Assembly (NCBI GenBank): GCA_001898035.1
Contig: MKRX01000012.1
Coordinates: forward strand, 34,758-97,679
Reading direction: 5' to 3'
Length of the DNA: 62,922 bases
Source of the DNA: Armatimonadetes bacterium 55-13
GTDB lineage: Bacteria > Armatimonadota > Fimbriimonadia > Fimbriimonadales > Fimbriimonadaceae
The translations under genes were made by a program, and so were the position numbers. The notes below the pieces were generated by a model. The model saw only the letters and a program-made list of their open reading frames with translations. It searched no databases and was not told the origin of the DNA. How positions within the stretch are numbered: position 1 is the first letter of the stretch; each line of letters begins with the position of its first letter. This document shows positions 1 to 62,922 of this stretch, piece after piece.

Positions 1-282
1 CCACAGAAGTTCACGACCTAGCAGGGATTCGGGAATTTCCCATAAGATTTTGTCGTCGATCCGGTGAACCTTGAACAGACCATCCTGGCTGACGGCTTCT
101 TCAGTCACTACTTCTTTGTAGGGTTTGGGAGTACCAGGCTTTTGGGGCTTTGCCGGCGGCTTTTGGTCGCCAGTTTTCTGGGCAGGTTCCTGTTTGGGAG
201 TGGTTTGCCCATAGGCGGGAAGCGCGGCAGCCCAACAAGCGACAAGCGCGATGGCCAAGTATCGGCCGGTTCGAAAGGTCAT
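1..282 (-). CDS. Zinc-dependent metalloprotease of the DUF5117/DUF5118 type, N-terminal part
   Basis: Only the first 94 codons lie in the window; the gene runs off the left edge. The ATG at 282 has a good Shine-Dalgarno sequence (CTGGAGGATTC) directly before it. The product begins with a signal peptide (MTFRTGRYLAIALVACWAAA, cut near AYGQ) and a low-complexity K/P/Q linker. The last visible part, GLFKVHRIDDKILWEIPESL followed by LGRELLW, resembles the start of the DUF5118 region found before the catalytic domain of secreted or periplasmic zinc metalloproteases. The HExxH motif would lie outside the window, so catalytic competence cannot be judged. Confidence 0.7.
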   Translation of the reverse strand, partial: MTFRTGRYLAIALVACWAAALPAYGQTTPKQEPAQKTGDQKPPAKPQKPGTPKPYKEVVTEEAVSQDGLFKVHRIDDKILWEIPESLLGRELLW

Positions 283-455
283 GAATCCTCCAGGTTTAAG
301 TTGCATCTCGGAAAGGTAGGCTGAAATGCTACTTCTTCAATCATGGCAAAGTTCCTTCCTTCTGAGCAAAAGTGCCGGGACCTCGGTAGATTTCAGCTTC
401 GATTTCTAGAAACAACAACGAAAGACGGCTAATCGAGCCCGATTGATGGAATGAC

Positions 456-1037
456 ATGGAAGAACTTGAACTGACTCCCTGGCTCATCCGATACGCGTAT
501 GAGGAAGGCGCGTTTCCGATGACGATGGAAGATGAGAGCGTTCAGTGGTTTCAGCCGCGTTACCGTGCCTTGTTTCCCATTGAGGGGATTCATGTTTCTC
601 GATCTCTGGCAAAGGAAATCCGTCGGGGAAGATTTCGAGTCACTTTCGACACCGCATTTGAAGAAGTGATGCGGGGGTGTTTGCGGCCTTCGGGAAATTG
701 GATTAGCGAAGAGTTTATTCGCGTCTATACGCTGATTCATCACCAGGGTTGGGGGCACTCTTGCGAAGTTTGGATGGACGATCGCTTGGTCGGCGGGGTC
801 TATGGAATCGCAATTGGAGGGTGCTTCTGTGCGGAGTCAATGTTCCATCGCGAAACGAACGCATCGAAGGTTGCCTTATCGGCGATGGTTGACCAATGTC
901 GCGAGCTCGGATTTGTGATTTTCGACGCTCAGATCATGAATCCTCATTTGGCTTCGCTGGGCGCGTATGAGGTCCCGCATGTCGAATACATGAGTCGACT
1001 CCAGGGCGCGATTGCCATAACCACACCCTGGAGCTGA
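456..1037 (+). CDS. aat: Leucyl/phenylalanyl-tRNA--protein transferase
   Basis: This cytosolic enzyme moves Leu or Phe from an aminoacyl-tRNA onto the N-terminal Arg or Lys of proteins, creating an N-degron for ClpS/ClpAP. The 193-residue product is slightly short for the family but spans the domain. It opens with the usual GxFPM segment (EGAFPMTMEDESVQWFQP), has the central GWGHSCEVW element, and carries the diagnostic ESMFHRETNASKVAL stretch. The ATG at 456 is preceded by only a weak GGAA-type ribosome site. It is transcribed alone and meets the reverse-strand gene ending at 1043 with a five-base gap. The identification is secure. Confidence 0.95.
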   Translation: MEELELTPWLIRYAYEEGAFPMTMEDESVQWFQPRYRALFPIEGIHVSRSLAKEIRRGRFRVTFDTAFEEVMRGCLRPSGNWISEEFIRVYTLIHHQGWGHSCEVWMDDRLVGGVYGIAIGGCFCAESMFHRETNASKVALSAMVDQCRELGFVIFDAQIMNPHLASLGAYEVPHVEYMSRLQGAIAITTPWS

Positions 1038-1042
1038 GCCTC

Positions 1043-3250
1043 TTATTGAGGAGGGGCCGTTTGTTGGCGACCTCCGCCCAAGAAGGCGGGGTCGAAGAAG
1101 GGGATTTTCTTGATGGCGGCAATTCGGTCCTGGACTCGTTTCTGCATGTCCTCAGGCAGATTGGCCATGCTGACGATCTTTCCATTCTTTGGAAATGAAT
1201 CGTCATGCAGGGTTTGTGTGATCGAGACTCCTGGCGCCAGCATAAACTTGAAGTTGTACAGTTTGCGCTCGCCTACGCGAAGTTGATCCAGGCGCGGCAT
1301 CATCGCCGAAAACTGAGCCATCGAAGGCATTTCGGAGAAGTACTTCAAGAGAGCAAGCTCGTCCATTCCTAGCGAGGCATTTGCGAGGTAGGTCGGGACA
1401 TTCCCAGTGGCCTTTGTGACAGGTTCCTGGGAGAAATTGACGATCACATAACCGTTGCTTGGCAAGCCGTTCGGCATGACTTCCGTAGGTTCACTTCGAA
1501 AGTCTCCACCCGCCGATCGTTGGAACAGCTGCTTCATCATGCCTGGCAACTCATAGTCGGGCTTCTTTTCGTCGTTTCTTTCGACGCTGATGCTTTGATC
1601 TGGGCCGAAAGCCATTTGTTGGAGAGCGGCGCGTTGCGTTGGGTTGAGTTGGCTAAACGGGATTCGGGCGCCTTCGATGAGGCTGTTCTTCATTCCAACG
1701 GGCAGGGCGCCGTAAAACCTGAGCATGTCCCAATTGGTCATCGACATGAACCCTGACTGCATGGCGGTCGGGGCAAAGAAGATGATGTAGCGCATGGTGC
1801 TCTGGTTTTCCATGGGCGATTCCGATTTTTGAGCGTAGGTGGCGAGGTCGTCCAGGTCGCACGTTCCTTTGCTGTCCACAGCTTGAATAAAGCGAGCGAG
1901 GGCCGGGCGGTCAAATCGCTTCTGGCGAGCCTCGGCAGGCGTGAGCGGGCGCACAACCATCCATTGACCGTCATCGACCACAGAAACGGCAGACTTAAGA
2001 TCCTTCAGGAATGCCGTGGGCGTGGTCTTGGCGTTGTCTCCACCAAGCATTCCCAGCATCGATTCCATGGAGTCGGGCAGTACCGCCACCAATTGCTTAT
2101 TTCGTAGATTGGCGATAGCCAAAAGACCTTCGGATTCAGAGAAGGAAAGAGGGTCGAATTCGTCCGGATGGAGGAGTCGATTGCGAAGCTCGTCGCTCAT
2201 CTTTGGCGCGTTCGCCATCTGCATCATGTTGGATATCGACTCAAGCTCTTTGGTTACGTCCGAGAATTCGATGGGCTTTTCTTCGGTTGCCGGAGCCTTT
2301 GTTTGGGCGCCGCCCTGCATTTCCTGGGCTCGTCGGACCAAGCCGTCCAGCATGGAGCCGGAAACGTTGATTGTTTGAGTGCCGGTCACAACGACTTGTC
2401 CTTGGTCGTTGAAGACGCTGAGGACGGCGGAGATTCCGCCGAGAAGCTGCTGGCGCGTCAAGACGAGATTGGCCTTTGTCGGGGTGCCGACGATCGGTTT
2501 GTCCTCGTCCATGAAGTTGCCAAAGAACTCCCTCATTTTTCGGACTTGTTCGCTTTGTTCGGTGTTTACCGGTTGAGCCGCCTTTTGGTTTTGGAGCTCT
2601 TTGGCGTAAGCGTTATGTTCGGTAACGAGTTGAGCGAGGATTTGGCTGGTATTGCCGGGCAGGGCGACTTGAACACGAGTCGGGCGGGAGGAGTAGACGA
2701 CGCGGGTTTTCTCGTTGATATTTGCCAGGCTCGCGGGTCCGATGGCCTGCAGTAGCCGGATGATGGCTTTTCCGGCCGGACTTGTGGCGGCTCCGAATCC
2801 GAACTGGGCCATCATGGCTTCGGCTTCGGGATCGGTCTTCTTATTCGGATCCGGCTTGGGAGGATTTAGGGTCTTCACTAAATCCTGGAGCGATTTCGTG
2901 AGGGAGGCGGTGTACGCGGCCTTTTCCGCTTGTTCTTCCTGGCGACGAGCCGCGCTATTTGGGATCAATCGGTAGCCGCCGTCCATCTGTTCCCAACTTC
3001 CTGCCGTGACGGTGGCGATTCTCTTCATCGCCTCGTCGAGCGTCGCCTCTTTGAATCGGATCACTACGATTTCGTTCGCCATCGGGACCGTAGCTTCCAG
3101 GCGTACGGAAAGGCCTTTGCTCATCTCGGTGAGCGCCCGACCAACTGGAACGGCGACGGTGGAATAAGTGATCTTTGTGGCCGAATCCTGGGCGAGAGTA
3201 CACCCAGCAATCGCCAGAGATAAGGCAATAAGGTTAATTTTAATATTCAT
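1043..3250 (-). CDS. Secreted protein of unknown function, STN/secretin-N-like; paralogue 1 of 3
   Basis: 735 residues. I choose the ATG at 3250 because it begins a clear signal peptide (MNIKINLIALSLAIAGCTLA) and follows AAAGGA. The reading frame continues upstream without support. Residues of roughly 25-95 (SVAVPVGRALTEMSKGLSV, then VVIRFKEATLDEAMKRIATV, then SWEQMDGGYRLIP) have the layout of a secretin/TonB short N-terminal (STN) domain. A Lys/Gln-rich coiled stretch follows. A central DPLSFSESEGLLAIA motif and a C-terminal beta-rich part are shared with the genes at 18047-20083 and 23449-25467. No secretin pore domain or catalytic motif is visible. It is likely periplasmic. The VanZ-like gene lies 41 bases upstream on the same strand and may be cotranscribed. 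Confidence 0.8.
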   Translation of the reverse strand: MNIKINLIALSLAIAGCTLAQDSATKITYSTVAVPVGRALTEMSKGLSVRLEATVPMANEIVVIRFKEATLDEAMKRIATVTAGSWEQMDGGYRLIPNSAARRQEEQAEKAAYTASLTKSLQDLVKTLNPPKPDPNKKTDPEAEAMMAQFGFGAATSPAGKAIIRLLQAIGPASLANINEKTRVVYSSRPTRVQVALPGNTSQILAQLVTEHNAYAKELQNQKAAQPVNTEQSEQVRKMREFFGNFMDEDKPIVGTPTKANLVLTRQQLLGGISAVLSVFNDQGQVVVTGTQTINVSGSMLDGLVRRAQEMQGGAQTKAPATEEKPIEFSDVTKELESISNMMQMANAPKMSDELRNRLLHPDEFDPLSFSESEGLLAIANLRNKQLVAVLPDSMESMLGMLGGDNAKTTPTAFLKDLKSAVSVVDDGQWMVVRPLTPAEARQKRFDRPALARFIQAVDSKGTCDLDDLATYAQKSESPMENQSTMRYIIFFAPTAMQSGFMSMTNWDMLRFYGALPVGMKNSLIEGARIPFSQLNPTQRAALQQMAFGPDQSISVERNDEKKPDYELPGMMKQLFQRSAGGDFRSEPTEVMPNGLPSNGYVIVNFSQEPVTKATGNVPTYLANASLGMDELALLKYFSEMPSMAQFSAMMPRLDQLRVGERKLYNFKFMLAPGVSITQTLHDDSFPKNGKIVSMANLPEDMQKRVQDRIAAIKKIPFFDPAFLGGGRQQTAPPQ

Positions 3251-3291
3251 GACGACCGCGTCCTTTGTGACATCTTGACGATAGAACGTTG

Positions 3292-4077
3292 CTAAAGCGT
3301 CTTTCGTTGCGCCTGTCGGTGATAGGTTAACACGAGTAGCCCAACAAAGAAGAGACCTCCTAGAAGGTCCAGTCCAATGTCCCACACCGAGCCCGTTCGA
3401 ACGGGAGAAGAGTGTTGGCGGAACTCATCGAACGAAGCGAAGCAAACAAGAAGCGACAGGCCGAAGAGACAGGCGCGCTTGAGGTCGTATCTGGGGGTGG
3501 CCAGCAGGCTCCCGACCAGAGCGAGAGAGCCGTAGAACGTGAAGTGGATGGTCTTGCGAACACAAAGGGTGGCGAGGTGGGCCTGATCGTGCGTCCAACC
3601 GAAACGGGTCATGAACCAGTTCACCATGGGATCGGCTCCTCCTTTGTCTCCGCTGACGTAGGCGAGAATGCAGGCCATTACACACAGAACGATGGCGGGA
3701 AGGAGTCGATATTGAGTCTCTTCATTGGCGCCTTGGGCTCGCAAGAGAAAGACGATGGCGCAGAAGGCCGCGAGCAACAGAAAGAGCGTGGGCATGAGAC
3801 TGGCCATCCGTTGAAGCCCCCGCATGGGCGACGGACCCACCGATTTCATCCATGCGCCAATGACGCCAAATCCCAAGGTGGCGAGATACGGTCCGGTCTG
3901 AGGAGACATCGATAGTCGGGGATGGGTGTAGAGAAGGATGCCTACGGCGGCAACCAGGCCAACCGAGAGCCACACTCCGCGGAAGACCATGTTAAAGCCG
4001 AGAAGGAGAACCATGCCGAGGACGAACCCGAAAATGAACCCCAGTACCGTCCGAATCTTTAAACCCACACCTTCCAC
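3292..4077 (-). CDS. VanZ-like multi-pass membrane protein
   Basis: 261 residues with about seven hydrophobic segments. The C-terminal third has the VanZ-like pattern: a conserved RKTIHFTFYGSLALVG helix, then FASFDEFRQHSSPVRTGSV and the following WDIGLDLLGG helix. VanZ-like proteins are inner-membrane proteins of mostly unknown role; one member gives teicoplanin resistance. The start is GTG at 4077. Another GTG at 4068 is possible; there is no ATG before the first membrane helix. Its upstream neighbour is the divergent aldolase gene, with 38 bases between start codons. No ligand or reaction can be read from the sequence. Confidence 0.75.
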   Translation of the reverse strand: MEGVGLKIRTVLGFIFGFVLGMVLLLGFNMVFRGVWLSVGLVAAVGILLYTHPRLSMSPQTGPYLATLGFGVIGAWMKSVGPSPMRGLQRMASLMPTLFLLLAAFCAIVFLLRAQGANEETQYRLLPAIVLCVMACILAYVSGDKGGADPMVNWFMTRFGWTHDQAHLATLCVRKTIHFTFYGSLALVGSLLATPRYDLKRACLFGLSLLVCFASFDEFRQHSSPVRTGSVWDIGLDLLGGLFFVGLLVLTYHRQAQRKTL

Positions 4078-4102
4078 CTGCCGATTAAACCCCCCAAAAT
4101 GC

Positions 4103-4115
4103 TAACATCGTTCCC
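4103..4115 (+). promoter_or_regulatory. Leaderless -10 element for the aldolase gene
   Basis: TAACAT at 4103-4108 is followed by seven bases and then the ATG at 4116. This places the expected transcription start at or next to the start codon. There is no Shine-Dalgarno sequence. Inference from position and from the recurrence of the pattern in this window. Confidence 0.6.
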
Positions 4116-5138
4116 ATGCCCGTACCGGATCCCAAGACATTTGCTCGAATGCTCCAAACCGCGCAAGAGAACGACTATGCGCTTGCTTCGATCAACGTCA
4201 CTTCGACCAACACTCTTAACGCCGCGCTCGCGGCCTTTGCCGAATCAAAGACGGACGGCATTATTCAGTTCAGCACCGGGGGCGGAGAGCACGCGAGCGG
4301 TCCGGCAAAGGACATGGCGCTCGGCGCGATCGCACTTGCGGAATATACGCACCGGATTGCCGCCGAACTGCCCATCTATATCGCTTTAACCACCGATCAC
4401 TGCGTTCCCGCCAAAGTCGATAAGTTCCTTCGCCCCCTCATTGCCGAGTCGAAGAAGCGAGTCGATGCTGGAAACGCTCCCTTGTTCAACGGTCATATGT
4501 TTGACGGTTCGGAACTGCCGATGAAGGAGAACATGGACATCTCTAAGGAATTGCTGTCTCAGATGGCTCCGTTGGGAATCGTTCTCGAAGTGGAAGCGGG
4601 CGTTGTCGGCGGCGAAGAAGATGGCATCGACAACACCGGCGCTGAGCATTCCAAGCTTTACACCACGCCTGAGGATATGGTGTACGTGTATGAGTGCTTG
4701 AAGGATATCGGACCTTTCACCTTAGCGGCGACGTTTGGTAACGTTCATGGCGTGTACAAGCCTGGAAACGTCAAGCTGAATCCAAAGATTCTTCGAGATG
4801 GTCAGGCGGCCGTGGTGGCAAAGTATGGCGACGCCGCCAAGCTAAACCTCGTTTTCCACGGTGGTTCTGGCTCACTGATCGAGGAGATTCATGAGACGCT
4901 TGACTATGGCGTGGTGAAGATGAACGTGGACACTGATTGCCAGTATTGGTTCACGCGAGCCATCGCTGGACACATGTTTGAGAATTACGAAGGAGTGCTC
5001 CGAGTAGACGGGGAGATGGGTGACAAGAAGGTCTACGATCCTCGAAGCTATACGAAGAAGGGCGAGAACAGCATGAAGAAGCGGGTTTTACAAGCCGCCG
5101 AAGAATTGCGCAGCCTGGGCAAGAGCATCTACGTATAA
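4116..5138 (+). CDS. fba: Class II fructose-bisphosphate aldolase
   Basis: This is the zinc-dependent aldolase of glycolysis and gluconeogenesis; it interconverts fructose-1,6-bisphosphate with DHAP and glyceraldehyde-3-phosphate in the cytosol. The 340-residue length fits the long class IIA form. The metal and substrate motifs are present: LTTDHC (Asp94, His95), the acidic EVEAGVVGGEEDGI loop, the GNVHGVYKPGNVKL histidine motif, FHGGSGS and the phosphate-binding GVVKMNVDTD. The ATG lies seven bases after a TAACAT hexamer, which fits leaderless transcription. A GYF_2/CD225 membrane protein follows six bases downstream and may be cotranscribed. Confidence 0.95.
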   Translation: MPVPDPKTFARMLQTAQENDYALASINVTSTNTLNAALAAFAESKTDGIIQFSTGGGEHASGPAKDMALGAIALAEYTHRIAAELPIYIALTTDHCVPAKVDKFLRPLIAESKKRVDAGNAPLFNGHMFDGSELPMKENMDISKELLSQMAPLGIVLEVEAGVVGGEEDGIDNTGAEHSKLYTTPEDMVYVYECLKDIGPFTLAATFGNVHGVYKPGNVKLNPKILRDGQAAVVAKYGDAAKLNLVFHGGSGSLIEEIHETLDYGVVKMNVDTDCQYWFTRAIAGHMFENYEGVLRVDGEMGDKKVYDPRSYTKKGENSMKKRVLQAAEELRSLGKSIYV

Positions 5139-5144
5139 GATTCG

Positions 5145-5588
5145 ATGTACCGAATCACCGTCAACGGAGTTGACTATACGGCCCCCGATCTGACTACGCT
5201 TCAGCAGTGGGTGGACGAGGGCCGCGTTTTGCCCACGACTCAGATATACTCCGTTGCCGAAGGGCGGTATCTGGTTGCACAGGCAGTGCCGGGCCTCAGA
5301 GTTACGGCGGGCTACCCTCGAGGATATCCGAGTCCGCATATGGGCGGCTCTTACACACCGGTCCCCAATAATCTGGTGCTGGCGATTTTCTCCACGATGT
5401 GCTGTTGCCTTCCTTTTGGCGTGGTTGCCATCGTTTACGCCGCTCAGGTGGATGGTCACGCCCGGCGCGGGGATCAAGGGGCGGCTTTGGCTTCAGCAGA
5501 TAAAGCGAAGAATTGGGCCATTGCTTCCATCGTGTGTGGACTCATCGCGATCGCGATTCAAGTCGTTCTGATGGCGAGCAAGAGCTAA
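5145..5588 (+). CDS. GYF_2 domain plus CD225/dispanin-like membrane protein
   Basis: 147 residues. Residues of about 2-50 (YRITVNGVDYTAPDLTTLQQ, WVDEGRVLPTTQIY) match the small GYF_2 beta fold, a presumed peptide-binding module. The C-terminal half has the CD225 (interferon-induced transmembrane/dispanin) pattern: NNLVLAIFSTMCCCLPFGVV in the first membrane helix, a charged loop with ARRGDQGAALASADKAKNWA, and a second membrane helix. Such fusions recur in bacteria, and their role is unknown. The gene starts six bases after the aldolase stop. There is no signal peptide, so the GYF_2 part should be cytoplasmic. Confidence 0.8.
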   Translation: MYRITVNGVDYTAPDLTTLQQWVDEGRVLPTTQIYSVAEGRYLVAQAVPGLRVTAGYPRGYPSPHMGGSYTPVPNNLVLAIFSTMCCCLPFGVVAIVYAAQVDGHARRGDQGAALASADKAKNWAIASIVCGLIAIAIQVVLMASKS

Positions 5589-5620
5589 AGTTTTTTGTCA
5601 TTTTATTCGGGGCCAGGCGA

Positions 5621-5632
5621 TATGATGTCGCT
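5621..5632 (+). promoter_or_regulatory. Leaderless -10 element for the 65-residue gene
   Basis: TATGAT at 5621-5626, then six bases, then the ATG at 5633. A TTGTCA at 5595-5600 could be a -35 box, but the 20-base spacer is long. This signal is what selects the start at 5633. Confidence 0.55.
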
Positions 5633-5830
5633 ATGGATCTGCTCTCTGAACTCGTCGGCAAGAAGGTCGCGCTCTTAACCGAGCAGGGAAATATCGAACG
5701 CCAAGAGATTGGCATTTTGGAAGACGCCAAGGGACATTGGGTCAAGATCGCAAAGGACAACCATGAGATTGTCTATTTCAGCGTTTACTTGATTCGGTCC
5801 ATTCGCGCCTTCGGAACTCAGCCTTCATAA
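5633..5830 (+). CDS. Small protein, possibly an Sm-like or SH3-like beta barrel
   Basis: 65 residues, beginning MDLLSELVGKKVALLTEQG. The frame is open upstream, but the good TATGAT hexamer six bases before this ATG decides the start. The pattern is a short helix, then alternating hydrophobic strands (KKVALLTEQGN, IGILEDAKGHWVKIAKDN, IVYFSVYLIRSIRAF). This resembles the strand order of Sm/LSm or small SH3-like barrels. That is a fold guess from pattern only; I recognise no family motif. It sits between the GYF_2/CD225 gene and surE with short gaps. Confidence 0.6.
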   Translation: MDLLSELVGKKVALLTEQGNIERQEIGILEDAKGHWVKIAKDNHEIVYFSVYLIRSIRAFGTQPS

Positions 5831-5871
5831 TCCAAATAGTGAACATGGGGCGGTACGCTAGTGCACGCCCC

Positions 5872-6654
5872 ATGAGAATCCTCATCACCAACGACGACGG
5901 CATTCTTGCCCCCGGACTCGTCCACCTCGCCCGTGTGGCTCGCCAGTTTGGCGAGGTCAAAATCGTGGCGCCCGATCGTGAACGCTCTGCTTGCGGGCAC
6001 TCCATGACAATGCGAGATCCGCTTCGGGTAGACAAGGTGCGTTGGGAAGGGCTGGAGGCATACCAGGTCAACGGAGTTCCCGTGGATTGTGTGAACGTGG
6101 GATTGACGGTGGCTTGGCCGGACGGTTGCGACCTTGTGTTGAGCGGAATCAATAATGGCCCGAACCTGGGCTTCGACATCACTTATTCGGGAACCGTGGC
6201 GGGGGCGATGGAGGGGACGATCAACGGAATCCGTTCCGTGGCGATGAGCATGGCAATCTTTGTAACGGGCGCTCCCTTTCACTACGAGACGGGCGAGCGT
6301 TGGCTCCTGGAGAATTGGGAGGCGGTGGTTACCGCGCCGACCAAGCCGTTGACATTCTTGAACATCAACGTTCCCGCTATCGACTATCAGGAAATCAAGG
6401 GAGCAAAGGTATGCGGCATGGGTCAGCGGGTTTATAAAGACCGTGTGGAGTTTCGTGAAGACCCTTGGGGACGGCCGTATTACTGGCAGGGAGGCGTAGT
6501 GGTGATGGAGGCAAATTCCCAGCCAGGAACGGACGTGGAGGCAGTTAGCGAAGGCTTTGTTTCGATCACACCAGTGACGCTCGATTGGACCGACCGCGAA
6601 TTGGAAAAAGATCTCCAACGCGCTTTCGCCCATCCAGTGAAGACGCCGCTTTAG
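5872..6654 (+). CDS. surE: 5'/3'-nucleotidase SurE
   Basis: SurE removes phosphate from nucleoside 5'- and 3'-monophosphates and short polyphosphate with a divalent metal. The product is 260 residues from the ATG at 5872, chosen because MRILITNDDGILAPG is the universal SurE N-terminus; an ATG 33 bases earlier would add an unconserved tail. The metal ligands are in TNDDG (residues of about 6-10), and the other conserved elements are APDRERSACGHSMT, the VNGVPVDCV strand and SGINNGPNLGFDITYSGTV. The gene ends in a four-base TTAG overlap with the convergent gene on the other strand. Confidence 0.95.
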   Translation: MRILITNDDGILAPGLVHLARVARQFGEVKIVAPDRERSACGHSMTMRDPLRVDKVRWEGLEAYQVNGVPVDCVNVGLTVAWPDGCDLVLSGINNGPNLGFDITYSGTVAGAMEGTINGIRSVAMSMAIFVTGAPFHYETGERWLLENWEAVVTAPTKPLTFLNINVPAIDYQEIKGAKVCGMGQRVYKDRVEFREDPWGRPYYWQGGVVVMEANSQPGTDVEAVSEGFVSITPVTLDWTDRELEKDLQRAFAHPVKTPL

Positions 6655-7118
6655 ATACCAAAACTTTCTTCGAACTGGGTTCGGGACGAACCTTCTTCAA
6701 GCGCCAAGATGGGGACAGGAACAAACTCAAATTTTCTGAACTGCACGATGTAGTAGCCAGCGAGTCGAAATACTCGGCGAATGGACGTCCGCTTCAGCTT
6801 GAGGCGGCTTACCGGCTCGGTCTGGCTTTCAAAGTACAGGGCGTCGTGATCGAAGGACATTACCGTCGGCTTGGCCCATGCCTTTGCCGGTTTGCCTACA
6901 AGAATGAGCGCTCTGACGAACACGGTGCCTGGCCAGGCCGCCAAGAAGACGCCAAAGAGTCGCAACATCTGATTCGTGCCAAAGATCAACAGGGCGATTC
7001 CGAAAACGGTTGGGCCGACCAAGATGGGCCAGAAGGTGCGGAGATAGTAGATGCCTGCCAGTCTCGACAAGATCGGGCGGGGAATGGTGTAAGGCTGAGA
7101 ATGGGGGAGCGCGGTCAT
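6651..7118 (-). CDS. Two-helix membrane protein, YcxB-like, second of a pair
   Basis: 155 residues. Two adjacent membrane segments (residues of about 33-48 and 52-72) are followed by a cytoplasmic beta-rich part (MSFDHDALYFESQTEPVSRL, then SIRRVFRLAGYYIVQFRKFE). This is the layout of YcxB-like (bPH-type) proteins. Its ATG overlaps the stop of the upstream gene by four bases (ATGA), so the two are translationally coupled. They look like divergent duplicates: the upstream protein has the same two-helix plus bPH-like design. Function unknown. Confidence 0.65.
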   Translation of the reverse strand: MTALPHSQPYTIPRPILSRLAGIYYLRTFWPILVGPTVFGIALLIFGTNQMLRLFGVFLAAWPGTVFVRALILVGKPAKAWAKPTVMSFDHDALYFESQTEPVSRLKLKRTSIRRVFRLAGYYIVQFRKFEFVPVPILALEEGSSRTQFEESFGI

Positions 7119-7615
7119 GAATTTTTGGGTCGGATCAGGCCCTTTGCGGCGAAGAACAGTAGGAGCTTGGCGTCTAGTTCGCTTCCGAGGATGTGGCGAG
7201 GAATAAAGAAGTATTGATTTGCGGCAAATCCGATCCTGAACGCTCGTTTTCCATCAATAACATTGGTGACGGCCCGCCAGGGAACATAGCTGTCGATTCC
7301 GTTCTCCATCACTCGTCGGATTCCGTTCTGATCTAGCGTTATTTCACAAGTCCCTAGGAATACCGAATTTTGGGGCTTAGCGTAAGGGCGCTTCAGGGTG
7401 ACAAAGCGATAGAGGAGTCCATAGAACGGGGCTGCGATCAAGCCCAGGGGAATGGCGGCGGTTGGAGGCAATCCGACGAAGTGCCCGACGATTATGAGCG
7501 CCAATCCGCCTAAGAGTCCAGCCATGACCGGCAACATTGGACGAGCTTCGGCGACAATGGCCGCTAATTCGCTTGCGTTGAGTCGGTGCTTGGGAATGAC
7601 TATCGGTTCGTCCAC
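7115..7615 (-). CDS. Two-helix membrane protein, YcxB-like, first of a pair
   Basis: 166 residues if it starts at the GTG at 7615. A 188-residue version from an ATG at 7681 is possible but would overlap the start of the divergent hydratase gene, and the added residues look like an antisense shadow of that gene. TATCCT, eight bases before the GTG, supports 7615 and a leaderless transcript. The protein has a short N-terminal segment, paired membrane helices (MLPVMAGLLGGLALIIVGHF and the next) and a C-terminal domain with ITLDQNGIRRVMENGIDSYV, then PWRAVTNVIDGKRAF, typical of YcxB-like/bPH folds. Function unknown. Confidence 0.65.
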   Translation of the reverse strand: MDEPIVIPKHRLNASELAAIVAEARPMLPVMAGLLGGLALIIVGHFVGLPPTAAIPLGLIAAPFYGLLYRFVTLKRPYAKPQNSVFLGTCEITLDQNGIRRVMENGIDSYVPWRAVTNVIDGKRAFRIGFAANQYFFIPRHILGSELDAKLLLFFAAKGLIRPKNS

Positions 7616-7645
7616 GGGGCTAAAGGATACGCCATACTCGAAATC
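7616..7645. promoter_or_regulatory. Back-to-back leaderless promoters in a 30-base divergent gap
   Basis: Forward: CATACT (7633-7638), then seven bases before the ATG at 7646. Reverse: TATCCT (7629 down to 7624), then eight bases before the GTG at 7615. The two -10 elements sit side by side, so the promoters must overlap physically. No Shine-Dalgarno sequence is visible for either gene. Confidence 0.55.
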
Positions 7646-8401
7646 ATGCTCAAAGTCGAGTCCCAAGGGCCAGTCCTTCATCTCACTCTCAACAGGCCGG
7701 AAGTGCGCAACGCTTTTAACGATGAGCTGATCGCGGAGCTCTCTCGTTCGTTTTCTCAGGTGCCGGAAGGAATCCGAGCGGTTGTATTAAGAGGTGAAGG
7801 ACAGTCGTTCTGTGCGGGAGGAGATTTGGAATGGATGCGCAAGGCCGCCGGTTACACCGAGGATGAAAACTTTCGAGATGCGCTGAAACTTGCCCGTTTG
7901 TTCCGGGCTATCGTCGAATGTCCGGCGGTGGTGATTGCGTCAGTTCAAGGCGCCGCATTTGGGGGTGGCTGTGGATTGGTTGCGGCGGCAGACGTGGCAA
8001 TTTCTTCGGGAGAAACGAAGTTCGCGTTTAGCGAAGTCCGGCTGGGTTTGATTCCCGCGACGATTTCGCCGTTCGTCATCGATAAAATCGGTCGAGGTCA
8101 TGCAAGAGCCCTGTTTGCCACGGGAGAGGCATTCGATGCTGACCGGGCCCTGCGAATAGGTCTGATTCACGAAATCGCGGAAGATCGGGAGGCGGCGATC
8201 AGCCGAAAGCTCAAGGCAATCCTTGCGGCGGGTCCTCGGGCGGTCGATGACGCGAAGCATCTCGTCACGGACGAAGGTGTAAGTCTTGACGATTGCGCGC
8301 GACGCCTTGCTCAGGCACGGGCGGGGAAGGAAGGGAAAGAAGGAGTCGCCGCTTTCCTTGAGAAACGTAAGGCCAGTTTCGTTATGGAGCTCCCGGGATG
8401 A
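7646..8401 (+). CDS. Enoyl-CoA hydratase family, methylglutaconyl-CoA hydratase-like
   Basis: 251 residues from the ATG at 7646, which begins the conserved MLKVESQGPVLHLTLNRPE strand; the longer upstream frame is unsupported. The crotonase fold is clear: FCAGGDLEWMRK and VQGAAFGGGCGLVAAADVAI (oxyanion hole), then the SEVRLGLIPATISPFV glutamate region. The last stretch is characteristic of methylglutaconyl-CoA hydratases (LiuC/AUH) of leucine breakdown. The next gene is a biotin carboxylase with a four-base ATGA overlap, which supports a leucine or related acyl-CoA pathway. The precise substrate is an inference. Confidence 0.85.
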   Translation: MLKVESQGPVLHLTLNRPEVRNAFNDELIAELSRSFSQVPEGIRAVVLRGEGQSFCAGGDLEWMRKAAGYTEDENFRDALKLARLFRAIVECPAVVIASVQGAAFGGGCGLVAAADVAISSGETKFAFSEVRLGLIPATISPFVIDKIGRGHARALFATGEAFDADRALRIGLIHEIAEDREAAISRKLKAILAAGPRAVDDAKHLVTDEGVSLDDCARRLAQARAGKEGKEGVAAFLEKRKASFVMELPG

Positions 8402-9906
8402 TCAAAAAAATCTTGATTGCAAATCGAGGTGAGATCGCGGTGAGGGTGATTCGGGCCGCACGCGAAATGGGGATTCGCACCGTGGCGGTGTACAGCGATG
8501 CCGATGCGGAGGCGTTGCACACTTCATTAGCCGATGAAGCCGTTCCTCTTGGGGCTCCCGAACCTAGTCTGAGTTATCTCGATATTGGCAAGATCATCGC
8601 GGCAGCGAAGGCGACGGGTGCGGACGCAATTCACCCCGGATATGGATTCTTGAGTGAGCGGGCCGAGTTTTCCGAGGCTTGCCGGGACGCAGGAATCACG
8701 TTTATTGGTCCACCTCCCGAGGCGATGAGAAAGCTCGGAGCGAAGATCGACGCTAAGCAGATAGCGGTTGCCGCGGGGGTGCCGGTGACGTCTGGCTTCT
8801 TCGAATCGGGAGCGACGGACGCACAACTCAAAGATGCGGCGATCAAGATTGGTTTTCCGGTGATGCTAAAAGCAAGCGCGGGCGGCGGGGGGCGTGGGAT
8901 GCGAATCGTTCGCGATATCGCCGACTTTGATTCAGAGCTTAAATTGGCGTCTGACGAAGCGTTGAAAGCCTTTGGCGACGGCGAGATGATGGTCGAAAAA
9001 CTGATTGAACGACCTCGCCACATCGAGGTTCAGGTCTTGGCCGATCAGCATGGCAACGTCGCCTGTCTCTTTGAAAGGGAATGCTCGATCCAGCGCCGGC
9101 ATCAGAAGTTGATCGAGGAAGCGCCTTCCCCTTCTGCGTTCGCCCGACTGGGAATTTGGACGGCGATGCGCGAGGCTTGTCGCAAGCTGATTCTGGAAGC
9201 GGGCTACGTGGGAGCAGGAACCGTCGAGTTTATGTTTGACGAGGCGGACGCCTTGTTCTATTTCTTGGAAGTCAACGCCCGCTTGCAGGTAGAGCATCCG
9301 GTAACGGAAGCGATTACGGGTTTGGATCTGGTGGAGTGGCAGATCCGCATTGCGCAGGGGGAAAAGTTGGAAGTGAACCCTCGCATCCAAGATGGAGATA
9401 GAGACGCGATCAACGGACATGCGATGGAAGTTCGCGTCATTGCCGAAGATCCGGCAAAAGGGTTCTTGCCTTCGATTGGAAGAATTCTCGGTTGGGCCGA
9501 GCCCACAGGGCCAGGAGTGCGGATTGATACGGGTTATGGGCCAGGGTCCGAGGTTTCTCGATATTACGATTCGATGATCGCCAAAGTGATCGTTCATGCC
9601 GAAACCCGTGAGAGGGCCATTGCCAGGATGATCTCGGCTCTCGAAGCGTTTCATGTCTTGGGAGTGAAGACAAATATCGCGTATATCCTGGAGGTCCTGG
9701 CGAATCCTCGATTTGTCGATGGCGAATTCGACACTGGATTCTTGGGACGCGAGATGAGCGATTGGAGGCCATCTACCGAACTTCCCGGGGAACTTCAGGC
9801 AATCGTTGATTTTGCTCAGCCCTTGGGCAAAAGGCCCACGGCAAACCCTTCAAGCGAGGGAGCTTGGGATGCAAAAGATACATTTCGCGTGTATTCCGGC
9901 AAATAG
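8398..9906 (+). CDS. Acyl-CoA carboxylase biotin carboxylase subunit, AccC-like
   Basis: 502 residues. It carboxylates carrier-bound biotin using ATP and bicarbonate. The ATP-grasp parts are all visible: KILIANRGEIAVRVIRAARE at the start, HPGYGFLSE, KASAGGGGRGMRIV (glycine-rich loop), the ECSIQRRHQKLIEE loop and EVNARLQVEHPVTE. A biotin carboxylase C-terminal domain follows (GHAMEVRVIAEDPAKGFLPS). The protein stops shortly afterwards with a variable tail, so it has no fused biotinyl domain, unlike most methylcrotonyl- or propionyl-CoA carboxylase alpha subunits. It must use a separate carrier; the only one in the window is accB at 25538. Translationally coupled to the hydratase. Confidence 0.9.
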   Translation: MIKKILIANRGEIAVRVIRAAREMGIRTVAVYSDADAEALHTSLADEAVPLGAPEPSLSYLDIGKIIAAAKATGADAIHPGYGFLSERAEFSEACRDAGITFIGPPPEAMRKLGAKIDAKQIAVAAGVPVTSGFFESGATDAQLKDAAIKIGFPVMLKASAGGGGRGMRIVRDIADFDSELKLASDEALKAFGDGEMMVEKLIERPRHIEVQVLADQHGNVACLFERECSIQRRHQKLIEEAPSPSAFARLGIWTAMREACRKLILEAGYVGAGTVEFMFDEADALFYFLEVNARLQVEHPVTEAITGLDLVEWQIRIAQGEKLEVNPRIQDGDRDAINGHAMEVRVIAEDPAKGFLPSIGRILGWAEPTGPGVRIDTGYGPGSEVSRYYDSMIAKVIVHAETRERAIARMISALEAFHVLGVKTNIAYILEVLANPRFVDGEFDTGFLGREMSDWRPSTELPGELQAIVDFAQPLGKRPTANPSSEGAWDAKDTFRVYSGK

Positions 9907-9986
9907 ATGGGTCTTTGGGCGCAATGGGAGAGTTGAGCATCCGTATTACTTTGCGTGTCACCGTTGGGTGAACGGAGGAGATGCAA

Positions 9987-10580
9987 ATGCAAACTCGCTT
10001 AACTTTTTATTTAAGTTCTTTGGCCGTTGGAATCGTACTAGCAGGTGCGGCGCTGAGCTTAGTAGGCGGCAAAGCGAGTGCGAAACCAATGGCGGTTGAA
10101 CCGACAGCGTTGGTAGGGGTGCCCACCGTCGCTGAATTGGGACGCTTAGCAAAAGCGGTAGACGCTTCACCGAAAAACGAAACCTCGGCCGAGCGGCAGA
10201 AGAGGGTGGATCGTGTGATGCAGCTGTATAAGGGAGGAGCGCTCAAGAATGGCGCCGACTACTTCCTGGCATCCAAGGTCATGTCTCAAGGAACGACGGA
10301 TGAAGAAGCGCTAGTCTGTCATGAAATGGCGGTTGGAGCTCTTTCGCTTGGCGATAGGCGAGCCGCTTATCTCGCAGCGATAGGGGAGGACCAGTTCCTG
10401 GTGCGGATTGGCCGAGCTCAGCGATTTGGAACTCAAAAGGAGGCCAAGGCAACGAGCGCCTCTGTCGATCTCGCGCCCGTGACTCCGCTTCTTGGGATCC
10501 AGAATAGTGGAACGGTAAATACAAACGCTCCCACTCGTTTCTCTGAATCGGCCCCAACTTTAAGCAACGGCGATCTTTGA
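9987..10580 (+). CDS. Secreted or membrane-anchored protein of unknown function
   Basis: 197 residues. The ATG at 9987 is preferred over the one at 9981 because GGAGG then has normal spacing. The N-terminus is a signal peptide or anchor (MQTRLTFYLSSLAVGIVLAG, then AALSLVGG). The mature part is helical and charged, with an R/K-rich patch (SAERQKRVDRVMQLYKGG) and a stretch DEEALVCHEMAVGALSLGDR that resembles a helical bundle or TPR-like hairpin. The C-terminal 50 residues look disordered. I recognise no family. The gene stands alone between the carboxylase gene and a perfect hairpin at 10595. Confidence 0.65.
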   Translation: MQTRLTFYLSSLAVGIVLAGAALSLVGGKASAKPMAVEPTALVGVPTVAELGRLAKAVDASPKNETSAERQKRVDRVMQLYKGGALKNGADYFLASKVMSQGTTDEEALVCHEMAVGALSLGDRRAAYLAAIGEDQFLVRIGRAQRFGTQKEAKATSASVDLAPVTPLLGIQNSGTVNTNAPTRFSESAPTLSNGDL

Positions 10581-10594
10581 TCGACAGTTCCAGT

Positions 10595-10629
10595 CATAGG
10601 CCGCTATGTCATATTCATAGCGGCCTATG
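10595..10629. repeat. Perfect 14-base inverted repeat overlapping a start codon
   Basis: CATAGGCCGCTATG (10595-10608), loop TCATATT (10609-10615), CATAGCGGCCTATG (10616-10629). All 14 pairs match, and each arm is itself nearly palindromic (CATAG.CCGCTATG). The last three bases are the ATG of the next gene. No T-run follows, so an intrinsic terminator is unlikely. An operator, or an RNA hairpin that hides the start codon, fits better. Confidence 0.8.
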
Positions 10630-12123
10630 CGCTGGATCAGCCTTTCTTTGCTCTTATTGATGGTGGGCGGATGCCATCGTGTTGGCCCCGCCAAGGGTGC
10701 CCTTGAGCTTTCCTATTGGTACTGGCACACGCCCTACACGCTTAACCGTTCCGAGGCGGCGACTCTGCGAGACCTTGGAGTGAAACGCTTGTTTGTTCGT
10801 GGCGGAACGTTTCGGAATGACGGCGAGAAGCTGATCCCCGATATCCCTCAGAGATTTGAGGGCCCACCGGAAGGATTTCCGGTGTACTTAGTTTACAACT
10901 TTGACGCAGGCGCCATCGCGCACTTAACTCGTTTCAAGCCCGCAGACATGGCGAAGGCGATTCTCGATCGATTCGAACTTGACAAGCTTGCATGCGAATC
11001 CAAGCGTATCGAGGTCCAAGGGATTCAACTCGACATCGATTCACCCACGAGCCGACTGCCTCTTTATGCCGAACTTTTGAAGGAAGTCAGAGCGCGTTTG
11101 GGTGCGGGCCTCTCCTTGTCGATTACGGCCTTGCCCACATGGTTCGACTCTAAGGAATTGGCTCAGGTCGTGGAGCAAGTCGACGACTATGTCCCCCAAT
11201 TTTATGAAGGTAGCGCCGCGCGCACGGTGGAGGACAAGACACCGCTTTCTGATTTGGATGCGGTGAAAAAGGGAATGGTAGCCGCCGAGCGGCTGGGCAA
11301 GCCGTACTTCGTGGGGGTGCCTGGATATGGTCGCGCGCTCTTGTACGACGAGAAAGGCAAACTGCTGGGAGCCTATGGCGGACTGAGCGCCTACGATGCG
11401 GCAAGGCATCCAACTTTTGAGCTTAAGGAGCGTCGGCGCGTCGATGGAGAGGACTATTATCGCTTTCAAGCTACCCAAGGGGATGCGCACGGAAAGGGGG
11501 CAGGCTATTCGCTTGTTTACCGCCTGCCGACACCTCAGCTCATTGTCAATCACTTACGCGAGGTCGAAAAGCTGAGGGGCGCGAACTGCCGGGGATCTAT
11601 CGTTTTTCGCATTCCAGAGGAGGGAGAGAGCACCGCAGTCGCTCTTCCGGCGGTATTGGCGGCCATGAAGGGGAAGGACATGCAGCCGAAGCTTTCAATT
11701 TCATCGAAGACCGTGGCTTCTCCATGGGGCCGGATCGAGGACCCGAAGGCGAAGAGCGAGCCCTTAAAGGTGACGCTCACCCTCAAGAATGAGGGGAACG
11801 GAGGCACAGAGATTGGACCGAACGCTTGTCGGATCCTTCTCACGATTGAACGGGGAAGCGTAGATGCCTTGGAGAAGGGTGGGTTTGACTTAGTTCAGCC
11901 CTTTAGAGAGCTTGCCGACGGCTCTACGGCAAAATCCAGCCTCGCTTCCGCGAATCAAATCGTCTTTCAAAGAGTACACCTTGCGGCAGGCGAGAAGACG
12001 ACGATCGGGCCCCTCACATTGAGTCCCGGGACAAAGCTAAACTGTAGTTACGATCTTATCGCTGAAGCGTCGGGAGACCACGTGCGAGGTTCGCAAAGGA
12101 TTGATTTGAATGTTGAACGGTAA
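10627..12123 (+). CDS. DUF3142-type lipoprotein with a TIM-barrel-like domain
   Basis: 498 residues. The N-terminus is a lipoprotein signal (MRWISLSLLLLMVGGC, lipobox LMVGGC), so the protein is membrane-tethered outside the cytoplasm. Residues of about 28-330 read like DUF3142: YWYWHTPYTLNRSEAATL, the LGVKRLFVRGG strand, GIQLDIDSPTSRLPLYAELL, then SLSITALPTWF and a VPQFYEG strand. Alternating strands and helices with acidic residues at strand ends suggest a glycoside-hydrolase-like barrel; no activity is established. The C-terminal 150 residues are beta-sandwich-like. The downstream TPR gene overlaps its end by 14 bases, so the two probably work together. Confidence 0.7.
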   Translation: MRWISLSLLLLMVGGCHRVGPAKGALELSYWYWHTPYTLNRSEAATLRDLGVKRLFVRGGTFRNDGEKLIPDIPQRFEGPPEGFPVYLVYNFDAGAIAHLTRFKPADMAKAILDRFELDKLACESKRIEVQGIQLDIDSPTSRLPLYAELLKEVRARLGAGLSLSITALPTWFDSKELAQVVEQVDDYVPQFYEGSAARTVEDKTPLSDLDAVKKGMVAAERLGKPYFVGVPGYGRALLYDEKGKLLGAYGGLSAYDAARHPTFELKERRRVDGEDYYRFQATQGDAHGKGAGYSLVYRLPTPQLIVNHLREVEKLRGANCRGSIVFRIPEEGESTAVALPAVLAAMKGKDMQPKLSISSKTVASPWGRIEDPKAKSEPLKVTLTLKNEGNGGTEIGPNACRILLTIERGSVDALEKGGFDLVQPFRELADGSTAKSSLASANQIVFQRVHLAAGEKTTIGPLTLSPGTKLNCSYDLIAEASGDHVRGSQRIDLNVER

Positions 12124-14323
12124 GGGATTACTTGTTTTGGGCCTCACCGTGGCCGGTGGGATGGGTGCTTATCGAATCGTGCAGTCGTGTATCGGGTCGA
12201 TTTACGATTCGGTTCATTACAATGACGCTCAGCCGGATTTTGGCGCGCCCCCCTCTCGAACCGTCATTACCGTGTGGGGAGAGCAACCCTCTCGACCCGT
12301 GCCGGATAGCGTTGGATGGTATGACGACTGGGACGAGGCTAAAGAAAAGGCGAAGACGGAGAGAATCGCGAATCTGAAATCTGCCATCGATACGGCTTTT
12401 TCAAACGGCAACTACTCGAAAGCGGAGGAATCGCTTGTAGCGCTGCTCAAGGAGAAGCCCGAAGATCTGGATAACATCGATTTGCTTCGGGACCAGCTTG
12501 AAGTCGCAAGGGAAGCGCAGAAGCACAAACTGCCGCAGTCGGCGATCGACGCCTACTTAGCTTCCCGAAAGGACGCGGAAAATCCGTCGTCCCTCAGGGC
12601 CATTGCCGCCGATGCCAAGAATGGCTTTCTCTGTGCGTTTGCCGCCTATGCGGCCGCGGGGGTTGCCTACGATCATGGCGAATATGAAAAAGCGGCTCGG
12701 CAATATGAAGAGGTTGCTACAAAGTATCCCACCAGTCCTCGCCGAGAGTACGCGCTCATCATGGCAGCGAGAACTCGGCTAAAGGGGACTGAGAAGGGTG
12801 GGGTCATCGCCCTTGAGCCGGAGGATTTAGCAGCGGGAACTCAGGCGATTGGCAAGCTCCGCCGCGAGTTTCCCAAGTCAAAATTCCTGCAGAGCGCATA
12901 CGGCTGGGAAACGCGCGCGATGTACCTTTCGGGCAAGCGGGCCACTGCATTTCTTCGCTACCTGAAGTCTTACGATAACGCGAAGTCGCATGTCGAGCGT
13001 GAGGGCCAGTTGGCATCGCTGCGCTATGTCAGCGAATCTTTCAAGGGCAAAGACGCCGACGATGTGCGCAAAGGTCTTTTTGCTGACCCATCACTTTTAC
13101 AGCCCTATCTGGAATTCCGGGTGAATCATGGCGGCGAGGATTCGGCCAAGAGTCTGACCGGACTGGCGAAGTTGGCGGAAGACGTTTTGACCCGACATCC
13201 AACAGCGAAGATTGCGGGTTCAATCCAAGCTCGCCTCGCCGAGATTGCCTATCTTCGGTCTGACTATAAGAAAGCAGAGGAGTGGGCGACAAAGGCACTG
13301 ACCGAATCTGGCAACCGAAACGCCGATTTGGCGTTGTATGTCCAATCCGGCGCCCAGGAAAAGCTGGGCAAATCGGATGCGGCTGAGCAAGGTTACGGAA
13401 AGCTACTCAGAGATTTCCCCAAGAGCTACCTGGTGGGAGCAGCGAGAGAAAATCTCGCCTTGATCTACGAGCGAAAGGGCCAATGGGACAATGCGCTTGA
13501 TCAGTACCGAGCCCTCTCCTATCGATTCGATATTGCGACGTTGGTGGATGTCAAGATGTCGATCGAGGAGCTTCAGAAGTACGTAGCCAGCCGTCCTTCC
13601 GATCCAGAACTGAACAAATACAAGTTCGCTCTAGCGATGCGGCTCCTTCGGAAAGATAAGCTCGAAGAGGCGGACAAGGTCTTTCGAGAGATCCCTGATG
13701 CAAAGAGGAAGGAGATCGGGGAAGTTGGCAGCGACTATTCCTGGTACGGGGCGGAAGATAGCGTGCGAGATCGGCTGGTCGATCCAGTCGATACGATAAA
13801 GGACCTCAAGGAACTGAACGCCGCGGTGGCCAAGGCTTCAACGTCAGATGCAAAAGCCAAGGCGAAATATGCGCTGGCGAGCTATTGGTACGAGCGCCGG
13901 AATTTGTTGCTTTACAATCCCTCGCTTTGGATGGGTGGCCGCTCGATTCTCGCCGGTTTCTGGAATGCTGGCGTGACTAACGCTGGATACGACAAGGCGA
14001 TCGAAGAGCATCACTATGAGCATGAATGCCTCTGGCGAGCCCGAAAGATCTGTCTGGAAATCGCAAAGGATATGCCGAAGTCTCCCGAGGCTCCCAAAGC
14101 CCTATACCGAGCCGCCTGTGCCGCCCGGCGACTGGCCGATTTCAATCCCTACTGGCGAAACGAAAAGATGTCAAAGTCGCTCTGGAACGAATGCGTGACC
14201 TTGATGGATAAGGTAACCGCTGACTATCCCTCGAGCGACTTGGCCAAGGACGCGGAGAAGTACGGGAAGGTCTTCCGGTCGGAGCGCGACGACACGTTGC
14301 GAAACGCCCTCTTCCTGAAATGA
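12110..14323 (+). CDS. Large TPR-repeat protein with N-terminal membrane anchor
   Basis: 737 residues. The first 25 residues are a hydrophobic anchor (GKGLLVLGLTVAGGMGAYRI). The rest is almost entirely helical with recurring TPR-like hairpins, for example AFSNGNYSKAEESLVALLKE, YDHGEYEKAARQYEEVATKY, RSDYKKAEEWATKALTESG and YERKGQWDNALDQYRALSYR. Such proteins serve as assembly scaffolds. It overlaps the DUF3142 lipoprotein gene by 14 bases and is followed at once by a strong hairpin terminator, so the two form a complete operon. Aromatic-rich stretches near residues 575-660 (YWYERRNLLLYNPSLWMGGR) are unusual for a plain TPR protein. Partner and function unknown. Confidence 0.75.
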   Translation: MLNGKGLLVLGLTVAGGMGAYRIVQSCIGSIYDSVHYNDAQPDFGAPPSRTVITVWGEQPSRPVPDSVGWYDDWDEAKEKAKTERIANLKSAIDTAFSNGNYSKAEESLVALLKEKPEDLDNIDLLRDQLEVAREAQKHKLPQSAIDAYLASRKDAENPSSLRAIAADAKNGFLCAFAAYAAAGVAYDHGEYEKAARQYEEVATKYPTSPRREYALIMAARTRLKGTEKGGVIALEPEDLAAGTQAIGKLRREFPKSKFLQSAYGWETRAMYLSGKRATAFLRYLKSYDNAKSHVEREGQLASLRYVSESFKGKDADDVRKGLFADPSLLQPYLEFRVNHGGEDSAKSLTGLAKLAEDVLTRHPTAKIAGSIQARLAEIAYLRSDYKKAEEWATKALTESGNRNADLALYVQSGAQEKLGKSDAAEQGYGKLLRDFPKSYLVGAARENLALIYERKGQWDNALDQYRALSYRFDIATLVDVKMSIEELQKYVASRPSDPELNKYKFALAMRLLRKDKLEEADKVFREIPDAKRKEIGEVGSDYSWYGAEDSVRDRLVDPVDTIKDLKELNAAVAKASTSDAKAKAKYALASYWYERRNLLLYNPSLWMGGRSILAGFWNAGVTNAGYDKAIEEHHYEHECLWRARKICLEIAKDMPKSPEAPKALYRAACAARRLADFNPYWRNEKMSKSLWNECVTLMDKVTADYPSSDLAKDAEKYGKVFRSERDDTLRNALFLK

Positions 14324-14348
14324 AAAAGGGGGCTGACGCCCCCATTTT
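14323..14348. terminator. Bidirectional intrinsic terminator
   Basis: GGGGGC (14328-14333), loop TGAC, GCCCCC (14338-14343), followed by ATTTT and preceded by AAAAA, so it works on both strands. It separates the TPR operon from the convergent Spy-like gene. Confidence 0.85.
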
Positions 14349-14363
14349 CATCTCGTCGAGAAT

Positions 14364-15059
14364 CTAGTGCTTGCTCATTTGACTACGGGCGAAGCTTGCG
14401 TAGTCGATTGTAAAGGGTTTGCCGGTGAGATTCTTCCATGTGGTTTTTTGAGAAGCGGTCAGTTGTTGCTGGGCCAGCTTCATCATGCGGCCTTGCCATT
14501 CTTTCTGCTTCGCCTGATATTCCTTCATCATGGCGTTGTAATCGGTTGGCTTGTTGCCATTTGCGGGCTTTTGCAGCGACGCCATCATCTGTTGCGTGCC
14601 ATCTCGAATGATGACGCCAAGCTTTCGCTCTTGGTCGGCATTCAGCTTTAACTGGCTCTTGACCTCCGGGAATAGCATTCCCGAAACCCCAAGCTGTTGA
14701 ACGGTGATCTGCTTCAGGCGTGTCTGCTGAGCTGGAGTCAGCAACTTGCCCAGCGCGCGATAGGTCTCGGTGGCGACGCTGAGGCGTTTTTGAATATCTT
14801 CGCGACTGGGCCGCTCGCCGGGCTTGCTCCCGGCCATCATCGACTTTTGAAGGGCGATCAGTTTGTCATTGATCGTCTTCTTGGTTGCCGCGCTCAAGCC
14901 CAATTCCTTCTGAACATCGGGCATGATGAGGAATCCTCCTCCCGTCTCCAGAAGCGACCGGGGCTGCATTGCAGAACGACCGGTCATTTGGGCCATTGCG
15001 CCCACGAAGAGTGCCGTGGTTAGGGTCGCGGCAAACAGAAACCTTTTCATCAAATTCAT
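14364..15059 (-). CDS. Spy/LTXXQ-like periplasmic helical protein
   Basis: 231 residues from the ATG at 15059 (MNLMKRFLFAATLTTALFVG, a signal peptide); a second ATG lies three codons later. The mature protein is helical with repeated LTPAQQTRLKQI / LNADQERKLGVI / LTASQKTTWKNL elements. This L-[TN]-x-x-Q-x-x-[KR]-L pattern is typical of Spy/CpxP-like periplasmic chaperones and metal-sensing repressors. The match is to the motif class only. It is transcribed alone, divergently from the gene at 15125, and ends before a bidirectional terminator. Confidence 0.65.
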   Translation of the reverse strand: MNLMKRFLFAATLTTALFVGAMAQMTGRSAMQPRSLLETGGGFLIMPDVQKELGLSAATKKTINDKLIALQKSMMAGSKPGERPSREDIQKRLSVATETYRALGKLLTPAQQTRLKQITVQQLGVSGMLFPEVKSQLKLNADQERKLGVIIRDGTQQMMASLQKPANGNKPTDYNAMMKEYQAKQKEWQGRMMKLAQQQLTASQKTTWKNLTGKPFTIDYASFARSQMSKH

Positions 15060-15124
15060 TGTGTCACAAGGTTGCAGATCACACGCTGAACTTGGACCTA
15101 TGCGTAGGCGTCCACAATAACGAG

Positions 15125-15601
15125 GTGGGGGAAAAAGAAGACGAAACGAGCTTGGGACAGGCGGAGATTCCGAGGCGTTGGCCGCGGAAAGCATTGATCT
15201 TCGTCACCGTTATCGTTGCCGCGATTGCGACCTTCGCCCTCTTGATTGTGAGGGAACCGCCACTCTATCCGTTTTTAGCCCGGGCAAAAATGGTCCACCA
15301 CGAAGAATGGATAGAATTTGCTTCCACCGGGCCGGGCCGATTGAAGGTGGGTGGCGCTTACCAAATCTCGGGCGACCTGGCGACCGTTGGGAATCTCGTG
15401 AGAGAAGATTTGAACGATCCAAGTTGGAGAGAAACGAAGAAGCCAGACTCAATCAGCTTCTCCCAGCCCAATACAACGGTCACTCTACTGGACCGGCCCA
15501 AGGACGGAGCGGTGAGAATCATCATTCAATCCTATCGTCAGCCAACTTACTTAGATCGAATGCGGCTCTGGTATCGAAAGACCTTTGTGTCTTCCAAGTA
15601 A
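15125..15601 (+). CDS. Single-pass membrane protein of unknown function
   Basis: 158 residues from a GTG at 15125. The frame is open upstream but would run antisense through the neighbour's signal peptide, so a late start is likely. There is a short charged N-terminus, one membrane helix (residues of about 24-42, ALIFVTVIVAAIATFALLIV), then an exported beta-rich domain (EWIEFASTGPGRLKVGGAYQ, SISFSQPNTTVTLLDRPKDG, VRIIIQSYRQPTYLDRMRLW). The gene at 17101 encodes a protein of the same size, topology and WYRK/Y-rich ending, so they may be distant relatives. I recognise no family. Confidence 0.55.
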   Translation: MGEKEDETSLGQAEIPRRWPRKALIFVTVIVAAIATFALLIVREPPLYPFLARAKMVHHEEWIEFASTGPGRLKVGGAYQISGDLATVGNLVREDLNDPSWRETKKPDSISFSQPNTTVTLLDRPKDGAVRIIIQSYRQPTYLDRMRLWYRKTFVSSK

Positions 15602-15607
15602 TGGGCT

Positions 15608-15634
15608 TTCCCCAGCGGACGTGCCGCTGGGGAA
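15608..15634. terminator. Hairpin between convergent genes
   Basis: TTCCCCAGCGG (15608-15618), loop ACGTG, CCGCTGGGGAA (15624-15634): an 11-base perfect stem between the stops at 15601 (+) and 15643 (-). There is no clear T-run, so termination is inferred from position and stability. Confidence 0.6.
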
Positions 15635-15642
15635 GCGAAGAG

Positions 15643-17040
15643 TTACTTACCTGGGATGCCGGGCTCGGTTAAGAGCGCGGGGTCGAGAGCCTTTTTGAGG
15701 GTCTCTTCGTCGAGCAAGCCTTTCTCTCGAACCACCTGCGGAATCGACTTCTTTTCTGCCAAGGCAATCTTGACGACTTCGGCGGCTTGTTTATAGCCGA
15801 CATAAACATTCAGCGCGGTGGCCAGAGATGGAGACGTCTCGGCGTAGTGCGCGCAACGTTCGGCATCGGCCTTGATTCCTCGGACGCAGTTTTCGGTGAA
15901 GGTCGCTAAGGTGTTGGTGAGAACTTGGAGGGCAAACTGGGCGGAGAATGCCATTCCGGGCATCATCACATTCAACTCCAGTTGGCCGGCCATCACGCAG
16001 TTATCGATACTGGAACACTGTCCCAGAACCTGATAAAGAACAATGTTGAGGTTCTCCGCCATGGACGGATTGACTTTTCCGGGCATGATGGAGGAGCCGG
16101 GCTGAACGGGCGGCAAGACGATTTCGGCAATACCGGTCAACGGTCCCGAGCAGAGCAATCGAAGGTCGTTTGAAACTCGGGTCAACTCTTGGCAGAAGAT
16201 TCGCAAGCCCGCGGCCAGAGATGCCATTGCCAGGTTGCTTTGCATGGCCTCTCGCAAGTCGGGGGCGTTTCGGAACTCAATTCCTGTGTACTCCCGGAGG
16301 TTTTCGACGACCTTGGCACGATAGTCGGGGTGGGTGTTGAGGCCCGTTCCGGCGGCGCTTCCACCAATGCCGAGTTCTTCTAGCTCTTGTGCGGCCTGCT
16401 CCAGCCATCGTCGCGATTTTCGCAAGGCTACGGCATACGCCGTGAACTCTTGACCGAGCCGAATCGGCACGGCGTCTTGGAGGTGAGTTCGAGCAGACTT
16501 CAAGATGCGATCAAACTCAACTCCCTTCGCAGCGAACGCTTCAATGAGGTCATCGATGACGGGGAACAGGTCTTCCAGCATCAATCGCGCCATGATGCGC
16601 ATGGCGGACGGGAACGTGTCGTTGGTGGATTGACCGTAGTTGGGGTGGTCGTTGGGATTGACGCGCTGGTAGGTTCCTAGTCCTCCGCCCAGAATTTCCT
16701 CGGCGCGGTTTGCCAGCACCTCATTGCAGTTCATGTTCAAACTGGTACCGGCGCCCATGTGGAAGACGTCGACAGGGAATTGATCTCGCAATTTCCCGCT
16801 CAGAATCTCATCGGCAGCTTGCACGATGGCATTGCCGACCTCTGCGTCCAAAAGGCCAAGATCGGTGTTCGCAACGGTACAGGCCTTCTTCAGCAAAATG
16901 TAGGCGTCGATCATCTTGGGATGCTCGGTGAGCCCGCTGATTCGGAAGAGATTTCGGCTACGTTCCGCCTGCGATCCCCAATATGCGTTGGAAGGAACCT
17001 GGACCTCTCCCAGACTGTCCTTCTCAATTCGGTAATCCAT
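15643..17040 (-). CDS. aspA: Aspartase/fumarase superfamily lyase, probably aspartate ammonia-lyase
   Basis: 465 residues, the usual length. Superfamily signatures are complete: GAGTSLNMNCNEVLANRAEE, NPNDHPNYGQSTNDTFPSAM, SARTHLQDAVPIRLGQEF and GSSIMPGKVNP. Class II fumarase and aspartase are hard to separate by eye. The STND (not SSND) motif, DQFPVDVFHMGAGTS and AGQLELNVMMPG look like Bacillus-type aspartase. It would then interconvert aspartate with fumarate and ammonia. If it is a fumarase instead, it acts in the TCA cycle. The ATG follows TAAACT by seven bases, with no Shine-Dalgarno sequence, which suggests leaderless expression. Confidence 0.75.
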   Translation of the reverse strand: MDYRIEKDSLGEVQVPSNAYWGSQAERSRNLFRISGLTEHPKMIDAYILLKKACTVANTDLGLLDAEVGNAIVQAADEILSGKLRDQFPVDVFHMGAGTSLNMNCNEVLANRAEEILGGGLGTYQRVNPNDHPNYGQSTNDTFPSAMRIMARLMLEDLFPVIDDLIEAFAAKGVEFDRILKSARTHLQDAVPIRLGQEFTAYAVALRKSRRWLEQAAQELEELGIGGSAAGTGLNTHPDYRAKVVENLREYTGIEFRNAPDLREAMQSNLAMASLAAGLRIFCQELTRVSNDLRLLCSGPLTGIAEIVLPPVQPGSSIMPGKVNPSMAENLNIVLYQVLGQCSSIDNCVMAGQLELNVMMPGMAFSAQFALQVLTNTLATFTENCVRGIKADAERCAHYAETSPSLATALNVYVGYKQAAEVVKIALAEKKSIPQVVREKGLLDEETLKKALDPALLTEPGIPGK

Positions 17041-17053
17041 AGTAAAGAGTTTA
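17041..17053 (-). promoter_or_regulatory. Leaderless -10 element for the aspartase-like gene
   Basis: On the reverse strand TAAACT (17053 to 17048) is followed by CTTTACT and the ATG at 17040. TAAACT is the commonest form of the element in this window. Confidence 0.65.
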
Positions 17054-17100
17054 CCGAGCCAACGAACGAGAAGCGTAAGAGGATTCGTCTTGCAATTAAG

Positions 17101-17586
17101 GTGATAGAGTTCAGCCCGTGGGAGAAAGCCGTATTCGCCGCCATTTTGTGTTTGGTGGCGACGTTCCTCATCTACTCCCGCCTTACTCTCCAGGAAGGTC
17201 CTCCGATCAAGGATCTACCGGCGCCGATACACCGCATAGGCTTGGGGAACACGACTCAACTGGTCTATTCCTTCAAGGCAAACCCTACTAGGTACACCGA
17301 AAGCGTGGATGCTCGCCTGCAGTCCTTCGGGTTCCGGCGATCACATCCTCAAATGCCGCTTTATGTCCATCCAGATGGGCGAAGTCTCTGGATTTCGCCG
17401 GGAAGATGGAGAGGGAGTTCGAATAAATACCTGTATGCACCCCAGCCAAGCAACGATTGGACGACCGTCTATTACACGACGGCTCCCGACCGGCAGCAAT
17501 CGCGGATTAAATATCTTTGGGCATCGGTAACGCGTAGATTTAGCAAATCCAATAAAGTGAAATTCGCGACTCGCGCAAATCCATAA
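17101..17586 (+). CDS. Single-pass membrane protein of unknown function
   Basis: 161 residues from the GTG at 17101; the frame is open upstream, but that part is antisense to the lyase gene. The membrane helix is at residues of about 8-25 (AVFAAILCLVATFLIYSRLT). The exported part is beta-rich and Tyr/Arg-rich (VDARLQSFGFRRSHPQMPLY, VHPDGRSLWISPGRWRGSSN, DWTTVYYTTAPDRQQSRIKY). Size and layout match the protein at 15125, on the other side of the lyase. No Shine-Dalgarno sequence is convincing. Function unknown. Confidence 0.5.
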   Translation: MIEFSPWEKAVFAAILCLVATFLIYSRLTLQEGPPIKDLPAPIHRIGLGNTTQLVYSFKANPTRYTESVDARLQSFGFRRSHPQMPLYVHPDGRSLWISPGRWRGSSNKYLYAPQPSNDWTTVYYTTAPDRQQSRIKYLWASVTRRFSKSNKVKFATRANP

Positions 17587-17592
17587 TGGGCC
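17582..17592 (+). promoter_or_regulatory. Possible leaderless -10 element
   Basis: CATAAT at 17582-17587 with five bases to the ATG at 17593. It overlaps the stop codon of the previous gene. The spacing is one base shorter than in the other examples. Confidence 0.4.
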
Positions 17593-18003
17593 ATGGCAAT
17601 TGATCTCAAGGAGTACATCGCGTCGCAGTTGACGGCGATGTTGGATGATTACGTTCGAGACATCGATGCTCTTCCCGAAGATGCGCTGGGTAACGGTGCG
17701 GTCGGGACAGCTCGAGTTCCCTTTGACTTCACCTACGAGGTGGCTTATGTCAATCGTCGATTGGCCGCGCGTTTGAGAGGAGAAGATCCTGGACCCTCTA
17801 CATTAAGCGGATGGGCGGTGGCCCCGGAACATCTGCGGTCGAAAGAAGCGTGCCTCCAAGATATCAAGTCGTCTACGCAAGAGGTCATCGACGCTTGGCG
17901 GATTCTGCCTGACGATCAACTCGGCGAGGTGAAAGGATCAATGCCCGCGTTCGAACTCGCTCTGTTCGCGGTGAAGCATATGCTCTATCACGATCCCAAC
18001 TGA
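17593..18003 (+). CDS. DinB-like four-helix protein
   Basis: 136 residues, soluble, all helical. The first helix (LKEYIASQLTAMLDDYVRDI), a TYEVAYVNRRLAARLRGEDP segment after a short loop, and a C-terminal FAVKHMLYHDP helix carrying a histidine are reminiscent of the DinB/YfiT four-helix bundle. Members of that superfamily are often metal- and thiol-dependent enzymes. Only one of the three usual metal histidines is obvious, so this could be an inactive or distant relative. It starts seven bases after the previous stop. Confidence 0.55.
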   Translation: MAIDLKEYIASQLTAMLDDYVRDIDALPEDALGNGAVGTARVPFDFTYEVAYVNRRLAARLRGEDPGPSTLSGWAVAPEHLRSKEACLQDIKSSTQEVIDAWRILPDDQLGEVKGSMPAFELALFAVKHMLYHDPN

Positions 18004-18046
18004 ACTACCTTCAGGCCGCGCGGGGAGACATGGAGGTCCACTGGGC

Positions 18047-20083
18047 CTAGCCTTGTAAAAGTTGCATGATGACGTTTCGGAACTGATCGCGGTTCTGAGC
18101 GGGCTGAGACATTGAAGCGTCGAACTGATATCCCGAAATGTTCACGCCAACCTTGCGCGGAACGTTGATTCTCATGGAAATGGTTTGTCGATGGCAGAGA
18201 CGAACCTTTTCCATGCCAATCATATTCATGACGCTATTTACGTCCACGTTACTCCGGCTCCTGCGGTAAGGCGCCACATCGAAGAACTGATAGTTCATGT
18301 AACGTCGGTAAAGATTGTCGTCTTCTTGTTGACCATAGGTTCCCAGCAGTCCCGTCGTCGATTCCGTCGTCAGCACCATCTTTGCGTTTGCCAACTCGTC
18401 CCGAGTTGGAGGATCGGTGTAAAGTCCCTCGGGGTTGCCATTGAAGCGTCGTCTTCTGCCGACCCCTGACATTCCTTCCACCGTCCGGCGGCTGTTGCCT
18501 GTCAACTGTGAGATTGGTAAACCACTTGTTCTCAGAAGAGACCGTTGTCCGGGAGTGAGGCGACGGTAGACCTCAATGAAGCTGTAGGAAGGATTTAGAG
18601 AGTCAAAACCTGGGCGAACCAGGGACGCGAGTTGACGCGCCTTGCTAGATCCGTCCTGGGGGAGTTTGCTTATGGCGTCGGCGTATTCTTCCAAGGTCAG
18701 GCAACCAACCTCGTAGGCTCGTTTCAGGAACTTGCCCAGTGGAACTCGGTCCATTTGGTTCTTGAGATAATTTTCAGGGTTGCCCGGGCCGGAGGTGAGC
18801 CACTCCCCGTCTTTCCTCAGTTGACCAATCCCCATTGAACCGGCATAGTTCATGAGTTCCAAGGTCGTGAACTCCTTTTTGGTGGCAAACGGATAGATCA
18901 CCGAATAAATGCCCTGATCGCTTAGATAGGCGACCAAGTTGAGTTTGAGCTTTGTCATGAGCTCTGGCAGACAGGAACACATGGAAAAAGATAGTGGATC
19001 GTATTTCCATGGATCGCTGATGCGGCTCAGTAGTTCGTTGTCAATCGGGCTTGGCTTGCCATCCACTCCGTTGGCCATGGTGACCAAGCGAAGGTAGTCC
19101 TCCGGGGCGGCTACGGTTTCTTGAGGCAGTTGAGCGGGGTTGATGTAGGAACCTTTTGGATTGATCCAGCGTGAGCCGCGGCCAGGAACGTAGATGTTCT
19201 TTTCAGAGACGGACTCCTTGCCGGATAAGACTTCAACCTGAAACTGAGAGTCCTCGGGGTAAAAGGCGATGCGGAATCCATTTAGGCCAACGCCTTTCTC
19301 CGGCATAGAATCGTCGGCGATGCTACCCGGCAATCCGTAGTTTCCGGTGTTGTCCACGACCTCCTGAACCTTATCGAAAGCGTCGTGCCAAAGATCGCTC
19401 TCCTTGCGGAGTTGCCCTAATGCCTTGCCTACCGATCGTTGGATGTCTTCGGGCAGATTCTTTGAATCGAGAAAGGTTGGCTTGTCGCCAATAAATCGAG
19501 CGAGATCGTCTGGACCAATAGCGTCGAGAAGGCGGGCGGTGAAGCGATCCATCGGACTTCGAGTTGCGACCGTAAAGATGATCGGATGAGCCGGTCTAAA
19601 TCCCCCACGCGGGTCTTGCCCTAGAAATGCGAGCGCAAGGTCGGCAGCGCGAGTCATTTCGCTGACGTCGAGATCTTTCTCCGCCTCGGAGGAAGTCAGC
19701 AAATTATCGATGTACGAACGCATGGTTCGAACACGCTGTTTCTCGAGTTTTGCCAACTCTTCAGGGGTCGTGACGCGCATACCGAATAGGAGAGAACCAG
19801 CTTGAATCGCCGTTCCCGCGCCAATGTTGTCTTTGAGCCGGTCAAGAACTTCTTTGGCAGGTTGATTCCGCACCGCCACCATGACGACGGCGTTATTGAG
19901 CTCGGATTGGCACTTGATGGGTACGCCAATTCGGCTGCCAAGTTGGGTCAGCAACATCGGGAGGCGAGTCGGTGCGGTGGAAAGGGTGACCGGTCTTTCC
20001 AATCTCAGTTGAATATCCTCGGCGGTCAACGTAGTCTGTTGTGCAGACAGTCCCACCCCAAGCAACAAAAAACACCCGAGCAT
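18047..20083 (-). CDS. Secreted protein of unknown function, STN/secretin-N-like; paralogue 2 of 3
   Basis: 678 residues beginning MLGCFLLLGVGLSAQQ, a short signal peptide. Residues of about 20-110 have the STN-like layout (LERPVTLSTAPTRLPMLLTQ, then VVMVAVRNQPAKEVLDRLKD and GSLLFGMRV). It shares with the genes at 1043 and 23449 a YDPLSFSMCSCLPELM motif, a GEWL/P patch, a G.LTLEEYADAI helix and a C-terminal beta region. A TATCCT hexamer lies six bases before the ATG, so its transcript may be leaderless and independent of the upstream gene. Function unknown; probably periplasmic. Confidence 0.8.
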   Translation of the reverse strand: MLGCFLLLGVGLSAQQTTLTAEDIQLRLERPVTLSTAPTRLPMLLTQLGSRIGVPIKCQSELNNAVVMVAVRNQPAKEVLDRLKDNIGAGTAIQAGSLLFGMRVTTPEELAKLEKQRVRTMRSYIDNLLTSSEAEKDLDVSEMTRAADLALAFLGQDPRGGFRPAHPIIFTVATRSPMDRFTARLLDAIGPDDLARFIGDKPTFLDSKNLPEDIQRSVGKALGQLRKESDLWHDAFDKVQEVVDNTGNYGLPGSIADDSMPEKGVGLNGFRIAFYPEDSQFQVEVLSGKESVSEKNIYVPGRGSRWINPKGSYINPAQLPQETVAAPEDYLRLVTMANGVDGKPSPIDNELLSRISDPWKYDPLSFSMCSCLPELMTKLKLNLVAYLSDQGIYSVIYPFATKKEFTTLELMNYAGSMGIGQLRKDGEWLTSGPGNPENYLKNQMDRVPLGKFLKRAYEVGCLTLEEYADAISKLPQDGSSKARQLASLVRPGFDSLNPSYSFIEVYRRLTPGQRSLLRTSGLPISQLTGNSRRTVEGMSGVGRRRRFNGNPEGLYTDPPTRDELANAKMVLTTESTTGLLGTYGQQEDDNLYRRYMNYQFFDVAPYRRSRSNVDVNSVMNMIGMEKVRLCHRQTISMRINVPRKVGVNISGYQFDASMSQPAQNRDQFRNVIMQLLQG

Positions 20084-20095
20084 CTCGATAGGATA
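20084..20095 (-). promoter_or_regulatory. Leaderless -10 element for paralogue 2
   Basis: Reverse-strand TATCCT (20095 to 20090), then six bases, then the ATG at 20083. Confidence 0.55.
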
Positions 20096-20130
20096 TGACG
20101 TTTTGAAGGAGTTGTGGGGTCACTCAATTT

Positions 20131-20162
20131 GAGCCCCCGACGACGTTGGCGGGGGCTCTTTT
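20131..20162. terminator. Strong hairpin between two same-strand genes, T-run on the opposite strand
   Basis: GAGCCCCCG (20131-20139) pairs with CGGGGGCTC (20150-20158) and is followed by TTTT on the forward strand. Both flanking genes are on the reverse strand, where no T-run follows the stem. It may end reverse transcripts without a U-tract, or block antisense forward transcription. Confidence 0.6.
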
Positions 20163-20167
20163 CAATC

Positions 20168-22216
20168 CTACAGATCGACAATGGCGATCGGAAGGAATCG
20201 AGTTGTGTAAACGTGCACGGGTTCGTAGTTGAAGCCGGAAGCTTGACCGTTGTCGAAACCGGCCGGGTTGAAGGCACGGGAGACTCCAGTGAGCGAGAAT
20301 CCGTAGGCCCCCTGAAGCGAAGCCGCCGAAACCTTGAATACTTCCGCCTTCGTTACCGCCGAATCGCCTACGGTTCGATGCCAATAGCCGCTTGAACCGC
20401 TGGCCGGATCGTGAATGGGCTTGCCGGCGCCACCGCAACCCGTGCCCGTGATGGAAACGGAGCGGAAGTGTTGTCCGCTTGACTCGTAAGTGACCCGGAA
20501 TTCGATGGCGGATCCCTTGGGCCGGTGGACCACTGGGCAAATGAGCTCTAGCGGTTGCCATGCTCCAGAGACGCCGGGCGAATTGTCTACCCGCCATTCT
20601 AGGGTCGTGAAGCCAAGGTTCGGGACTCGATTATCGATCACCATGCTAACCGGAGGAATCGAGGTCGAAATGGGATTCTTCGATGCGTTGGCGAACTCCA
20701 GTTGGAGTCTGTAGACGCCATGACCCGAAGTTGGCCAGTTCATGAGGAGCCGATCGGGAAATCGAGCGGCCGCGACCGTGCCGATCGGTATCCATCCGTT
20801 CAGGTCGGGATAGATGGTCACGGGAATATAGTTACCGCCTGCATCTTTCTCGTAAACGTAAAGGGGGAAGCTCATGATTGCGGAGCCAGAAAAGGCGCCG
20901 CCTACGTTTTCTGCGTATTGGTAAGTGATTCGGTAGAACTTGGCGTTTGGAACATCCGTGCAACCGTAGAGTTGCAGGGTCCCGGCCATTGGCGTGTTTG
21001 CCGGGGGGAGTGACGTAACGGGGACTTCGCTGAGGAGCCCGCTCGGATGAGGGCGGTTGGGCCGCACCGCGTATCCGTCGGCGTTCATGTACGGATTTGC
21101 TCCGGTGGCGTCTAACGACATCAAGCCCGCAAAGAGAATGCCTCCAGTCGAGCATGAGGGGATGGGTGGGAGCTTGCAAGATGGCGCCGCCTTGGCAATG
21201 GAGGAAGCGTAAAGCGTGACGTCGGGAATGTTTGTGGCATCCCAGCGAACATCAAAGAAGCCTTCGCCATAGATGATTTCCTCATCTCCATCGCCGTCAA
21301 CGTCTTGGGTGACTTTGAAGGTGATATCGGGGACATCAAGGACCGGAACCAGTTCGGGGGTCAGTACGTCGATGCATCGGATAAAGGGACCGATGAATTT
21401 TCGGGGATCCAACTGAAGTTTGCCACTGGCCACCAGCTTGCGCACGTCCTCCGGGAACTCCTGAGGAAGCCCTGCTTTGGGTTCGAGGTGGAGCTTTCGG
21501 AAGGACTCCGTCATCGGTGGCGGAGCGTCACTGAGAAACGCCCGGCGATCGAACGCCTTGTCCATGGGGCCCATGGGAGCGCCGATGGCTACGGAGTGGC
21601 TGGCGACCAAATTGGAAATGGCGTCGGGGTCGAGAAGATCTTGAAGCCGTCTTCGAATCATGCCATCGTTCAGCGCATCGAATGGAGCAGGATCGGGCGG
21701 GTTAGGAATTCCGGGAATCGGGATTCCTTCTAAACCTTTGAGGATGTCGGAAATGTCCGGACGGATGAAGATATCCGTGAAGCATCGGCGCTTCTTTCGG
21801 AATCGGAGAATGAAGTCGATTTCGAAGCGCGGAATCCAGACGCAGAAATTCCCGCACTTATCGGTCTTGGTGGTGGCGATGACTTCTCGCTTGCATTTCC
21901 AGGGAAGATGCCAAACGTATTTGGAGCCCTTTGGAAAATAGCTGATAAAGCTGCAATCGGTGTCTTCCACCTGGACGGTGGCGAAGGGTACGGGGAGCTC
22001 TTCTCCCGTGATCGGGTCCTTCTTCACGACTCGACCGCAGACTCGCCGCTTAAAAAGCAGGCTGAAGTCGAAATTTCGGCCAAGTAAATCAGGAAGCTTG
22101 TCGAGTTGCTTCCCCTTGAGATCGTCGATGGCGTGTCCGGTAAGACTCGCAAGCTTCGTCGCTTGACTATTCGTCAGAACGTCCTTTCCGACGGTGGATA
22201 GGGTCGGTGTTCGCAT
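20168..22216 (-). CDS. Cysteine-rich protein with a carboxypeptidase-regulatory-like region, unknown function
   Basis: 682 residues from the ATG at 22216, chosen for its strong AAAGGAG ribosome site; the frame is open further upstream without support. There is no signal peptide. Residues of about 57-160 (RRVCGRVVKKDPITGEELPV, PFATVQVEDTDCSF, KTDKCGNFCVWIPRFEIDFI) look like a beta-sandwich of the carboxypeptidase-regulatory/Cna-B kind with added cysteine pairs. A calcium-loop-like DVDGDGDEE follows in the middle. The C-terminal half is beta-rich (STSIPPVSMVIDNRVPNLGF, FRVTYESSGQHFRSVSITG). It is next to a TlpA-like thiol oxidoreductase gene, which suits a disulfide-bearing protein, yet no export signal is seen. 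No catalytic motif recognised. Confidence 0.7.
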   Translation of the reverse strand: MRTPTLSTVGKDVLTNSQATKLASLTGHAIDDLKGKQLDKLPDLLGRNFDFSLLFKRRVCGRVVKKDPITGEELPVPFATVQVEDTDCSFISYFPKGSKYVWHLPWKCKREVIATTKTDKCGNFCVWIPRFEIDFILRFRKKRRCFTDIFIRPDISDILKGLEGIPIPGIPNPPDPAPFDALNDGMIRRRLQDLLDPDAISNLVASHSVAIGAPMGPMDKAFDRRAFLSDAPPPMTESFRKLHLEPKAGLPQEFPEDVRKLVASGKLQLDPRKFIGPFIRCIDVLTPELVPVLDVPDITFKVTQDVDGDGDEEIIYGEGFFDVRWDATNIPDVTLYASSIAKAAPSCKLPPIPSCSTGGILFAGLMSLDATGANPYMNADGYAVRPNRPHPSGLLSEVPVTSLPPANTPMAGTLQLYGCTDVPNAKFYRITYQYAENVGGAFSGSAIMSFPLYVYEKDAGGNYIPVTIYPDLNGWIPIGTVAAARFPDRLLMNWPTSGHGVYRLQLEFANASKNPISTSIPPVSMVIDNRVPNLGFTTLEWRVDNSPGVSGAWQPLELICPVVHRPKGSAIEFRVTYESSGQHFRSVSITGTGCGGAGKPIHDPASGSSGYWHRTVGDSAVTKAEVFKVSAASLQGAYGFSLTGVSRAFNPAGFDNGQASGFNYEPVHVYTTRFLPIAIVDL

Positions 22217-22243
22217 ATGAGATTTCTCCTTTCGCAATCCAAG

Positions 22244-22261
22244 GTCGATCCAGTGATCGAC
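22244..22261. repeat. Short hairpin upstream of the cysteine-rich protein gene
   Basis: GTCGATC (22244-22250), loop CAGT, GATCGAC (22255-22261): a perfect seven-base stem about 30 bases upstream of the reverse-strand ATG at 22216. It may be part of a 5' leader or an operator. Confidence 0.45.
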
Positions 22262-22305
22262 ACCGGTAATATTGCGGGGGTTTTCTCGAGTGCGGCACCG
22301 ACAAT

Positions 22306-22319
22306 GGCCAGCGCTGGCC
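22306..22319. repeat. 14-base perfect palindrome after the TlpA-like gene
   Basis: GGCCAGCGCTGGCC reads the same on both strands. It lies 19 bases past the end of the gene at 22338. As RNA it forms only a five-base stem, so it could be a weak terminator or a protein site. Confidence 0.4.
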
Positions 22320-22337
22320 CCTATCAAAAGGTATGGC

Positions 22338-22880
22338 TCAGGGTTTTTCGGCGATCAGCATTTCAACTGCGCGGTCAACTTCGGCATTCGCCAAATCGGC
22401 GAAACGAAGGATCCCCTTGCGATCGATGAGGTAGTAGTCGGGGAAAGAGTCTCCAGCCATGGCGGTGAAGGTCTTCTTTTCACCATCTTGGGCGATGATC
22501 CAATTCATTCCCAACTCGGAGACGACCGCCTTCATCTTGGCGGTGTCGGGATCGGAGTGAACGCCAACCACAACGAGACCCTTGTCCTTGTACTTCTCAA
22601 GCAGTTCCTTTACGTGGGGAACCGAGGCTTTGCAGGGCCCGCACCACTGGGTCCAAAAGTCGACGACGACGACTTTTCCCTTGAGGTCTTTCCAAGAAAT
22701 TTTCTTTCCGTTTGAGTTCAGAAACTCGGTTGCGACCAGGGCGGGCGGCTCTTTGCCTTCAAGGGCATTCTTAGCCGCATCTTTGGGTCCGCCGCGTTCC
22801 CGCTTAAAGTCGTCGTTGAAGCCGAATGACGCCACGGCGGCGATCAGCCCTACTCCCAAAATCAGTCCCTTGCTTCTCAT
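22338..22880 (-). CDS. TlpA-like periplasmic thiol-disulfide oxidoreductase
   Basis: 180 residues. An N-terminal signal peptide or anchor (MRSKGLILGVGLIAAVASFG) precedes a thioredoxin fold with the active site WTQWCGPCKASVPHVKEL (CGPC). The later strand WIIAQDGEKKTFTAMAGDSF leads into the cis-proline-like FPDYYLIDRKG segment. The TlpA/ResA class reduces disulfides outside the cytoplasm, for example in cytochrome c maturation. No cytochrome maturation gene is nearby; the next gene downstream is the cysteine-rich protein. The start is well supported: TAAGAT lies six bases before the ATG. Confidence 0.9.
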   Translation of the reverse strand: MRSKGLILGVGLIAAVASFGFNDDFKRERGGPKDAAKNALEGKEPPALVATEFLNSNGKKISWKDLKGKVVVVDFWTQWCGPCKASVPHVKELLEKYKDKGLVVVGVHSDPDTAKMKAVVSELGMNWIIAQDGEKKTFTAMAGDSFPDYYLIDRKGILRFADLANAEVDRAVEMLIAEKP

Positions 22881-22892
22881 GTCGCTATCTTA
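22881..22892 (-). promoter_or_regulatory. Leaderless -10 element for the TlpA-like gene
   Basis: Reverse-strand TAAGAT (22892 to 22887), six bases, then the ATG at 22880. No ribosome site is present. Confidence 0.6.
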
Positions 22893-22945
22893 TCGCAGTT
22901 TCTTAACAGGGAAAACGCTTTTGGAGTGCGAATGATAAAGATCAA

Positions 22946-23452
22946 ATGAGTATCGCCCTCGCCTTCATGGCTGTCGTCTCCTCCGCTTGGATTACGCCCC
23001 ATCGTTCAGAGGAAGGCAAGTCCCCCGAGAGTGTTATCGCAGCCGTCTATGACGTCATTTCCGGTCCGGCCGGTCAAAAGCGGGATTGGGAGAGAATGCG
23101 CAGTCTTTTTGCGCCCAACGCAACGCTTACGGCGATTGGCAAGGGAAGGGATGGCAAAGTCCGGCGGCAAGTCTTGACCGTGGAAGACTATATCAAGCTA
23201 TCAGGTCCGTATTTGGAAGAGAAGGGCTTCTTTGAGACCGAGATCGCCTCTCGTTCCGAGAAGTTCCGCGATTTGGTTCATGTTTGGAGCACCTATGAAT
23301 CTCGATCCAAGAAGGAGGACAAGCCGTTTGCCCGGGGAATCAACAGCTTTCAACTCTGGAACGACGGAACACGGTGGTATGTGCTCAGCATCGTTTGGCA
23401 AGAAGAAGATGCCCAAAATCCGATACCGGAGAAGTATGTGGGGAAAGGCTAA
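22946..23452 (+). CDS. Secreted NTF2/SnoaL-like protein
   Basis: 168 residues. A short signal peptide (MSIALAFMAVVSSAWITPHR) precedes an NTF2-like alpha-beta cone: a helix pair with PESVIAAVYDVISG, DWERMRSLFAPNATLTAIGK, then three strands ending VHVWSTYESRSKKEDKPFAR and GINSFQLWNDGTRWYVLSIV. The last strands, with the NSFQLWNDGTRWYVLSI signature, are typical of the nuclear transport factor 2/SnoaL-like DUF4440 class. Ligand or activity unknown. The stop overlaps that of the convergent gene by four bases (CTAA). Confidence 0.75.
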   Translation: MSIALAFMAVVSSAWITPHRSEEGKSPESVIAAVYDVISGPAGQKRDWERMRSLFAPNATLTAIGKGRDGKVRRQVLTVEDYIKLSGPYLEEKGFFETEIASRSEKFRDLVHVWSTYESRSKKEDKPFARGINSFQLWNDGTRWYVLSIVWQEEDAQNPIPEKYVGKG

Positions 23453-25467
23453 CCTCCGATCTTGTCCCTAATCTCCTTGGGGAGGGTCGAATAGCTGAGG
23501 GGCTTGGATCTTAGGTCGTATCGCTGTTCGGAGAGGGGCAGCCGATATTGGAGGTCATTGCCGATGTTTACGATCAGATTCAATTTGAAGGTCTGCCCCA
23601 TCCAAACGTCGTCTTGATCGGTGAACACCTGTTGACCGGAACTTTGCCTTCTTCGCAGTAACTCGGCATAGGTTACTGAGCGTGTCCAAGGGACATAGTC
23701 TCCCCCACGGGTTCCCACTAACAGCCGCGCTTCCGATGAAACTTCCGAGCCGATCGCCTCAACGGAAGCTGGCGAGTTGAGAAACTCCGTGGGTTGAAGG
23801 GAAAGAGGACTTTCCAACCGATGATCCATACGCTCGCCCTTCAAAAGGATTTGCGATTGTTCCATTCCCGAACTTCCATTCAGGATGAATTGATAGAGAC
23901 CCTCGCGAAATGCCACCGGCGCTTGTTGAAATGGAATTGGGATTCCTTTTTTCAAAGCTGTTTGCTGAGAGGAACTGAGGCGTCCGTAAAGTCGGCATAA
24001 GTCGATGTCCGACTCTTGATAGATGCGCTCGGAACGGGGAAGCACGATTCGAAGAGCGTCGAATGTTATTCCACTCGGTGCACCGCCCCCAGAAACGGCG
24101 AACTCGCCCAAATTCTCTAAGCTCAGATAGCCAATCGCCAATGTTTTCTGAAGCAGTTTCTCTACGGCAAACCGATTCTCCGGCAACTCGGGAGGCCCGA
24201 TTTCTCCGCTTGGTTTGATGAAGAGGGTTTCCGCCGAATCGTCGACGGAGTAGTTCCAAAATTGCTTGAGAGCCCGCTCGAACCCTCCTAGGTTGATTTC
24301 ATCCTGCAAGTCAGCGACTCCGTTGATTCGTGCGAGATTGTCTCCAATATCTGCAACGAGATCCTTTCCCTTTTCTTTTGCCAGCGCCAAGAGGCACTCG
24401 CTGGCGGTGAAGGAAAGTGGATCGAATTGTGTGGGATGGGACGTCTTCTCCAGCCAAGTTGGCGAGGTAGCTTGTGCGCCTTTATAGTCTAGCGAAGCGA
24501 GGTGATTCCATTCGAGGGCTTCTTGACTGAATTTGTATTGGGTCTTCTGGGACATTCCCTTAAGGCCCTCCCTTGCTGCCGGAGAATAGAACTTAGCATC
24601 TAGGTTCTGGCTGGCTACAAAGACGCTGTTGCCCAAGTCGTCATAACCTCTCAGATCCACCCGGATCGTGCTCTTCAAGTTCATCACGGTGACGGAAAGA
24701 AGGGCCTTTCGAATGTCGTTGCTGTGAAACGGCATAAATCGCGGATCGCCTCCGAGCCAACCGTTTTTGGGCTGGTTGGGTGGGCCGCTTCGATTCATCG
24801 CACCTTTGAATGTCTCCACATCTTTGACTAAGTCTCGCAAGACGTCATTGGCGTTGCCCCCCAAGCGGTTTTGCAGTCGATTCGGCTGGTTGGAGAAAAC
24901 GGTCGTCGAGTTGGCGGGCAGTTCAGCCAGATCGCGGGAGGGAATGCTGAGTAAGAGCCGCGTGATGGCTCGCCCCGTGGGTCCTTGTTTAAAAGCTGCA
25001 TCCAACTCTCGGATAGGAAGGTCGTCCTCAGACTTGCGGGCGTCAATTTGATTGAGTTTCGCCAGAAGTCGATCTGCGTCGGCATCGCTGAAGGTGGGTG
25101 TTTTGTCGAGTTCAGATCGGAGCGCGTCCAGTGTTGCCTGGATTTTTTCGGTCCGCTTAGCGAGCCACTTTTGCCGGAGAGCGCGTTCCATCGCCGGCGT
25201 TCGGCTGAGTACCACTTCCGAACCCTTGCGCACCCACTCTGCATCCAACGCTTTCGCCAGACGCAGGAGCGCCTGATCGGCGGAAACTTCCGAAAACCGT
25301 ACGACAACTACATGGTCCCGTAATCCGGGACTAACCGAAAGTTCCTGACCCACGAGAGGCTTAAGCGCCTCGACGATGACGGGCAATCGTGCCGCTTTCG
25401 ATTCATAACTGATCGAGGCTAACGAACCCAAAATGGTGAGGGAAGATACGAAAGAAACAAGAAGCAT
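23449..25467 (-). CDS. Secreted protein of unknown function, STN/secretin-N-like; paralogue 3 of 3
   Basis: 672 residues with an N-terminal signal peptide (MLLVSFVSSLTILGSLASIS). Residues of about 18-90 follow the STN plan: KAARLPVIVEALKPLVGQEL, then VVVVRFSEVSADQALLRLAK and EWVRKGSEVVLS. As in the other two copies, a coiled region, a FDPLSFTASECLLALAKEKG motif (near residue 345), a leucine-rich IGYLSLENLGEFAV helix and a C-terminal strand region with TFKLNLIVNIG follow. It is closer in pattern to paralogue 1 than to paralogue 2. No enzyme motif. It lies just upstream of, and divergent from, accB. Confidence 0.8.
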   Translation of the reverse strand: MLLVSFVSSLTILGSLASISYESKAARLPVIVEALKPLVGQELSVSPGLRDHVVVVRFSEVSADQALLRLAKALDAEWVRKGSEVVLSRTPAMERALRQKWLAKRTEKIQATLDALRSELDKTPTFSDADADRLLAKLNQIDARKSEDDLPIRELDAAFKQGPTGRAITRLLLSIPSRDLAELPANSTTVFSNQPNRLQNRLGGNANDVLRDLVKDVETFKGAMNRSGPPNQPKNGWLGGDPRFMPFHSNDIRKALLSVTVMNLKSTIRVDLRGYDDLGNSVFVASQNLDAKFYSPAAREGLKGMSQKTQYKFSQEALEWNHLASLDYKGAQATSPTWLEKTSHPTQFDPLSFTASECLLALAKEKGKDLVADIGDNLARINGVADLQDEINLGGFERALKQFWNYSVDDSAETLFIKPSGEIGPPELPENRFAVEKLLQKTLAIGYLSLENLGEFAVSGGGAPSGITFDALRIVLPRSERIYQESDIDLCRLYGRLSSSQQTALKKGIPIPFQQAPVAFREGLYQFILNGSSGMEQSQILLKGERMDHRLESPLSLQPTEFLNSPASVEAIGSEVSSEARLLVGTRGGDYVPWTRSVTYAELLRRRQSSGQQVFTDQDDVWMGQTFKLNLIVNIGNDLQYRLPLSEQRYDLRSKPLSYSTLPKEIRDKIGG

Positions 25468-25524
25468 AAGAGAACCCTTATCAGCTTAAGTCTCAAGGAG
25501 TCACCAAGGCAAGTCGCTGTGAGC

Positions 25525-25537
25525 CATAATTCTACGC
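25525..25537 (+). promoter_or_regulatory. Leaderless -10 element for accB
   Basis: CATAAT at 25525-25530, seven bases, then the GTG at 25538. This signal supports the GTG start. Confidence 0.5.
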
Positions 25538-25996
25538 GTGGAAGAATTGAAGGATCGAATAGACCAACTGGCTGGCCTCATGGAGGAGTTCAAGCTTTCC
25601 GAAGCGGAGCTTGCCGCAGATGGTTTCCGAATTGCCTTCAAGAAGCGAGCGAAGGCCGCCCCCAAACCTACAAGCGAGTCGACGGCAGATGGAGCCATCG
25701 AAATCTACGAAGAAGCCGAAGAGATGGAAGAAATCTCGGCTCCAGTCGAGGACAAGCCATCTGGTAGCCCGATCACCAGTCCCATGACGGGTATCTATTA
25801 CTCCGCGCCCAGCCCCGGATCACCTCCGTTTGCCAAGGAGGGCGACGAAGTCACGGCGGGACAGCCGATCGGCCTGATTGAGGCGATGAAAGTGTTCAAC
25901 GAAATTCCAGCGCCACTAAGTGGAACGGTACAGAAGGTGGTTGTCGAAAGCGGACAGTTGGTCAATCTCGGCGACGTGATTATGTACGTCGGGTAG
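25538..25996 (+). CDS. accB: Biotin carboxyl carrier protein of acetyl-CoA carboxylase
   Basis: 152 residues from a GTG. It carries the biotin that is carboxylated by AccC and delivers CO2 to acetyl-CoA in the first step of fatty acid synthesis. The N-terminal helix (ELKDRIDQLAGLMEEF), an acidic Pro/Ala linker and a C-terminal biotinyl domain are all present. The domain has SPMTGIYYSAPSPGSPPFAK, the AccB thumb region, and the biotinylation site EAMKVFNEI. No accC overlaps or follows it; the AccC-like gene in the window is 16 kb away at 8398. Between accB and hom there are 51 bases. Confidence 0.95.
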   Translation: MEELKDRIDQLAGLMEEFKLSEAELAADGFRIAFKKRAKAAPKPTSESTADGAIEIYEEAEEMEEISAPVEDKPSGSPITSPMTGIYYSAPSPGSPPFAKEGDEVTAGQPIGLIEAMKVFNEIPAPLSGTVQKVVVESGQLVNLGDVIMYVG

Positions 25997-26047
25997 CTTC
26001 GAATTACCCCCGGCAGCGTCGCCTGGGCCATCCCTCAACGAACGAAA

Positions 26048-27364
26048 ATGACCGCAGACCTCGCTCCCAAACCCTCGACCACTCGCGTCCTTCGCGTCGC
26101 CCTTCTGGGCTTCGGCACCGTAGGAACTGGCGCGTATCGCATGCTTCAAGACAACCATGAAGCCATTACGCGCAAGATTGGTTCTCCCGTTGAAATCGTC
26201 AAGATTGGAATCAAGGATGCGAGCAAAGTCCGTGACCTTCCGGCGGAGCTTTTTACGACCGACTTGAACTCCATCGTGGACGATCCAAATGTCGATGTCG
26301 TCCTCGAACTCATTGGCGGCACCGACCCAGCCGGAGCGTTGGTGGAGAGGGCCATCAAAAATGGAAAGCACGTGGTGACGGCGAATAAGGAGCTCATGGC
26401 GAAAGAGGGCTCCCGTTTGGTCCATCTTGCCAAAGATCGTGGTTTGGATCTTCACTACGAAGCAGCCGTAGGCGGTGGCATTCCGCTTGTTCAACCTCTC
26501 AAGCACCAACTGGCCGGGAACGATGTGATCAAGATGATGGGGATCCTCAACGGGACGACCAACTACATCCTGACCAAAATGTCTCGCGAGGGCGCGGACT
26601 TTGCCGATGTCTTGGCTGAAGCCCAGGCGAAGGGCTATGCCGAAGCCGACCCCACCAACGATGTCGATGGATTCGATGCAACCTACAAGATTTCCATTCT
26701 GGCGTCGATCGCGTTCGGGAAGCAGGTGCCGGTGGCAGGCGTCTACCGGGAAGGCATCCGCAATCTGACCAAAGACGACTTCCACTACGCCGACGTTCTG
26801 GGTTACACGATCAAGCTTTTGGGGATCGTGCAGCCAGTGAACGAGAACCGAGTCTTGGCGAGAGTTCATCCAACTCTGATTCCCAAAAACCATCCGTTGG
26901 CCGCTGTCAACGATGTCTACAACGCGCTCTGGGTCCATGGCGACTTTGTGGGAGACCTTATGTTCAGCGGAAGGGGAGCCGGATCCGATCCTACGGCTTC
27001 CGCCGTCGTGGGAGACCTGATCGATGTTGGGCGCAATGTGGCGATCGGTGGACAGGGAAGCGCGATCCCATGGGACCTCGGCATCGAAACCGAGCCGATC
27101 GGTTCGCTGGAAACCGAATACTATCTGCGTCTCATCGTCAAGGACCGGCCCAAGGTCCTCGGACAGATCGCCCTGATCATGGGTGAGTACGATGTTTCTT
27201 TGGCCGCGATGGAAATGCGAGTGATTGACCCAGTCGCAGGATTAGGCGAGATCGTCTTTCTTACTCACAAGTGCCGAGAAGAGAATTTCCGAAAGGCCCT
27301 TGCGGACATTGAGAAGAGCGATATCGTGGATCGAGTTTGTAACTGGATTCGCGTCGAAGGTTAG
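26048..27364 (+). CDS. hom: Homoserine dehydrogenase
   Basis: 438 residues. It reduces aspartate semialdehyde to homoserine with NAD(P)H, the branch point to threonine, methionine and isoleucine. The Rossmann motif GFGTVGTG is at residues of about 22-29. The catalytic region holds TANKELMAKEGSRLVHLAKD (lysine in NKE), AAVGGGIPLV, the GILNGTTNYILTKM loop and EADPTNDVDGFDATYKISIL. A C-terminal ACT domain (LRLIVKDRPKVLGQIALIMG) suggests feedback control by threonine. There is no clear ribosome site before the ATG. rph follows after 57 bases with its own promoter. Confidence 0.95.
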   Translation: MTADLAPKPSTTRVLRVALLGFGTVGTGAYRMLQDNHEAITRKIGSPVEIVKIGIKDASKVRDLPAELFTTDLNSIVDDPNVDVVLELIGGTDPAGALVERAIKNGKHVVTANKELMAKEGSRLVHLAKDRGLDLHYEAAVGGGIPLVQPLKHQLAGNDVIKMMGILNGTTNYILTKMSREGADFADVLAEAQAKGYAEADPTNDVDGFDATYKISILASIAFGKQVPVAGVYREGIRNLTKDDFHYADVLGYTIKLLGIVQPVNENRVLARVHPTLIPKNHPLAAVNDVYNALWVHGDFVGDLMFSGRGAGSDPTASAVVGDLIDVGRNVAIGGQGSAIPWDLGIETEPIGSLETEYYLRLIVKDRPKVLGQIALIMGEYDVSLAAMEMRVIDPVAGLGEIVFLTHKCREENFRKALADIEKSDIVDRVCNWIRVEG

Positions 27365-27408
27365 TCAAAATAGGGTCCGGAGAGACCAGGACCCCAAGAC
27401 TCGACTGG

Positions 27409-27421
27409 TAAACTTCGCGCC
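27409..27421 (+). promoter_or_regulatory. Leaderless -10 element for rph
   Basis: TAAACT at 27409-27414, seven bases, then the ATG at 27422. No Shine-Dalgarno sequence. Confidence 0.65.
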
Positions 27422-28132
27422 ATGCGTCCCGACGGTCGACAGCCCGACCAACTCCGCCCCTTCACCTTCGAACGAAACGTCGCCAAGTTTGCCGAGGGCT
27501 CTTGCCTTCTTAAAATTGGCGATACTCACATGCTGGTCACGGCCACTGTCGAGGACCGTATCCCTCCATTTAAGAAGGGTTCCGGCGAAGGCTGGCTTAC
27601 CGCCGAGTATTCGATGCTTCCGCGATCCGGTCGCCAGCGAAACAATCGAGATCTTATGAAGCCCAATGGCCGCAGCATGGAAATCCAGCGGCTTATCGGT
27701 CGCGCCATGCGCACGGTGGTTTCCTTGGATCGACTCGGTGAGCGAACGATTACCCTCGACTGCGATGCCGTTCAGGCCGATGGAGGGACTCGCTGCGCCG
27801 CCATCACCGCCGCCTACGTGGCTACCTATGACGCGATGCGTTGGATGATGAAACAGCGGATGATCAAGGAGATGGCGATCAAAGAGCCGATTGCCGCGGT
27901 TTCTGTTGGCGTACGAGGTGGCTCAGAAATCCTGGATCTCAATTACGACGAAGACAGCACGGCGCACACCGACATGAACGTTGTGATGGTCGAATCCGGA
28001 CGATTCGTTGAGGTTCAGGGAACCGCCGAGCAAGAGCCATTTGCCGCCGATACGTTGGGTCGAATGCTCAAACTCGCCAAAAAGGGCATCGACGAACTGA
28101 TCCTTGCTCAGCGCGACGTTTTGGAGATTTAG
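27422..28132 (+). CDS. rph: Ribonuclease PH
   Basis: 236 residues. This phosphorolytic exoribonuclease trims the 3' ends of tRNA precursors in the cytosol. Family signatures are clear: MRPDGRQPDQLRPFTFERN at the start, LVTATVEDRIPPF, GWLTAEYSMLPRSGRQRNNR, EIQRLIGRAMRTVV, ITLDCDAVQADGGTRCAAIT and the DLNYDEDSTAHTDMNVVM phosphate/metal region. The next gene, rdgB, starts seven bases after its stop; rph-rdgB pairs are common in bacteria and suggest cotranscription. Confidence 0.97.
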   Translation: MRPDGRQPDQLRPFTFERNVAKFAEGSCLLKIGDTHMLVTATVEDRIPPFKKGSGEGWLTAEYSMLPRSGRQRNNRDLMKPNGRSMEIQRLIGRAMRTVVSLDRLGERTITLDCDAVQADGGTRCAAITAAYVATYDAMRWMMKQRMIKEMAIKEPIAAVSVGVRGGSEILDLNYDEDSTAHTDMNVVMVESGRFVEVQGTAEQEPFAADTLGRMLKLAKKGIDELILAQRDVLEI

Positions 28133-28138
28133 GGCGAA

Positions 28139-28741
28139 TTGAAGCGACTCGTCATCGCCACCCATAACGCCAAGAAAGCAGGCGAAATGATTCAAATCCT
28201 TTCCGCTCGCTTTCCCGAACTAGAACTGAAAACTCTTGCCGACTATCCCGACGCACCCGAGCCCGAGGAGACGGGTGATACCTATCCCGAAAACGCGGCG
28301 ATTAAGTCTGAGTCCGCCGCCAAGTTCACGGGTGAGTGGTGCGTAGCCGACGACGCAGGTTTGGAGATTGACCACTTGGGGGGCGGGCCTGGCGTCCATT
28401 CCAAGCGATTCGAAGGCGAGGACTCCAGCTTCGAACACAAAATCAACCGAATCCTTGAGATGCTAAACGGAGTGCCGGAAGAAGGTCGCGGCGCTCGGTT
28501 TCGTTGCTATGTTGCCTTGACTCCTCCCGATGGCGGCGAGACTCAAATTTTTAACGCTGTCTGTGAAGGGCGAATCGCTACCGAGCGTTCGGGCAGAGGG
28601 GGCTTTGGATACGATCCTATTTTCTTCCTGCCCGAAAGAAACTGCACCATGGCGGACCTGACTGCCGAAGAAAAGCACCTTGTCAGCCATCGTGGAAAGG
28701 TTCTCAAAGCCTTCGGCGATCATTTGACCACGCTTCTTTAG
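28139..28741 (+). CDS. rdgB: XTP/dITP diphosphatase (non-canonical purine NTP pyrophosphatase)
   Basis: 200 residues from a TTG start; this places the conserved KRLVIATHNAKKAGEMIQIL at the N-terminus, and no ATG is available. The enzyme removes ITP, dITP and XTP from the nucleotide pool by releasing pyrophosphate. Motifs: TGDTYPENAAIKSESAAKFT (active-site ENA and lysine), CVADDAGLEIDHLGGGPGVH with Ser instead of the usual Tyr (HSKRFEGE), GGFGYDPIFFLPE and VSHRGKVLKAF. It ends in a four-base TTAG overlap with the convergent lipoprotein gene. Confidence 0.95.
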   Translation: MKRLVIATHNAKKAGEMIQILSARFPELELKTLADYPDAPEPEETGDTYPENAAIKSESAAKFTGEWCVADDAGLEIDHLGGGPGVHSKRFEGEDSSFEHKINRILEMLNGVPEEGRGARFRCYVALTPPDGGETQIFNAVCEGRIATERSGRGGFGYDPIFFLPERNCTMADLTAEEKHLVSHRGKVLKAFGDHLTTLL

Positions 28742-29427
28742 CCGCCGTCTTTGACCATGGAGTGGGTGATTGCAACGGGACCGGACGTTGTCAATCGCAA
28801 GTAGAGCGTGTAGATTTGACGACCGGAGAGGCCGATTGAAGTGTCATAAACCACGGTCTTGGTTCCCGGTAACGTGGCGCGAAGTCGGCGTGTCCCCACG
28901 CCGAAGTTCGCATAGGCGCTGGCCTCACCTAGTCCGATATTGGTGAAATCTGGTTCGACGTCATTCAAATTGACGTTGGTTAGAGTCACATACCAATCCA
29001 AGGCATTCGTATTGGGCGCCGCTTGAACGACTCGAAGTCGAGACTCACCCGTTGGGGGTGGGATGCTCTCGTCTTGAAGAACAAACATTGAGAGGGAAGG
29101 TTCGCCACTCTGGGGCGAGCGATAGCCGATGGTTACCGCGGTATATCTTCCGGCATCGGTGACATTTCCAAACGCCTGTGCGAGATAGGTGTTGCCAGGG
29201 AAGGGGCCGACATTCAATGTGATCGCTCCGGAGTCGGCCGCTCGGTAGGGCGTAATCGTTGGATATTCCACATTGACAAACTTCAGCGAGTCGCCGAAGT
29301 AATACGCGAGGCGCCCCCCGTCGGGAACCAAGTGGGCAAACCGAATGTGAGCCTGATTGATTGCCACATTCCCCCCACAACCTACCAGGGCGACCAAAGC
29401 CACCAGAACCCCCAGAAATCGAGCCAC
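28738..29427 (-). CDS. DUF4397-type lipoprotein
   Basis: 229 residues from a GTG. The N-terminus is a lipoprotein signal (MARFLGVLVALVALVGCGG, lipobox ALVGC). The mature region has two repeats of a beta fold: IRFAHLVPDGGRLAYYFGDS, then LRVVQAAPNTNALDWYVTLT; the alternation of AHLVPD/QAAPNT with FGVGTRRLRA resembles DUF4397 (an Ig-like surface domain). The start is supported by TAGGAT six bases upstream of the GTG. Likely a lipid-anchored surface or periplasmic protein; ligand unknown. Confidence 0.75.
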   Translation of the reverse strand: MARFLGVLVALVALVGCGGNVAINQAHIRFAHLVPDGGRLAYYFGDSLKFVNVEYPTITPYRAADSGAITLNVGPFPGNTYLAQAFGNVTDAGRYTAVTIGYRSPQSGEPSLSMFVLQDESIPPPTGESRLRVVQAAPNTNALDWYVTLTNVNLNDVEPDFTNIGLGEASAYANFGVGTRRLRATLPGTKTVVYDTSIGLSGRQIYTLYLRLTTSGPVAITHSMVKDGG

Positions 29428-29439
29428 GGGTGTATCCTA
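29428..29439 (-). promoter_or_regulatory. Leaderless -10 element for the DUF4397 lipoprotein
   Basis: Reverse-strand TAGGAT (29439 to 29434), six bases, then the GTG at 29427. Confidence 0.55.
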
Positions 29440-29479
29440 CACCAAGTAAATTGCCAGACGCTTTCCAGTCGGATAAGCT

Positions 29480-32400
29480 ATGGCCAAGATGCCTCTGCTT
29501 GTAAGCGCTCTGCTCACGATGTCGATGGCCGCCAACGCGGGGTTTGAAACAAAACCCGACATTCATGGCGACCTTGTTGTTTTCACCTGTGAAGGCGATC
29601 TCTGGCTCGGAAATTTGGCCGATCGATCCGCCCGCCGCATCACCTCAGACGAGGGTGTTGAAACCAACGCCAGATTTTCACCTGATGGCAAACAGATCGC
29701 CTACACCGCCTATTACGACGGGGCAAAAGACGTTTATGTGATGGATGTAGATGGCGGCCCTCCTAAGCGACTGACTTACGATCCGACTGGCGCCGACGTC
29801 CTTGCCTGGACGCCGGATGGTAAGAACGTCGTTTTCCGCTCTACGCGTTTTGACTTCAACCAAAGACTCTGGACGGCCCCGGTAGATGGAGGGCCCGCAA
29901 AACAGATTCCGGTTCCCCGAGGTTACTTCGCTGCCTATTCTTCAAAGGGCGACCTGGCGTACGTTCCGGTCAGCTTTGAATGGGCGAACTGGTACCGCTA
30001 CAAAGGAGGCGGCGCGGATGACATTTGGCTCTATCAGTCTCAATCCAAAGCCTTTACTCAACTCACCAAAGACCTGGGAGTCGATACGACGCCCGTTTGG
30101 TGTGGCGATGACATCTACTTTGTGAGCGAGCGGAACGGCTACAGCAATCTCTGGAAACTCAACCCCAAAACGAAAGCGGCTGTCCAAGTAACCAAGATCT
30201 CGGATGGCCCGGTTCGATATCCGGGGGCGGACGATAAACGCGTGGTTTTTCAGCATGGAGCCGGACTCTCGGTATTTGACGTCTCAAGCGGCAAAACCAC
30301 CGATGTTCAGTTCGACCTGAACTCTGACAAAATCCATGAGCGGCCCGTCGTGATCCCGGTCCAAGGCGCTATCCAAAACGTCGCTCCAGGGCCAAGCGCC
30401 AAGCGAGTCGCAGTTGAAGCGCGTGGACAGATTCTGAGCATTGCAAGTACGAATGGCGATATGCGGGTGATTGAGAACAAGCCCGGAGCCCGCGCGATTC
30501 TCCCTGCTTGGTCGGCCGATGGTCAGAAAATCGCTTTCGTCTCGGATCGTTCGGGCGAGAATGAGGTGTGGACGACGGATGCCTCGGGTGGCGGACAGCC
30601 CAGTCAACTGACGAAAGGGCTGGCGGCAAACCCTTACGCGCTCAATTGGTCTCCGGACGGAAAGACTCTAGCCTTAGCGGATCGCAATGGGCGAGTCGTA
30701 GTGATCGATTCAACGACTGGCAAGGTCACGCCTGTCATGACCGCGCCCGGTACGGCTTCCTACGATTCCTATGCACCTAGCTTCGCATTCAGCCCTGACG
30801 GCAAGTTCTTAACTTATCAGTCCATCGACGAAGCTTGGATCATGCGGGTGTATGTTTACGACATCTCGGCGGGGAAGCACTATCTAGTTTCCAGCCCGAA
30901 CGTCAACTCCTACAGCCCCGTTTTCGACTCCACCGGAAAGTTCGTCGTCTATCTGGCGGATCGGAGTTTGACTCCCTATCCGACTTGGACCCACAAGTAC
31001 ACCTTTGACAAGGTGGTTCGCATCAATATGGTCGCCCTGGACAAAGGCACGCCTTCTCCATTCCTCGCTAAGAACGATGAAGAGGGAGGTGCGGCCAAGG
31101 CGAAGGCAGATGAAAAACCCGAGACGAAGCTCGATCCAGACGGGCTCGCGGATCGGGTGATCGATGTTCCCGCGCCTGCCGCCCGCTATCGAGCTCTGGA
31201 GTCCGGACCCGGTCGACTCTTTGTGATCGACAGCGACGAAATGGCGTCCATGTCAGGCAATCCTCCGGGCATTCTTCGCGCCTTCGACCTTGATAAGAAG
31301 ACGCTGGCCACCTTAGCGGAGGGTGTCGATGGATTCCAAAAATCTGGTGACGGGAAGAAGCTTCTCGTAAAGTCGGGGCCAAATGTTCATGTAGTGGACA
31401 TTGCGGCGGGTCCCGGCCCCCTTCCTCCCGCCATCAAGTTCTCGGGATACACCATCAAGGTGAATCCTCGTGACGAGTGGCATCAGATTTTCAATGAGTC
31501 TTGGCGAATTGGCCGGGACTTCTTCTACGACCCTGGGATGCACGGCGTCGACTGGCAAGCGGTGAAAGCCAAATATGAACCCATGCTGGCCAAGGTCGGC
31601 GACCGAGCTGATCTCAGCCGTTTGCTCAAGGACATGGTCTCAGAGCTCAACTGTGGCCACGCCTATGTGAGTGGCGCTCCGGTGGGCGGACGTCGTGTCC
31701 CGATGGCTTTCCTTGGCATTGACGCTGAGCCGGTTGCGGGGGCCGATGCGGTCAAGATTGCGAAGATTCTCAAAGGAGACGATTTCGATGTCAGCGCTCG
31801 CTCGCCGTTGGCGGAACCGGGAATTGACGTGAAGGAGGGAGACTACATTCTCGCGATTGCGGGAGAGCCGGTCAAGCGCAACCAAGATTTTCAATCGCTC
31901 TTGGTTGGAAAGACGGGCCAGACCATCGCGATCACCGTCAATTCCAAACCAAGCATGGAGGGAGCTCGTATTGTGAGAGTTCAGCCGCTGACAAGTGAGA
32001 GCCCGCTACGCTATATCGATTGGGTCAATGGTCGAATCGCCTATGTCAAGAAGTATGGGGGAGAGAACTTTGGCTATGCGCATATCTCAAACATGACCGG
32101 ACCTGGCCTCATCGGCTTTACCAAAGGACAGTTCCAGAATGTGTTTAAGGAAGGAATGATCTATGACACGCGCTTTAATGGCGGTGGCTATGTTTCTTCG
32201 CTTCTTTTGGAGAACATCGCGGGTAAGCCCCAGGCTTGGTTCCAACCCCGAGCCGGGCAGACTTGGACTCGAGAGGACTGGACCAATTTCGGTTATTCCG
32301 CCGCCATCTGCAACGAAGGCAACTTCTCGGACGGCGAGCTTTTCATCGAAGTCTGGAAGCGCATGAAATTGGGACCGGTGGTCGGCAAACGTACTGGAGG

Positions 32401-32671
32401 CGGGGAAGTCGGTAGCGGTGGCGGGTTTACGCTCATCGACGGTGGAAGCGTCTACATCCCGAACTACGCCGCATTCGCAGACGGCAAGTGGATCATCGAA
32501 GGCACGGGGGCGACGCCGGACTATGACGTCGATCAAGATCCAGCGGCCGTGATGGCGGGACGAGATCCGCAACTTGATAAGGCGATCGAACTCTTGAAAG
32601 CGAAGATCGCAAAGAACCCAATTCGCAAACCGGAGCATCCGCCTTTCCCCAAGAAGGGAGTGGGCGCTTAA
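29480..32671 (+). CDS. Tricorn-like S41 serine protease with WD40-type propellers
   Basis: 1063 residues. A signal peptide (MPLLVSALLTMSMAANAG, perhaps from the second ATG at 29489) leads into two beta-propellers of TolB/tricorn type, with repeats such as DARFSPDGKQIAYTAYYDGA and LPAWSADGQKIAFVSDRSGE. After residue 680 come the tricorn core domain, a PDZ domain (LGIDAEPVAGADAVKIAKIL onwards) and the catalytic domain. Candidate catalytic residues are His727 (NCGHAY), Ser950 with Asp951 (GNFSDGE) and Glu1007 (IIEGTGATPDY). Family members degrade peptides; here the enzyme should be periplasmic. TAAGCT directly abuts the first ATG. Confidence 0.92.
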   Translation: MAKMPLLVSALLTMSMAANAGFETKPDIHGDLVVFTCEGDLWLGNLADRSARRITSDEGVETNARFSPDGKQIAYTAYYDGAKDVYVMDVDGGPPKRLTYDPTGADVLAWTPDGKNVVFRSTRFDFNQRLWTAPVDGGPAKQIPVPRGYFAAYSSKGDLAYVPVSFEWANWYRYKGGGADDIWLYQSQSKAFTQLTKDLGVDTTPVWCGDDIYFVSERNGYSNLWKLNPKTKAAVQVTKISDGPVRYPGADDKRVVFQHGAGLSVFDVSSGKTTDVQFDLNSDKIHERPVVIPVQGAIQNVAPGPSAKRVAVEARGQILSIASTNGDMRVIENKPGARAILPAWSADGQKIAFVSDRSGENEVWTTDASGGGQPSQLTKGLAANPYALNWSPDGKTLALADRNGRVVVIDSTTGKVTPVMTAPGTASYDSYAPSFAFSPDGKFLTYQSIDEAWIMRVYVYDISAGKHYLVSSPNVNSYSPVFDSTGKFVVYLADRSLTPYPTWTHKYTFDKVVRINMVALDKGTPSPFLAKNDEEGGAAKAKADEKPETKLDPDGLADRVIDVPAPAARYRALESGPGRLFVIDSDEMASMSGNPPGILRAFDLDKKTLATLAEGVDGFQKSGDGKKLLVKSGPNVHVVDIAAGPGPLPPAIKFSGYTIKVNPRDEWHQIFNESWRIGRDFFYDPGMHGVDWQAVKAKYEPMLAKVGDRADLSRLLKDMVSELNCGHAYVSGAPVGGRRVPMAFLGIDAEPVAGADAVKIAKILKGDDFDVSARSPLAEPGIDVKEGDYILAIAGEPVKRNQDFQSLLVGKTGQTIAITVNSKPSMEGARIVRVQPLTSESPLRYIDWVNGRIAYVKKYGGENFGYAHISNMTGPGLIGFTKGQFQNVFKEGMIYDTRFNGGGYVSSLLLENIAGKPQAWFQPRAGQTWTREDWTNFGYSAAICNEGNFSDGELFIEVWKRMKLGPVVGKRTGGGEVGSGGGFTLIDGGSVYIPNYAAFADGKWIIEGTGATPDYDVDQDPAAVMAGRDPQLDKAIELLKAKIAKNPIRKPEHPPFPKKGVGA

Positions 32672-32678
32672 GAGGGCG

Positions 32679-32704
32679 AAAGCCCGGCCAACTGGCCGGG
32701 CTTT
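32679..32704. terminator. Bidirectional hairpin terminator
   Basis: AAAGCCCGGCC (32679-32689), loop AACT, GGCCGGGCTTT (32694-32704): an 11-base perfect stem with A/T ends between the tricorn gene and the convergent proline dehydrogenase gene. Confidence 0.8.
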
Positions 32705-32713
32705 GAAATTCTC

Positions 32714-33697
32714 TCAACCCTTGAAGAGTGACTTCAGGATGAAGAAGGCGTTGGCCGGGCGCTCGGCCAGACGGCGAGTGAAATAGGGGTACCAGGAGTC
32801 GCCAAATGGGATGTAGACGCGGACGTTGTATCCATCTTTAACCAACTTGTCTTGAAGGTCACGGCGGATCCCGTAGAGCATCTGATATTCGAAGCTCTCC
32901 TTGGCAATTCCTTTTTGGGACACAAACTGGTTGAGTTCGTTGATGATCTTCTCATCGTGGGTGGCAATGGCGGGATAGAAAGCCGCTTCTAAAAGTCGTT
33001 TTGCCTGTCTGACATAAGCCTCATCCACCTTAGCTTTGTCCTGAATCGCCACGTTCGCAGGTTCCAAGTAAGCGCCTTTCACCAGACGGACTCGGGCCTG
33101 CATTTGGATCATGAGTTCTACGTCCTCGTCCGTCCTCACGAGGTAGCTCTGGAGCACGGTGCCGGTGTTGGGGAAGTCCTGATGAACCTTCTGGATCATC
33201 TTCACCGTTCTTTCTGTGTACTCGCTGGACTCCATGTCCACTCGAACGAAGGTGTTTCTTTCGGCGGCGGCCCACAGAACTTCGCGATAGTTGGTTTCGG
33301 CGAAGTCCTCACCCTGATCTAGACCGCATTGGGTGAGCTTTATGCTGATGTTGGTGGCTTCTAGCTCCCCCAGAGGGGGCGCTCCGGGAGTCTTGTGTCG
33401 CATCTCGACTCTCTTGGGCGGAGTATTGCTGCTGCTTTTAGCGATCGTTTCTAGCATGCGGATATACGTTGCTTTCGCGGCTAACGCTTCGGCCTCGCTT
33501 TTGGTGTTCTCGCCTAAGAAGTCGAGGGAGACAAACATCCCCTTCTGAATGGTGGCGTTGCTGGCCTCGATGGCTTCTTCCAGCGAGTCGCCGGCGATGA
33601 AGCGTCTGACGAGAGGTTTGAAAAGGAAAGACTTGCGGACCATCCGTTCAACGGGGCCCCAGGCAGAGGTTTTGAGAATAAGTGATCGAGCCAACAT
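32714..33697 (-). CDS. Proline dehydrogenase
   Basis: 327 residues, the length of monofunctional PRODH (PutB/FadM-like). It oxidises proline to pyrroline-5-carboxylate using FAD. Conserved parts: the N-terminal RRFIAGDSLEEAIEA, SIKLTQCGLDQG, RVDMESSEYTERTVKM, LQSYLVRTDEDVELM, RVRLVKGAYLEP, the ATHDEKIINELNQF histidine strand, FEYQMLYGIRRDLQDKLV and VYIPFGDSWYPYFTRRLAER. A proline-rich insert (residues of about 92-110) is variable. The partner P5C dehydrogenase gene is not in the window. Divergent from the glycosyltransferase gene by 43 bases. Confidence 0.95.
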   Translation of the reverse strand: MLARSLILKTSAWGPVERMVRKSFLFKPLVRRFIAGDSLEEAIEASNATIQKGMFVSLDFLGENTKSEAEALAAKATYIRMLETIAKSSSNTPPKRVEMRHKTPGAPPLGELEATNISIKLTQCGLDQGEDFAETNYREVLWAAAERNTFVRVDMESSEYTERTVKMIQKVHQDFPNTGTVLQSYLVRTDEDVELMIQMQARVRLVKGAYLEPANVAIQDKAKVDEAYVRQAKRLLEAAFYPAIATHDEKIINELNQFVSQKGIAKESFEYQMLYGIRRDLQDKLVKDGYNVRVYIPFGDSWYPYFTRRLAERPANAFFILKSLFKG

Positions 33698-33728
33698 CGG
33701 TGGTGGTATGGAATTTTACTCGTGCGGC

Positions 33729-33740
33729 TAAACTCATACG
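33729..33740 (+). promoter_or_regulatory. Leaderless -10 element for the glycosyltransferase
   Basis: TAAACT at 33729-33734, six bases, then the ATG at 33741. No Shine-Dalgarno sequence. Confidence 0.65.
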
Positions 33741-34631
33741 ATGCCCCGAGTCTCTGTTTGTATGGCGGTTTATAACGGTGAGGCCACCATTCGAGAGGTT
33801 CTGGAGACCGTACAGGCCCAAACGTATCGAGACTTTGAAATCCTCGTAATTGACGACGGGTCCAAGGACCGTTCGGCAGAGATCGCGCGAGAGATGGGTG
33901 CGCGCGTGCTGATCCAGGAGAACGCTGGGTTGGGGGCCGTACGAAAACGTTTGGTTGAAGAAGCGCTGGGTGACTACATTGCCTTCATCGATCACGATGA
34001 CGACTGGGTGCCGGACAAACTCGAAAAGCAGATGGCTGTTCTTGACCAGACCGGAGCGGTGATGGTCCATTCCGACTGCTGGTATTTGTACGATGACGGC
34101 CGGGTAGTGGAACGCAATTTAGTGTTGCAATCGGACGCGGGATCATTCGATCAAGTATTGCCAGATAACTGGATCGTGGCCAGTTCCGCCGTGTTCTCAC
34201 GAAACGCGATGCTCAAAGCGGGAAACTTTATTCCGGAAACGGTGCGTTGTTCGGACTGGTACGGGTGGATCATCTTGGCCTCGCAGGGCCAATTCATCCA
34301 TTTCCCGGAAAAGCAGGTTCGCTACCGGGTGCTTTCTACGTCGCTCGCCAACGCCGGATACCGGTTCCAGGAGGCCAAGCGGTTTCTGATGAAAGATATT
34401 GTGCTGGACCATTTCGAACGCTTCTTCGGAATGCTGCCTGCGTCCGATCAGGCGAAGTACCGAAAGCTTGTCCAGAGAAATATCGGCATCGCGCTTTCAA
34501 CCATGGCTAAGCACCTTGACAGCGAGGGCAAATTCAAGGAGGCGAAGCCGCTTCATCGCGAGGCACTCAAACTTGCACCGATGGTTCCCAGAGTGTGGAC
34601 TCGTGCCGTAAAATCAATATTGAAGCGGTGA
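33741..34631 (+). CDS. Glycosyltransferase family 2
   Basis: 296 residues, soluble, GT-A fold. MPRVSVCMAVYNGEATIREV, DFEILVIDDGSKDRSAEIAR (nucleotide-binding aspartates), RKRLVEEALGDYIAFIDHDD (DxD-like metal site DHDDDW) and the acceptor region CSDWYGWIILASQGQF are standard for GT2 enzymes. The helical C-terminus carries a TPR-like ending. Sugar donor and acceptor cannot be read; GT2 enzymes decorate polysaccharides, lipids or proteins. The next gene overlaps its stop (GTGA). Confidence 0.92.
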   Translation: MPRVSVCMAVYNGEATIREVLETVQAQTYRDFEILVIDDGSKDRSAEIAREMGARVLIQENAGLGAVRKRLVEEALGDYIAFIDHDDDWVPDKLEKQMAVLDQTGAVMVHSDCWYLYDDGRVVERNLVLQSDAGSFDQVLPDNWIVASSAVFSRNAMLKAGNFIPETVRCSDWYGWIILASQGQFIHFPEKQVRYRVLSTSLANAGYRFQEAKRFLMKDIVLDHFERFFGMLPASDQAKYRKLVQRNIGIALSTMAKHLDSEGKFKEAKPLHREALKLAPMVPRVWTRAVKSILKR

Positions 34632-34894
34632 GTTCGATGAAGGAATTCGTTCGTCGCGCGATTGAAACGATCACTCCGCCCTATGTTTCGGTGATGGCGT
34701 TTTTCTTTGGATTGGGTTGGCTTACTTGGCGTTGGCGAGATTTCGAAGAAACCATGCTATCCCTTGGTGTTGGTAGGCAACCTCCCGATATGCCGCATCC
34801 TCACGCCCACTGGCTTTGGCTAACTCCGGCGTTCTTAGGGTTTTTGAAGGCCGCCTATTTCGGTTGGCTGAGTTGGAAACGGCCTGGACCCTAG
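34628..34894 (+). CDS. Small membrane protein downstream of the glycosyltransferase
   Basis: 88 residues from the GTG at 34628, which overlaps the upstream stop (GTGA); an ATG at 34637 would give 85 residues. Two hydrophobic segments, PPYVSVMAFFFGLGWLTWRW and WLWLTPAFLGFLKAAYFGWL, are separated by a polar loop rich in His and Pro. The tight coupling suggests it serves with the glycosyltransferase, but no family is recognised. The stop overlaps the convergent dus gene by four bases (CTAG). Confidence 0.6.
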   Translation: MSSMKEFVRRAIETITPPYVSVMAFFFGLGWLTWRWRDFEETMLSLGVGRQPPDMPHPHAHWLWLTPAFLGFLKAAYFGWLSWKRPGP

Positions 34895-35958
34895 GCGACC
34901 ACTGAGCGGTGCTCACGAGTCTGAACTTGAAACTCAAAAAGAACGTGCTCGTAGTCGCCAATTGTGGAGCACTTGGTTAACCGATCACGAATTGCTGACG
35001 CGCCAAACTCGCCCTTGATGTAAAGCGGTATTTGACCTCGGAGGCCGCGGCAGGCCCGTAACTCGCCATCCGCATAGTTGGGCAAGGTCAGAGCTTCTTC
35101 AAACGATTCGGCGTCGCATTCACAGGCGATCATCATTCGCAGATGCTCTAGGGCGACCTGAATCCGTTCGTCGAGAGTTGGCGGCGGACCGACAGGCAGT
35201 CCGCGCATGGCCAAGGAGATGTCGCGAAGGGCCCAAGGATTTGAGATGGCCGCTCGCCCGACCATCACCCCGTCGCATCCTGTCTCTTCCATCATCCGAA
35301 CAGCATCACCGGGAGCCTTGACATCGCCATTGCCAATCAGAGGCACCTGAACCGCTTCGCGCATGTCGCGAATCAGTTTCCAGTCCGCTTCACCCTCAAA
35401 TCCTTGCTTGGCGAACCGAGCATGGAGCGTAATCATTTTCGCCCCTGCATCTTGGAACCGCTTGGCCAGATCGGGGGCGGCAAAGAGGGAATAGTCCCAC
35501 CCCGCTCGAACCTTAACTGTGACCGGAACCTTGACCGCTTTCACGACCGAGGAAACGATTTTTGCCGCGTGCTCTGGATCTTTCAGGAGTGCCGCTCCCG
35601 AACCGGTCTTGCAAACCTTGGGCACCCAGCAGCCCATGTTTATGTCCACGATATCTGCGCCCATCTCTTCCGCAATCCGTGCCGTCTCGGCCATCACCTC
35701 CGGTTCACCGCCAAAGATCTGGATGCCGAGGGGGCGTTCATCGGGGTGAATTCGCATTTTTCGAAGCGTCTTGACCGCTCCATAGTGAATTGCCATCGCG
35801 CTCACAAACTCGGTGAACATCAAGCCCGGTTCCGCGATTCTCTTTGCCAACAGGCGGAAAGGAAGGTTGGTCACATCTTCCATTGGTGCAAGCAACAGGG
35901 GGTGATCGATCCGTAGATCGCCTACGCTAAAGCCCGGTTGGAGAAGTTTGCTTGACAT
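34891..35958 (-). CDS. dus: tRNA-dihydrouridine synthase
   Basis: 355 residues. This FMN enzyme reduces specific uridines in the tRNA D-loop with NADPH. The TIM barrel shows LLLAPMEDVTNLPFRLLAKR, GIQIFGGEPEVMAETARIAE, DINMGCWVPKVCKTGSGAAL with the catalytic Cys in MGCWVPK, KVRAGWDYS, ITLHARFAKQGFEGEADW and LIGNGDVKAPGDAVRMMEET, then GCDGVMVGRAAISNPW. It is of the bacterial DusB type by overall pattern. There is no obvious ribosome site. Divergent from the PEP-CTERM protease gene. Confidence 0.95.
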   Translation of the reverse strand: MSSKLLQPGFSVGDLRIDHPLLLAPMEDVTNLPFRLLAKRIAEPGLMFTEFVSAMAIHYGAVKTLRKMRIHPDERPLGIQIFGGEPEVMAETARIAEEMGADIVDINMGCWVPKVCKTGSGAALLKDPEHAAKIVSSVVKAVKVPVTVKVRAGWDYSLFAAPDLAKRFQDAGAKMITLHARFAKQGFEGEADWKLIRDMREAVQVPLIGNGDVKAPGDAVRMMEETGCDGVMVGRAAISNPWALRDISLAMRGLPVGPPPTLDERIQVALEHLRMMIACECDAESFEEALTLPNYADGELRACRGLRGQIPLYIKGEFGASAIRDRLTKCSTIGDYEHVLFEFQVQTREHRSVVA

Positions 35959-36025
35959 GGCCGGTTCACCAAACCCCTGTTAGACTAGAGTTGACCACTC
36001 TAAATTCGGGGAGGATTTGCTTTCG

Positions 36026-36898
36026 ATGAAATATCGAATTTTGTTCGCCACAACATTATGCGCGTTCAGCGCTGGCGCCCATGCCATCTATGGGCATTCT
36101 CAGTTGAACGCTGCGACTTTCGACACGGTCGGGATCATGCTCGGAGGAGGGAGCGGCACCGTTATCAGCCCCCACTTCGTTCTCAGCGCCAAGCACGTAG
36201 GAGGCAATGGCTTCTTCATCAATGGCAATCTCTATAATGCGGTTCAACGATACGATCACCCAACCGCCGATATCACCCTGCTGCGGTTTGATACACCTTT
36301 TTCCAGCTACTCACTGCCCACCTTTGACGACATGATGGGCCAGGTGTTGACCTTTGTGGGCTACGGCGCAACCGCGAGCGAACGGACGAGCGGGACCAAC
36401 GCTTGGACAGGCTACGACTACCTGGGAGGCTTTGGCACTCGCCGGGCCGTGACCAATCGAATTGAGCATATGGAAGATGCCGTTTACGATATTGGCGGCA
36501 CATCTCACTCAACGGTCAGCCTTGAAGCGGATTTGGATTACTATAACCCTAACACCCCTGCTGACAGTCAGGTTGACTACTACGGAGGCGGTGGGGCAAC
36601 TGCCAACGAAGGCGGCTTGATCTTCGGAGACTCCGGCGGTGGCGCGCTCATCCAACAAAGCGGAGAATGGCGCATCGCTGGTGTCAACATCTGGATTGAC
36701 GACACTCATGGTCCCAATCCGGGAGGCAACAGCAACTATCTCGACTACGGCGATACCTTCGGAGCGACCAGCGTTCGCGCTTATCAAAACTGGATTTCCG
36801 AAATCGCGCCTGAGGCGGTGCCCGTCCCCGAGCCTGCCACATTCGCGGCTCTCAGCCTCGGTGCGATGGCCCTGTTGAGACATCGATCCAAAAAGTAA
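36026..36898 (+). CDS. Trypsin-like serine protease with PEP-CTERM sorting signal
   Basis: 290 residues from the ATG at 36026 (GGGGAGGA upstream; a TTG at 36017 is too close to it). Order: signal peptide (MKYRILFATTLCAFSAGAHA), a chymotrypsin fold with His in LSAKHVGG, Asp in HPTADITLLRFD and Ser in GDSGGGAL, then a C-terminal tail PVPEPATFAALSLGAMALLR followed by HRSKK. That tail is a PEP-CTERM signal: PEP motif, membrane helix, basic end. It should be recognised and cleaved by an exosortase in the inner membrane, with the protease sent to the cell surface. No exosortase lies in the window. Confidence 0.9.
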   Translation: MKYRILFATTLCAFSAGAHAIYGHSQLNAATFDTVGIMLGGGSGTVISPHFVLSAKHVGGNGFFINGNLYNAVQRYDHPTADITLLRFDTPFSSYSLPTFDDMMGQVLTFVGYGATASERTSGTNAWTGYDYLGGFGTRRAVTNRIEHMEDAVYDIGGTSHSTVSLEADLDYYNPNTPADSQVDYYGGGGATANEGGLIFGDSGGGALIQQSGEWRIAGVNIWIDDTHGPNPGGNSNYLDYGDTFGATSVRAYQNWISEIAPEAVPVPEPATFAALSLGAMALLRHRSKK

Positions 36899-36912
36899 TC
36901 GCCACAATCCTC

Positions 36913-36945
36913 GGCCTAGCCTTGACGGATTACCAAGGCTGGGCC
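36913..36945. terminator. Hairpin after the PEP-CTERM protease gene
   Basis: GGCCTAGCCTTG (36913-36924), loop ACGGATTAC, CAAGGCTGGGCC (36934-36945): a 12-base stem with one G-T wobble. There is no T-run, so it is only a probable terminator. Confidence 0.5.
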
Positions 36946-36976
36946 CAAAATCGCTGCCAACGGAGGGCAGGATTCA

Positions 36977-38134
36977 ATGTCGAAAAAACATGTAAACGTC
37001 GGCCTCATCGGCTACCAATTCATGGGCAAGGCCCACAGCAACGCCTATCGCCAAGTAGGAAGATTCTTCCCCGAACTTCCTGTCGAAGTCCGGATGCATA
37101 CCATCTGCGGCCGAAACGAGGAGGCGGTGAAGAAGGCGAAAGACGCCTTCGGTTGGTCGCACTATGAGACCGATTGGCGCAAAGTCGTGGAGAATCCCGA
37201 GATTGACGTCATCGACATATCAACCCCCGGCAACACGCACGCCGAAATCGCGATGGCAGCGGCGGCAGCGGGGAAGGCGGTGTTCTGCGAAAAGCCCATC
37301 GGCAACACCCTTCAAGAAGCTCACGATATGCTTCAGGCTGTTCAAACCCACACCGTCCCCCACGCGGTTTTTCACAACTACCGCAAGGCGCCTGCCGTCG
37401 GATTGGCCAAGCAAATGATCGACGCAGGAGAGTTGGGGACAATCTATCACTGGCGAGCCACCTATCTTCAAGACTGGATAGCCGATCCTAACTTTCCGTT
37501 AGTCTGGAGGCTCCAGAAAGAAGTTGCGGGCAGTGGCACTCACGGCGATATCAACGCCCACATCATCGACATGGCGCGTCACCTGATAGGAGAAATCGAC
37601 GAGGTCTGCGGTCTGCTTCACACCTTCATCAAACAGCGTCCTCTCGCTGGCGAGATTGACGACAAGCTTGGTGCGAAGGCCTCCGACAAGATGGGGGAAG
37701 TCACCGTGGACGATGCCGCCATGTTCCTGGCCAAATTCAAGAATGGCGCTCTGGGCACTTTCGAAGCGTCGCGATTCGCTGTTGGACGAAAGAATTACCA
37801 CCGGTGGGAAATCAATGGCTCTAAGGGATCGCTGGTATTCAACCTTGAGCGCATGAACGAGTTGGAATATTACAACAACGACGATGCCGAGGGGCGAGAT
37901 GGGTTCCGGCTGATTCAGGCCACTGAAGCATGCCATCCATGGGCGGGTCACTATTGGCCGGTGGGACACATCATTGGCTACGAACACACGTTCATCAACC
38001 TATTGGCGGATGCATTTGCCGCCTATGCAGACGGTAGACCGATCAGCCCGAACTTCGTGGATGGATATGAGAACCAGCGAGTCTTGGACGCGGTGGAGAG
38101 AAGCCACGAAACCAGAAGCTGGATTAAGCTCTAG
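36977..38134 (+). CDS. Gfo/Idh/MocA family oxidoreductase
   Basis: 385 residues. NAD(P)-dependent sugar or inositol dehydrogenase type. N-terminal Rossmann domain with VGLIGYQFMGKAHSNAYRQV, DVIDISTPGNTHAEIAMAAA, then VFCEKPIGNTLQEAHDMLQA (the EKP catalytic motif). The C-terminal beta domain has GSGTHGDINAHIIDMARHL, the GDxxxHxxD element, with a long insert. The substrate is unknown. A ribosome site (GGAGGGCAGGA) precedes the ATG. It stands alone between a hairpin and a 350-base gap. Confidence 0.92.
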   Translation: MSKKHVNVGLIGYQFMGKAHSNAYRQVGRFFPELPVEVRMHTICGRNEEAVKKAKDAFGWSHYETDWRKVVENPEIDVIDISTPGNTHAEIAMAAAAAGKAVFCEKPIGNTLQEAHDMLQAVQTHTVPHAVFHNYRKAPAVGLAKQMIDAGELGTIYHWRATYLQDWIADPNFPLVWRLQKEVAGSGTHGDINAHIIDMARHLIGEIDEVCGLLHTFIKQRPLAGEIDDKLGAKASDKMGEVTVDDAAMFLAKFKNGALGTFEASRFAVGRKNYHRWEINGSKGSLVFNLERMNELEYYNNDDAEGRDGFRLIQATEACHPWAGHYWPVGHIIGYEHTFINLLADAFAAYADGRPISPNFVDGYENQRVLDAVERSHETRSWIKL

Positions 38135-38142
38135 GGCGTTAC

Positions 38143-38310
38143 TCAAGAGGCGAGGAGCTGTTCATCTCCTCCCTCTAGCAAATGGCCGAGCTTTCGGAGC
38201 GCCGAAACGATATCTGGCGTATCCGACTCGCTGCTGTTGAGGCACCGCAAAAACAAAGCTAACGCTTCCTCGCGCGTTAGTTCAACCCAAAAAGATCCCT
38301 CGGAACACAT
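38143..38310 (-). CDS. Possible 55-residue helical protein
   Basis: MCSEGSFWVELTREEALALF begins this small frame, and GHLLEGGDEQLLAS ends it. It reads as two amphipathic helices (WVELTREEALALFLRCL and TPDIVSALRKLGHLLE), with codon use like its neighbours. It sits in what would otherwise be a 350-base gap. There is no Shine-Dalgarno sequence; an AT-rich tract lies just before the ATG (AATTTTTTACG). No family is recognised. It could be a random frame; the composition argues mildly for a real gene. Confidence 0.4.
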   Translation of the reverse strand: MCSEGSFWVELTREEALALFLRCLNSSESDTPDIVSALRKLGHLLEGGDEQLLAS

Positions 38311-38484
38311 CGTAAAAAATTCTTGGTAACGGATTTCGTTTTGACACGTCAGACCCTTGAAAACCGGTATTCAGACCGGCCTCGTGGTGGGGGCCAAAGA
38401 ATTTATCGGCAAATAGGTTAAAAAGAACCACAAAGTCCTACCGATTATTGAATCTACGGGGCTAAACTGAGGGAGGAAGAAGCC
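38311..38484 (+). promoter_or_regulatory. Promoter region and leader of the 1174-residue protein gene
   Basis: Intergenic. It contains a perfect TTGACA at 38341-38346 without a good -10 at normal spacing, a small inverted repeat CCGGT...ACCGG (38364-38379), and TAAACT at 38463-38468, followed 16 bases later by the ATG with a strong ribosome site (GGGAGGAAG). TAAACT is the same -10 form seen at leaderless genes, but here it precedes a leader with an SD. Confidence 0.5.
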
Positions 38485-41400
38485 ATGGGACGGCTAAATT
38501 GGCGGAGAGTTGGGATTTGTGCTATGTGGGCGCTGCCTTTGGCGGCTCATTCACAGACGCCTTTTAACCTCAATAACGAGGATCAAAACGCTCCTGCAAA
38601 TGTCATCGGTGGAACGCCAACCATCGATCTCATCACCGTCCGAGCCAATACCCCCGGCATTCCCCTACGCCACGGAAACGTCGTCCCCGGATCCGAGCGT
38701 GTTCAACTTCAATCCGCGATCTTGAATCGAGGAACGGATTACTCCATGGACTACGCAACTGGCGTGGTTTACGTTGCCCGAGCTCTCAAAGCGGGCGACG
38801 CGGTTACGGTTTCTTACCGCTACACCAATCAGGCAACTCAATCTTCCAGCCTGAATTTGAACGGCATCGCCGGGTTCAAATACGATATCGCTCCGGGAGC
38901 GATGAGCATGACGCTTGGTTACGGAATGACCGAGCGAACTGCAGACGGACAGGTTATCAGTACGAACCTGTTCGGCTTGAATAACAATTTCAATATTGGT
39001 GGAGGCGCGATCAAGGGTCTCTACTACTTCGGGGACCGTCAGAAGGTTGACGCCAATTCAATCTACGACCCTGTCAGCGCGCAGGGAGCGGCCGACGAAG
39101 GTCAGTCCCAGATGATTGTCCAGAGCCTGCAAACCAAGTTCATGGGTGGCAGTCTGAATGCGGACTATCAAAACATCTCTAAGAACTTCAAGTCGTTCGG
39201 CGCCGCCACCTCGGCAGGCTACAACGCAGGGCAGTTAGAGAAAGAAAGAGGCCTTACCCGCATTGGGTTTGACCTGAAAGACGTGAAGGTGGGCTCCAGC
39301 AAGATTGGGTCCATGTTTAAGACCGTAGGCGAAGGCGCGTCGGGAATCGACTGGCGATCCTACAGCTTTGCTTCCGGTGGCCTTGAACTGAATTTCAATT
39401 CGCAGCGCGTCGACAGTGACTTCACTCGCTTCGCCGACCTTGCCGAACAAGATCGCGAACAGTTGAAGAAGGAACTCGGGATGTCCCGTGAGTCCTACAG
39501 CGCCAAATTCGCCTCCAAAGCCGCGACGATGTCTTTCTCGACCGACAAGATCGAGGACATGCGGGCAGGGAATGGCCTTGAACAGCGCAAACTCGCGCTC
39601 AAGACGGGCAATATCGATCTTAATCTCGGTGAGAGATCGGTCGACAAAAGCTTTACTCGCGTGGGGAGCCTCAAAGGCGACGAGACCGCCCTCTATGGAC
39701 GAGAAGTCGGGCTCAAGCGCCAGTGGCTGTCCCTGGAAGCCGGACTGCTCGGGAAGAGCTATCAACCGATTAAGTTTTCACAATCCCTGATCGATTCCAA
39801 TAACGGCTCTTACCGCGCGCAAGATGTGAGCGTGGGTGGAAAGGGCTGGAGCTTGGAACATTCGAGCCGAACCGCCGACAAGGGATTCGCCGGATTTGCT
39901 CCTCTCGACAAGACCGAGGAAGGGAACAAGGAAATTGCCGCGATTGCGAACATGTACGGCAAGGGCCTGAAGTACAACCTGGGCAACGAGCAGAACTATT
40001 TCAAGAACTCCGCCGGTATTGGTCGTTCTTTCGACCGCCTGACCGCTGAGCCGTTCAAAGGCTGGACCTTCCAATTCGATAGCCTTCGGTTAACCGGCCA
40101 GGAGGATGGCGGTTCCGTGAACACGATCGCGCTCAACGGGAAAGACTTCAACGTCAATTACCGCAAGCAAAATCTCGGACAGAAGTTCAACGAATTCAGC
40201 TCCTTAATGGAATTCGAACGAAACCAACTTGGCGCGATTGCCGGGCTGGACCGCACGGATTTCTCGCTAAATATGAACTTGAAAGGCAGCAAACTGGCCT
40301 ACAGTCAGACAAGCGCCGATACTTCCACCGGCGGAATGTCCCGGCAGCAGTTCGCGTACAGCGATAAGAAACTTCAAGTTAGCGCCAACGCCCGTGAAGT
40401 CGATCCAGGCTTTGACAGCATCGGATCGATGGTCGATCCTGAAAAGAACATGCTCGCCGGTTTGAAAGGATTTAATGAGCATGACGTTAACGTCGCTTGG
40501 CAAATCCTGCCCAACCTGCACCTCAGCTTTACTGACTATTCGGCGGATTCAGACAGCCTCAGCCAGTTCAATCGGATTCAAAACACCGTCCTCAACTGGA
40601 AACCTTCGAAGAACACGGAAATTGGTTACGTCAAGTACAGCAATAACAGCAATGACCCGCTCAGTGTGCTGTTCGCCAACGTAACGGAAAAGATTTCTCT
40701 CGTCCAGAACCTGGGTCGCATGGGCACCTTTAAGTGGTCCGACGAGACCCAGCAGTTCGATGGCTCCAATGCGACCCAAGCTGACTTCCACCGCCAGTAT
40801 TTCTCGCTGGAAACGGCACTGGATAAGAACACCAAGGTCAAGACCGAACAGACCCGTACGAGCTACGACAATGGCGACCGTGAAAACGTGAGCGCCAACA
40901 CCGTCAGCACCAATCTCAGCAAGAGATTGGGAGTGAGCTTGACCGAAACCAAGGTCGATCGGAACGGCGATGATCGAGACGAGAGCAACCGCAACTACGG
41001 TTTCTGGTACGACCTGGGCAGCGGCGTCCAAATTGCTTACGGCTATGCTCGGCAATTGAACGGCGACAACGGCGCGACCCAACAGAATTTTAGCGTCGGT
41101 CAAACCGCGAATCTCACGAGTCCCGACAAGGCCGGTGCCACCAATCAAGCGACGATGGGCGGCATCAAGTTTGGCGGCGGATATGGTGAGCAGTCTTGGG
41201 ACGGCAGCACGGAGCGCACCCAGGCGTTCAGCAAGATGTCCATCGGAACCAGCAAGCCGTTTAAGTTCGGTTTCTTGTCCGACGTCAATCTCAACTTCGG
41301 CGTCGATACCGCGGCCGACTACAGCAAGTGGGTCCGCGAGAACAAGATGCTGGGCTTCAGTGGGAAGATTGGTTCGAACTCCCTAGGCTTCAATTATTTG

Positions 41401-42009
41401 GGCCAGATGTATACCAACGGAGTTCGTGCAGTTGACCGTACCTTCACCTTTGCAACTGATCAGTCCGACAAGCGATGGCTGCGCGCGAGCATTTTCTACA
41501 AAGCCCGAACGCTGCCTTACGGCGATCAGGTGATGATCCGCAATTTCAACGTCACCGCCAAGCCCTCAAAGAATGTCGAATTGACTCACCAACTGGTGAC
41601 CAATCCTGAAGTCGCAAAGGGTGACGCGATTCTGGGTTCCATCCCTCAAGCAGCCCGTAGCAGTTCCTGGAAGCTCGATTACAAGAACTCCGGCTACTTC
41701 ACCGTTGGCGGGGAGTGGAAGGAGATGGTCAATGAGCAGAACAATGCGCTTTCAAGAACAGGCAGCATCAACGTAACCTTGTTCGAAAAGTCGGGCTCAC
41801 CCCTCAAGCTTTCCTATGGACTGGAAGAAGTAAATGGCAATGTCAAACGACGTGTCGCCAACCGCTACAGCCTCCAGTTCGACCAGAAAGCTGGTCCTAA
41901 TCAGACGTTCAGCTTCTTTGCCGGCAATCTCAACTATATGTACGATATCGCCGACGGGTTCAAGAAGAACAACTGGACTCTGCGAATGGATTACCAGCTC
42001 CGGTTCTAG
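38485..42009 (+). CDS. Giant outer-membrane beta-barrel-like protein with internal repeats
   Basis: 1174 residues. It starts with a signal peptide (MGRLNWRRVGICAMWALPLA, cut near AHSQ). Residues of about 62-115 (PGSERVQLQSAILNRGTDYS, then MDYATGVVYVARALKAGDAV) form a known beta module in OM proteins. From about 230 to 665 a unit of about 77 residues recurs at least six times, built from strands plus a helix of pattern x-F-x-x-h-x-x-L-x(4-6)-E-x(3)-L-x(4)-G; examples are SDFTRFADLAEQDREQLKKE, KSFTRVGSLKGDETALYGRE and QKFNEFSSLMEFERNQLGAI. The last 500 residues are strand-rich, and the C-terminus ends DYQLRF with a terminal Phe, as in beta-barrels. Function unknown. Confidence 0.8.
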   Translation: MGRLNWRRVGICAMWALPLAAHSQTPFNLNNEDQNAPANVIGGTPTIDLITVRANTPGIPLRHGNVVPGSERVQLQSAILNRGTDYSMDYATGVVYVARALKAGDAVTVSYRYTNQATQSSSLNLNGIAGFKYDIAPGAMSMTLGYGMTERTADGQVISTNLFGLNNNFNIGGGAIKGLYYFGDRQKVDANSIYDPVSAQGAADEGQSQMIVQSLQTKFMGGSLNADYQNISKNFKSFGAATSAGYNAGQLEKERGLTRIGFDLKDVKVGSSKIGSMFKTVGEGASGIDWRSYSFASGGLELNFNSQRVDSDFTRFADLAEQDREQLKKELGMSRESYSAKFASKAATMSFSTDKIEDMRAGNGLEQRKLALKTGNIDLNLGERSVDKSFTRVGSLKGDETALYGREVGLKRQWLSLEAGLLGKSYQPIKFSQSLIDSNNGSYRAQDVSVGGKGWSLEHSSRTADKGFAGFAPLDKTEEGNKEIAAIANMYGKGLKYNLGNEQNYFKNSAGIGRSFDRLTAEPFKGWTFQFDSLRLTGQEDGGSVNTIALNGKDFNVNYRKQNLGQKFNEFSSLMEFERNQLGAIAGLDRTDFSLNMNLKGSKLAYSQTSADTSTGGMSRQQFAYSDKKLQVSANAREVDPGFDSIGSMVDPEKNMLAGLKGFNEHDVNVAWQILPNLHLSFTDYSADSDSLSQFNRIQNTVLNWKPSKNTEIGYVKYSNNSNDPLSVLFANVTEKISLVQNLGRMGTFKWSDETQQFDGSNATQADFHRQYFSLETALDKNTKVKTEQTRTSYDNGDRENVSANTVSTNLSKRLGVSLTETKVDRNGDDRDESNRNYGFWYDLGSGVQIAYGYARQLNGDNGATQQNFSVGQTANLTSPDKAGATNQATMGGIKFGGGYGEQSWDGSTERTQAFSKMSIGTSKPFKFGFLSDVNLNFGVDTAADYSKWVRENKMLGFSGKIGSNSLGFNYLGQMYTNGVRAVDRTFTFATDQSDKRWLRASIFYKARTLPYGDQVMIRNFNVTAKPSKNVELTHQLVTNPEVAKGDAILGSIPQAARSSSWKLDYKNSGYFTVGGEWKEMVNEQNNALSRTGSINVTLFEKSGSPLKLSYGLEEVNGNVKRRVANRYSLQFDQKAGPNQTFSFFAGNLNYMYDIADGFKKNNWTLRMDYQLRF

Positions 42010-42016
42010 TTCACGG

Positions 42017-42029
42017 TAAGCTACCGCTA
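42017..42029 (+). promoter_or_regulatory. Leaderless -10 element for the DUF4380-like gene
   Basis: TAAGCT at 42017-42022, seven bases, then the ATG at 42030, only 20 bases after the preceding stop. Confidence 0.55.
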
Positions 42030-42935
42030 ATGGAAATCGTCTCCTATGGCGGCTGGGAGCGCTGTGCGCGCATCCAAGCCGGCTCGACCGAAGCTCTCGT
42101 AACTCTTGAAGTTGGCCCCCGAATCATCCGCTACGGCCTGATTGGCGGCCCGAATGAACTGGTCGAGTTTCCCACTGAAATGGGGAAGACGGGGGGCGAT
42201 GAATACCGCAGCTACGGTGGTCACCGGCTCTGGATTTCTCCGGAAGAAGATCCCAAGACGTTCCATGCGGACAATCATCCGGTCGACTATCGGATTGAAG
42301 AGGGTTGGCACATCTTTACCGCGCCCTTGGAGAAGTGGCTAGTCCAAAAGGAAATCCGCGTTAAGCCGGACGGAGATCGACTTCTCATCGAGCACCGCAT
42401 TTACAACCATGGTGTCTACGATGCCACGCTGGCCCCTTGGTCCCTTACCGTGATGGCCGCTGGGGGAACCTGCATCTTTCCGCAACCCGCCCACATCCCG
42501 CATACAGAGAAAGTACTGCCCGCCCGCCCGCTCGTGCTTTGGAACTACACCGATATGAGCGATCCCCGGTGGATCTGGGGCAAGGCGTTGATTCGATTGG
42601 AACAGCACGCTGACAAAGGGCCACAAAAAATTGGCGCTTTTGTCGATCAGGGCTGGGCCGCCTACGCCAACCATGGCAATGTCTTCATTAAGCGCTTTGA
42701 TGCATCCAGCGAACCCACCGCATATGCCGACTACGGTTGTAACTTCGAGACATTCACGCGTCAGGACATGCTTGAAGTGGAAACGCTTAGCCCTCTTCAA
42801 GCCATTCCCTATCAGGGATTCGCGTCGCATTGGGAGTCTTGGTATCTAATCCCCGACGTCGACATCCCCCAGGAAGATGCGCTAGCCGAGAAGTGGTTCG
42901 AGCAACTTCTGTCCAGCCGTCCCCTCGTAAAGTAG
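42030..42935 (+). CDS. DUF4380/galactose-mutarotase-like protein
   Basis: 301 residues, no signal peptide, beta-rich. The start EIVSYGGWERCARIQAGSTE, the VTLEVGPRIIRYGLIGGPNE strand pair, YGGHRLWISPEEDPKTFHAD, WSLTVMAAGGTCIFPQP and a closing EVETLSPLQAIPYQGFASHW region follow the supersandwich of galactose-mutarotase-like proteins (DUF4380). It probably binds a carbohydrate; catalytic residues cannot be assigned. It directly follows the repeat protein gene but has its own TAAGCT element. Confidence 0.75.
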   Translation: MEIVSYGGWERCARIQAGSTEALVTLEVGPRIIRYGLIGGPNELVEFPTEMGKTGGDEYRSYGGHRLWISPEEDPKTFHADNHPVDYRIEEGWHIFTAPLEKWLVQKEIRVKPDGDRLLIEHRIYNHGVYDATLAPWSLTVMAAGGTCIFPQPAHIPHTEKVLPARPLVLWNYTDMSDPRWIWGKALIRLEQHADKGPQKIGAFVDQGWAAYANHGNVFIKRFDASSEPTAYADYGCNFETFTRQDMLEVETLSPLQAIPYQGFASHWESWYLIPDVDIPQEDALAEKWFEQLLSSRPLVK

Positions 42936-42976
42936 CCAGCTTTACAGGAACCCAGCTATTGTCACCGCCGTTTCTG

Positions 42977-42993
42977 CCAAATCATTGATTTGG
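42977..42993. repeat. 17-base perfect palindrome over the ribosome site of the next gene
   Basis: CCAAATCA (42977-42984), central T, TGATTTGG (42986-42993). It ends four bases before the ATG at 42998 and shares its last GG with the GGAG ribosome site. It looks like a dimeric regulator's operator or an RNA hairpin hiding the ribosome site. Confidence 0.7.
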
Positions 42994-42997
42994 AGCA

Positions 42998-43756
42998 ATG
43001 CGGTCAGACATTTTGCAGGTGGTGGCAATCTGTTGCCAAGGAAATGCGTTTTTGACGGGAGAGTCTGCGGGACGCCTGTCGGAACCTTTAGCGGTGATTG
43101 AACTCGTTCAGGACAATCACGAAGTCGCCTTCTTTCGCACAGGAAGTATGAACGTCCATAGTGGTTGCCTGGCCATTGGCATCCGCCCATGGCTTTCTCG
43201 ACTCAAGAAAGAGGGCGTCGATCATTTAAGGGTTTCGCTCGGCAAGTGCGCACCGCAGACGCGTCCCAAGGAGGATTGCGGTTGGGGAGTGATGTCGGAT
43301 GGCGATGTCGGCGTCGAACTCTGGCAGCCGCTTTGGAAGGGCTGCCCAGACCGTCAAACCGGACGAGCATCTTGCCGGATCAGCTATTCGTCATCCCGTT
43401 TCGCTCGTTGGCAAGTCGCCCGAATCGATTCTCAGGCGGAAGTTGCCGACGATCTTCGGACCGTCATCGATGAGGCAATTCAGACCTGCATCGAGCAGAA
43501 CCTCAAACAGACATTCGAGCAGATTCGCGATATGGCCAAGGATGCCACTACTTGGGCTGACCGGTTTTATCCCCTTTCTGCAGACCCTCTTCTTCGCCAA
43601 ACCCTCAAGAACGCCATGATTGCCATGGTATTGGTTGAGGAAGGGGAATGGTCCAAGGCGAAAATTGACTGCACGGACCTTGTCTCCAGGCTCTGGACGG
43701 CGGCAATGGCGGGGCTGGAGGCGGCGTGCCTACCCTCCGCGCTTCTTGTCCATTAA
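42998..43756 (+). CDS. Protein of unknown function, possibly cytosolic
   Basis: 252 residues. The ATG at 42998 has GGAG four bases upstream. The N-terminal half is mixed alpha/beta (LAVIELVQDNHEVAFFRTGS, CLAIGIRPWLSRLKKEGVDH). The C-terminal half is helical, with a long stretch ADDLRTVIDEAIQTCIEQNL and a hydrophobic helix LKNAMIAMVLVEEGEWSKAK. Seven or more cysteines are present. I recognise no family. The stop lies 27 bases inside the end of the convergent gene. An open frame this long with balanced composition makes it likely real. Confidence 0.55.
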   Translation: MRSDILQVVAICCQGNAFLTGESAGRLSEPLAVIELVQDNHEVAFFRTGSMNVHSGCLAIGIRPWLSRLKKEGVDHLRVSLGKCAPQTRPKEDCGWGVMSDGDVGVELWQPLWKGCPDRQTGRASCRISYSSSRFARWQVARIDSQAEVADDLRTVIDEAIQTCIEQNLKQTFEQIRDMAKDATTWADRFYPLSADPLLRQTLKNAMIAMVLVEEGEWSKAKIDCTDLVSRLWTAAMAGLEAACLPSALLVH

Positions 43757-44575
43757 GTAGAAATCGGGCGTCATCCAGATTCCAATCGCTTTCTTCTTCT
43801 GCTTATTCCACTCCACCTTTGCCGCAGAAGGGGGAAGCGAGAGCGCCCGACCTGTCGCGGTCAAGAAGTGGTTTCCTCCAGGATGGCGCGATGAACCGTC
43901 TTTGTCAAAAGTGCCTCCTTTGGAATTGGGGAATGCCAAGCGCGTGACCGAGGTTGTGGTCTCATCAGGAGCGAGGTTGCCATTACTCCATCCAATAACA
44001 AAGGCATCGTAAGGGGCGGGATTGCCATCCGCATCTAAGATGGGATGGGGATCGTAAGTGTCATTTGCTCCGCGATTGCAAACTTCGGCAACCAAGATGA
44101 CGGAGTCGGCATCTTCGATGTCCGAAAGAGAGTATCCAGCGTAAGGGGCATAGAGACCATAGGACACTTCCATGAGCGAACCATCCGCGTGATGGTCAAG
44201 ATAGTTCTCTTCCTTGGTGGACTTTGGACATCGGAAGCTGGCGTCGGACTTCATATAAGCATCGACCAAATTTGCCCAGCCGTAAATCGCGTTGTTCTCG
44301 ATATAGGGAGCGCCTTGTTCATTGATCGTTACGTATGCCGGTGGTAACTTGCCGTCATTGTCGTTGGAATAGAGAACCAGCGCCTTGGAAATAGAATTCA
44401 GGTTCTTCTTGCAGATGTAGGCGTCGCTTCCATCTTTCAGAACAAAGTAAACGGGGCTCAATAGAACGGCTAAGCAGACTAACACGATCACGATCACCTT
44501 AAAGTCTCGTTTCGTGACGTATTGACCCTTTGGCTGTTCGTCGGTTCTCTCTAAATCCTGTGGGGCTTGACTCAC
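43730..44575 (-). CDS. Type II secretion pseudopilin-like protein without a prepilin leader
   Basis: 281 residues. It has a 25-residue polar N-terminus and a membrane helix at residues of about 27-46 (FKVIVIVLVCLAVLLSPVYF), then CKKNLNSISKALVLYSNDND, the classic start of prepilin-like globular domains (DUF1559/H-X9-DG class) found in planctomycetes and relatives. The remainder, WANLVDAYMKSDASFRCPKS, DIEDADSVILVAEVCNRG and SSRHPGGNHFLTATGRALSL, agrees. The usual G-[FM]TLIE cleavage site is absent, so it may be an uncleaved variant. It overlaps the LCP gene upstream by four bases. Confidence 0.75.
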   Translation of the reverse strand: MSQAPQDLERTDEQPKGQYVTKRDFKVIVIVLVCLAVLLSPVYFVLKDGSDAYICKKNLNSISKALVLYSNDNDGKLPPAYVTINEQGAPYIENNAIYGWANLVDAYMKSDASFRCPKSTKEENYLDHHADGSLMEVSYGLYAPYAGYSLSDIEDADSVILVAEVCNRGANDTYDPHPILDADGNPAPYDAFVIGWSNGNLAPDETTTSVTRLAFPNSKGGTFDKDGSSRHPGGNHFLTATGRALSLPPSAAKVEWNKQKKKAIGIWMTPDFYLMDKKRGG

Positions 44576-45597
44576 CTGCGGTAACTTACCCGCGCGGGCG
44601 GGTCCTCCTCCACAAAGTGAAACTCTTTTAGCACCTTAGGCAGTTCCATTTGGTTGATGCGCAGGTTGTAATTGTCGGCATCCACCACCGGGACCTGGCC
44701 CATTTTGATGTTATCTTCGCCTACCGACTGAGCGAAGTAGGCCAGAGCAATGATCTCATCGTCGCTCAGGCCGCGACTGATCGCATCTTTTCCTTTTTCC
44801 GCCACCGCAGGAATCTGCGCTTTGTTCTTCCAAACCGCATCCTTGAAGGCAAGAAGAAACTGCTTTTGGCGCTCTTGACGGGCAAAGTCGCTATCGCCCC
44901 CTCGATGCCCCTTGTTGCTCTTTCGGAATCTCACAAAGCCCATGGCCTGGTAGCCATCCATTTGATAGGTTCCTGGCTTAAAGTGAATGTGAAGTTTGGC
45001 GGCCTCGTCATCGTAGTCCATTTGCTTTTCGACCTTGAGTTTGACGCCGCCCACCAAGTCCACCATATCCTGGAAGGCATCGTAGTCCAGAACCAAAACG
45101 CGGTCGATTTCAACAGGAACCAATGATTCCACCGCGCGTTTCATCAATTCTTTCCCTCCCTCCGGCCCCGCACCGTTACGTTGCCCGAGAACGTGATAGG
45201 CATTGATTTTTTGCTCTCGGTATCCCGCTAGTTGGCAGAGGGTGTCGCGGGGAATGGAGATGCCGGTAATGCGGTTGTTTTTAAAGTCGAGGCGAGCAAT
45301 CAAGATCATGTCGGCCCGCGCCTGTTTCATGATCACATACTTTCCACGGTAGTAAAGATCTTGATCGCAGCCCAGCAGAAGCAGATTGACAGCTTCTCTG
45401 TTGCCAGAAAAGACGTCGTCATCTCCTACCTTTGGAGGCTCTTGTTTGGTGATCTTGGAAACCACCACTTTGTAAACCAATGGGCTCTTCTTGACAAAGC
45501 CAAAGAAGGCGCCTCCGGCAAGTGCTCCAACGCAAAGAAGGCCGTAGAGGAACCAGCCCAGAATCCTTAGCCATAAAGGTCTTGGGGAGTCTTCCAT
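44572..45597 (-). CDS. LytR-CpsA-Psr (LCP) family protein
   Basis: 341 residues. A short cytoplasmic tail and one membrane helix (residues of about 9-30) are followed by the LCP domain: NLLLLGCDQDLYYRGKYVIM, RADMILIARLDFKNNRITGI and SIPRDTLCQLAGYREQKINA, with conserved Arg and Asp residues that bind the polyprenyl pyrophosphate. VVDLVGGVKL-like VDLVGGVKLKVEKQMDYDDE and GFVRFRKSNKGHRGGDSDFA complete the fold. Family members attach glycopolymers to the cell wall or membrane. In a diderm the target is uncertain. It is in a tight group with the GAF kinase and pseudopilin-like genes. Confidence 0.92.
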   Translation of the reverse strand: MEDSPRPLWLRILGWFLYGLLCVGALAGGAFFGFVKKSPLVYKVVVSKITKQEPPKVGDDDVFSGNREAVNLLLLGCDQDLYYRGKYVIMKQARADMILIARLDFKNNRITGISIPRDTLCQLAGYREQKINAYHVLGQRNGAGPEGGKELMKRAVESLVPVEIDRVLVLDYDAFQDMVDLVGGVKLKVEKQMDYDDEAAKLHIHFKPGTYQMDGYQAMGFVRFRKSNKGHRGGDSDFARQERQKQFLLAFKDAVWKNKAQIPAVAEKGKDAISRGLSDDEIIALAYFAQSVGEDNIKMGQVPVVDADNYNLRINQMELPKVLKEFHFVEEDPPARVSYRR

Positions 45598-45611
45598 GGC
45601 CCGCTTCGACT

Positions 45612-46916
45612 CTATTCCTCGTCCGGTCCTGCGCAGTGCGGGAAGGTAACGCGGAAAGTGGAACCGACGCCCAGTTCGCTATCGATGCTGACCTTCGCTT
45701 CATGCGTCGCCGCCAGTTCCAAAACAATCTTCGTTCCCCAGCCAGAACCGCCACCTTTATCCCACTGGCTTCGCGCGGTGCCCTTCAAAATTCGTTCCGC
45801 TACTTCGGGGGGCATGCCCGGGCCGCTGTCTTGAACCTCGATGACATGTTGATTGTCTTTGAAGAAGTAACGAACCGTGACTTCGCCCAGGAAGATCTCG
45901 TCTTCCTCGCTGTTGCTCTCAACGTGGGCTTGCCAGTCATCGGGGATCGTCTCTTTAACGGCCTTAATGGCATTTCCAACCAAGTTCTGAACGATCCGGA
46001 ATAGGTAAAGCTCGTCATGCCAGAGGGCGGGAGCTTCCTCTTGGATTTCGTACTTCAGGGCAACGTGGTTTTTGCGACCTTCCGTTTCCAGATAGGCGGC
46101 GCTGGTCTGAATCGTCTCCGCCAGAGGCGCCAGCACCTTGTTGGGACGCAACGAACGTCCAGCAGAGAGGTCGCTGATCAAGCGAGAGTAGCCCACAATC
46201 CGGTCGATCGACTTCTGAATATCGGAAAACATGCCGTCCAGAGTGTCGGCATACATCGTCACCGTATCGCTGACGGTTTCCGCTTTCAGATGCTCTTGAA
46301 GGCCCTGCATGGCCAACTCGGAGAAACTTAGATTGGCGTAGAGGCTGGCGGCAAGGTTGCCGATGTCGTGACTGACCTTGCCCATGCCGAGCAAGCTGGA
46401 GGCGCGCGTTGCTTCTTCCGTCAACTGTGAATTGATATAAGCCATCGCGGAAACGCTGGCGACCGTCTCCAGAACGGCGGCGTCAGTCGAATTGAAAGCT
46501 CCTTCTTGTTTGTTCAGGAGCTGCACCACGCCGATCGGCGTTTCATCCTCCATCGCAAGCGGGGAAGCGATCATCGATTTCAGAACTACGCCCGTCGCTT
46601 GCTCAAAGTCCGACAGAGGGCGCGGCTCGAATTCGCGAGAGACGGTTTGGCGAGTTTGAAACGCCTGTCCGGCCATTCCATAGTCGTCGGGAATATCTTT
46701 TACAGGCAACCGATCCGCCACATCTTCCGGCACAACATGTTGGAAGCGCAAACGCTTCGTGGAGGGGTCATGCACATAGATTGTGCCCCCCGAGGCTCCC
46801 ACCGCTTCCACGCACAAGGCGAGAACATCCTTGAGGAGCAGATCGAAGCTGCCGCTGCTGGCGAGCTTTTTCGCCGCTAACTGGACGGCCTTGATAAGCC
46901 GCTCATTCGTGTCCAT
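45612..46916 (-). CDS. GAF-domain sensor histidine kinase
   Basis: 434 residues from the ATG at 46916; an upstream TTG at 46925 is possible, but a TACAAT element placed eight bases before the ATG favours the shorter form. It is soluble, with no membrane helix. Residues of about 15-170 form a GAF domain (LCVEAVGASGGTIYVHDPST, SMIASPLAMEDETPIGVVQL). A dimerisation/phosphoacceptor helix with KVSHDIGNLAASLYANLSFS follows, and the ATPase domain has NLVGNAIKAV (N box), VQDSGPGMPPEVAERIL (G1) and GSGWGTKIVLELAATH (G2). No response regulator is adjacent. Confidence 0.9.
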   Translation of the reverse strand: MDTNERLIKAVQLAAKKLASSGSFDLLLKDVLALCVEAVGASGGTIYVHDPSTKRLRFQHVVPEDVADRLPVKDIPDDYGMAGQAFQTRQTVSREFEPRPLSDFEQATGVVLKSMIASPLAMEDETPIGVVQLLNKQEGAFNSTDAAVLETVASVSAMAYINSQLTEEATRASSLLGMGKVSHDIGNLAASLYANLSFSELAMQGLQEHLKAETVSDTVTMYADTLDGMFSDIQKSIDRIVGYSRLISDLSAGRSLRPNKVLAPLAETIQTSAAYLETEGRKNHVALKYEIQEEAPALWHDELYLFRIVQNLVGNAIKAVKETIPDDWQAHVESNSEEDEIFLGEVTVRYFFKDNQHVIEVQDSGPGMPPEVAERILKGTARSQWDKGGGSGWGTKIVLELAATHEAKVSIDSELGVGSTFRVTFPHCAGPDEE

Positions 46917-46930
46917 TGACTTCAATTGTA
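46917..46930 (-). promoter_or_regulatory. Leaderless -10 element for the GAF kinase
   Basis: Reverse-strand TACAAT (46930 to 46925), eight bases, then the ATG at 46916. It lies just past the end of rarA. Confidence 0.5.
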
Positions 46931-46931
46931 C

Positions 46932-48287
46932 TTAACCTGCTGGGTCCTTTGGCTCATTTCCGTTGCCTTCTCTCTTGCAAATAATCGCATTCCATGCTTC
47001 AAGTCGTTTTGTGATATCGCTCTCATAGCCCCGTGCAGATGGCTCGTAGTATCTCTTACCGGCCAGCCCATCTGGCAAATTTTGCTGGGAGACCACGGCG
47101 TCTTCATAGTCGTGGGCGTACCGATATCCCTTGGAATAGCCTAGCTCCTTCATTAATTTCGTCGGCGCGTTACGTAAATGCAACGGCACGGGATCGTTTC
47201 TGGTTTCAAGAACATCGGCCCTTGCCGCGCCAAACGCCTTGTAAACTCGGTTGCTCTTAGGCGCCGTGGCCAGATAGACCACGCACTCGGCCAGCGCAAG
47301 CGCGCCCTCCGGCATACCGAGAAAATGCATCGCCTGTTGGGCTGCCATGGCGATCGGGAGAGCCTGCGGATCGGCCAGGCCAATATCTTCGGTGGCCATC
47401 CTAACAAGACGCCTGGCGATGTAGAGCGGGTCTTCGCCGCCTTCCAGCATTCGTGCCATCCAGTAGAGACTCGCATCGGGATCTCCGCCGCGTACCGACT
47501 TATGAAGAGCAGAGATGATGTCGTAGTGCATCTCGCCTGATTTGTCGTATTGCAACGCTCGGCGTTGCACCGCGGACTCCACGTCTTTCACTTGAACCCG
47601 GCCCGATTCGGTTGCCGCGGCGATGCTCAGTTCGAGCATGTTGAGCGCTGACCTGGCATCTCCGTTCGACATATTGATGAGAGCGTCCATTGCCGGTTCT
47701 TCCACGAAGAACCCTGGAAACGCTTGCTCGAGCGATCTGAGGATGACCCGGCGGATTCCCTTGTCTTCAAGGGCATTGAGGGTGAAGACACGTGACCGGG
47801 AGAGTAGCGCTGAGTTCACCTCGAAAGAGGGATTCTCGGTCGTTGCGCCAACTAGGGTGATCGTTCCGTCCTCGACCACAGGCAAGATGGCATCTTGCTG
47901 AGCCTTGTTAAACCGATGGATTTCGTCGATAAAGAGAATCGTTTTTTGACCGCTCTTTCGGCGGACGCGGGCCTCTTCCACAACCCTGCGAATGTCGGCC
48001 ACACCAGCAGAGGTGGCGCTCAATCTGGAAAAGTGAGATCTGGTGATCCCCGCGATGACTTCGGCGATGGTGGTTTTTCCGACACCTGGTGGCCCCCAAA
48101 GGAGAATGGAGCGCAATTGGTCGGCCTCGGCCGCTCGGCGGAACGCTGCGCCAGGAGCGGTCAGGTGTTCTTGCCCAATAACCTCATCGAAGGTCCGGGG
48201 ACGCATCCGCGCCGCCAAGGGAGCCGACGCATCAACCTCAACGGCTGGCGACGAGAAGCTCTCGTCTCCAAACAAATTCGACTCCAT
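46932..48287 (-). CDS. rarA: Replication-associated recombination protein A, AAA+ ATPase
   Basis: 451 residues. RarA/MgsA acts at stalled replication forks and resembles clamp-loader ATPases. The AAA+ core is complete: RPRTFDEVIGQEHLTAPGAA, Walker A GPPGVGKT at residues 65-72, Walker B ILFIDEIHRFNKAQQDAILP, sensor 1 LVGATTENPSFEVNSALLSR and the sensor 2 region SNGDARSALNMLEL. The C-terminal tetramerisation domain is present (YDKSGEMHYDIISALHKSVR, GGEDPLYIARRLVRMATEDI). The ATG follows TACAAT by six bases. Confidence 0.96.
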   Translation of the reverse strand: MESNLFGDESFSSPAVEVDASAPLAARMRPRTFDEVIGQEHLTAPGAAFRRAAEADQLRSILLWGPPGVGKTTIAEVIAGITRSHFSRLSATSAGVADIRRVVEEARVRRKSGQKTILFIDEIHRFNKAQQDAILPVVEDGTITLVGATTENPSFEVNSALLSRSRVFTLNALEDKGIRRVILRSLEQAFPGFFVEEPAMDALINMSNGDARSALNMLELSIAAATESGRVQVKDVESAVQRRALQYDKSGEMHYDIISALHKSVRGGDPDASLYWMARMLEGGEDPLYIARRLVRMATEDIGLADPQALPIAMAAQQAMHFLGMPEGALALAECVVYLATAPKSNRVYKAFGAARADVLETRNDPVPLHLRNAPTKLMKELGYSKGYRYAHDYEDAVVSQQNLPDGLAGKRYYEPSARGYESDITKRLEAWNAIICKREGNGNEPKDPAG

Positions 48288-48299
48288 GCCGAAATTGTA
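48288..48299 (-). promoter_or_regulatory. Leaderless -10 element for rarA
   Basis: Reverse-strand TACAAT (48299 to 48294), six bases, then the ATG at 48287. Confidence 0.6.
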
Positions 48300-48322
48300 G
48301 ACGAATGTAGACCGGTTTTGCC

Positions 48323-49120
48323 CTAGCCGAATCGACCGGAGATGTAATCCTCCGTCTCTTTCTTTTGCGGAAAGAGGAAGATATCCGCCGTCTTATTAAA
48401 TTCGATTAAGTTGCCCAGCATGAAAAAGGCCGTGAAGTCGCTGGCGCGTTGGGCCTGCTGCATGTTGTGGGTGACGATGACGATCGTGAACTCTTCTTTC
48501 AGTTCGTCGATCAGGTCCTCTATACGTGAAGTTGCAATGGGATCCAATGCGGAGCAGGGTTCATCCATCAAGATGATCTTGGGTGAAACCGCGATCGTTC
48601 GTGCAATGCAAAGTCGCTGCTGCTGACCACCGGAAAGCGCTAATGCGGATTGGCGAAGTTTGTCTTTAACTTCATCCCAGAGCGCCGCCTTCTTGAGACA
48701 ATCCTCAACAATGCCCTCTAATTGAGCCTTGTCGCGGATTCCATGGATCTTTGGCCCGTAGGTGATGTTGTCGAAGATCGACATGGGGAAGGGATTTGGC
48801 TTTTGGAAAACCATCCCAACATCTTTGCGCAACTCGACGGCGTCAACGGTGGGCGCATAGATATCGTGCCCATCCAACGTAATTTTTCCTTCAATCCGCG
48901 TCCCATCGATCAAGTCGTTCATGCGATTGAGACAACGAAGAAAGGTGGACTTGCCGCAACCAGACGGACCAATGAAGGCCGTAACCTTGTTTGCTTGAAT
49001 GTCAACTGAAATGTCCTTCAGCGCGTGGAAGGAGCCGTAATAAAAATTGACGTCTCGAGCGGCAATCTTGACCGCCGAGTCGCGCTGAACGTTGGGTGAT
49101 TCCATGGTCGTAGCGGCCAT
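48323..49120 (-). CDS. pstB: Phosphate ABC transporter ATP-binding protein
   Basis: 265 residues. PstB energises high-affinity phosphate uptake with PstS, PstC and PstA. Walker [10 protein letters not shown] is at residues 51-59, the Q-loop is in [20 protein letters not shown] (PstB-specific), the signature [17 protein letters not shown] and Walker [21 protein letters not shown] follow, and [17 protein letters not shown] is the PstB H-loop region. No other pst gene is adjacent: downstream is rarA, upstream is aroC on the same strand. The membrane components must be elsewhere. The upstream 104 bases hold an inverted repeat but no clear Pho box. Confidence 0.95.
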
Positions 49121-49168
49121 TGTTCTAGGTCTAGTCTAACAATCAAATGTTAAGAGATCGTTAGTCTC

Positions 49169-49204
49169 GCCCAATCTTAGCTTATTCACCGGGCCAGATT
49201 GGGC
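49169..49204. repeat. Inverted repeat between aroC and pstB
   Basis: GCCCAATCT (49169-49177) and AGATTGGGC (49196-49204), a nine-base perfect match with an 18-base loop, after the aroC stop. It lacks a T-run; it may be a terminator or a pstB operator. Confidence 0.45.
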
Positions 49205-49224
49205 ACCCCGACCCTCGCAAGAGA

Positions 49225-50364
49225 CTAGAGAATTGCCTTTTGCCGGAGTGCGTGGTCAACCAGCACCAATGCCACCATCGCTTCAACCATCGGTACCGCA
49301 CGCGGCAGGACGCACGGATCATGCCGCCCTCGTCCTGCAAGAGTTGTGTTCTCTCGCTGAACATTAACCGTGTCTTGCTCGCGCATGACCGTTGCCGTCG
49401 GCTTGAAAGCTGCCTTGATCAAGACCGGCATCCCATTAGAAATCCCTCCCTGAATGCCTCCTGAGTTGTTAGAAGTCGTAAAGACATGCGCTTGTGTCTC
49501 CGGCATGTTGGTAACAAGTCCCTCGTCTCCTGTCCCTTGTCCCTGCGGCGCCGCCGCCGCCCTAAACGCGTCGTTATGCTCCAAACCCGTGAGGTAAGTG
49601 CCCGCAAAACCGCTTCCGCTCTCAAACCCTTTACAGGCCGGCAAGGACATGACCGCCTTAGCCAAATCTGCTTCGAGCTTGTCAAAGACCGGCTCACCCC
49701 ATCCCGCCGGAACGCCTCTGGCTACGCATCCAACGACTCCGCCAACGGAATTGCCTTCCTTGCGGACGTTTTCAATGAGATCCAGCATCCGCTCCGCCGC
49801 TTCCGGATCGGGGCAGCGCACAATGTTTGATTCAACCTGTTCCAACTGCACAAGCAAGGGATCGATGCTCGCTTCAATGTCCTTCACTCGTTCTACATAG
49901 CCAAGGACTTCAACTCCCCAGCCGAGTTTCAAAACCTTCTTGGCGATCGCTCCCGCCGCAACCCGGCCAATCGTCTCTCGCGCTGAAGATCGCCCGCCGC
50001 CCTGCCAAGCGCGAATGCCGTACTTTTCGTCGTAGGCAAAGTCCGCGTGACTCGGACGATACTTCTCCTTCATCTCGCCGTAGTCCTTCGATCTTGCGTC
50101 CTCGTTGCGGACAAGCATGGCAATGGGAGTGCCGAGCGTTAGACCTTCTTCATTTAATCCGCTCAAGATCTCAACCGTGTCCGATTCTTTGCGCTGAGTG
50201 GTGATCTTGCTCTGACCGGGGCGGCGCCGATCCAGCTCAAACTGAATCTCTTCAACCGAAAGCGGAATCCGTGGCGGACAACCATCCACCACGACGCCAA
50301 CACCCCCGCCATGAGACTCGCCGAAGGTGCTAATGCGGAAGAGGACGCCAAGACTGCTAGACAT
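49225..50364 (-). CDS. aroC: Chorismate synthase
   Basis: 379 residues. It converts EPSP to chorismate with reduced FMN, the last shikimate step. Signatures: [20 protein letters not shown], the RRRPGQ element, [40 protein letters not shown] and [14 protein letters not shown]. At residues of about 268-285 the loop before the SGGIQGG motif is enlarged by an Ala run and [14 protein letters not shown], encoded by a GCC run and four heptads of a 7-base tandem repeat. The frame is kept, so the protein should still work. TAGACT lies nine bases before the ATG. Confidence 0.95.
49516..49543. repeat. Heptamer tandem repeat inside aroC
   Basis: Four units of NNGTCCC on the forward strand (AAGTCCC, TCGTCTC, CTGTCCC, TTGTCCC); one unit has a C-to-T change. 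A (GCC)n run adjoins at about 49546-49560. A related short run occurs at 53140-53153. Confidence 0.75.
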
Positions 50365-50420
50365 GCGCCTGAAAGTCTACCTACGGGCACGTTCTGCCCC
50401 CGTCTAACGTCTGGATTGAC

Positions 50421-51140
50421 ATGCATTCGCGCAACGCGAAAACCGTCAAGTGCCAACTTTCCGGCCAAGAATACAAACTGGACGAGGCCATCCCCGTCGA
50501 TCTCATCCGAGACTCACTCCTCAAAGAGATCAAAGAGAAAAACCCAGACTGGGATCCTCATGGCTACGTCAGCCTCTCCGAACTGAATCGCCTGCGAATG
50601 GAGCATGTCGACAAGATGCTTCAAGACGAACAGGAAGAGCTGTTCAAACTGAAAGCCGAGGTCGTCAACAGCCTCAAACAGCACGAGTTGCTGGTTCGTA
50701 ACACGGACTATGAATTCCAGAAGAACCTTTCTTTCGGTGAACGTCTTTCGGATCGCCTCGCTAGTTTTGGCGGCAGTTGGACTTTTATCCTTGCCTTCGG
50801 ATCGGTTCTCGTCATCTGGATTTCGATCAACTCTTGGCTCGCTTTCGCCAAACCATTCGATCCCTATCCCTTCATCCTGCTCAACCTCGTCCTCTCCTGC
50901 CTCGCCGCTATCCAGGCTCCGGTCATCATGATGAGCCAGAACCGCCAGGAAGCCAGAGACCTGGCAAGGGGAGAGAACGACTACAAAATCAATCTGAAGG
51001 CGGAGATCGAAATACGAGCCATCGATGAAAAGCTCGACAAACTCATCAATGACCAGTGGAAGCACCTGCTAGAAATCCAGCAGATGCAAATGGAAATGAT
51101 CGAAGAACTCGTCAAAGGGGGCAGAAAAGAACCGACTTAA
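50421..51140 (+). CDS. DUF1003 membrane protein
   Basis: 239 residues. A zinc-free N-terminal part (CQLSGQEYKLDEAIPVDLIR, then NPDWDPHGYVSLSELNRLRM) precedes the DUF1003 core: FGERLSDRLASFGGSWTFIL and ILLNLVLSCLAAIQAPVIMM form two membrane helices, followed by MSQNRQEARDLARGENDYKI, the family's most conserved stretch. A coiled-coil tail follows (LDKLINDQWKHLLEIQQMQM). Function unknown; DUF1003 proteins are often near cation or Mg transport genes, but none are seen here. The stop forms a four-base TTAA overlap with the convergent gene. Confidence 0.9.
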   Translation: MHSRNAKTVKCQLSGQEYKLDEAIPVDLIRDSLLKEIKEKNPDWDPHGYVSLSELNRLRMEHVDKMLQDEQEELFKLKAEVVNSLKQHELLVRNTDYEFQKNLSFGERLSDRLASFGGSWTFILAFGSVLVIWISINSWLAFAKPFDPYPFILLNLVLSCLAAIQAPVIMMSQNRQEARDLARGENDYKINLKAEIEIRAIDEKLDKLINDQWKHLLEIQQMQMEMIEELVKGGRKEPT

Positions 51141-52018
51141 ACCTTGGTTCGCCGCCAGTAGGCAGGGTAGTCATTCACACGCCAAGCCCACGAAGAATTT
51201 GGCAGGACTTCCACCACACCCAGCGGGTGCTCTTCGACGCGGACGTATCCGTCCTCAATATCATTGCCGATCGCATATCCCAACAACCGCTCGTGATCCG
51301 TTCCGTACGAAGCAAACACCAACCCTAAAAAGGCAACCGGCCACCCGATCCACAGAAACAAACTGCTCTGTTTAATCGAAACCATGTAAGCACAAAAGAA
51401 GAAGATCACCGCGCTGGATGCCAATCCAATGCGACGAGCATGCCCCCGCTTGGGCAAGTGGCGAGCCAACTCTTCTTTCTCATCGTCGGTGAGCTTTCTC
51501 GAAGTGCCCACCGCAGGCATCGCAGGCGCCTCCGAGATCAATCGCGGCTGCCAACTCTCCCAAACCAAATGAGTCGCCCCATCTTTCTCCAGGACTCTCC
51601 CCGTCGCATGCGAGATCTCCACGAGATCGCTGGGTTCCCCAGAATCATAAAGCTCACTGTCTGTGGAGAGCGCAACATCCAACTCCCGAAGCCCCGATTC
51701 CTCTCGGAATCCCATCACCTTCCCATCGCCCAGCTCTTTCTTTGCCGAGAGCCCAAGACGATAGAGATAGTGCGCTCGTGACGTTAGAACAACGCAGAAA
51801 ATCGTGAGCGTGATTCCGCCCAAATGAGCGACCCAATCGCCACCGCTGCGACTCCAAATCGCCCAAATTACAAACGCGAGACAGCTCAGAGCCGCACTGC
51901 CAAAGAACCAAACTCCCGCCAATCGCGTCCTCCGGGAAATGCTCTGCAAATAGGCGCGTTCGGCATCGTTTAGGGGCCGTTCGTAATCCATCCGATAGGT
52001 TTGATACCAAGTCGCCAT
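51137..52018 (-). CDS. Membrane protein of unknown function with four predicted helices
   Basis: 293 residues. Membrane segments at residues of about 33-52, 64-82, 198-217 and 221-240, in two pairs (LAGVWFFGSAALSCLAFVIW and FLWIGWPVAFLGLVFASYGT included). A soluble beta-rich domain lies between (VMGFREESGLRELDVALSTD, VWESWQPRLISEAPAMPAVG). No family recognised. Its ATG (52018-52016) overlaps the ATG of the divergent deacetylase gene by two bases, and TATTTT six bases upstream lies inside that gene's coding region. Confidence 0.7.
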   Translation of the reverse strand: MATWYQTYRMDYERPLNDAERAYLQSISRRTRLAGVWFFGSAALSCLAFVIWAIWSRSGGDWVAHLGGITLTIFCVVLTSRAHYLYRLGLSAKKELGDGKVMGFREESGLRELDVALSTDSELYDSGEPSDLVEISHATGRVLEKDGATHLVWESWQPRLISEAPAMPAVGTSRKLTDDEKEELARHLPKRGHARRIGLASSAVIFFFCAYMVSIKQSSLFLWIGWPVAFLGLVFASYGTDHERLLGYAIGNDIEDGYVRVEEHPLGVVEVLPNSSWAWRVNDYPAYWRRTKV

Positions 52019-53135
52019 GCCGTTAAAATATCCCGTGGTTCCTCACTTCTACTACAACTCCTTGATCGAGAAGTACTCATTTGGGCCCAAACACCCCCTA
52101 AAGCCCGAGCGAGTTGACCGAACGCTTCGCCTCCTAAACGCCATCGCTCCCGTCGAAGTCATCGACGTTCCCTCCGCCACCAGAGAAGACGCGCTACGAT
52201 GCCATGATGAGGACTACATTGATGCCATTCAATCCTTCTCGGAGACTTGGGAAGGAGAAGACGCTCTAACCGACGACCAACAACTGATTCGCCACGAATT
52301 TGGACTCTATGGCGACAATCCCCCCTTCCGAGGTATGTATGAGGCCTCCCTTGGCTACCTAGGAGCCACTGTCGCCGCCGCCAATGCGGTCAAAGATGGC
52401 GCAAACCTCGCCTTCGCTATCACCGGTGGCCTTCACCACGCTCAACGCCGTCTCGCCAGTGGATTCTGCATCTTCGATGACCCTGCCATCGCCTGCGATA
52501 TCCTCCTCGACCGCTTTGATCGAGTCGCCTATGTCGATATTGACGTCCACGCCGGTGATGGCGTGCAATGGATCCACTACGATAACCCGCGGGTCCTCAC
52601 GTGCTCAATCCACGAGGAAGGGAAGACTCTCTACCCTGGCACCTGCTGGCCCGAGGAAACCGGAACTGAGTTCAGCTCCCTCAATGTTCCGATCCAAGCC
52701 CACACCACCGGCGATGTCTGGCTGGACGCCTTCCGCCAAGGCATCCTCCCCGGACTCGAGAAATACCAACCCCAAGCCATCGTCCTCCAACTCGGAACCG
52801 ATACCCACCACCTCGACCCGCTCGGCCACATCAACTCCACCGCCCAAGAGTGGCTAGCCGCCGTCACGGACATCAAAGCGCTGGGCCTTCCCATCGTGGC
52901 CACCGGCGGCGGGGGGTACAACCTCACCACCGTCCCCCGAATGTGGGTCGCCGCTATCCTCACCCTCGCCAATATCCCCTTCCAAAACGAGATCCCCGAA
53001 CATCTCCAACAACCCCTCGGCGCGAAAACTATCTTTGACGACGCTCTCCCCGAACCCAGAAACACCGGCCGCCCCTACGCTGAAAGCGTCATCTCCTGGC
53101 TAAAAACCAACCACCACCCCAACATCCGACCCTAG
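52017..53135 (+). CDS. Histone deacetylase-like (AcuC/class I) zinc hydrolase
   Basis: 372 residues. The arginase/deacetylase fold is clear: KHPLKPERVDRTLRLLN, TGGLHHAQRRLASGFCIFDD (general-base histidines and the FD element), VAYVDIDVHAGDGVQWIHYD (zinc ligands Asp176 and His178), LQLGTDTHHLDPLGHINST (third ligand Asp) and GGGGYNLTTVPRMW with the transition-state Tyr. Such bacterial enzymes remove acetyl or other acyl groups from lysines or small amines; AcuC deacetylates acetyl-CoA synthetase. No acs gene is nearby, so the substrate is open. It shares its start codon bases with the divergent gene. Confidence 0.93.
   Translation: MPLKYPVVPHFYYNSLIEKYSFGPKHPLKPERVDRTLRLLNAIAPVEVIDVPSATREDALRCHDEDYIDAIQSFSETWEGEDALTDDQQLIRHEFGLYGDNPPFRGMYEASLGYLGATVAAANAVKDGANLAFAITGGLHHAQRRLASGFCIFDDPAIACDILLDRFDRVAYVDIDVHAGDGVQWIHYDNPRVLTCSIHEEGKTLYPGTCWPEETGTEFSSLNVPIQAHTTGDVWLDAFRQGILPGLEKYQPQAIVLQLGTDTHHLDPLGHINSTAQEWLAAVTDIKALGLPIVATGGGGYNLTTVPRMWVAAILTLANIPFQNEIPEHLQQPLGAKTIFDDALPEPRNTGRPYAESVISWLKTNHHPNIRP
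52019..52030 (-). promoter_or_regulatory. Leaderless -10 element inside a divergent gene
   Basis: Reverse-strand TATTTT (52030 to 52025), six bases, then the reverse ATG at 52018. The element falls in codons 3-5 of the forward deacetylase gene. Confidence 0.5.
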
Positions 53136-53139
53136 CCCC

Positions 53140-53153
53140 TTGTCCCTCGTCCC
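53140..53153. repeat. Short heptamer repeat after the deacetylase gene
   Basis: TTGTCCC, TCGTCCC (53140-53153), with a degenerate CTAGCCC (53132-53138) before it, overlapping the stop codon. Same NNGTCCC unit as in aroC. Confidence 0.6.
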
Positions 53154-53180
53154 CGGATTTTTCCCAGGTACCCTCCGCCC

Positions 53181-56006
53181 ATGGACGTTAACGGCAACAT
53201 CCCTCCCCGAATCGAGATCGACCCCAAGAAACTCCAAAAGGGTGCTCGAGCAGGATGTGGCTGCGTAACCATTCTCCTGGTCCTCGTTGTTATCCTCGCG
53301 GCCTTCGCCCCCTACACCGAATTTCTTTGGTACACCCACGATGTCCGGCACCCCGAGGTCCTCACCCTCGCGTATTCGACTCAGGGAACGCTTTTCACTT
53401 TCAGCTTCATCGTCTCCCTGTGCGTCTTCTACTTCAGTCTCAAAACCGCCTTCCAGCAGAGCATGGTCTTCCTCGACCGACCCTCGTCGATGGGTCAGCG
53501 CATCGTGACCAACGCCATGACCATGGTCCGAGAGCGCGGTCTGACCCTCGTGAAGATCATCGCCCCCATCTTCGCCCTCTTCACCGCATCGAGTTTCGCC
53601 GGGGAGTGGCAAAAGTGGCTCGTCAGCCGGAGTGCCGTTTCCTTCGGGAAGAACGACCCCCTCTTCGGACTAGACCTCGGTTTCTTCGTCTTCAAACTGC
53701 CGTGGTATCTCTCCATCGTTAGCTTCCTCCTCAGCCTGGCCATCGTCACCACCGTCCTGACCATCGCCGTCTACGTGGGACTCCAAATGCTCGCCATGCT
53801 TGCCAAAGTCGAACTGGGGCGTCCCCAAATTCGGTGGCATGTTTCTATCCTTATCGCCGCCGTATGTTTCACTCTCGGCGCACAGCTCTGGCTTCAATGC
53901 TACGAGTTCGGAACCATCAACAGCGCTCAGTTCACCGGCGCGGGTTACGCCGCCATGACCGAGCTTGCCGCCCAGAAGTTCCTGGCGGTCGCCTGTCTCA
54001 TCGTGGGCATCCTCACTTTGACGACCGTCCGAGCGAAGGTCCCCTATCGAATCGCCATCGGAGGCGGCGTCGCTCTGGGCGCCATCTACCTTATCGGATT
54101 GATCACGGTGCCCGGAATCATTCAACGTGTTGTGGTCGAGCCCGACAAGATCAGCAAAGAAGCCCCGTATGCCAAGCGCGCCATTGACATGACCCGCTTC
54201 GGCCTAGACCTTGACCGGATCGAGGTCAAGGACACCCACGTCACAGATTCCCCCACCAAGGCCGAACTGGCGACGGCCAAGACCACCCTGGACAACATGC
54301 GTCTCTGGTCGCCAGACATCATCCGAAACAGCTTCGAGGGTAGTCAAGGTTTCCGCCCCTACTATTCTTTTAACGACGTAGACCTGGACCGTTACACCAT
54401 CAACGGTAATCCAACGATGGTCATGGTCTCGCCCCGAGACATCCGCTTGGACGGCCTCAATGAGAGCGCCCGCAGCTGGGTCAACATGCGTCTTCAGTAC
54501 ACCCACGGCTTCGGCCTGGTGATGTCTCCGGTCAATCGCAGTAGCTCTAACGGTCAACCTTCATTCCTCGTTCGAGACATCCCAACCAATTCCACCGGCG
54601 GTCCGAAAGTTGATGAACCCCGAATCTACTTCAGCGACTACCGAAGCCCCGATATCGGCGATGACGACCAGTACGCCCTCGTGGACACCAAAGTCGATGA
54701 ATTCGACTTCCTTACGGAAGACAAGGCTGTCACCCACCGCTGGACCGGAGGGCGGGGAATCCCCGTGGGTGGCCTCTTTGCCCGTGTTGCGTTCGCCTTG
54801 GTACTCGGTGATGGCAATTTACTGGTCAGCGGAAACATCACCTCGCAAAGCCGATTGCTCATGCACCGGTCGGTCCTGACTCGTGCATCCAAGCTGTACC
54901 CGTTCCTCAAATTCGACGCCGATCCCTACATCGTCGTCCACAACGGTCGTCTCATCTGGATCCTCGACGGCTACACCACCACCGACCGAATCCCGTACAG
55001 CGAAATGGTTGAAGACGGTAACGCCCGTCTAAACTACATCCGCAACAGCGTCAAAGTGACTATCGACGCCTACTCGGGCGACACCAACGCCTATGCCATC
55101 CAAGGCGACGAGCCCATTCTCAAGGCCTATCGATCGATCTACAAGGGCCTCGTCAAAGACTTTAGCGAGTTTCCAAAGGGACTCGAAGCCCACCTCCGCT
55201 ATCCAGAGGACCTTCTGAGACTTCAAGCCCTCGCCCTCCGCCAATACCACGTGGAGGACACCACCAGCTTCCTCAACAACGGCGACGCATGGGACATCCC
55301 CTTCCAGCGTGGCACCAACGGATACAAGGAAATGATGCGGCCGTATTACGTACAGATGCGCCTTCCTACCGAACCCAAAGAAGGCTTCATGCAAATTCTC
55401 CCCTTCACGCCAAGGCAGAAAGGAAATATGGCTGGCTGGCTCGCCGCCATGTGCGACCCAGGCGACTACGGTCGCCTCATCCTTTACAAATACACGCGCG
55501 GCACCCTGGTTCCGGGACCGGAACTGATGGAATCGAACTTCAATCAGAACGAGGCGATCTCCAACCTTAACAAGCTGCTGAGCAACGACCAGAGCCAAAT
55601 TCGCGTGGGTAACCTCTTGGTAATTCCGGTCGGGCAAAGCGTCATGTATGTGGAGCCGCTCTTCCTCCAAAGTCGAACCACCGGCCTCCAGACCATTCCC
55701 GAGCTGCGAAAGGTCATCCTCGCCCTCAAGGACAAGATTGTCGTGGGAGACACCTATCAGCAAGCGCTTGATCGACTGTTTGGTGACGAGACGCCAACGA
55801 CAACGACTATCCCACAGACCGGCGACACTAAACCGCCGACCACGAGTCCCGGAGTGGTCAACGTGGATGCTGCCAAGGTGAAAGAAGCCCTCGGAATCTT
55901 GGATCAGGCCGAACAAGCCCTCAAGAATGGAGACTTCGCCAAGTACGGTGAATTGCAGAAACAGGCCAGGGAAAGGCTCAGGGCCCTCCTCCAATCAAAA
56001 GGCTAG
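53181..56006 (+). CDS. UPF0182 family large membrane protein
   Basis: 941 residues. About seven membrane helices occupy residues 20-320 (for example ILLVLVVILAAFAPYTEFLW and FTFSFIVSLCVFYFSLKTAF). The extracytoplasmic part follows the UPF0182 pattern: YAKRAIDMTRFGLDLDRIEV, DNMRLWSPDIIRNSFEGSQG, FRPYYSFNDVDLDRYTI and LRYPEDLLRLQALALRQYHV, with VEPLFLQS near the end. The C-terminus is a Thr/Pro-rich linker and a helical tail (ALGILDQAEQALKNGDFAKY). Function unknown in all members. It starts 46 bases after the deacetylase; the GH1 gene follows 16 bases later. Confidence 0.93.
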   Translation: MDVNGNIPPRIEIDPKKLQKGARAGCGCVTILLVLVVILAAFAPYTEFLWYTHDVRHPEVLTLAYSTQGTLFTFSFIVSLCVFYFSLKTAFQQSMVFLDRPSSMGQRIVTNAMTMVRERGLTLVKIIAPIFALFTASSFAGEWQKWLVSRSAVSFGKNDPLFGLDLGFFVFKLPWYLSIVSFLLSLAIVTTVLTIAVYVGLQMLAMLAKVELGRPQIRWHVSILIAAVCFTLGAQLWLQCYEFGTINSAQFTGAGYAAMTELAAQKFLAVACLIVGILTLTTVRAKVPYRIAIGGGVALGAIYLIGLITVPGIIQRVVVEPDKISKEAPYAKRAIDMTRFGLDLDRIEVKDTHVTDSPTKAELATAKTTLDNMRLWSPDIIRNSFEGSQGFRPYYSFNDVDLDRYTINGNPTMVMVSPRDIRLDGLNESARSWVNMRLQYTHGFGLVMSPVNRSSSNGQPSFLVRDIPTNSTGGPKVDEPRIYFSDYRSPDIGDDDQYALVDTKVDEFDFLTEDKAVTHRWTGGRGIPVGGLFARVAFALVLGDGNLLVSGNITSQSRLLMHRSVLTRASKLYPFLKFDADPYIVVHNGRLIWILDGYTTTDRIPYSEMVEDGNARLNYIRNSVKVTIDAYSGDTNAYAIQGDEPILKAYRSIYKGLVKDFSEFPKGLEAHLRYPEDLLRLQALALRQYHVEDTTSFLNNGDAWDIPFQRGTNGYKEMMRPYYVQMRLPTEPKEGFMQILPFTPRQKGNMAGWLAAMCDPGDYGRLILYKYTRGTLVPGPELMESNFNQNEAISNLNKLLSNDQSQIRVGNLLVIPVGQSVMYVEPLFLQSRTTGLQTIPELRKVILALKDKIVVGDTYQQALDRLFGDETPTTTTIPQTGDTKPPTTSPGVVNVDAAKVKEALGILDQAEQALKNGDFAKYGELQKQARERLRALLQSKG

Positions 56007-56021
56007 TGCCAAAATAACCCA

Positions 56022-57371
56022 ATGGCCAGTTTAGAGTTCCCAAAAGGCTTCCTCTGGGGCGCCGCCACCGCGTCGTACCAAATCGAGGGAGCCGTCAATG
56101 AAGGCGGACGGGGACCCTCGGTGTGGGATACCTTCAGCCACACCCCAGGCAAGGTTCAAAACGGAGACAACGGAGATGTCGCGTGTGATCACTATCACCG
56201 CTATCCAGAAGACATCGATCTTATGTCCCAAGTCGGACTCCAGGCCTACCGGTTCTCCATTGCATGGCCCCGCCTTCTGCCAGAGGGAACTGGAGAGGTC
56301 AACCAGGAAGGCATCGACTTTTACAACCGTCTGATCGATGCCCTCATCGCCAAGGGAATCACCCCCTGCGCCACCCTCTTCCACTGGGACTACCCGCAAG
56401 CTCTCCACGATCTAGGCGGCTGGACGCATTTGGATGCCGCTAAGTGGTTTGGAGACTACGCCGAACTCTGTTTCAAGTCTTTCGGAGATCGCATCAAGTT
56501 CTGGATCACCCACAACGAGCCCTGGTGCTATGCCTTCCTTGGCCATGGAATTGGCGAACACGCGCCCGGCGAGAAGGACACCGAATTGATGTACAAGGTC
56601 GGACACGGACTCATCCTGGGTCATGGAGAAGCCGTTGCCCGCTACCGAGCGCTCAACCAGGGTGGCAAGATTGGCATCACGACCAATCACCAGTATTTCC
56701 CGCCCGAGAACCCTGATTCGGAACTCGACCGGCGTGCCTCAGATCAGCAGAACGATTGGATGAACGGATGGTTCCTTGATCCCATCTACTTCGGCGATTA
56801 CCCCGAGTATCTGAAGCGCACCTACCCGATGCCCGAATTCACGCCCGAGCAGTCGAAGCTCATCAGTCAGCCCACTGACTTTATGGGCCTCAACTTCTAC
56901 GCCTCGTCCAAGGTCCGCTACAACCCGAAGTCGGGCAACGAAGCTGAGCAAATTGACGATCCGAGCCTTGAGCACACCGAGATGGGATGGATGGTCGTCC
57001 CGGATGCCCTCCGAGATAGCCTCGTCTATTCCCAAAAGAAGTGGAATCCCAAGGAGATCTTTGTCACCGAAAACGGCTGTGCCTTCAAAGACGAACTCAC
57101 CGGTGATCGAGTCCACGATGACCGCCGAGTCGCGTTCTTGACCGAATACCTGAAGGCCGCCCGCGCTTCCATTGATGAAGGCGCCAAACTCTCCGGCTAC
57201 TTCGTTTGGAGTTTCTTGGATAACTTCGAGTGGGCCTTTGGCTATTCCAAGCGCTTCGGCATCACCTACGTGGACTACGTCACTCAGCAGAGGGTCTTAA
57301 AGGATTCCGCTTTGCTGTACCGAGACATCATCGCCGCGAACTCGCTGGAGCCCACGCTTGCCGGACGATAA
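56022..57371 (+). CDS. Beta-glucosidase, glycoside hydrolase family 1
   Basis: 449 residues, cytosolic (no signal). A retaining GH1 enzyme that hydrolyses beta-glucosides or beta-galactosides. The N-terminal signature FPKGFLWGAATASYQIEGAV, acid/base Glu166 in THNEPWC, nucleophile Glu350 in VTENGCAF, and the substrate-binding WSFLDNFEWAFGYSKRFGI segment are all intact. The start ATG follows the UPF0182 stop by 16 bases, and tyrA starts four bases after its own stop. It is therefore embedded in an operon without an obvious functional link to its neighbours. No transporter gene is adjacent. Confidence 0.97.
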   Translation: MASLEFPKGFLWGAATASYQIEGAVNEGGRGPSVWDTFSHTPGKVQNGDNGDVACDHYHRYPEDIDLMSQVGLQAYRFSIAWPRLLPEGTGEVNQEGIDFYNRLIDALIAKGITPCATLFHWDYPQALHDLGGWTHLDAAKWFGDYAELCFKSFGDRIKFWITHNEPWCYAFLGHGIGEHAPGEKDTELMYKVGHGLILGHGEAVARYRALNQGGKIGITTNHQYFPPENPDSELDRRASDQQNDWMNGWFLDPIYFGDYPEYLKRTYPMPEFTPEQSKLISQPTDFMGLNFYASSKVRYNPKSGNEAEQIDDPSLEHTEMGWMVVPDALRDSLVYSQKKWNPKEIFVTENGCAFKDELTGDRVHDDRRVAFLTEYLKAARASIDEGAKLSGYFVWSFLDNFEWAFGYSKRFGITYVDYVTQQRVLKDSALLYRDIIAANSLEPTLAGR

Positions 57372-57374
57372 GCC

Positions 57375-58190
57375 GTGACCATCGGCGTTGTCGGCACCGG
57401 TCTCATCGGCGGCTCCATTGGGTTGGGCTTGCGTTCGGCCAGCCATCGGGTCATCGGATTTGAAGCAAATGCGGACGCCGCCAAGACCGCCTTTGATCGA
57501 GGGTGCGTCGATGCGTTGGGATCGCTCGAAGAAGTTTCCCAAGCCGACGTCGTATTCATCTGCGTACCTCCCTCGCTCATCGCCGAAACTGCCGCCAAGG
57601 TGTGCTCCCTCAAGCCGCCGAAAACCATCGTGACGGACTGTGGAAGCACCAAATCTGCCGTCGTGACTTGGCTCGATCAAAGTGGGGAAGACCTCTTCGT
57701 GCCCGGCCACCCGATGGCGGGACACGAGAAATCGGGCCCGAAATTCGCCTCGGCCTGGATGTTCCGAGGTGCTCGCTGGATCCTTACCCCCACCGCCTTC
57801 ACGAATAAGGAAGCCGTGAAGACCATCGAGAAGCTGGTCGGGGAGCTCGGAGCTACCCCGGTTCGACTCGATTCAGAGATGCACGACCGAGATGTCGCCC
57901 TCCTCAGCCATCTCCCCCATGCTCTCGCTGCGGTACTCGTGCAAATGGCCGAAAAGCTGAACTCGACGGATGCCTCGGGGGGATCGTGGCGAGACCTCAC
58001 CCGCGTCGGAGGAGTTGATCCTGAACTCTGGATGCAGATCCTCACCACCAACCGTGCTCAGGTTGCATCTGCGCTGAACGAATTCCGAGACCGCCTTGGC
58101 GGTCTTCAAAAAGCCCTGGAAGAAAACAACGATCAAGGCGTATGGCAGTTCTTTGAAGACGCCCGCGCCGCAAAGGAGAAACAGTCTTGA
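57375..58190 (+). CDS. tyrA: Prephenate dehydrogenase
   Basis: 271 residues from a GTG. It oxidises and decarboxylates prephenate to 4-hydroxyphenylpyruvate for tyrosine. The NAD motif is GVVGTGLIGGSIGLGL (residues of about 4-19), with ADVVFICVPPSLIAETAAKV, DCGSTKSAVV, GHPMAGHEKSGPKFASAWMF and the LLSHLPHALAAVLVQ helix. There is no ACT domain, so allosteric control by tyrosine, if any, is different. The stop overlaps the aroA start (TTGA), giving translational coupling in a tyrA-aroA-cmk run. Confidence 0.95.
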   Translation: MTIGVVGTGLIGGSIGLGLRSASHRVIGFEANADAAKTAFDRGCVDALGSLEEVSQADVVFICVPPSLIAETAAKVCSLKPPKTIVTDCGSTKSAVVTWLDQSGEDLFVPGHPMAGHEKSGPKFASAWMFRGARWILTPTAFTNKEAVKTIEKLVGELGATPVRLDSEMHDRDVALLSHLPHALAAVLVQMAEKLNSTDASGGSWRDLTRVGGVDPELWMQILTTNRAQVASALNEFRDRLGGLQKALEENNDQGVWQFFEDARAAKEKQS

Positions 58191-59473
58191 CCCTCACCAT
58201 CGACCCCATCAAAGGATTGCGCGGCGCCATGCGACCCCCGAGCGATAAGTCGCTCACTCACCGGGCCTACATGTTTGCCGCCATTGCCAAAGGGGATTCT
58301 TTGGTACAAAACCCACTCCGGGGAGAAGACTGCGAATCCACTCTCGCCTGTCTCGCTCAAATGGGATTGACCTTCGAATGGCTCAATGAGACGACCGTTC
58401 GAATTCGCCCTGCCGCCGAGTGGACCCAACCTACCGATCATCTCGATTGTGGCAACAGCGGCACCACCATGCGCCTGATGAGCGGCCTCATCGCCAGTCG
58501 AGATCTCGATGTGACCATGATTGGTGATGCCTCCCTCTCCAAAAGACCAATGAAGCGCATCGCGGAGCCACTTCGCTTGATGGGCGCCACCGTCGAAGGC
58601 GATACGCCTCCACTTCACATTAAGGGCTCCTCACATCTCAAGGGCATCGACTACCAGTCTCCCGTTGCCAGCGCCCAAATCAAGAGTTGCACCCTCCTCG
58701 CTGGCCTCCGAGCGGAAGGTGAAACCTGGGTGACCGAACCCAGCCTTAGCCGAGATCACACCGAACGGATGCTCACCGCGCTCGGAGTACCCCTTCTCCG
58801 CGATGGCGACAAGAGGGTAGGTGTCACCGGCGGAGCAGAATTCGGCGGCTTCGAATTCGATGTCCCCGGCGACATTTCCAGCGTCGCCTTCTTCATGGTC
58901 GCCGCCGCCATCCTCCCGACCTCCCGTCTCGAGATCAAGGACCTAAGCGTGAATCCCTCACGCACCGGCATCTTCGATGTCTTCCTCGAAGCGGGCATCC
59001 CGTGCATTCTGGAAGAGGAGCGAGAAGTTCTTGGCGAACCAGTCACCGACCTGGTCGTCGCCTCACCCTTCGAGAAGAAGCGCTCCTTCGAAATCTCCGG
59101 TCCTCTTGTCCCTCGCCTCATCGACGAAATCCCCGTCCTCGCCGTACTCGCTACCCAGTGCCAAGGCACGACGGTGATTAAGGACGCAAGAGAACTCAGA
59201 GTCAAAGAGAGCGATCGCATCGAACTCGTTGCCGATGGTCTGCGCCGCATGGGTGCTTCCGTCGAAACCTTCGAGGACGGAATGGCGATCGAGGGACCCG
59301 TGAAGCTGCAAGGAACTTACATCGACGCCCATCACGACCACCGCATCGCCATGGCGTTCGCCGTCGCCGGTCTCGCCGCAGAGGGGCAGACAACCATCGA
59401 TGGCGCGGAATCCATCGCGACCAGCTTCCCAAGCTTCGAATCTGAGCTTCGCCGACTGACGGTGGAGGGCTAA
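58187..59473 (+). CDS. aroA: 3-phosphoshikimate 1-carboxyvinyltransferase (EPSP synthase)
   Basis: 428 residues from a TTG that overlaps the tyrA stop; AAAGGAG lies at good distance before it. It joins shikimate-3-phosphate and PEP in the shikimate pathway. Motifs: RGAMRPPSDKSLTHRAYMFA (active-site Lys), DCGNSGTTMRLMSGLIA, KRPMKRIAEPLRLMGA, the PVASAQIKSCTLLAGL region and LRVKESDRIELVADGLRRMG, with DHRIAMAFAVAGL near the end. The PSDKS and GNSGTT sites look normal. cmk starts two bases after its stop. Confidence 0.97.
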   Translation: MTLTIDPIKGLRGAMRPPSDKSLTHRAYMFAAIAKGDSLVQNPLRGEDCESTLACLAQMGLTFEWLNETTVRIRPAAEWTQPTDHLDCGNSGTTMRLMSGLIASRDLDVTMIGDASLSKRPMKRIAEPLRLMGATVEGDTPPLHIKGSSHLKGIDYQSPVASAQIKSCTLLAGLRAEGETWVTEPSLSRDHTERMLTALGVPLLRDGDKRVGVTGGAEFGGFEFDVPGDISSVAFFMVAAAILPTSRLEIKDLSVNPSRTGIFDVFLEAGIPCILEEEREVLGEPVTDLVVASPFEKKRSFEISGPLVPRLIDEIPVLAVLATQCQGTTVIKDARELRVKESDRIELVADGLRRMGASVETFEDGMAIEGPVKLQGTYIDAHHDHRIAMAFAVAGLAAEGQTTIDGAESIATSFPSFESELRRLTVEG

Positions 59474-59475
59474 CC

Positions 59476-60144
59476 ATGAGCAAAATCGTGATCGCTATCG
59501 ACGGACCCGCCGGCGCGGGTAAGAGCACTGTTGCCAAGGCCCTCGCCAAAGAACTCGGCCTCCAATATCTGGACACCGGGGCCATGTACCGCGCCCTTGC
59601 CCTCGCCGCCTCCAGAGCCGGACTGAGCGAAAACGACGGCGACAAAGCTGCCGAGATCGCCAAGACGTTACATATCCACTTCGCCGAAGGCGCCCCGCCC
59701 CACGTTATCCTGAATGACGAAGACGTCACCACCGCCATCCGAACTCCCGAAATCGGAGAACTCGCCAGCGCTCTCAGCACCCATAGTGGCGTGCGTAGAG
59801 AACTCGTCAAAAGACAGCAGGCAATGGTTGCCGAAGGTGGCTACACTCTGGAAGGCCGAGACGTCACCACCGTCGTCGCGCCTAACGCAGACGTCAAGGT
59901 CTACCTAACCGCCTCCCTGGAAGAAAGAGCCAAACGCCGCCACGTTGAGATGTCCGAGAAGGGAATGGAAACGCCCGAATACGACGACCTCCGCCGCCAA
60001 ATGCAAACCCGGGACCACCGAGACATCACCCGAGACGACTCCCCCCTCACCGTCGCCGAAGGCGCCACGATTATTGAAAGCGGCGGATTGAGCATCGATG
60101 AAGTAGTGGCTAAGATTCTTGAATTATGCGAGCAAGGGAAATAA
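59476..60144 (+). CDS. cmk: Cytidylate kinase
   Basis: 222 residues. It phosphorylates CMP and dCMP with ATP. The P-loop is DGPAGAGKSTVAKALAKELG (GPAGAGKST), followed by LQYLDTGAMYRALAL (substrate lid region), the LEGRDVTTVVAPNADVKVYL motif and RDHRDITRDDSPLTVAEGAT. It closes the tyrA-aroA-cmk run, an arrangement known in several bacterial groups. The nucleotide composition changes sharply just after its stop. Confidence 0.97.
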   Translation: MSKIVIAIDGPAGAGKSTVAKALAKELGLQYLDTGAMYRALALAASRAGLSENDGDKAAEIAKTLHIHFAEGAPPHVILNDEDVTTAIRTPEIGELASALSTHSGVRRELVKRQQAMVAEGGYTLEGRDVTTVVAPNADVKVYLTASLEERAKRRHVEMSEKGMETPEYDDLRRQMQTRDHRDITRDDSPLTVAEGATIIESGGLSIDEVVAKILELCEQGK

Positions 60145-60239
60145 TTTTGATATGAGGACACAATGATACTCATGTCTTGTGTAATATATACAATCCTTGG
60201 GTGATATCCTCAAGGATCATTGCATGAAAACGAGTGCTT
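60145..60239 (+). promoter_or_regulatory. AT-rich leader of the island
   Basis: AT-rich, unlike the rest of the window. It contains TATACAAT near 60186 and an inverted repeat ATCCTTG (60193-60199) / CAAGGAT (60211-60217), a seven-base stem with an 11-base loop, just upstream of the first island gene. The repeat could be an operator or a leader hairpin. Confidence 0.5.
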
Positions 60240-60575
60240 ATGTCAATAACAAGAGTAATAGGTCCAATATTGGTGCTTTTTGGGATGGTCGGGAACTCCA
60301 TATGCCAGGCAATTCCACCGCTTGGAGGACCAATGGGAAGCAACACTGATCCTTCGAACCTTCCTAACTATTCAATTACGTACACATCTGATGGGAAAGA
60401 CACACTCACCTCTTATGTTTACGAGAATGGTCAAGTAGTCGAAAAAACGACTACATACATTTGGCTCTCAAGCTACGGTAGGCCAGAGTTCGCAGTTAAC
60501 TTTACTAACCAGGTGAAGACGGTGTCAGTAAAGAGCGAAGGTGTAGTCAAAATTCATGTTTTTGTATACACTTGA
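60240..60575 (+). CDS. Small secreted protein of unknown function in the AT-richer island
   Basis: 111 residues from the ATG at 60240; a GTG at 60234 would add two residues. A signal peptide (MSITRVIGPILVLFGMVGNS, cut near CQA) precedes a Ser/Thr-rich beta domain: NYSITYTSDGKDTLTSYVYE, NGQVVEKTTTYIWLSS and VKTVSVKSEGVVKIHVFVYT, i.e. a small sandwich-like fold. Codon use is AT-richer than that of cmk or dapA. No homologue is recognised. It probably belongs with the next gene, which begins about 108 bases downstream. Confidence 0.55.
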   Translation: MSITRVIGPILVLFGMVGNSICQAIPPLGGPMGSNTDPSNLPNYSITYTSDGKDTLTSYVYENGQVVEKTTTYIWLSSYGRPEFAVNFTNQVKTVSVKSEGVVKIHVFVYT

Positions 60576-60682
60576 TCATTATGATACTTTAGGGTTCACC
60601 TCAAGGGATCTTGGCGATAGGAAGGTCGAGAGTGACATTCGACAATCGACCTATCATTACACTTTTCATCTATTTCCAGGGG

Positions 60683-61618
60683 GTGAAAGCATTGATTAAG
60701 GTCCTGAGTTTATTGTTGGCCCTAACATTGTGCGTGGTGTCTAGCGCTCAACAAGTGATGAAGCCATTGCCTGTAGATCAGAAATCTGGAAGGCAGTTAA
60801 AGCCAAATTGGCTTTCAATGAATTGGAAAGACGTCAAGATGGATGGGAAGCTGAAGGTGGTTCGGGTTGAAGTAGACCGAATCCCGGCGAGGGTAAAACA
60901 GACAAGAACTCTCGACATAAGCTCAAAAATATTGGCTGCAAGAAAGAGGTTTTTTGCGACCAACACATTTCAGGATTTCTACCGATGGTTGTATTTGTGT
61001 GCTAGGTTTCCAAAATCGGGTCGGGCCTACGGTCTGGAGCTAGATCGATTCCTTTCTGAATTTCAATCTCCCGATTGCTTCGAGTATTCGAGGGCGGCCT
61101 TCATTTACTTCGCTGTTACCAGAGGAAACACCGAGATTTCACTTTCCAGAATGGTCCCAAGATTTAAGAGCCTGTGCGACAACGATTGGCTACTTAAAGA
61201 AGCCTTGATTCGATTTCAAATTGATGAAGGCAAAAGTGACTTTGCTGCTTGTAAATGGTGTTGGGCGACCGCTAAGGATTTGGTTGATTCGATGCCAGAA
61301 GGACGATACGGTTTTGGAACGTTAAGGTTAGATTCAGCATTCTCTTTAATGCTTATCAATAAAGACGTATCTTTTATTGATCAAGAAATTTCGTTTGCGG
61401 ACAACCTGATAAAGTCGGGTTTGTTCACGGACAGGAGGCTAGGGCATATTCGATTGGCTCGAGAAATGTTCGTTAAATTTAGGTCGCGTTTGAAGTCTTC
61501 ATCCGCTCAAAGTCCTATGTTTAAAGATTGTTTTGCCGAGTCGCGCGATTACAAGTCGCACGAAAAATGCCTTGTTATCCGAGCGGTCAGTGATCAATCT
61601 TTGCTGTCGGGTGACTGA
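60683..61618 (+). CDS. Secreted helical protein of unknown function in the AT-richer island
   Basis: 311 residues from the GTG at 60683 (signal peptide MKALIKVLSLLLALTLCVVS); a TTG at 60692 would also work, and the frame is open further upstream. The mature part is helix-rich, with Arg/Lys/Phe-rich segments such as SKILAARKRFFATNTFQDFY, RWLYLCARFPKSGRAYGLEL and LRLDSAFSLMLINKDVSF, and an ACKWCW pair of cysteines. Repeated helical hairpins suggest a TPR-like solenoid. Codon use is clearly AT-richer than in the flanks. No family recognised. Its 3' end overlaps a possible reverse frame. Confidence 0.55.
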   Translation: MKALIKVLSLLLALTLCVVSSAQQVMKPLPVDQKSGRQLKPNWLSMNWKDVKMDGKLKVVRVEVDRIPARVKQTRTLDISSKILAARKRFFATNTFQDFYRWLYLCARFPKSGRAYGLELDRFLSEFQSPDCFEYSRAAFIYFAVTRGNTEISLSRMVPRFKSLCDNDWLLKEALIRFQIDEGKSDFAACKWCWATAKDLVDSMPEGRYGFGTLRLDSAFSLMLINKDVSFIDQEISFADNLIKSGLFTDRRLGHIRLAREMFVKFRSRLKSSSAQSPMFKDCFAESRDYKSHEKCLVIRAVSDQSLLSGD

Positions 61619-61812
61619 TTACGAGTTCGGATAGATGTGTCGAGGTTCATACTTGAAGCGAGCATTGTAGCGATCAGCGTGATGCCATAAGCACCGACAA
61701 CGGATTCGGAACTTGACTCAAGCTGGGAGCGGAAATCGCAATTAGCTTCTTGCTTTAGATGGTGAGTCGAGATGGGTGGACGCCCACAGGTCGAGCAAGA
61801 GTGAGCAGTCAT
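61594..61812 (-). CDS. Possible 72-residue cysteine-rich small protein
   Basis: MTAHSCSTCGRPPISTHHLK begins with a CxxC pair and HH/C residues that might form a zinc site. A hydrophobic stretch VVGAYGITLIATMLASSM follows, and the end is polar. There is no good ribosome site or leaderless hexamer, and it overlaps the end of the previous gene by 25 bases. It may be a chance frame. Confidence 0.3.
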   Translation of the reverse strand: MTAHSCSTCGRPPISTHHLKQEANCDFRSQLESSSESVVGAYGITLIATMLASSMNLDTSIRTRNQSPDSKD

Positions 61813-61984
61813 TCTTTGCTCTCAGCTAGCGGAAAGGAAATCCAAGCAGAGCCACCGCCAAGCCCCAAAGGAATCAATCGACCCTGCCCCTGACCAGCAC
61901 ACTCTTCTAACTGAACTCAAAACCCGGCAAGCCAAACCCCAAACGCCTAACGCCAAGGAATCGAGGATGTAAACTTAACAAATC
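61813..61984 (+). promoter_or_regulatory. dapA upstream region
   Basis: With 61619-61812 this forms a 366-base stretch without a secure gene. TAAACT lies nine bases before the dapA ATG and matches the preferred -10 form, with slightly longer spacing. A GAGGAT sits too far away (16 bases) to serve as ribosome site. Nothing else is recognised. Confidence 0.4.
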
Positions 61985-62896
61985 ATGGGCGCATTCCAAG
62001 GACCAAGAGAGTGGGGCAAGCTCCTCACCGCAATGCTTACGCCGTTCAACGCGGACGGTGGTGTCAACTATGACGAGGCGGCCAAACTTGCCGCTTACCT
62101 TGTGGATGTCCAGAAAAACGATGGCCTCGTGATCAACGGAACCACCGGAGAGTCCCCAACTCTAAGTGAGACCGAGAAGCTCCAGCTCCTCACCACGGTT
62201 CTCGATGCGGTCGGTGACCGAGCCTCCGTCATCTTCGGTGCGGGATCCTACAACACCGCCGAGTCCGTCACGATGGCAAAGGAAGCCGAGCACCGTGGAG
62301 CTCACGGCATCATGCTCGTGAACCCTTACTACAACCGCCCGGGCCAAGAGGGGCTGTACGCACACTTCTCGACCATCGCCCGAGAAGTCGGTCTCCCGGT
62401 GCTGCTCTACAACATCCAGCCCCGCGCCGCCATCAACCTGGAAACCCCGACCCTGCTTCGCCTTGCCGAGATCCCCAACATCGTTGGCGTTAAGGAAGCC
62501 AGCGGCATGATCGGTCAGATTGCTGACGTCGCCGCTCAAGCGCCGGAAGGGTTCCGCGTTTACTCAGGTGACGACGGTCTAACGCTTCCGATCTTGAGCG
62601 TTGGCGGAATGGGCTTGGTCAGCGTCGTCGCTCACATCGTTGGCGCTCAGCTGAAGGAGATGATCGAGGTCTATCCAACCAATCCGAAGCGGGCTCTGGA
62701 AGTCCATCAAGAGCTGATGCCGATCTTCAAGACCCTCTTCTCGGCCCCATCGCCGACTCCCGTCAAGTACGCTACCAGTCTTAACGGATTCGACTGTGAG
62801 GATGTGCGACTTCCGCTGGTGAAGTTAAACGACGAACAGAAGAAGATCGTTCGAGAGGCCGTGGCTCCTTACATTCGCACCGCTGCCAGCGTCTAA
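61985..62896 (+). CDS. dapA: 4-hydroxy-tetrahydrodipicolinate synthase
   Basis: 303 residues. It condenses pyruvate with aspartate semialdehyde, the first committed step of lysine and diaminopimelate synthesis, so it also feeds peptidoglycan. Motifs: GTTGESPTLSETEKLQLL (GTTGE), GAGSYNTAESVTMAKEAEHR, NPYYNRPGQEGLYAHFSTIA with the catalytic Tyr, YNIQPRAAINL and IVGVKEASGMIGQI with Schiff-base Lys170. YSGDDGLTLPIL completes the site. It shares its substrate branch point with hom (26048). Composition returns to the window norm. Confidence 0.97.
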   Translation: MGAFQGPREWGKLLTAMLTPFNADGGVNYDEAAKLAAYLVDVQKNDGLVINGTTGESPTLSETEKLQLLTTVLDAVGDRASVIFGAGSYNTAESVTMAKEAEHRGAHGIMLVNPYYNRPGQEGLYAHFSTIAREVGLPVLLYNIQPRAAINLETPTLLRLAEIPNIVGVKEASGMIGQIADVAAQAPEGFRVYSGDDGLTLPILSVGGMGLVSVVAHIVGAQLKEMIEVYPTNPKRALEVHQELMPIFKTLFSAPSPTPVKYATSLNGFDCEDVRLPLVKLNDEQKKIVREAVAPYIRTAASV

Positions 62897-62922
62897 TCCT
62901 GAACCGACGGAAGCACAACGGG

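Follow-up and report, generated by a model that had tools for sequence, protein, structure and literature searches.

SprA is the translocon of the Type 9 secretion system. It forms a 36-strand barrel, approximately 7 nm wide, which is capped on the outside and has a periplasmic opening (PMC7463736, PMC10994853), and among the outer-membrane barrel structures identified it has been described as the largest (PMC7463736). Other described proteins with which the present locus may be compared are LptD, a large outer-membrane barrel of 26 strands; SlpA of Deinococcus, a 30-strand barrel of another deep-branching diderm phylum, whose SLH and coiled-coil parts tie it to the wall; and ApoB-100, an animal lipid-particle protein built on a long antiparallel amphipathic sheet with inserts.

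In the current study, we analysed a giant protein encoded in a 62,922-nucleotide stretch of DNA from Armatimonadetes bacterium 55-13 (contig MKRX01000012.1; this whole stretch is termed the window), and we propose, with a probability of roughly 40%, that it constitutes a giant SprA-like outer-membrane conduit for large cargo. Pfam and NCBIfam searches with the window protein and 36 family members yielded no name for it, and in the literature on Fimbriimonas or Armatimonadota outer membranes nothing was found on a giant-barrel family. The gene and the main parts of its product are the following:

38485..42009, + strand: giant outer-membrane beta protein of 1174 aa (open reading frame; family search in the phylum sample)
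38485..38553, + strand: signal peptide, residues 1-23 (sequence reading: RRVGICAMWALPLAAHS, cut before Q)
38608..38832, + strand: N-terminal SprA-like module, residues 42-116 (PDB profile search; NCBIfam surface_SprA matches)
38902..42000, + strand: 54 predicted membrane-length beta strands, residues 140-1172 (AlphaFold2; strand and loop lengths; alternating hydrophobicity)
41968..42006, + strand: C-terminal strand with a beta-signal-like end, NWTLRMDYQLRF (terminal Phe; hydrophobic pattern)

Both ends of the protein are those of a BAM client, namely a signal peptide and a C-terminal beta-signal strand (sequence reading, terminal Phe and hydrophobic alternation), the eight-residue consensus of the latter having been published (PMC10945584). 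The mature protein starts at Gln24, a residue kept in 58 of 60 members of the family alignment, and the last barrel strand is hydrophobic at positions -1, -3, -5, -7 and -9 throughout the family. An earlier note on this DNA had described a giant protein of outer-membrane type whose terminal DYQLRF would fit a surface beta barrel; this description holds, the 1174-residue protein being exported and modelled by AlphaFold2 as beta strands with a regular helical insert per unit, and the C-terminal Phe being conserved in 56 of 64 members.

Relatives of the window protein are found in Fimbriimonadaceae and in other Armatimonadota. Among 251 sampled Armatimonadota genomes, a single-sequence search located the protein in 155, while a profile of 36 members detected the protein or its N-terminal module in 227, including 170 of the 179 good genomes; the weaker profile matches, among them those in many distant genomes, span mainly the N-terminal module and may represent related barrels. 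Judged from these searches, the family, which is unnamed, is almost phylum-wide in Armatimonadota. Among the matches listed there is one full-length match per genome, and this, together with the broad conservation, argues for a core role rather than that of a niche receptor.

The N-terminal half of the protein is built from six repeats, whose conserved Phe residues lie at positions 235, 313, 390, 468, 568 and 643 in the 64-member alignment (Phe-to-Phe spacings of 78, 77, 78, 100 and 75) and are followed in most copies by conserved Glu, Gly and Arg residues. The units are:

39148..39381, + strand: repeat unit 1, residues 222-299, helical loop 232-257 (HMM, shuffles, AlphaFold2)
39382..39612, + strand: repeat unit 2, residues 300-376, helical loop 310-332 (HMM, shuffles, AlphaFold2)
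39613..39846, + strand: repeat unit 3, residues 377-454, helical loop 387-410 (HMM, shuffles, AlphaFold2)
39847..40146, + strand: repeat unit 4, residues 455-554, enlarged two-helix loop 465-512 (HMM, AlphaFold2)
40147..40371, + strand: repeat unit 5, residues 555-629, helical loop 565-588 (HMM, shuffles, AlphaFold2)
40372..40602, + strand: repeat unit 6, residues 630-706, helical loop 640-663 (HMM, shuffles, AlphaFold2)

Profile HMMs of one repeat recover other copies in the window protein with E-values down to 1.5e-15, although the alignment behind these HMMs may have put some repeats out of register. In a single-sequence comparison the copy pairs 1-2, 2-3, 2-5, 3-5 and 5-6 score above all 300 shuffles, the pair 4-5 being discounted as its cut segments overlap. 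The six repeats thus exceed chance and are real. The earlier note had placed at least six copies at residues 233, 311, 388, 467, 567 and 641, each of which proved to lie no more than two residues from a conserved Phe, and the regular helical insert that it expected in every unit is seen in the AlphaFold2 model, which repeats regularly. Its strand-strand-helix unit was correct as to the repeat and the helix and has to be amended as to the number and order of its strands, the unit in the model being strand-helix-strand-strand-strand, with four membrane-length strands. The partial copy suggested near residue 514 was rejected: it scores -3.3 bits with the repeat HMM, and the 100-residue spacing is instead explained by the loop of unit 4, which is 48 residues long and contains two helices. 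In the family alignment, few parts of the protein are more strongly conserved than the helical loops. Repetition is confined to the N-terminal half, residues from approximately 700 to 1174 being modelled as a plain strand meander.

AlphaFold2 modelling of the whole protein, using an alignment of 44 homologues, gave a mean pLDDT of 84 and a pTM of 0.50, and the repeat half modelled alone gave 93.5 and 0.84, respectively. The model contains 54 membrane-length strands, an even number, with a mean length of 11.8 residues, and in the family average these mostly alternate hydrophobic and polar faces. Connections assigned to the outside average 10.8 residues versus 4.0 for those assigned to the periplasm (permutation p 0.001), a difference to which the placement of every helical loop on the same side contributes. 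Since both ends are placed in the periplasm, the connections assigned to the outside are the longer ones and the C-terminal Phe is conserved, the predicted topology has the helices at the cell surface and the N-terminal module in the periplasm. A closed single barrel is considered likely, and by the standard formula 54 strands would give it a width of approximately 10 nm. Of the beta barrel suggested in the earlier note, the meander of membrane-length strands is therefore borne out by the model, while closure is less well served by the whole-model pTM and by covariation, in which adjacent strands have a median z of 2.5 and strands 1 and 54 show no coupling (approximately 80 effective sequences, which is weak either way).

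The N-terminal module (residues 42-116) has the pattern G-S-E-x-V...L-x-x-G-x-D-Y-x-x-D-Y-x-x-G. When its profile was compared with the whole PDB, the best match was SprA (6h3i, E 8.9e-6, chain residues 686-732), with phage tail and surface proteins ranking next; the PGSERVQL module singled out in the earlier note is real, conserved and common to SprA. NCBIfam surface_SprA (TIGR04189) matches six of the 36 members with E-values down to 2e-6, these matches spanning approximately 40 residues of the module at 17-20.5 bits against a cut-off of 200 in the members examined; related Armatimonadota barrels match the same model better, up to 2e-10. By these profile comparisons the module is common to SprA, yet the window protein is not a member of the SprA family. 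Phage tail and cell-surface proteins contain this module too, so that its presence alone reveals little on function. A Pfam DUF2460 (phage) match at residues 67-114 does not mark a phage protein, being below cut-off and confined to the shared module, and no family match was obtained in phages and plasmids. The window's genome also encodes a second barrel-like outer-membrane protein with a SprA-like module, of approximately 858 aa (G000:C6:940685-941011), which matches surface_SprA at 2e-10, far below the cut-off; proteins similar to it are present in other Armatimonadota.

The window protein resembles SprA/Sov in that it would form a giant single-chain outer-membrane beta barrel, and it differs in having 54 predicted strands within 1174 aa, compared with 36 strands in approximately 2400 aa for SprA. 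SprA_N (Pfam PF14349) was not matched by the window protein at E <= 1 or by any of the 36 members at E <= 0.1. Other Type 9 components were also not found, SprA_N being detected in none of 11 genomes and the companion motor GldL above its cut-off in none of 21, in searches whose control genomes likewise gave no match. We know of no counterpart in SprA to the four-strand repeats with a helical loop.

When the whole model was compared with known structures using Foldseek, SprA ranked first by E-value (E 4e-7, a loose alignment with a TM score of 0.12), followed by ApoB-100 (ranks 2-3) and LptD, all TM scores being low; the repeat half matched LptD and SlpA, and a viral structure library gave no informative match. 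The conduit reading is supported by SprA being the best match twice independently, once for the whole fold by E-value and once for the module by sequence. The confidently modelled strand meander, the even strand number, the loop-length asymmetry, the two-faced strands and the broad conservation also speak for it; the low whole-model pTM, the uncoupled end strands, the better superposition of the repeat half on an open belt than on most small barrels and the Type 9 components looked for and not found speak against it. On this reading the protein would be exported by Sec by means of its signal peptide, and BAM, whose BamA is present, would insert it by way of the C-terminal Phe strand. The small SprA-like module would then lie in the periplasm and some 54 strands would weave through the membrane, including six four-strand units, each with a conserved outer helical loop; these loops would probably cover the pore mouth like a cap, and large cargo would enter from the periplasm and exit under or beside the cap, as in SprA. 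The transport role is put forward by analogy, from the fold, the module and the conservation.

A somewhat unlikely alternative is that the protein is a giant barrel with a structural or general-diffusion function. It would then be an abundant outer-membrane scaffold or porin, comparable to SlpA of Deinococcus, and would organise the envelope without exporting specific cargo. This alternative would suit a widely conserved protein with usually one full-length copy per genome among the matches listed, and SlpA, itself a large barrel of a deep-branching phylum, appears in the fold matches of both the whole model and the repeat half; one of the 36 members matches the Pfam barrel domain SlpA_C, at 4.9e-6. 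The other 35 members, however, have no such match, nor does the window protein, in which neither an SLH domain nor a coiled coil before the barrel was seen (Pfam, model), and the helical loops seem more conserved than a plain scaffold would need.

Quite unlikely, in our estimation, is an open amphipathic beta-belt on or around lipid, as in ApoB-100, in place of a closed transmembrane barrel. Its attraction lies in the Foldseek ranks of ApoB-100 with the whole model, in the low whole-model pTM, in the end strands without covariation and in the superpositions: the repeat half fits the open belt of ApoB-100 at 5.3 A over 332 residues, the best-fitting superposition, versus 13-22 A rmsd on most small barrels and 7.6 A over 226 residues on one LptD chain. 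A very wide barrel of approximately 10 nm would, however, also seem nearly flat over 20 strands, and these fold comparisons can be accounted for by either a wide barrel or an open belt. The conserved Phe-capped final strand and the even strand number fit BAM-inserted barrels, and ApoB-100 shows no sequence relation to the window protein and has no membrane-spanning barrel.

The envelope in which the protein would reside was examined in a subset of genomes. BamA-type Omp85 and LptF/G are encoded in all 17 genomes tested and LpxC in 15 of the 17. The 1.5-Mb genomes G177 and G181, which belong to the window's family, lack both LpxC and the giant barrel and keep BamA and LptF/G; this joint absence probably reflects a single event, the two reduced genomes being related. 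LptD was considered as an identity for the giant barrel because the family is phylum-wide, because LptD Pfam matches were lacking (PF04453 and PF19838 had none in the window's genome, nor had the window protein an LptD match) and because of the gene content of G177 and G181. This candidate is ruled out, as a separate LptD-like protein is encoded after LptF both in the window's genome and in G177:

L176:8018-11394: LptF, then the LptD-like protein, with a weak Pfam DUF3769 match

This LptD-like protein lies beyond the reach of the LptD models. The giant barrel would share with LptD the nature of a large outer-membrane barrel; LptD is among its top fold matches, and it differs from LptD in strand number and in that a separate LptD-like protein is encoded next to LptF.

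The genes flanking the barrel gene in the window are:

36977..38134, + strand: GFO/IDH/MocA oxidoreductase, upstream, lineage-specific (Pfam)
42030..42935, + strand: mutarotase-like protein, 20 nt downstream of the barrel gene (NCBIfam TTE1925 mutarotase, E 9.9e-79, below its cut-off)

In 21 loci the mutarotase-like gene is kept as the same-strand neighbour at +1, and in 18 an oxidoreductase relative lies at -1 or -2, also on the same strand. An uptake receptor or channel for a large nutrient, tied to sugar use through these Fimbriimonadaceae neighbours, would account for such linkage and is nonetheless very unlikely, as the sugar-type neighbours are limited to part of the family's range, with a zf-HC2 partner and other flanks elsewhere, and as Pfam found no TonB-dependent plug in the window protein. 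Two genes upstream of the barrel gene, at 36017-36898 (+) of the window, lies a gene for a trypsin-like protease with a PEP-CTERM sorting signal, and 3' of the mutarotase-like gene, at 42998-43756 (+), is a 252-aa open reading frame for which Pfam and NCBIfam gave no clear match.

In 21 more distant loci, a gene for a zf-HC2 protein, a putative zinc finger of anti-sigma type (Pfam match in those tested), stands directly upstream of the barrel gene; beside the window's gene this partner is absent. Examples are:

L043:9589-10437, - strand: zf-HC2 inner-membrane protein
L046:4837-5715, + strand: zf-HC2 inner-membrane protein
L061:6071-7087, - strand: zf-HC2 inner-membrane protein

Most of these neighbours have a hydrophobic segment, and they possess a conserved C-terminal strand ending in Phe. 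When relatives without cysteines are included, the upstream neighbours number 29, of which 24 have Phe or Tyr as the last residue, as against one of 26 other zf-HC2 proteins in the same genome set; a median of 36 nt separates the neighbour from the barrel gene. The tail is hydrophobic at -10, -8, -6, -5 and -1, a phase that differs from the -9, -7, -5, -3, -1 of the barrel's last strand, and it is therefore beta-signal-like and not a canonical signal. No ECF sigma gene was present among the few upstream genes tested. The zf-HC2 protein may be a sensor that spans the periplasm and monitors the barrel or BAM.

Taking the conduit reading further, one may picture a closed single-chain barrel of some 54 strands and 10 nm, the largest known, acting as the translocon of an undescribed Armatimonadota secretion system and served outside Fimbriimonadaceae, in most lineages, by a zf-HC2 inner-membrane partner, whose Phe-ended strand would dock on the barrel or BAM and report the state of export or assembly to the cytoplasm; taken as a whole, this picture is speculative and unlikely. 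Should the zf-HC2 tail indeed dock in this manner, it would represent a new route for signalling across the periplasm. If true, a conserved 54-strand protein would raise the upper size limit known for BAM-built barrels by half, from the 36 strands of SprA, and it would amount to a new type of export gate or else to a new way of building an outer membrane. The family belongs to a poorly studied phylum, the Armatimonadota, for which it may provide an unusually wide export gate.
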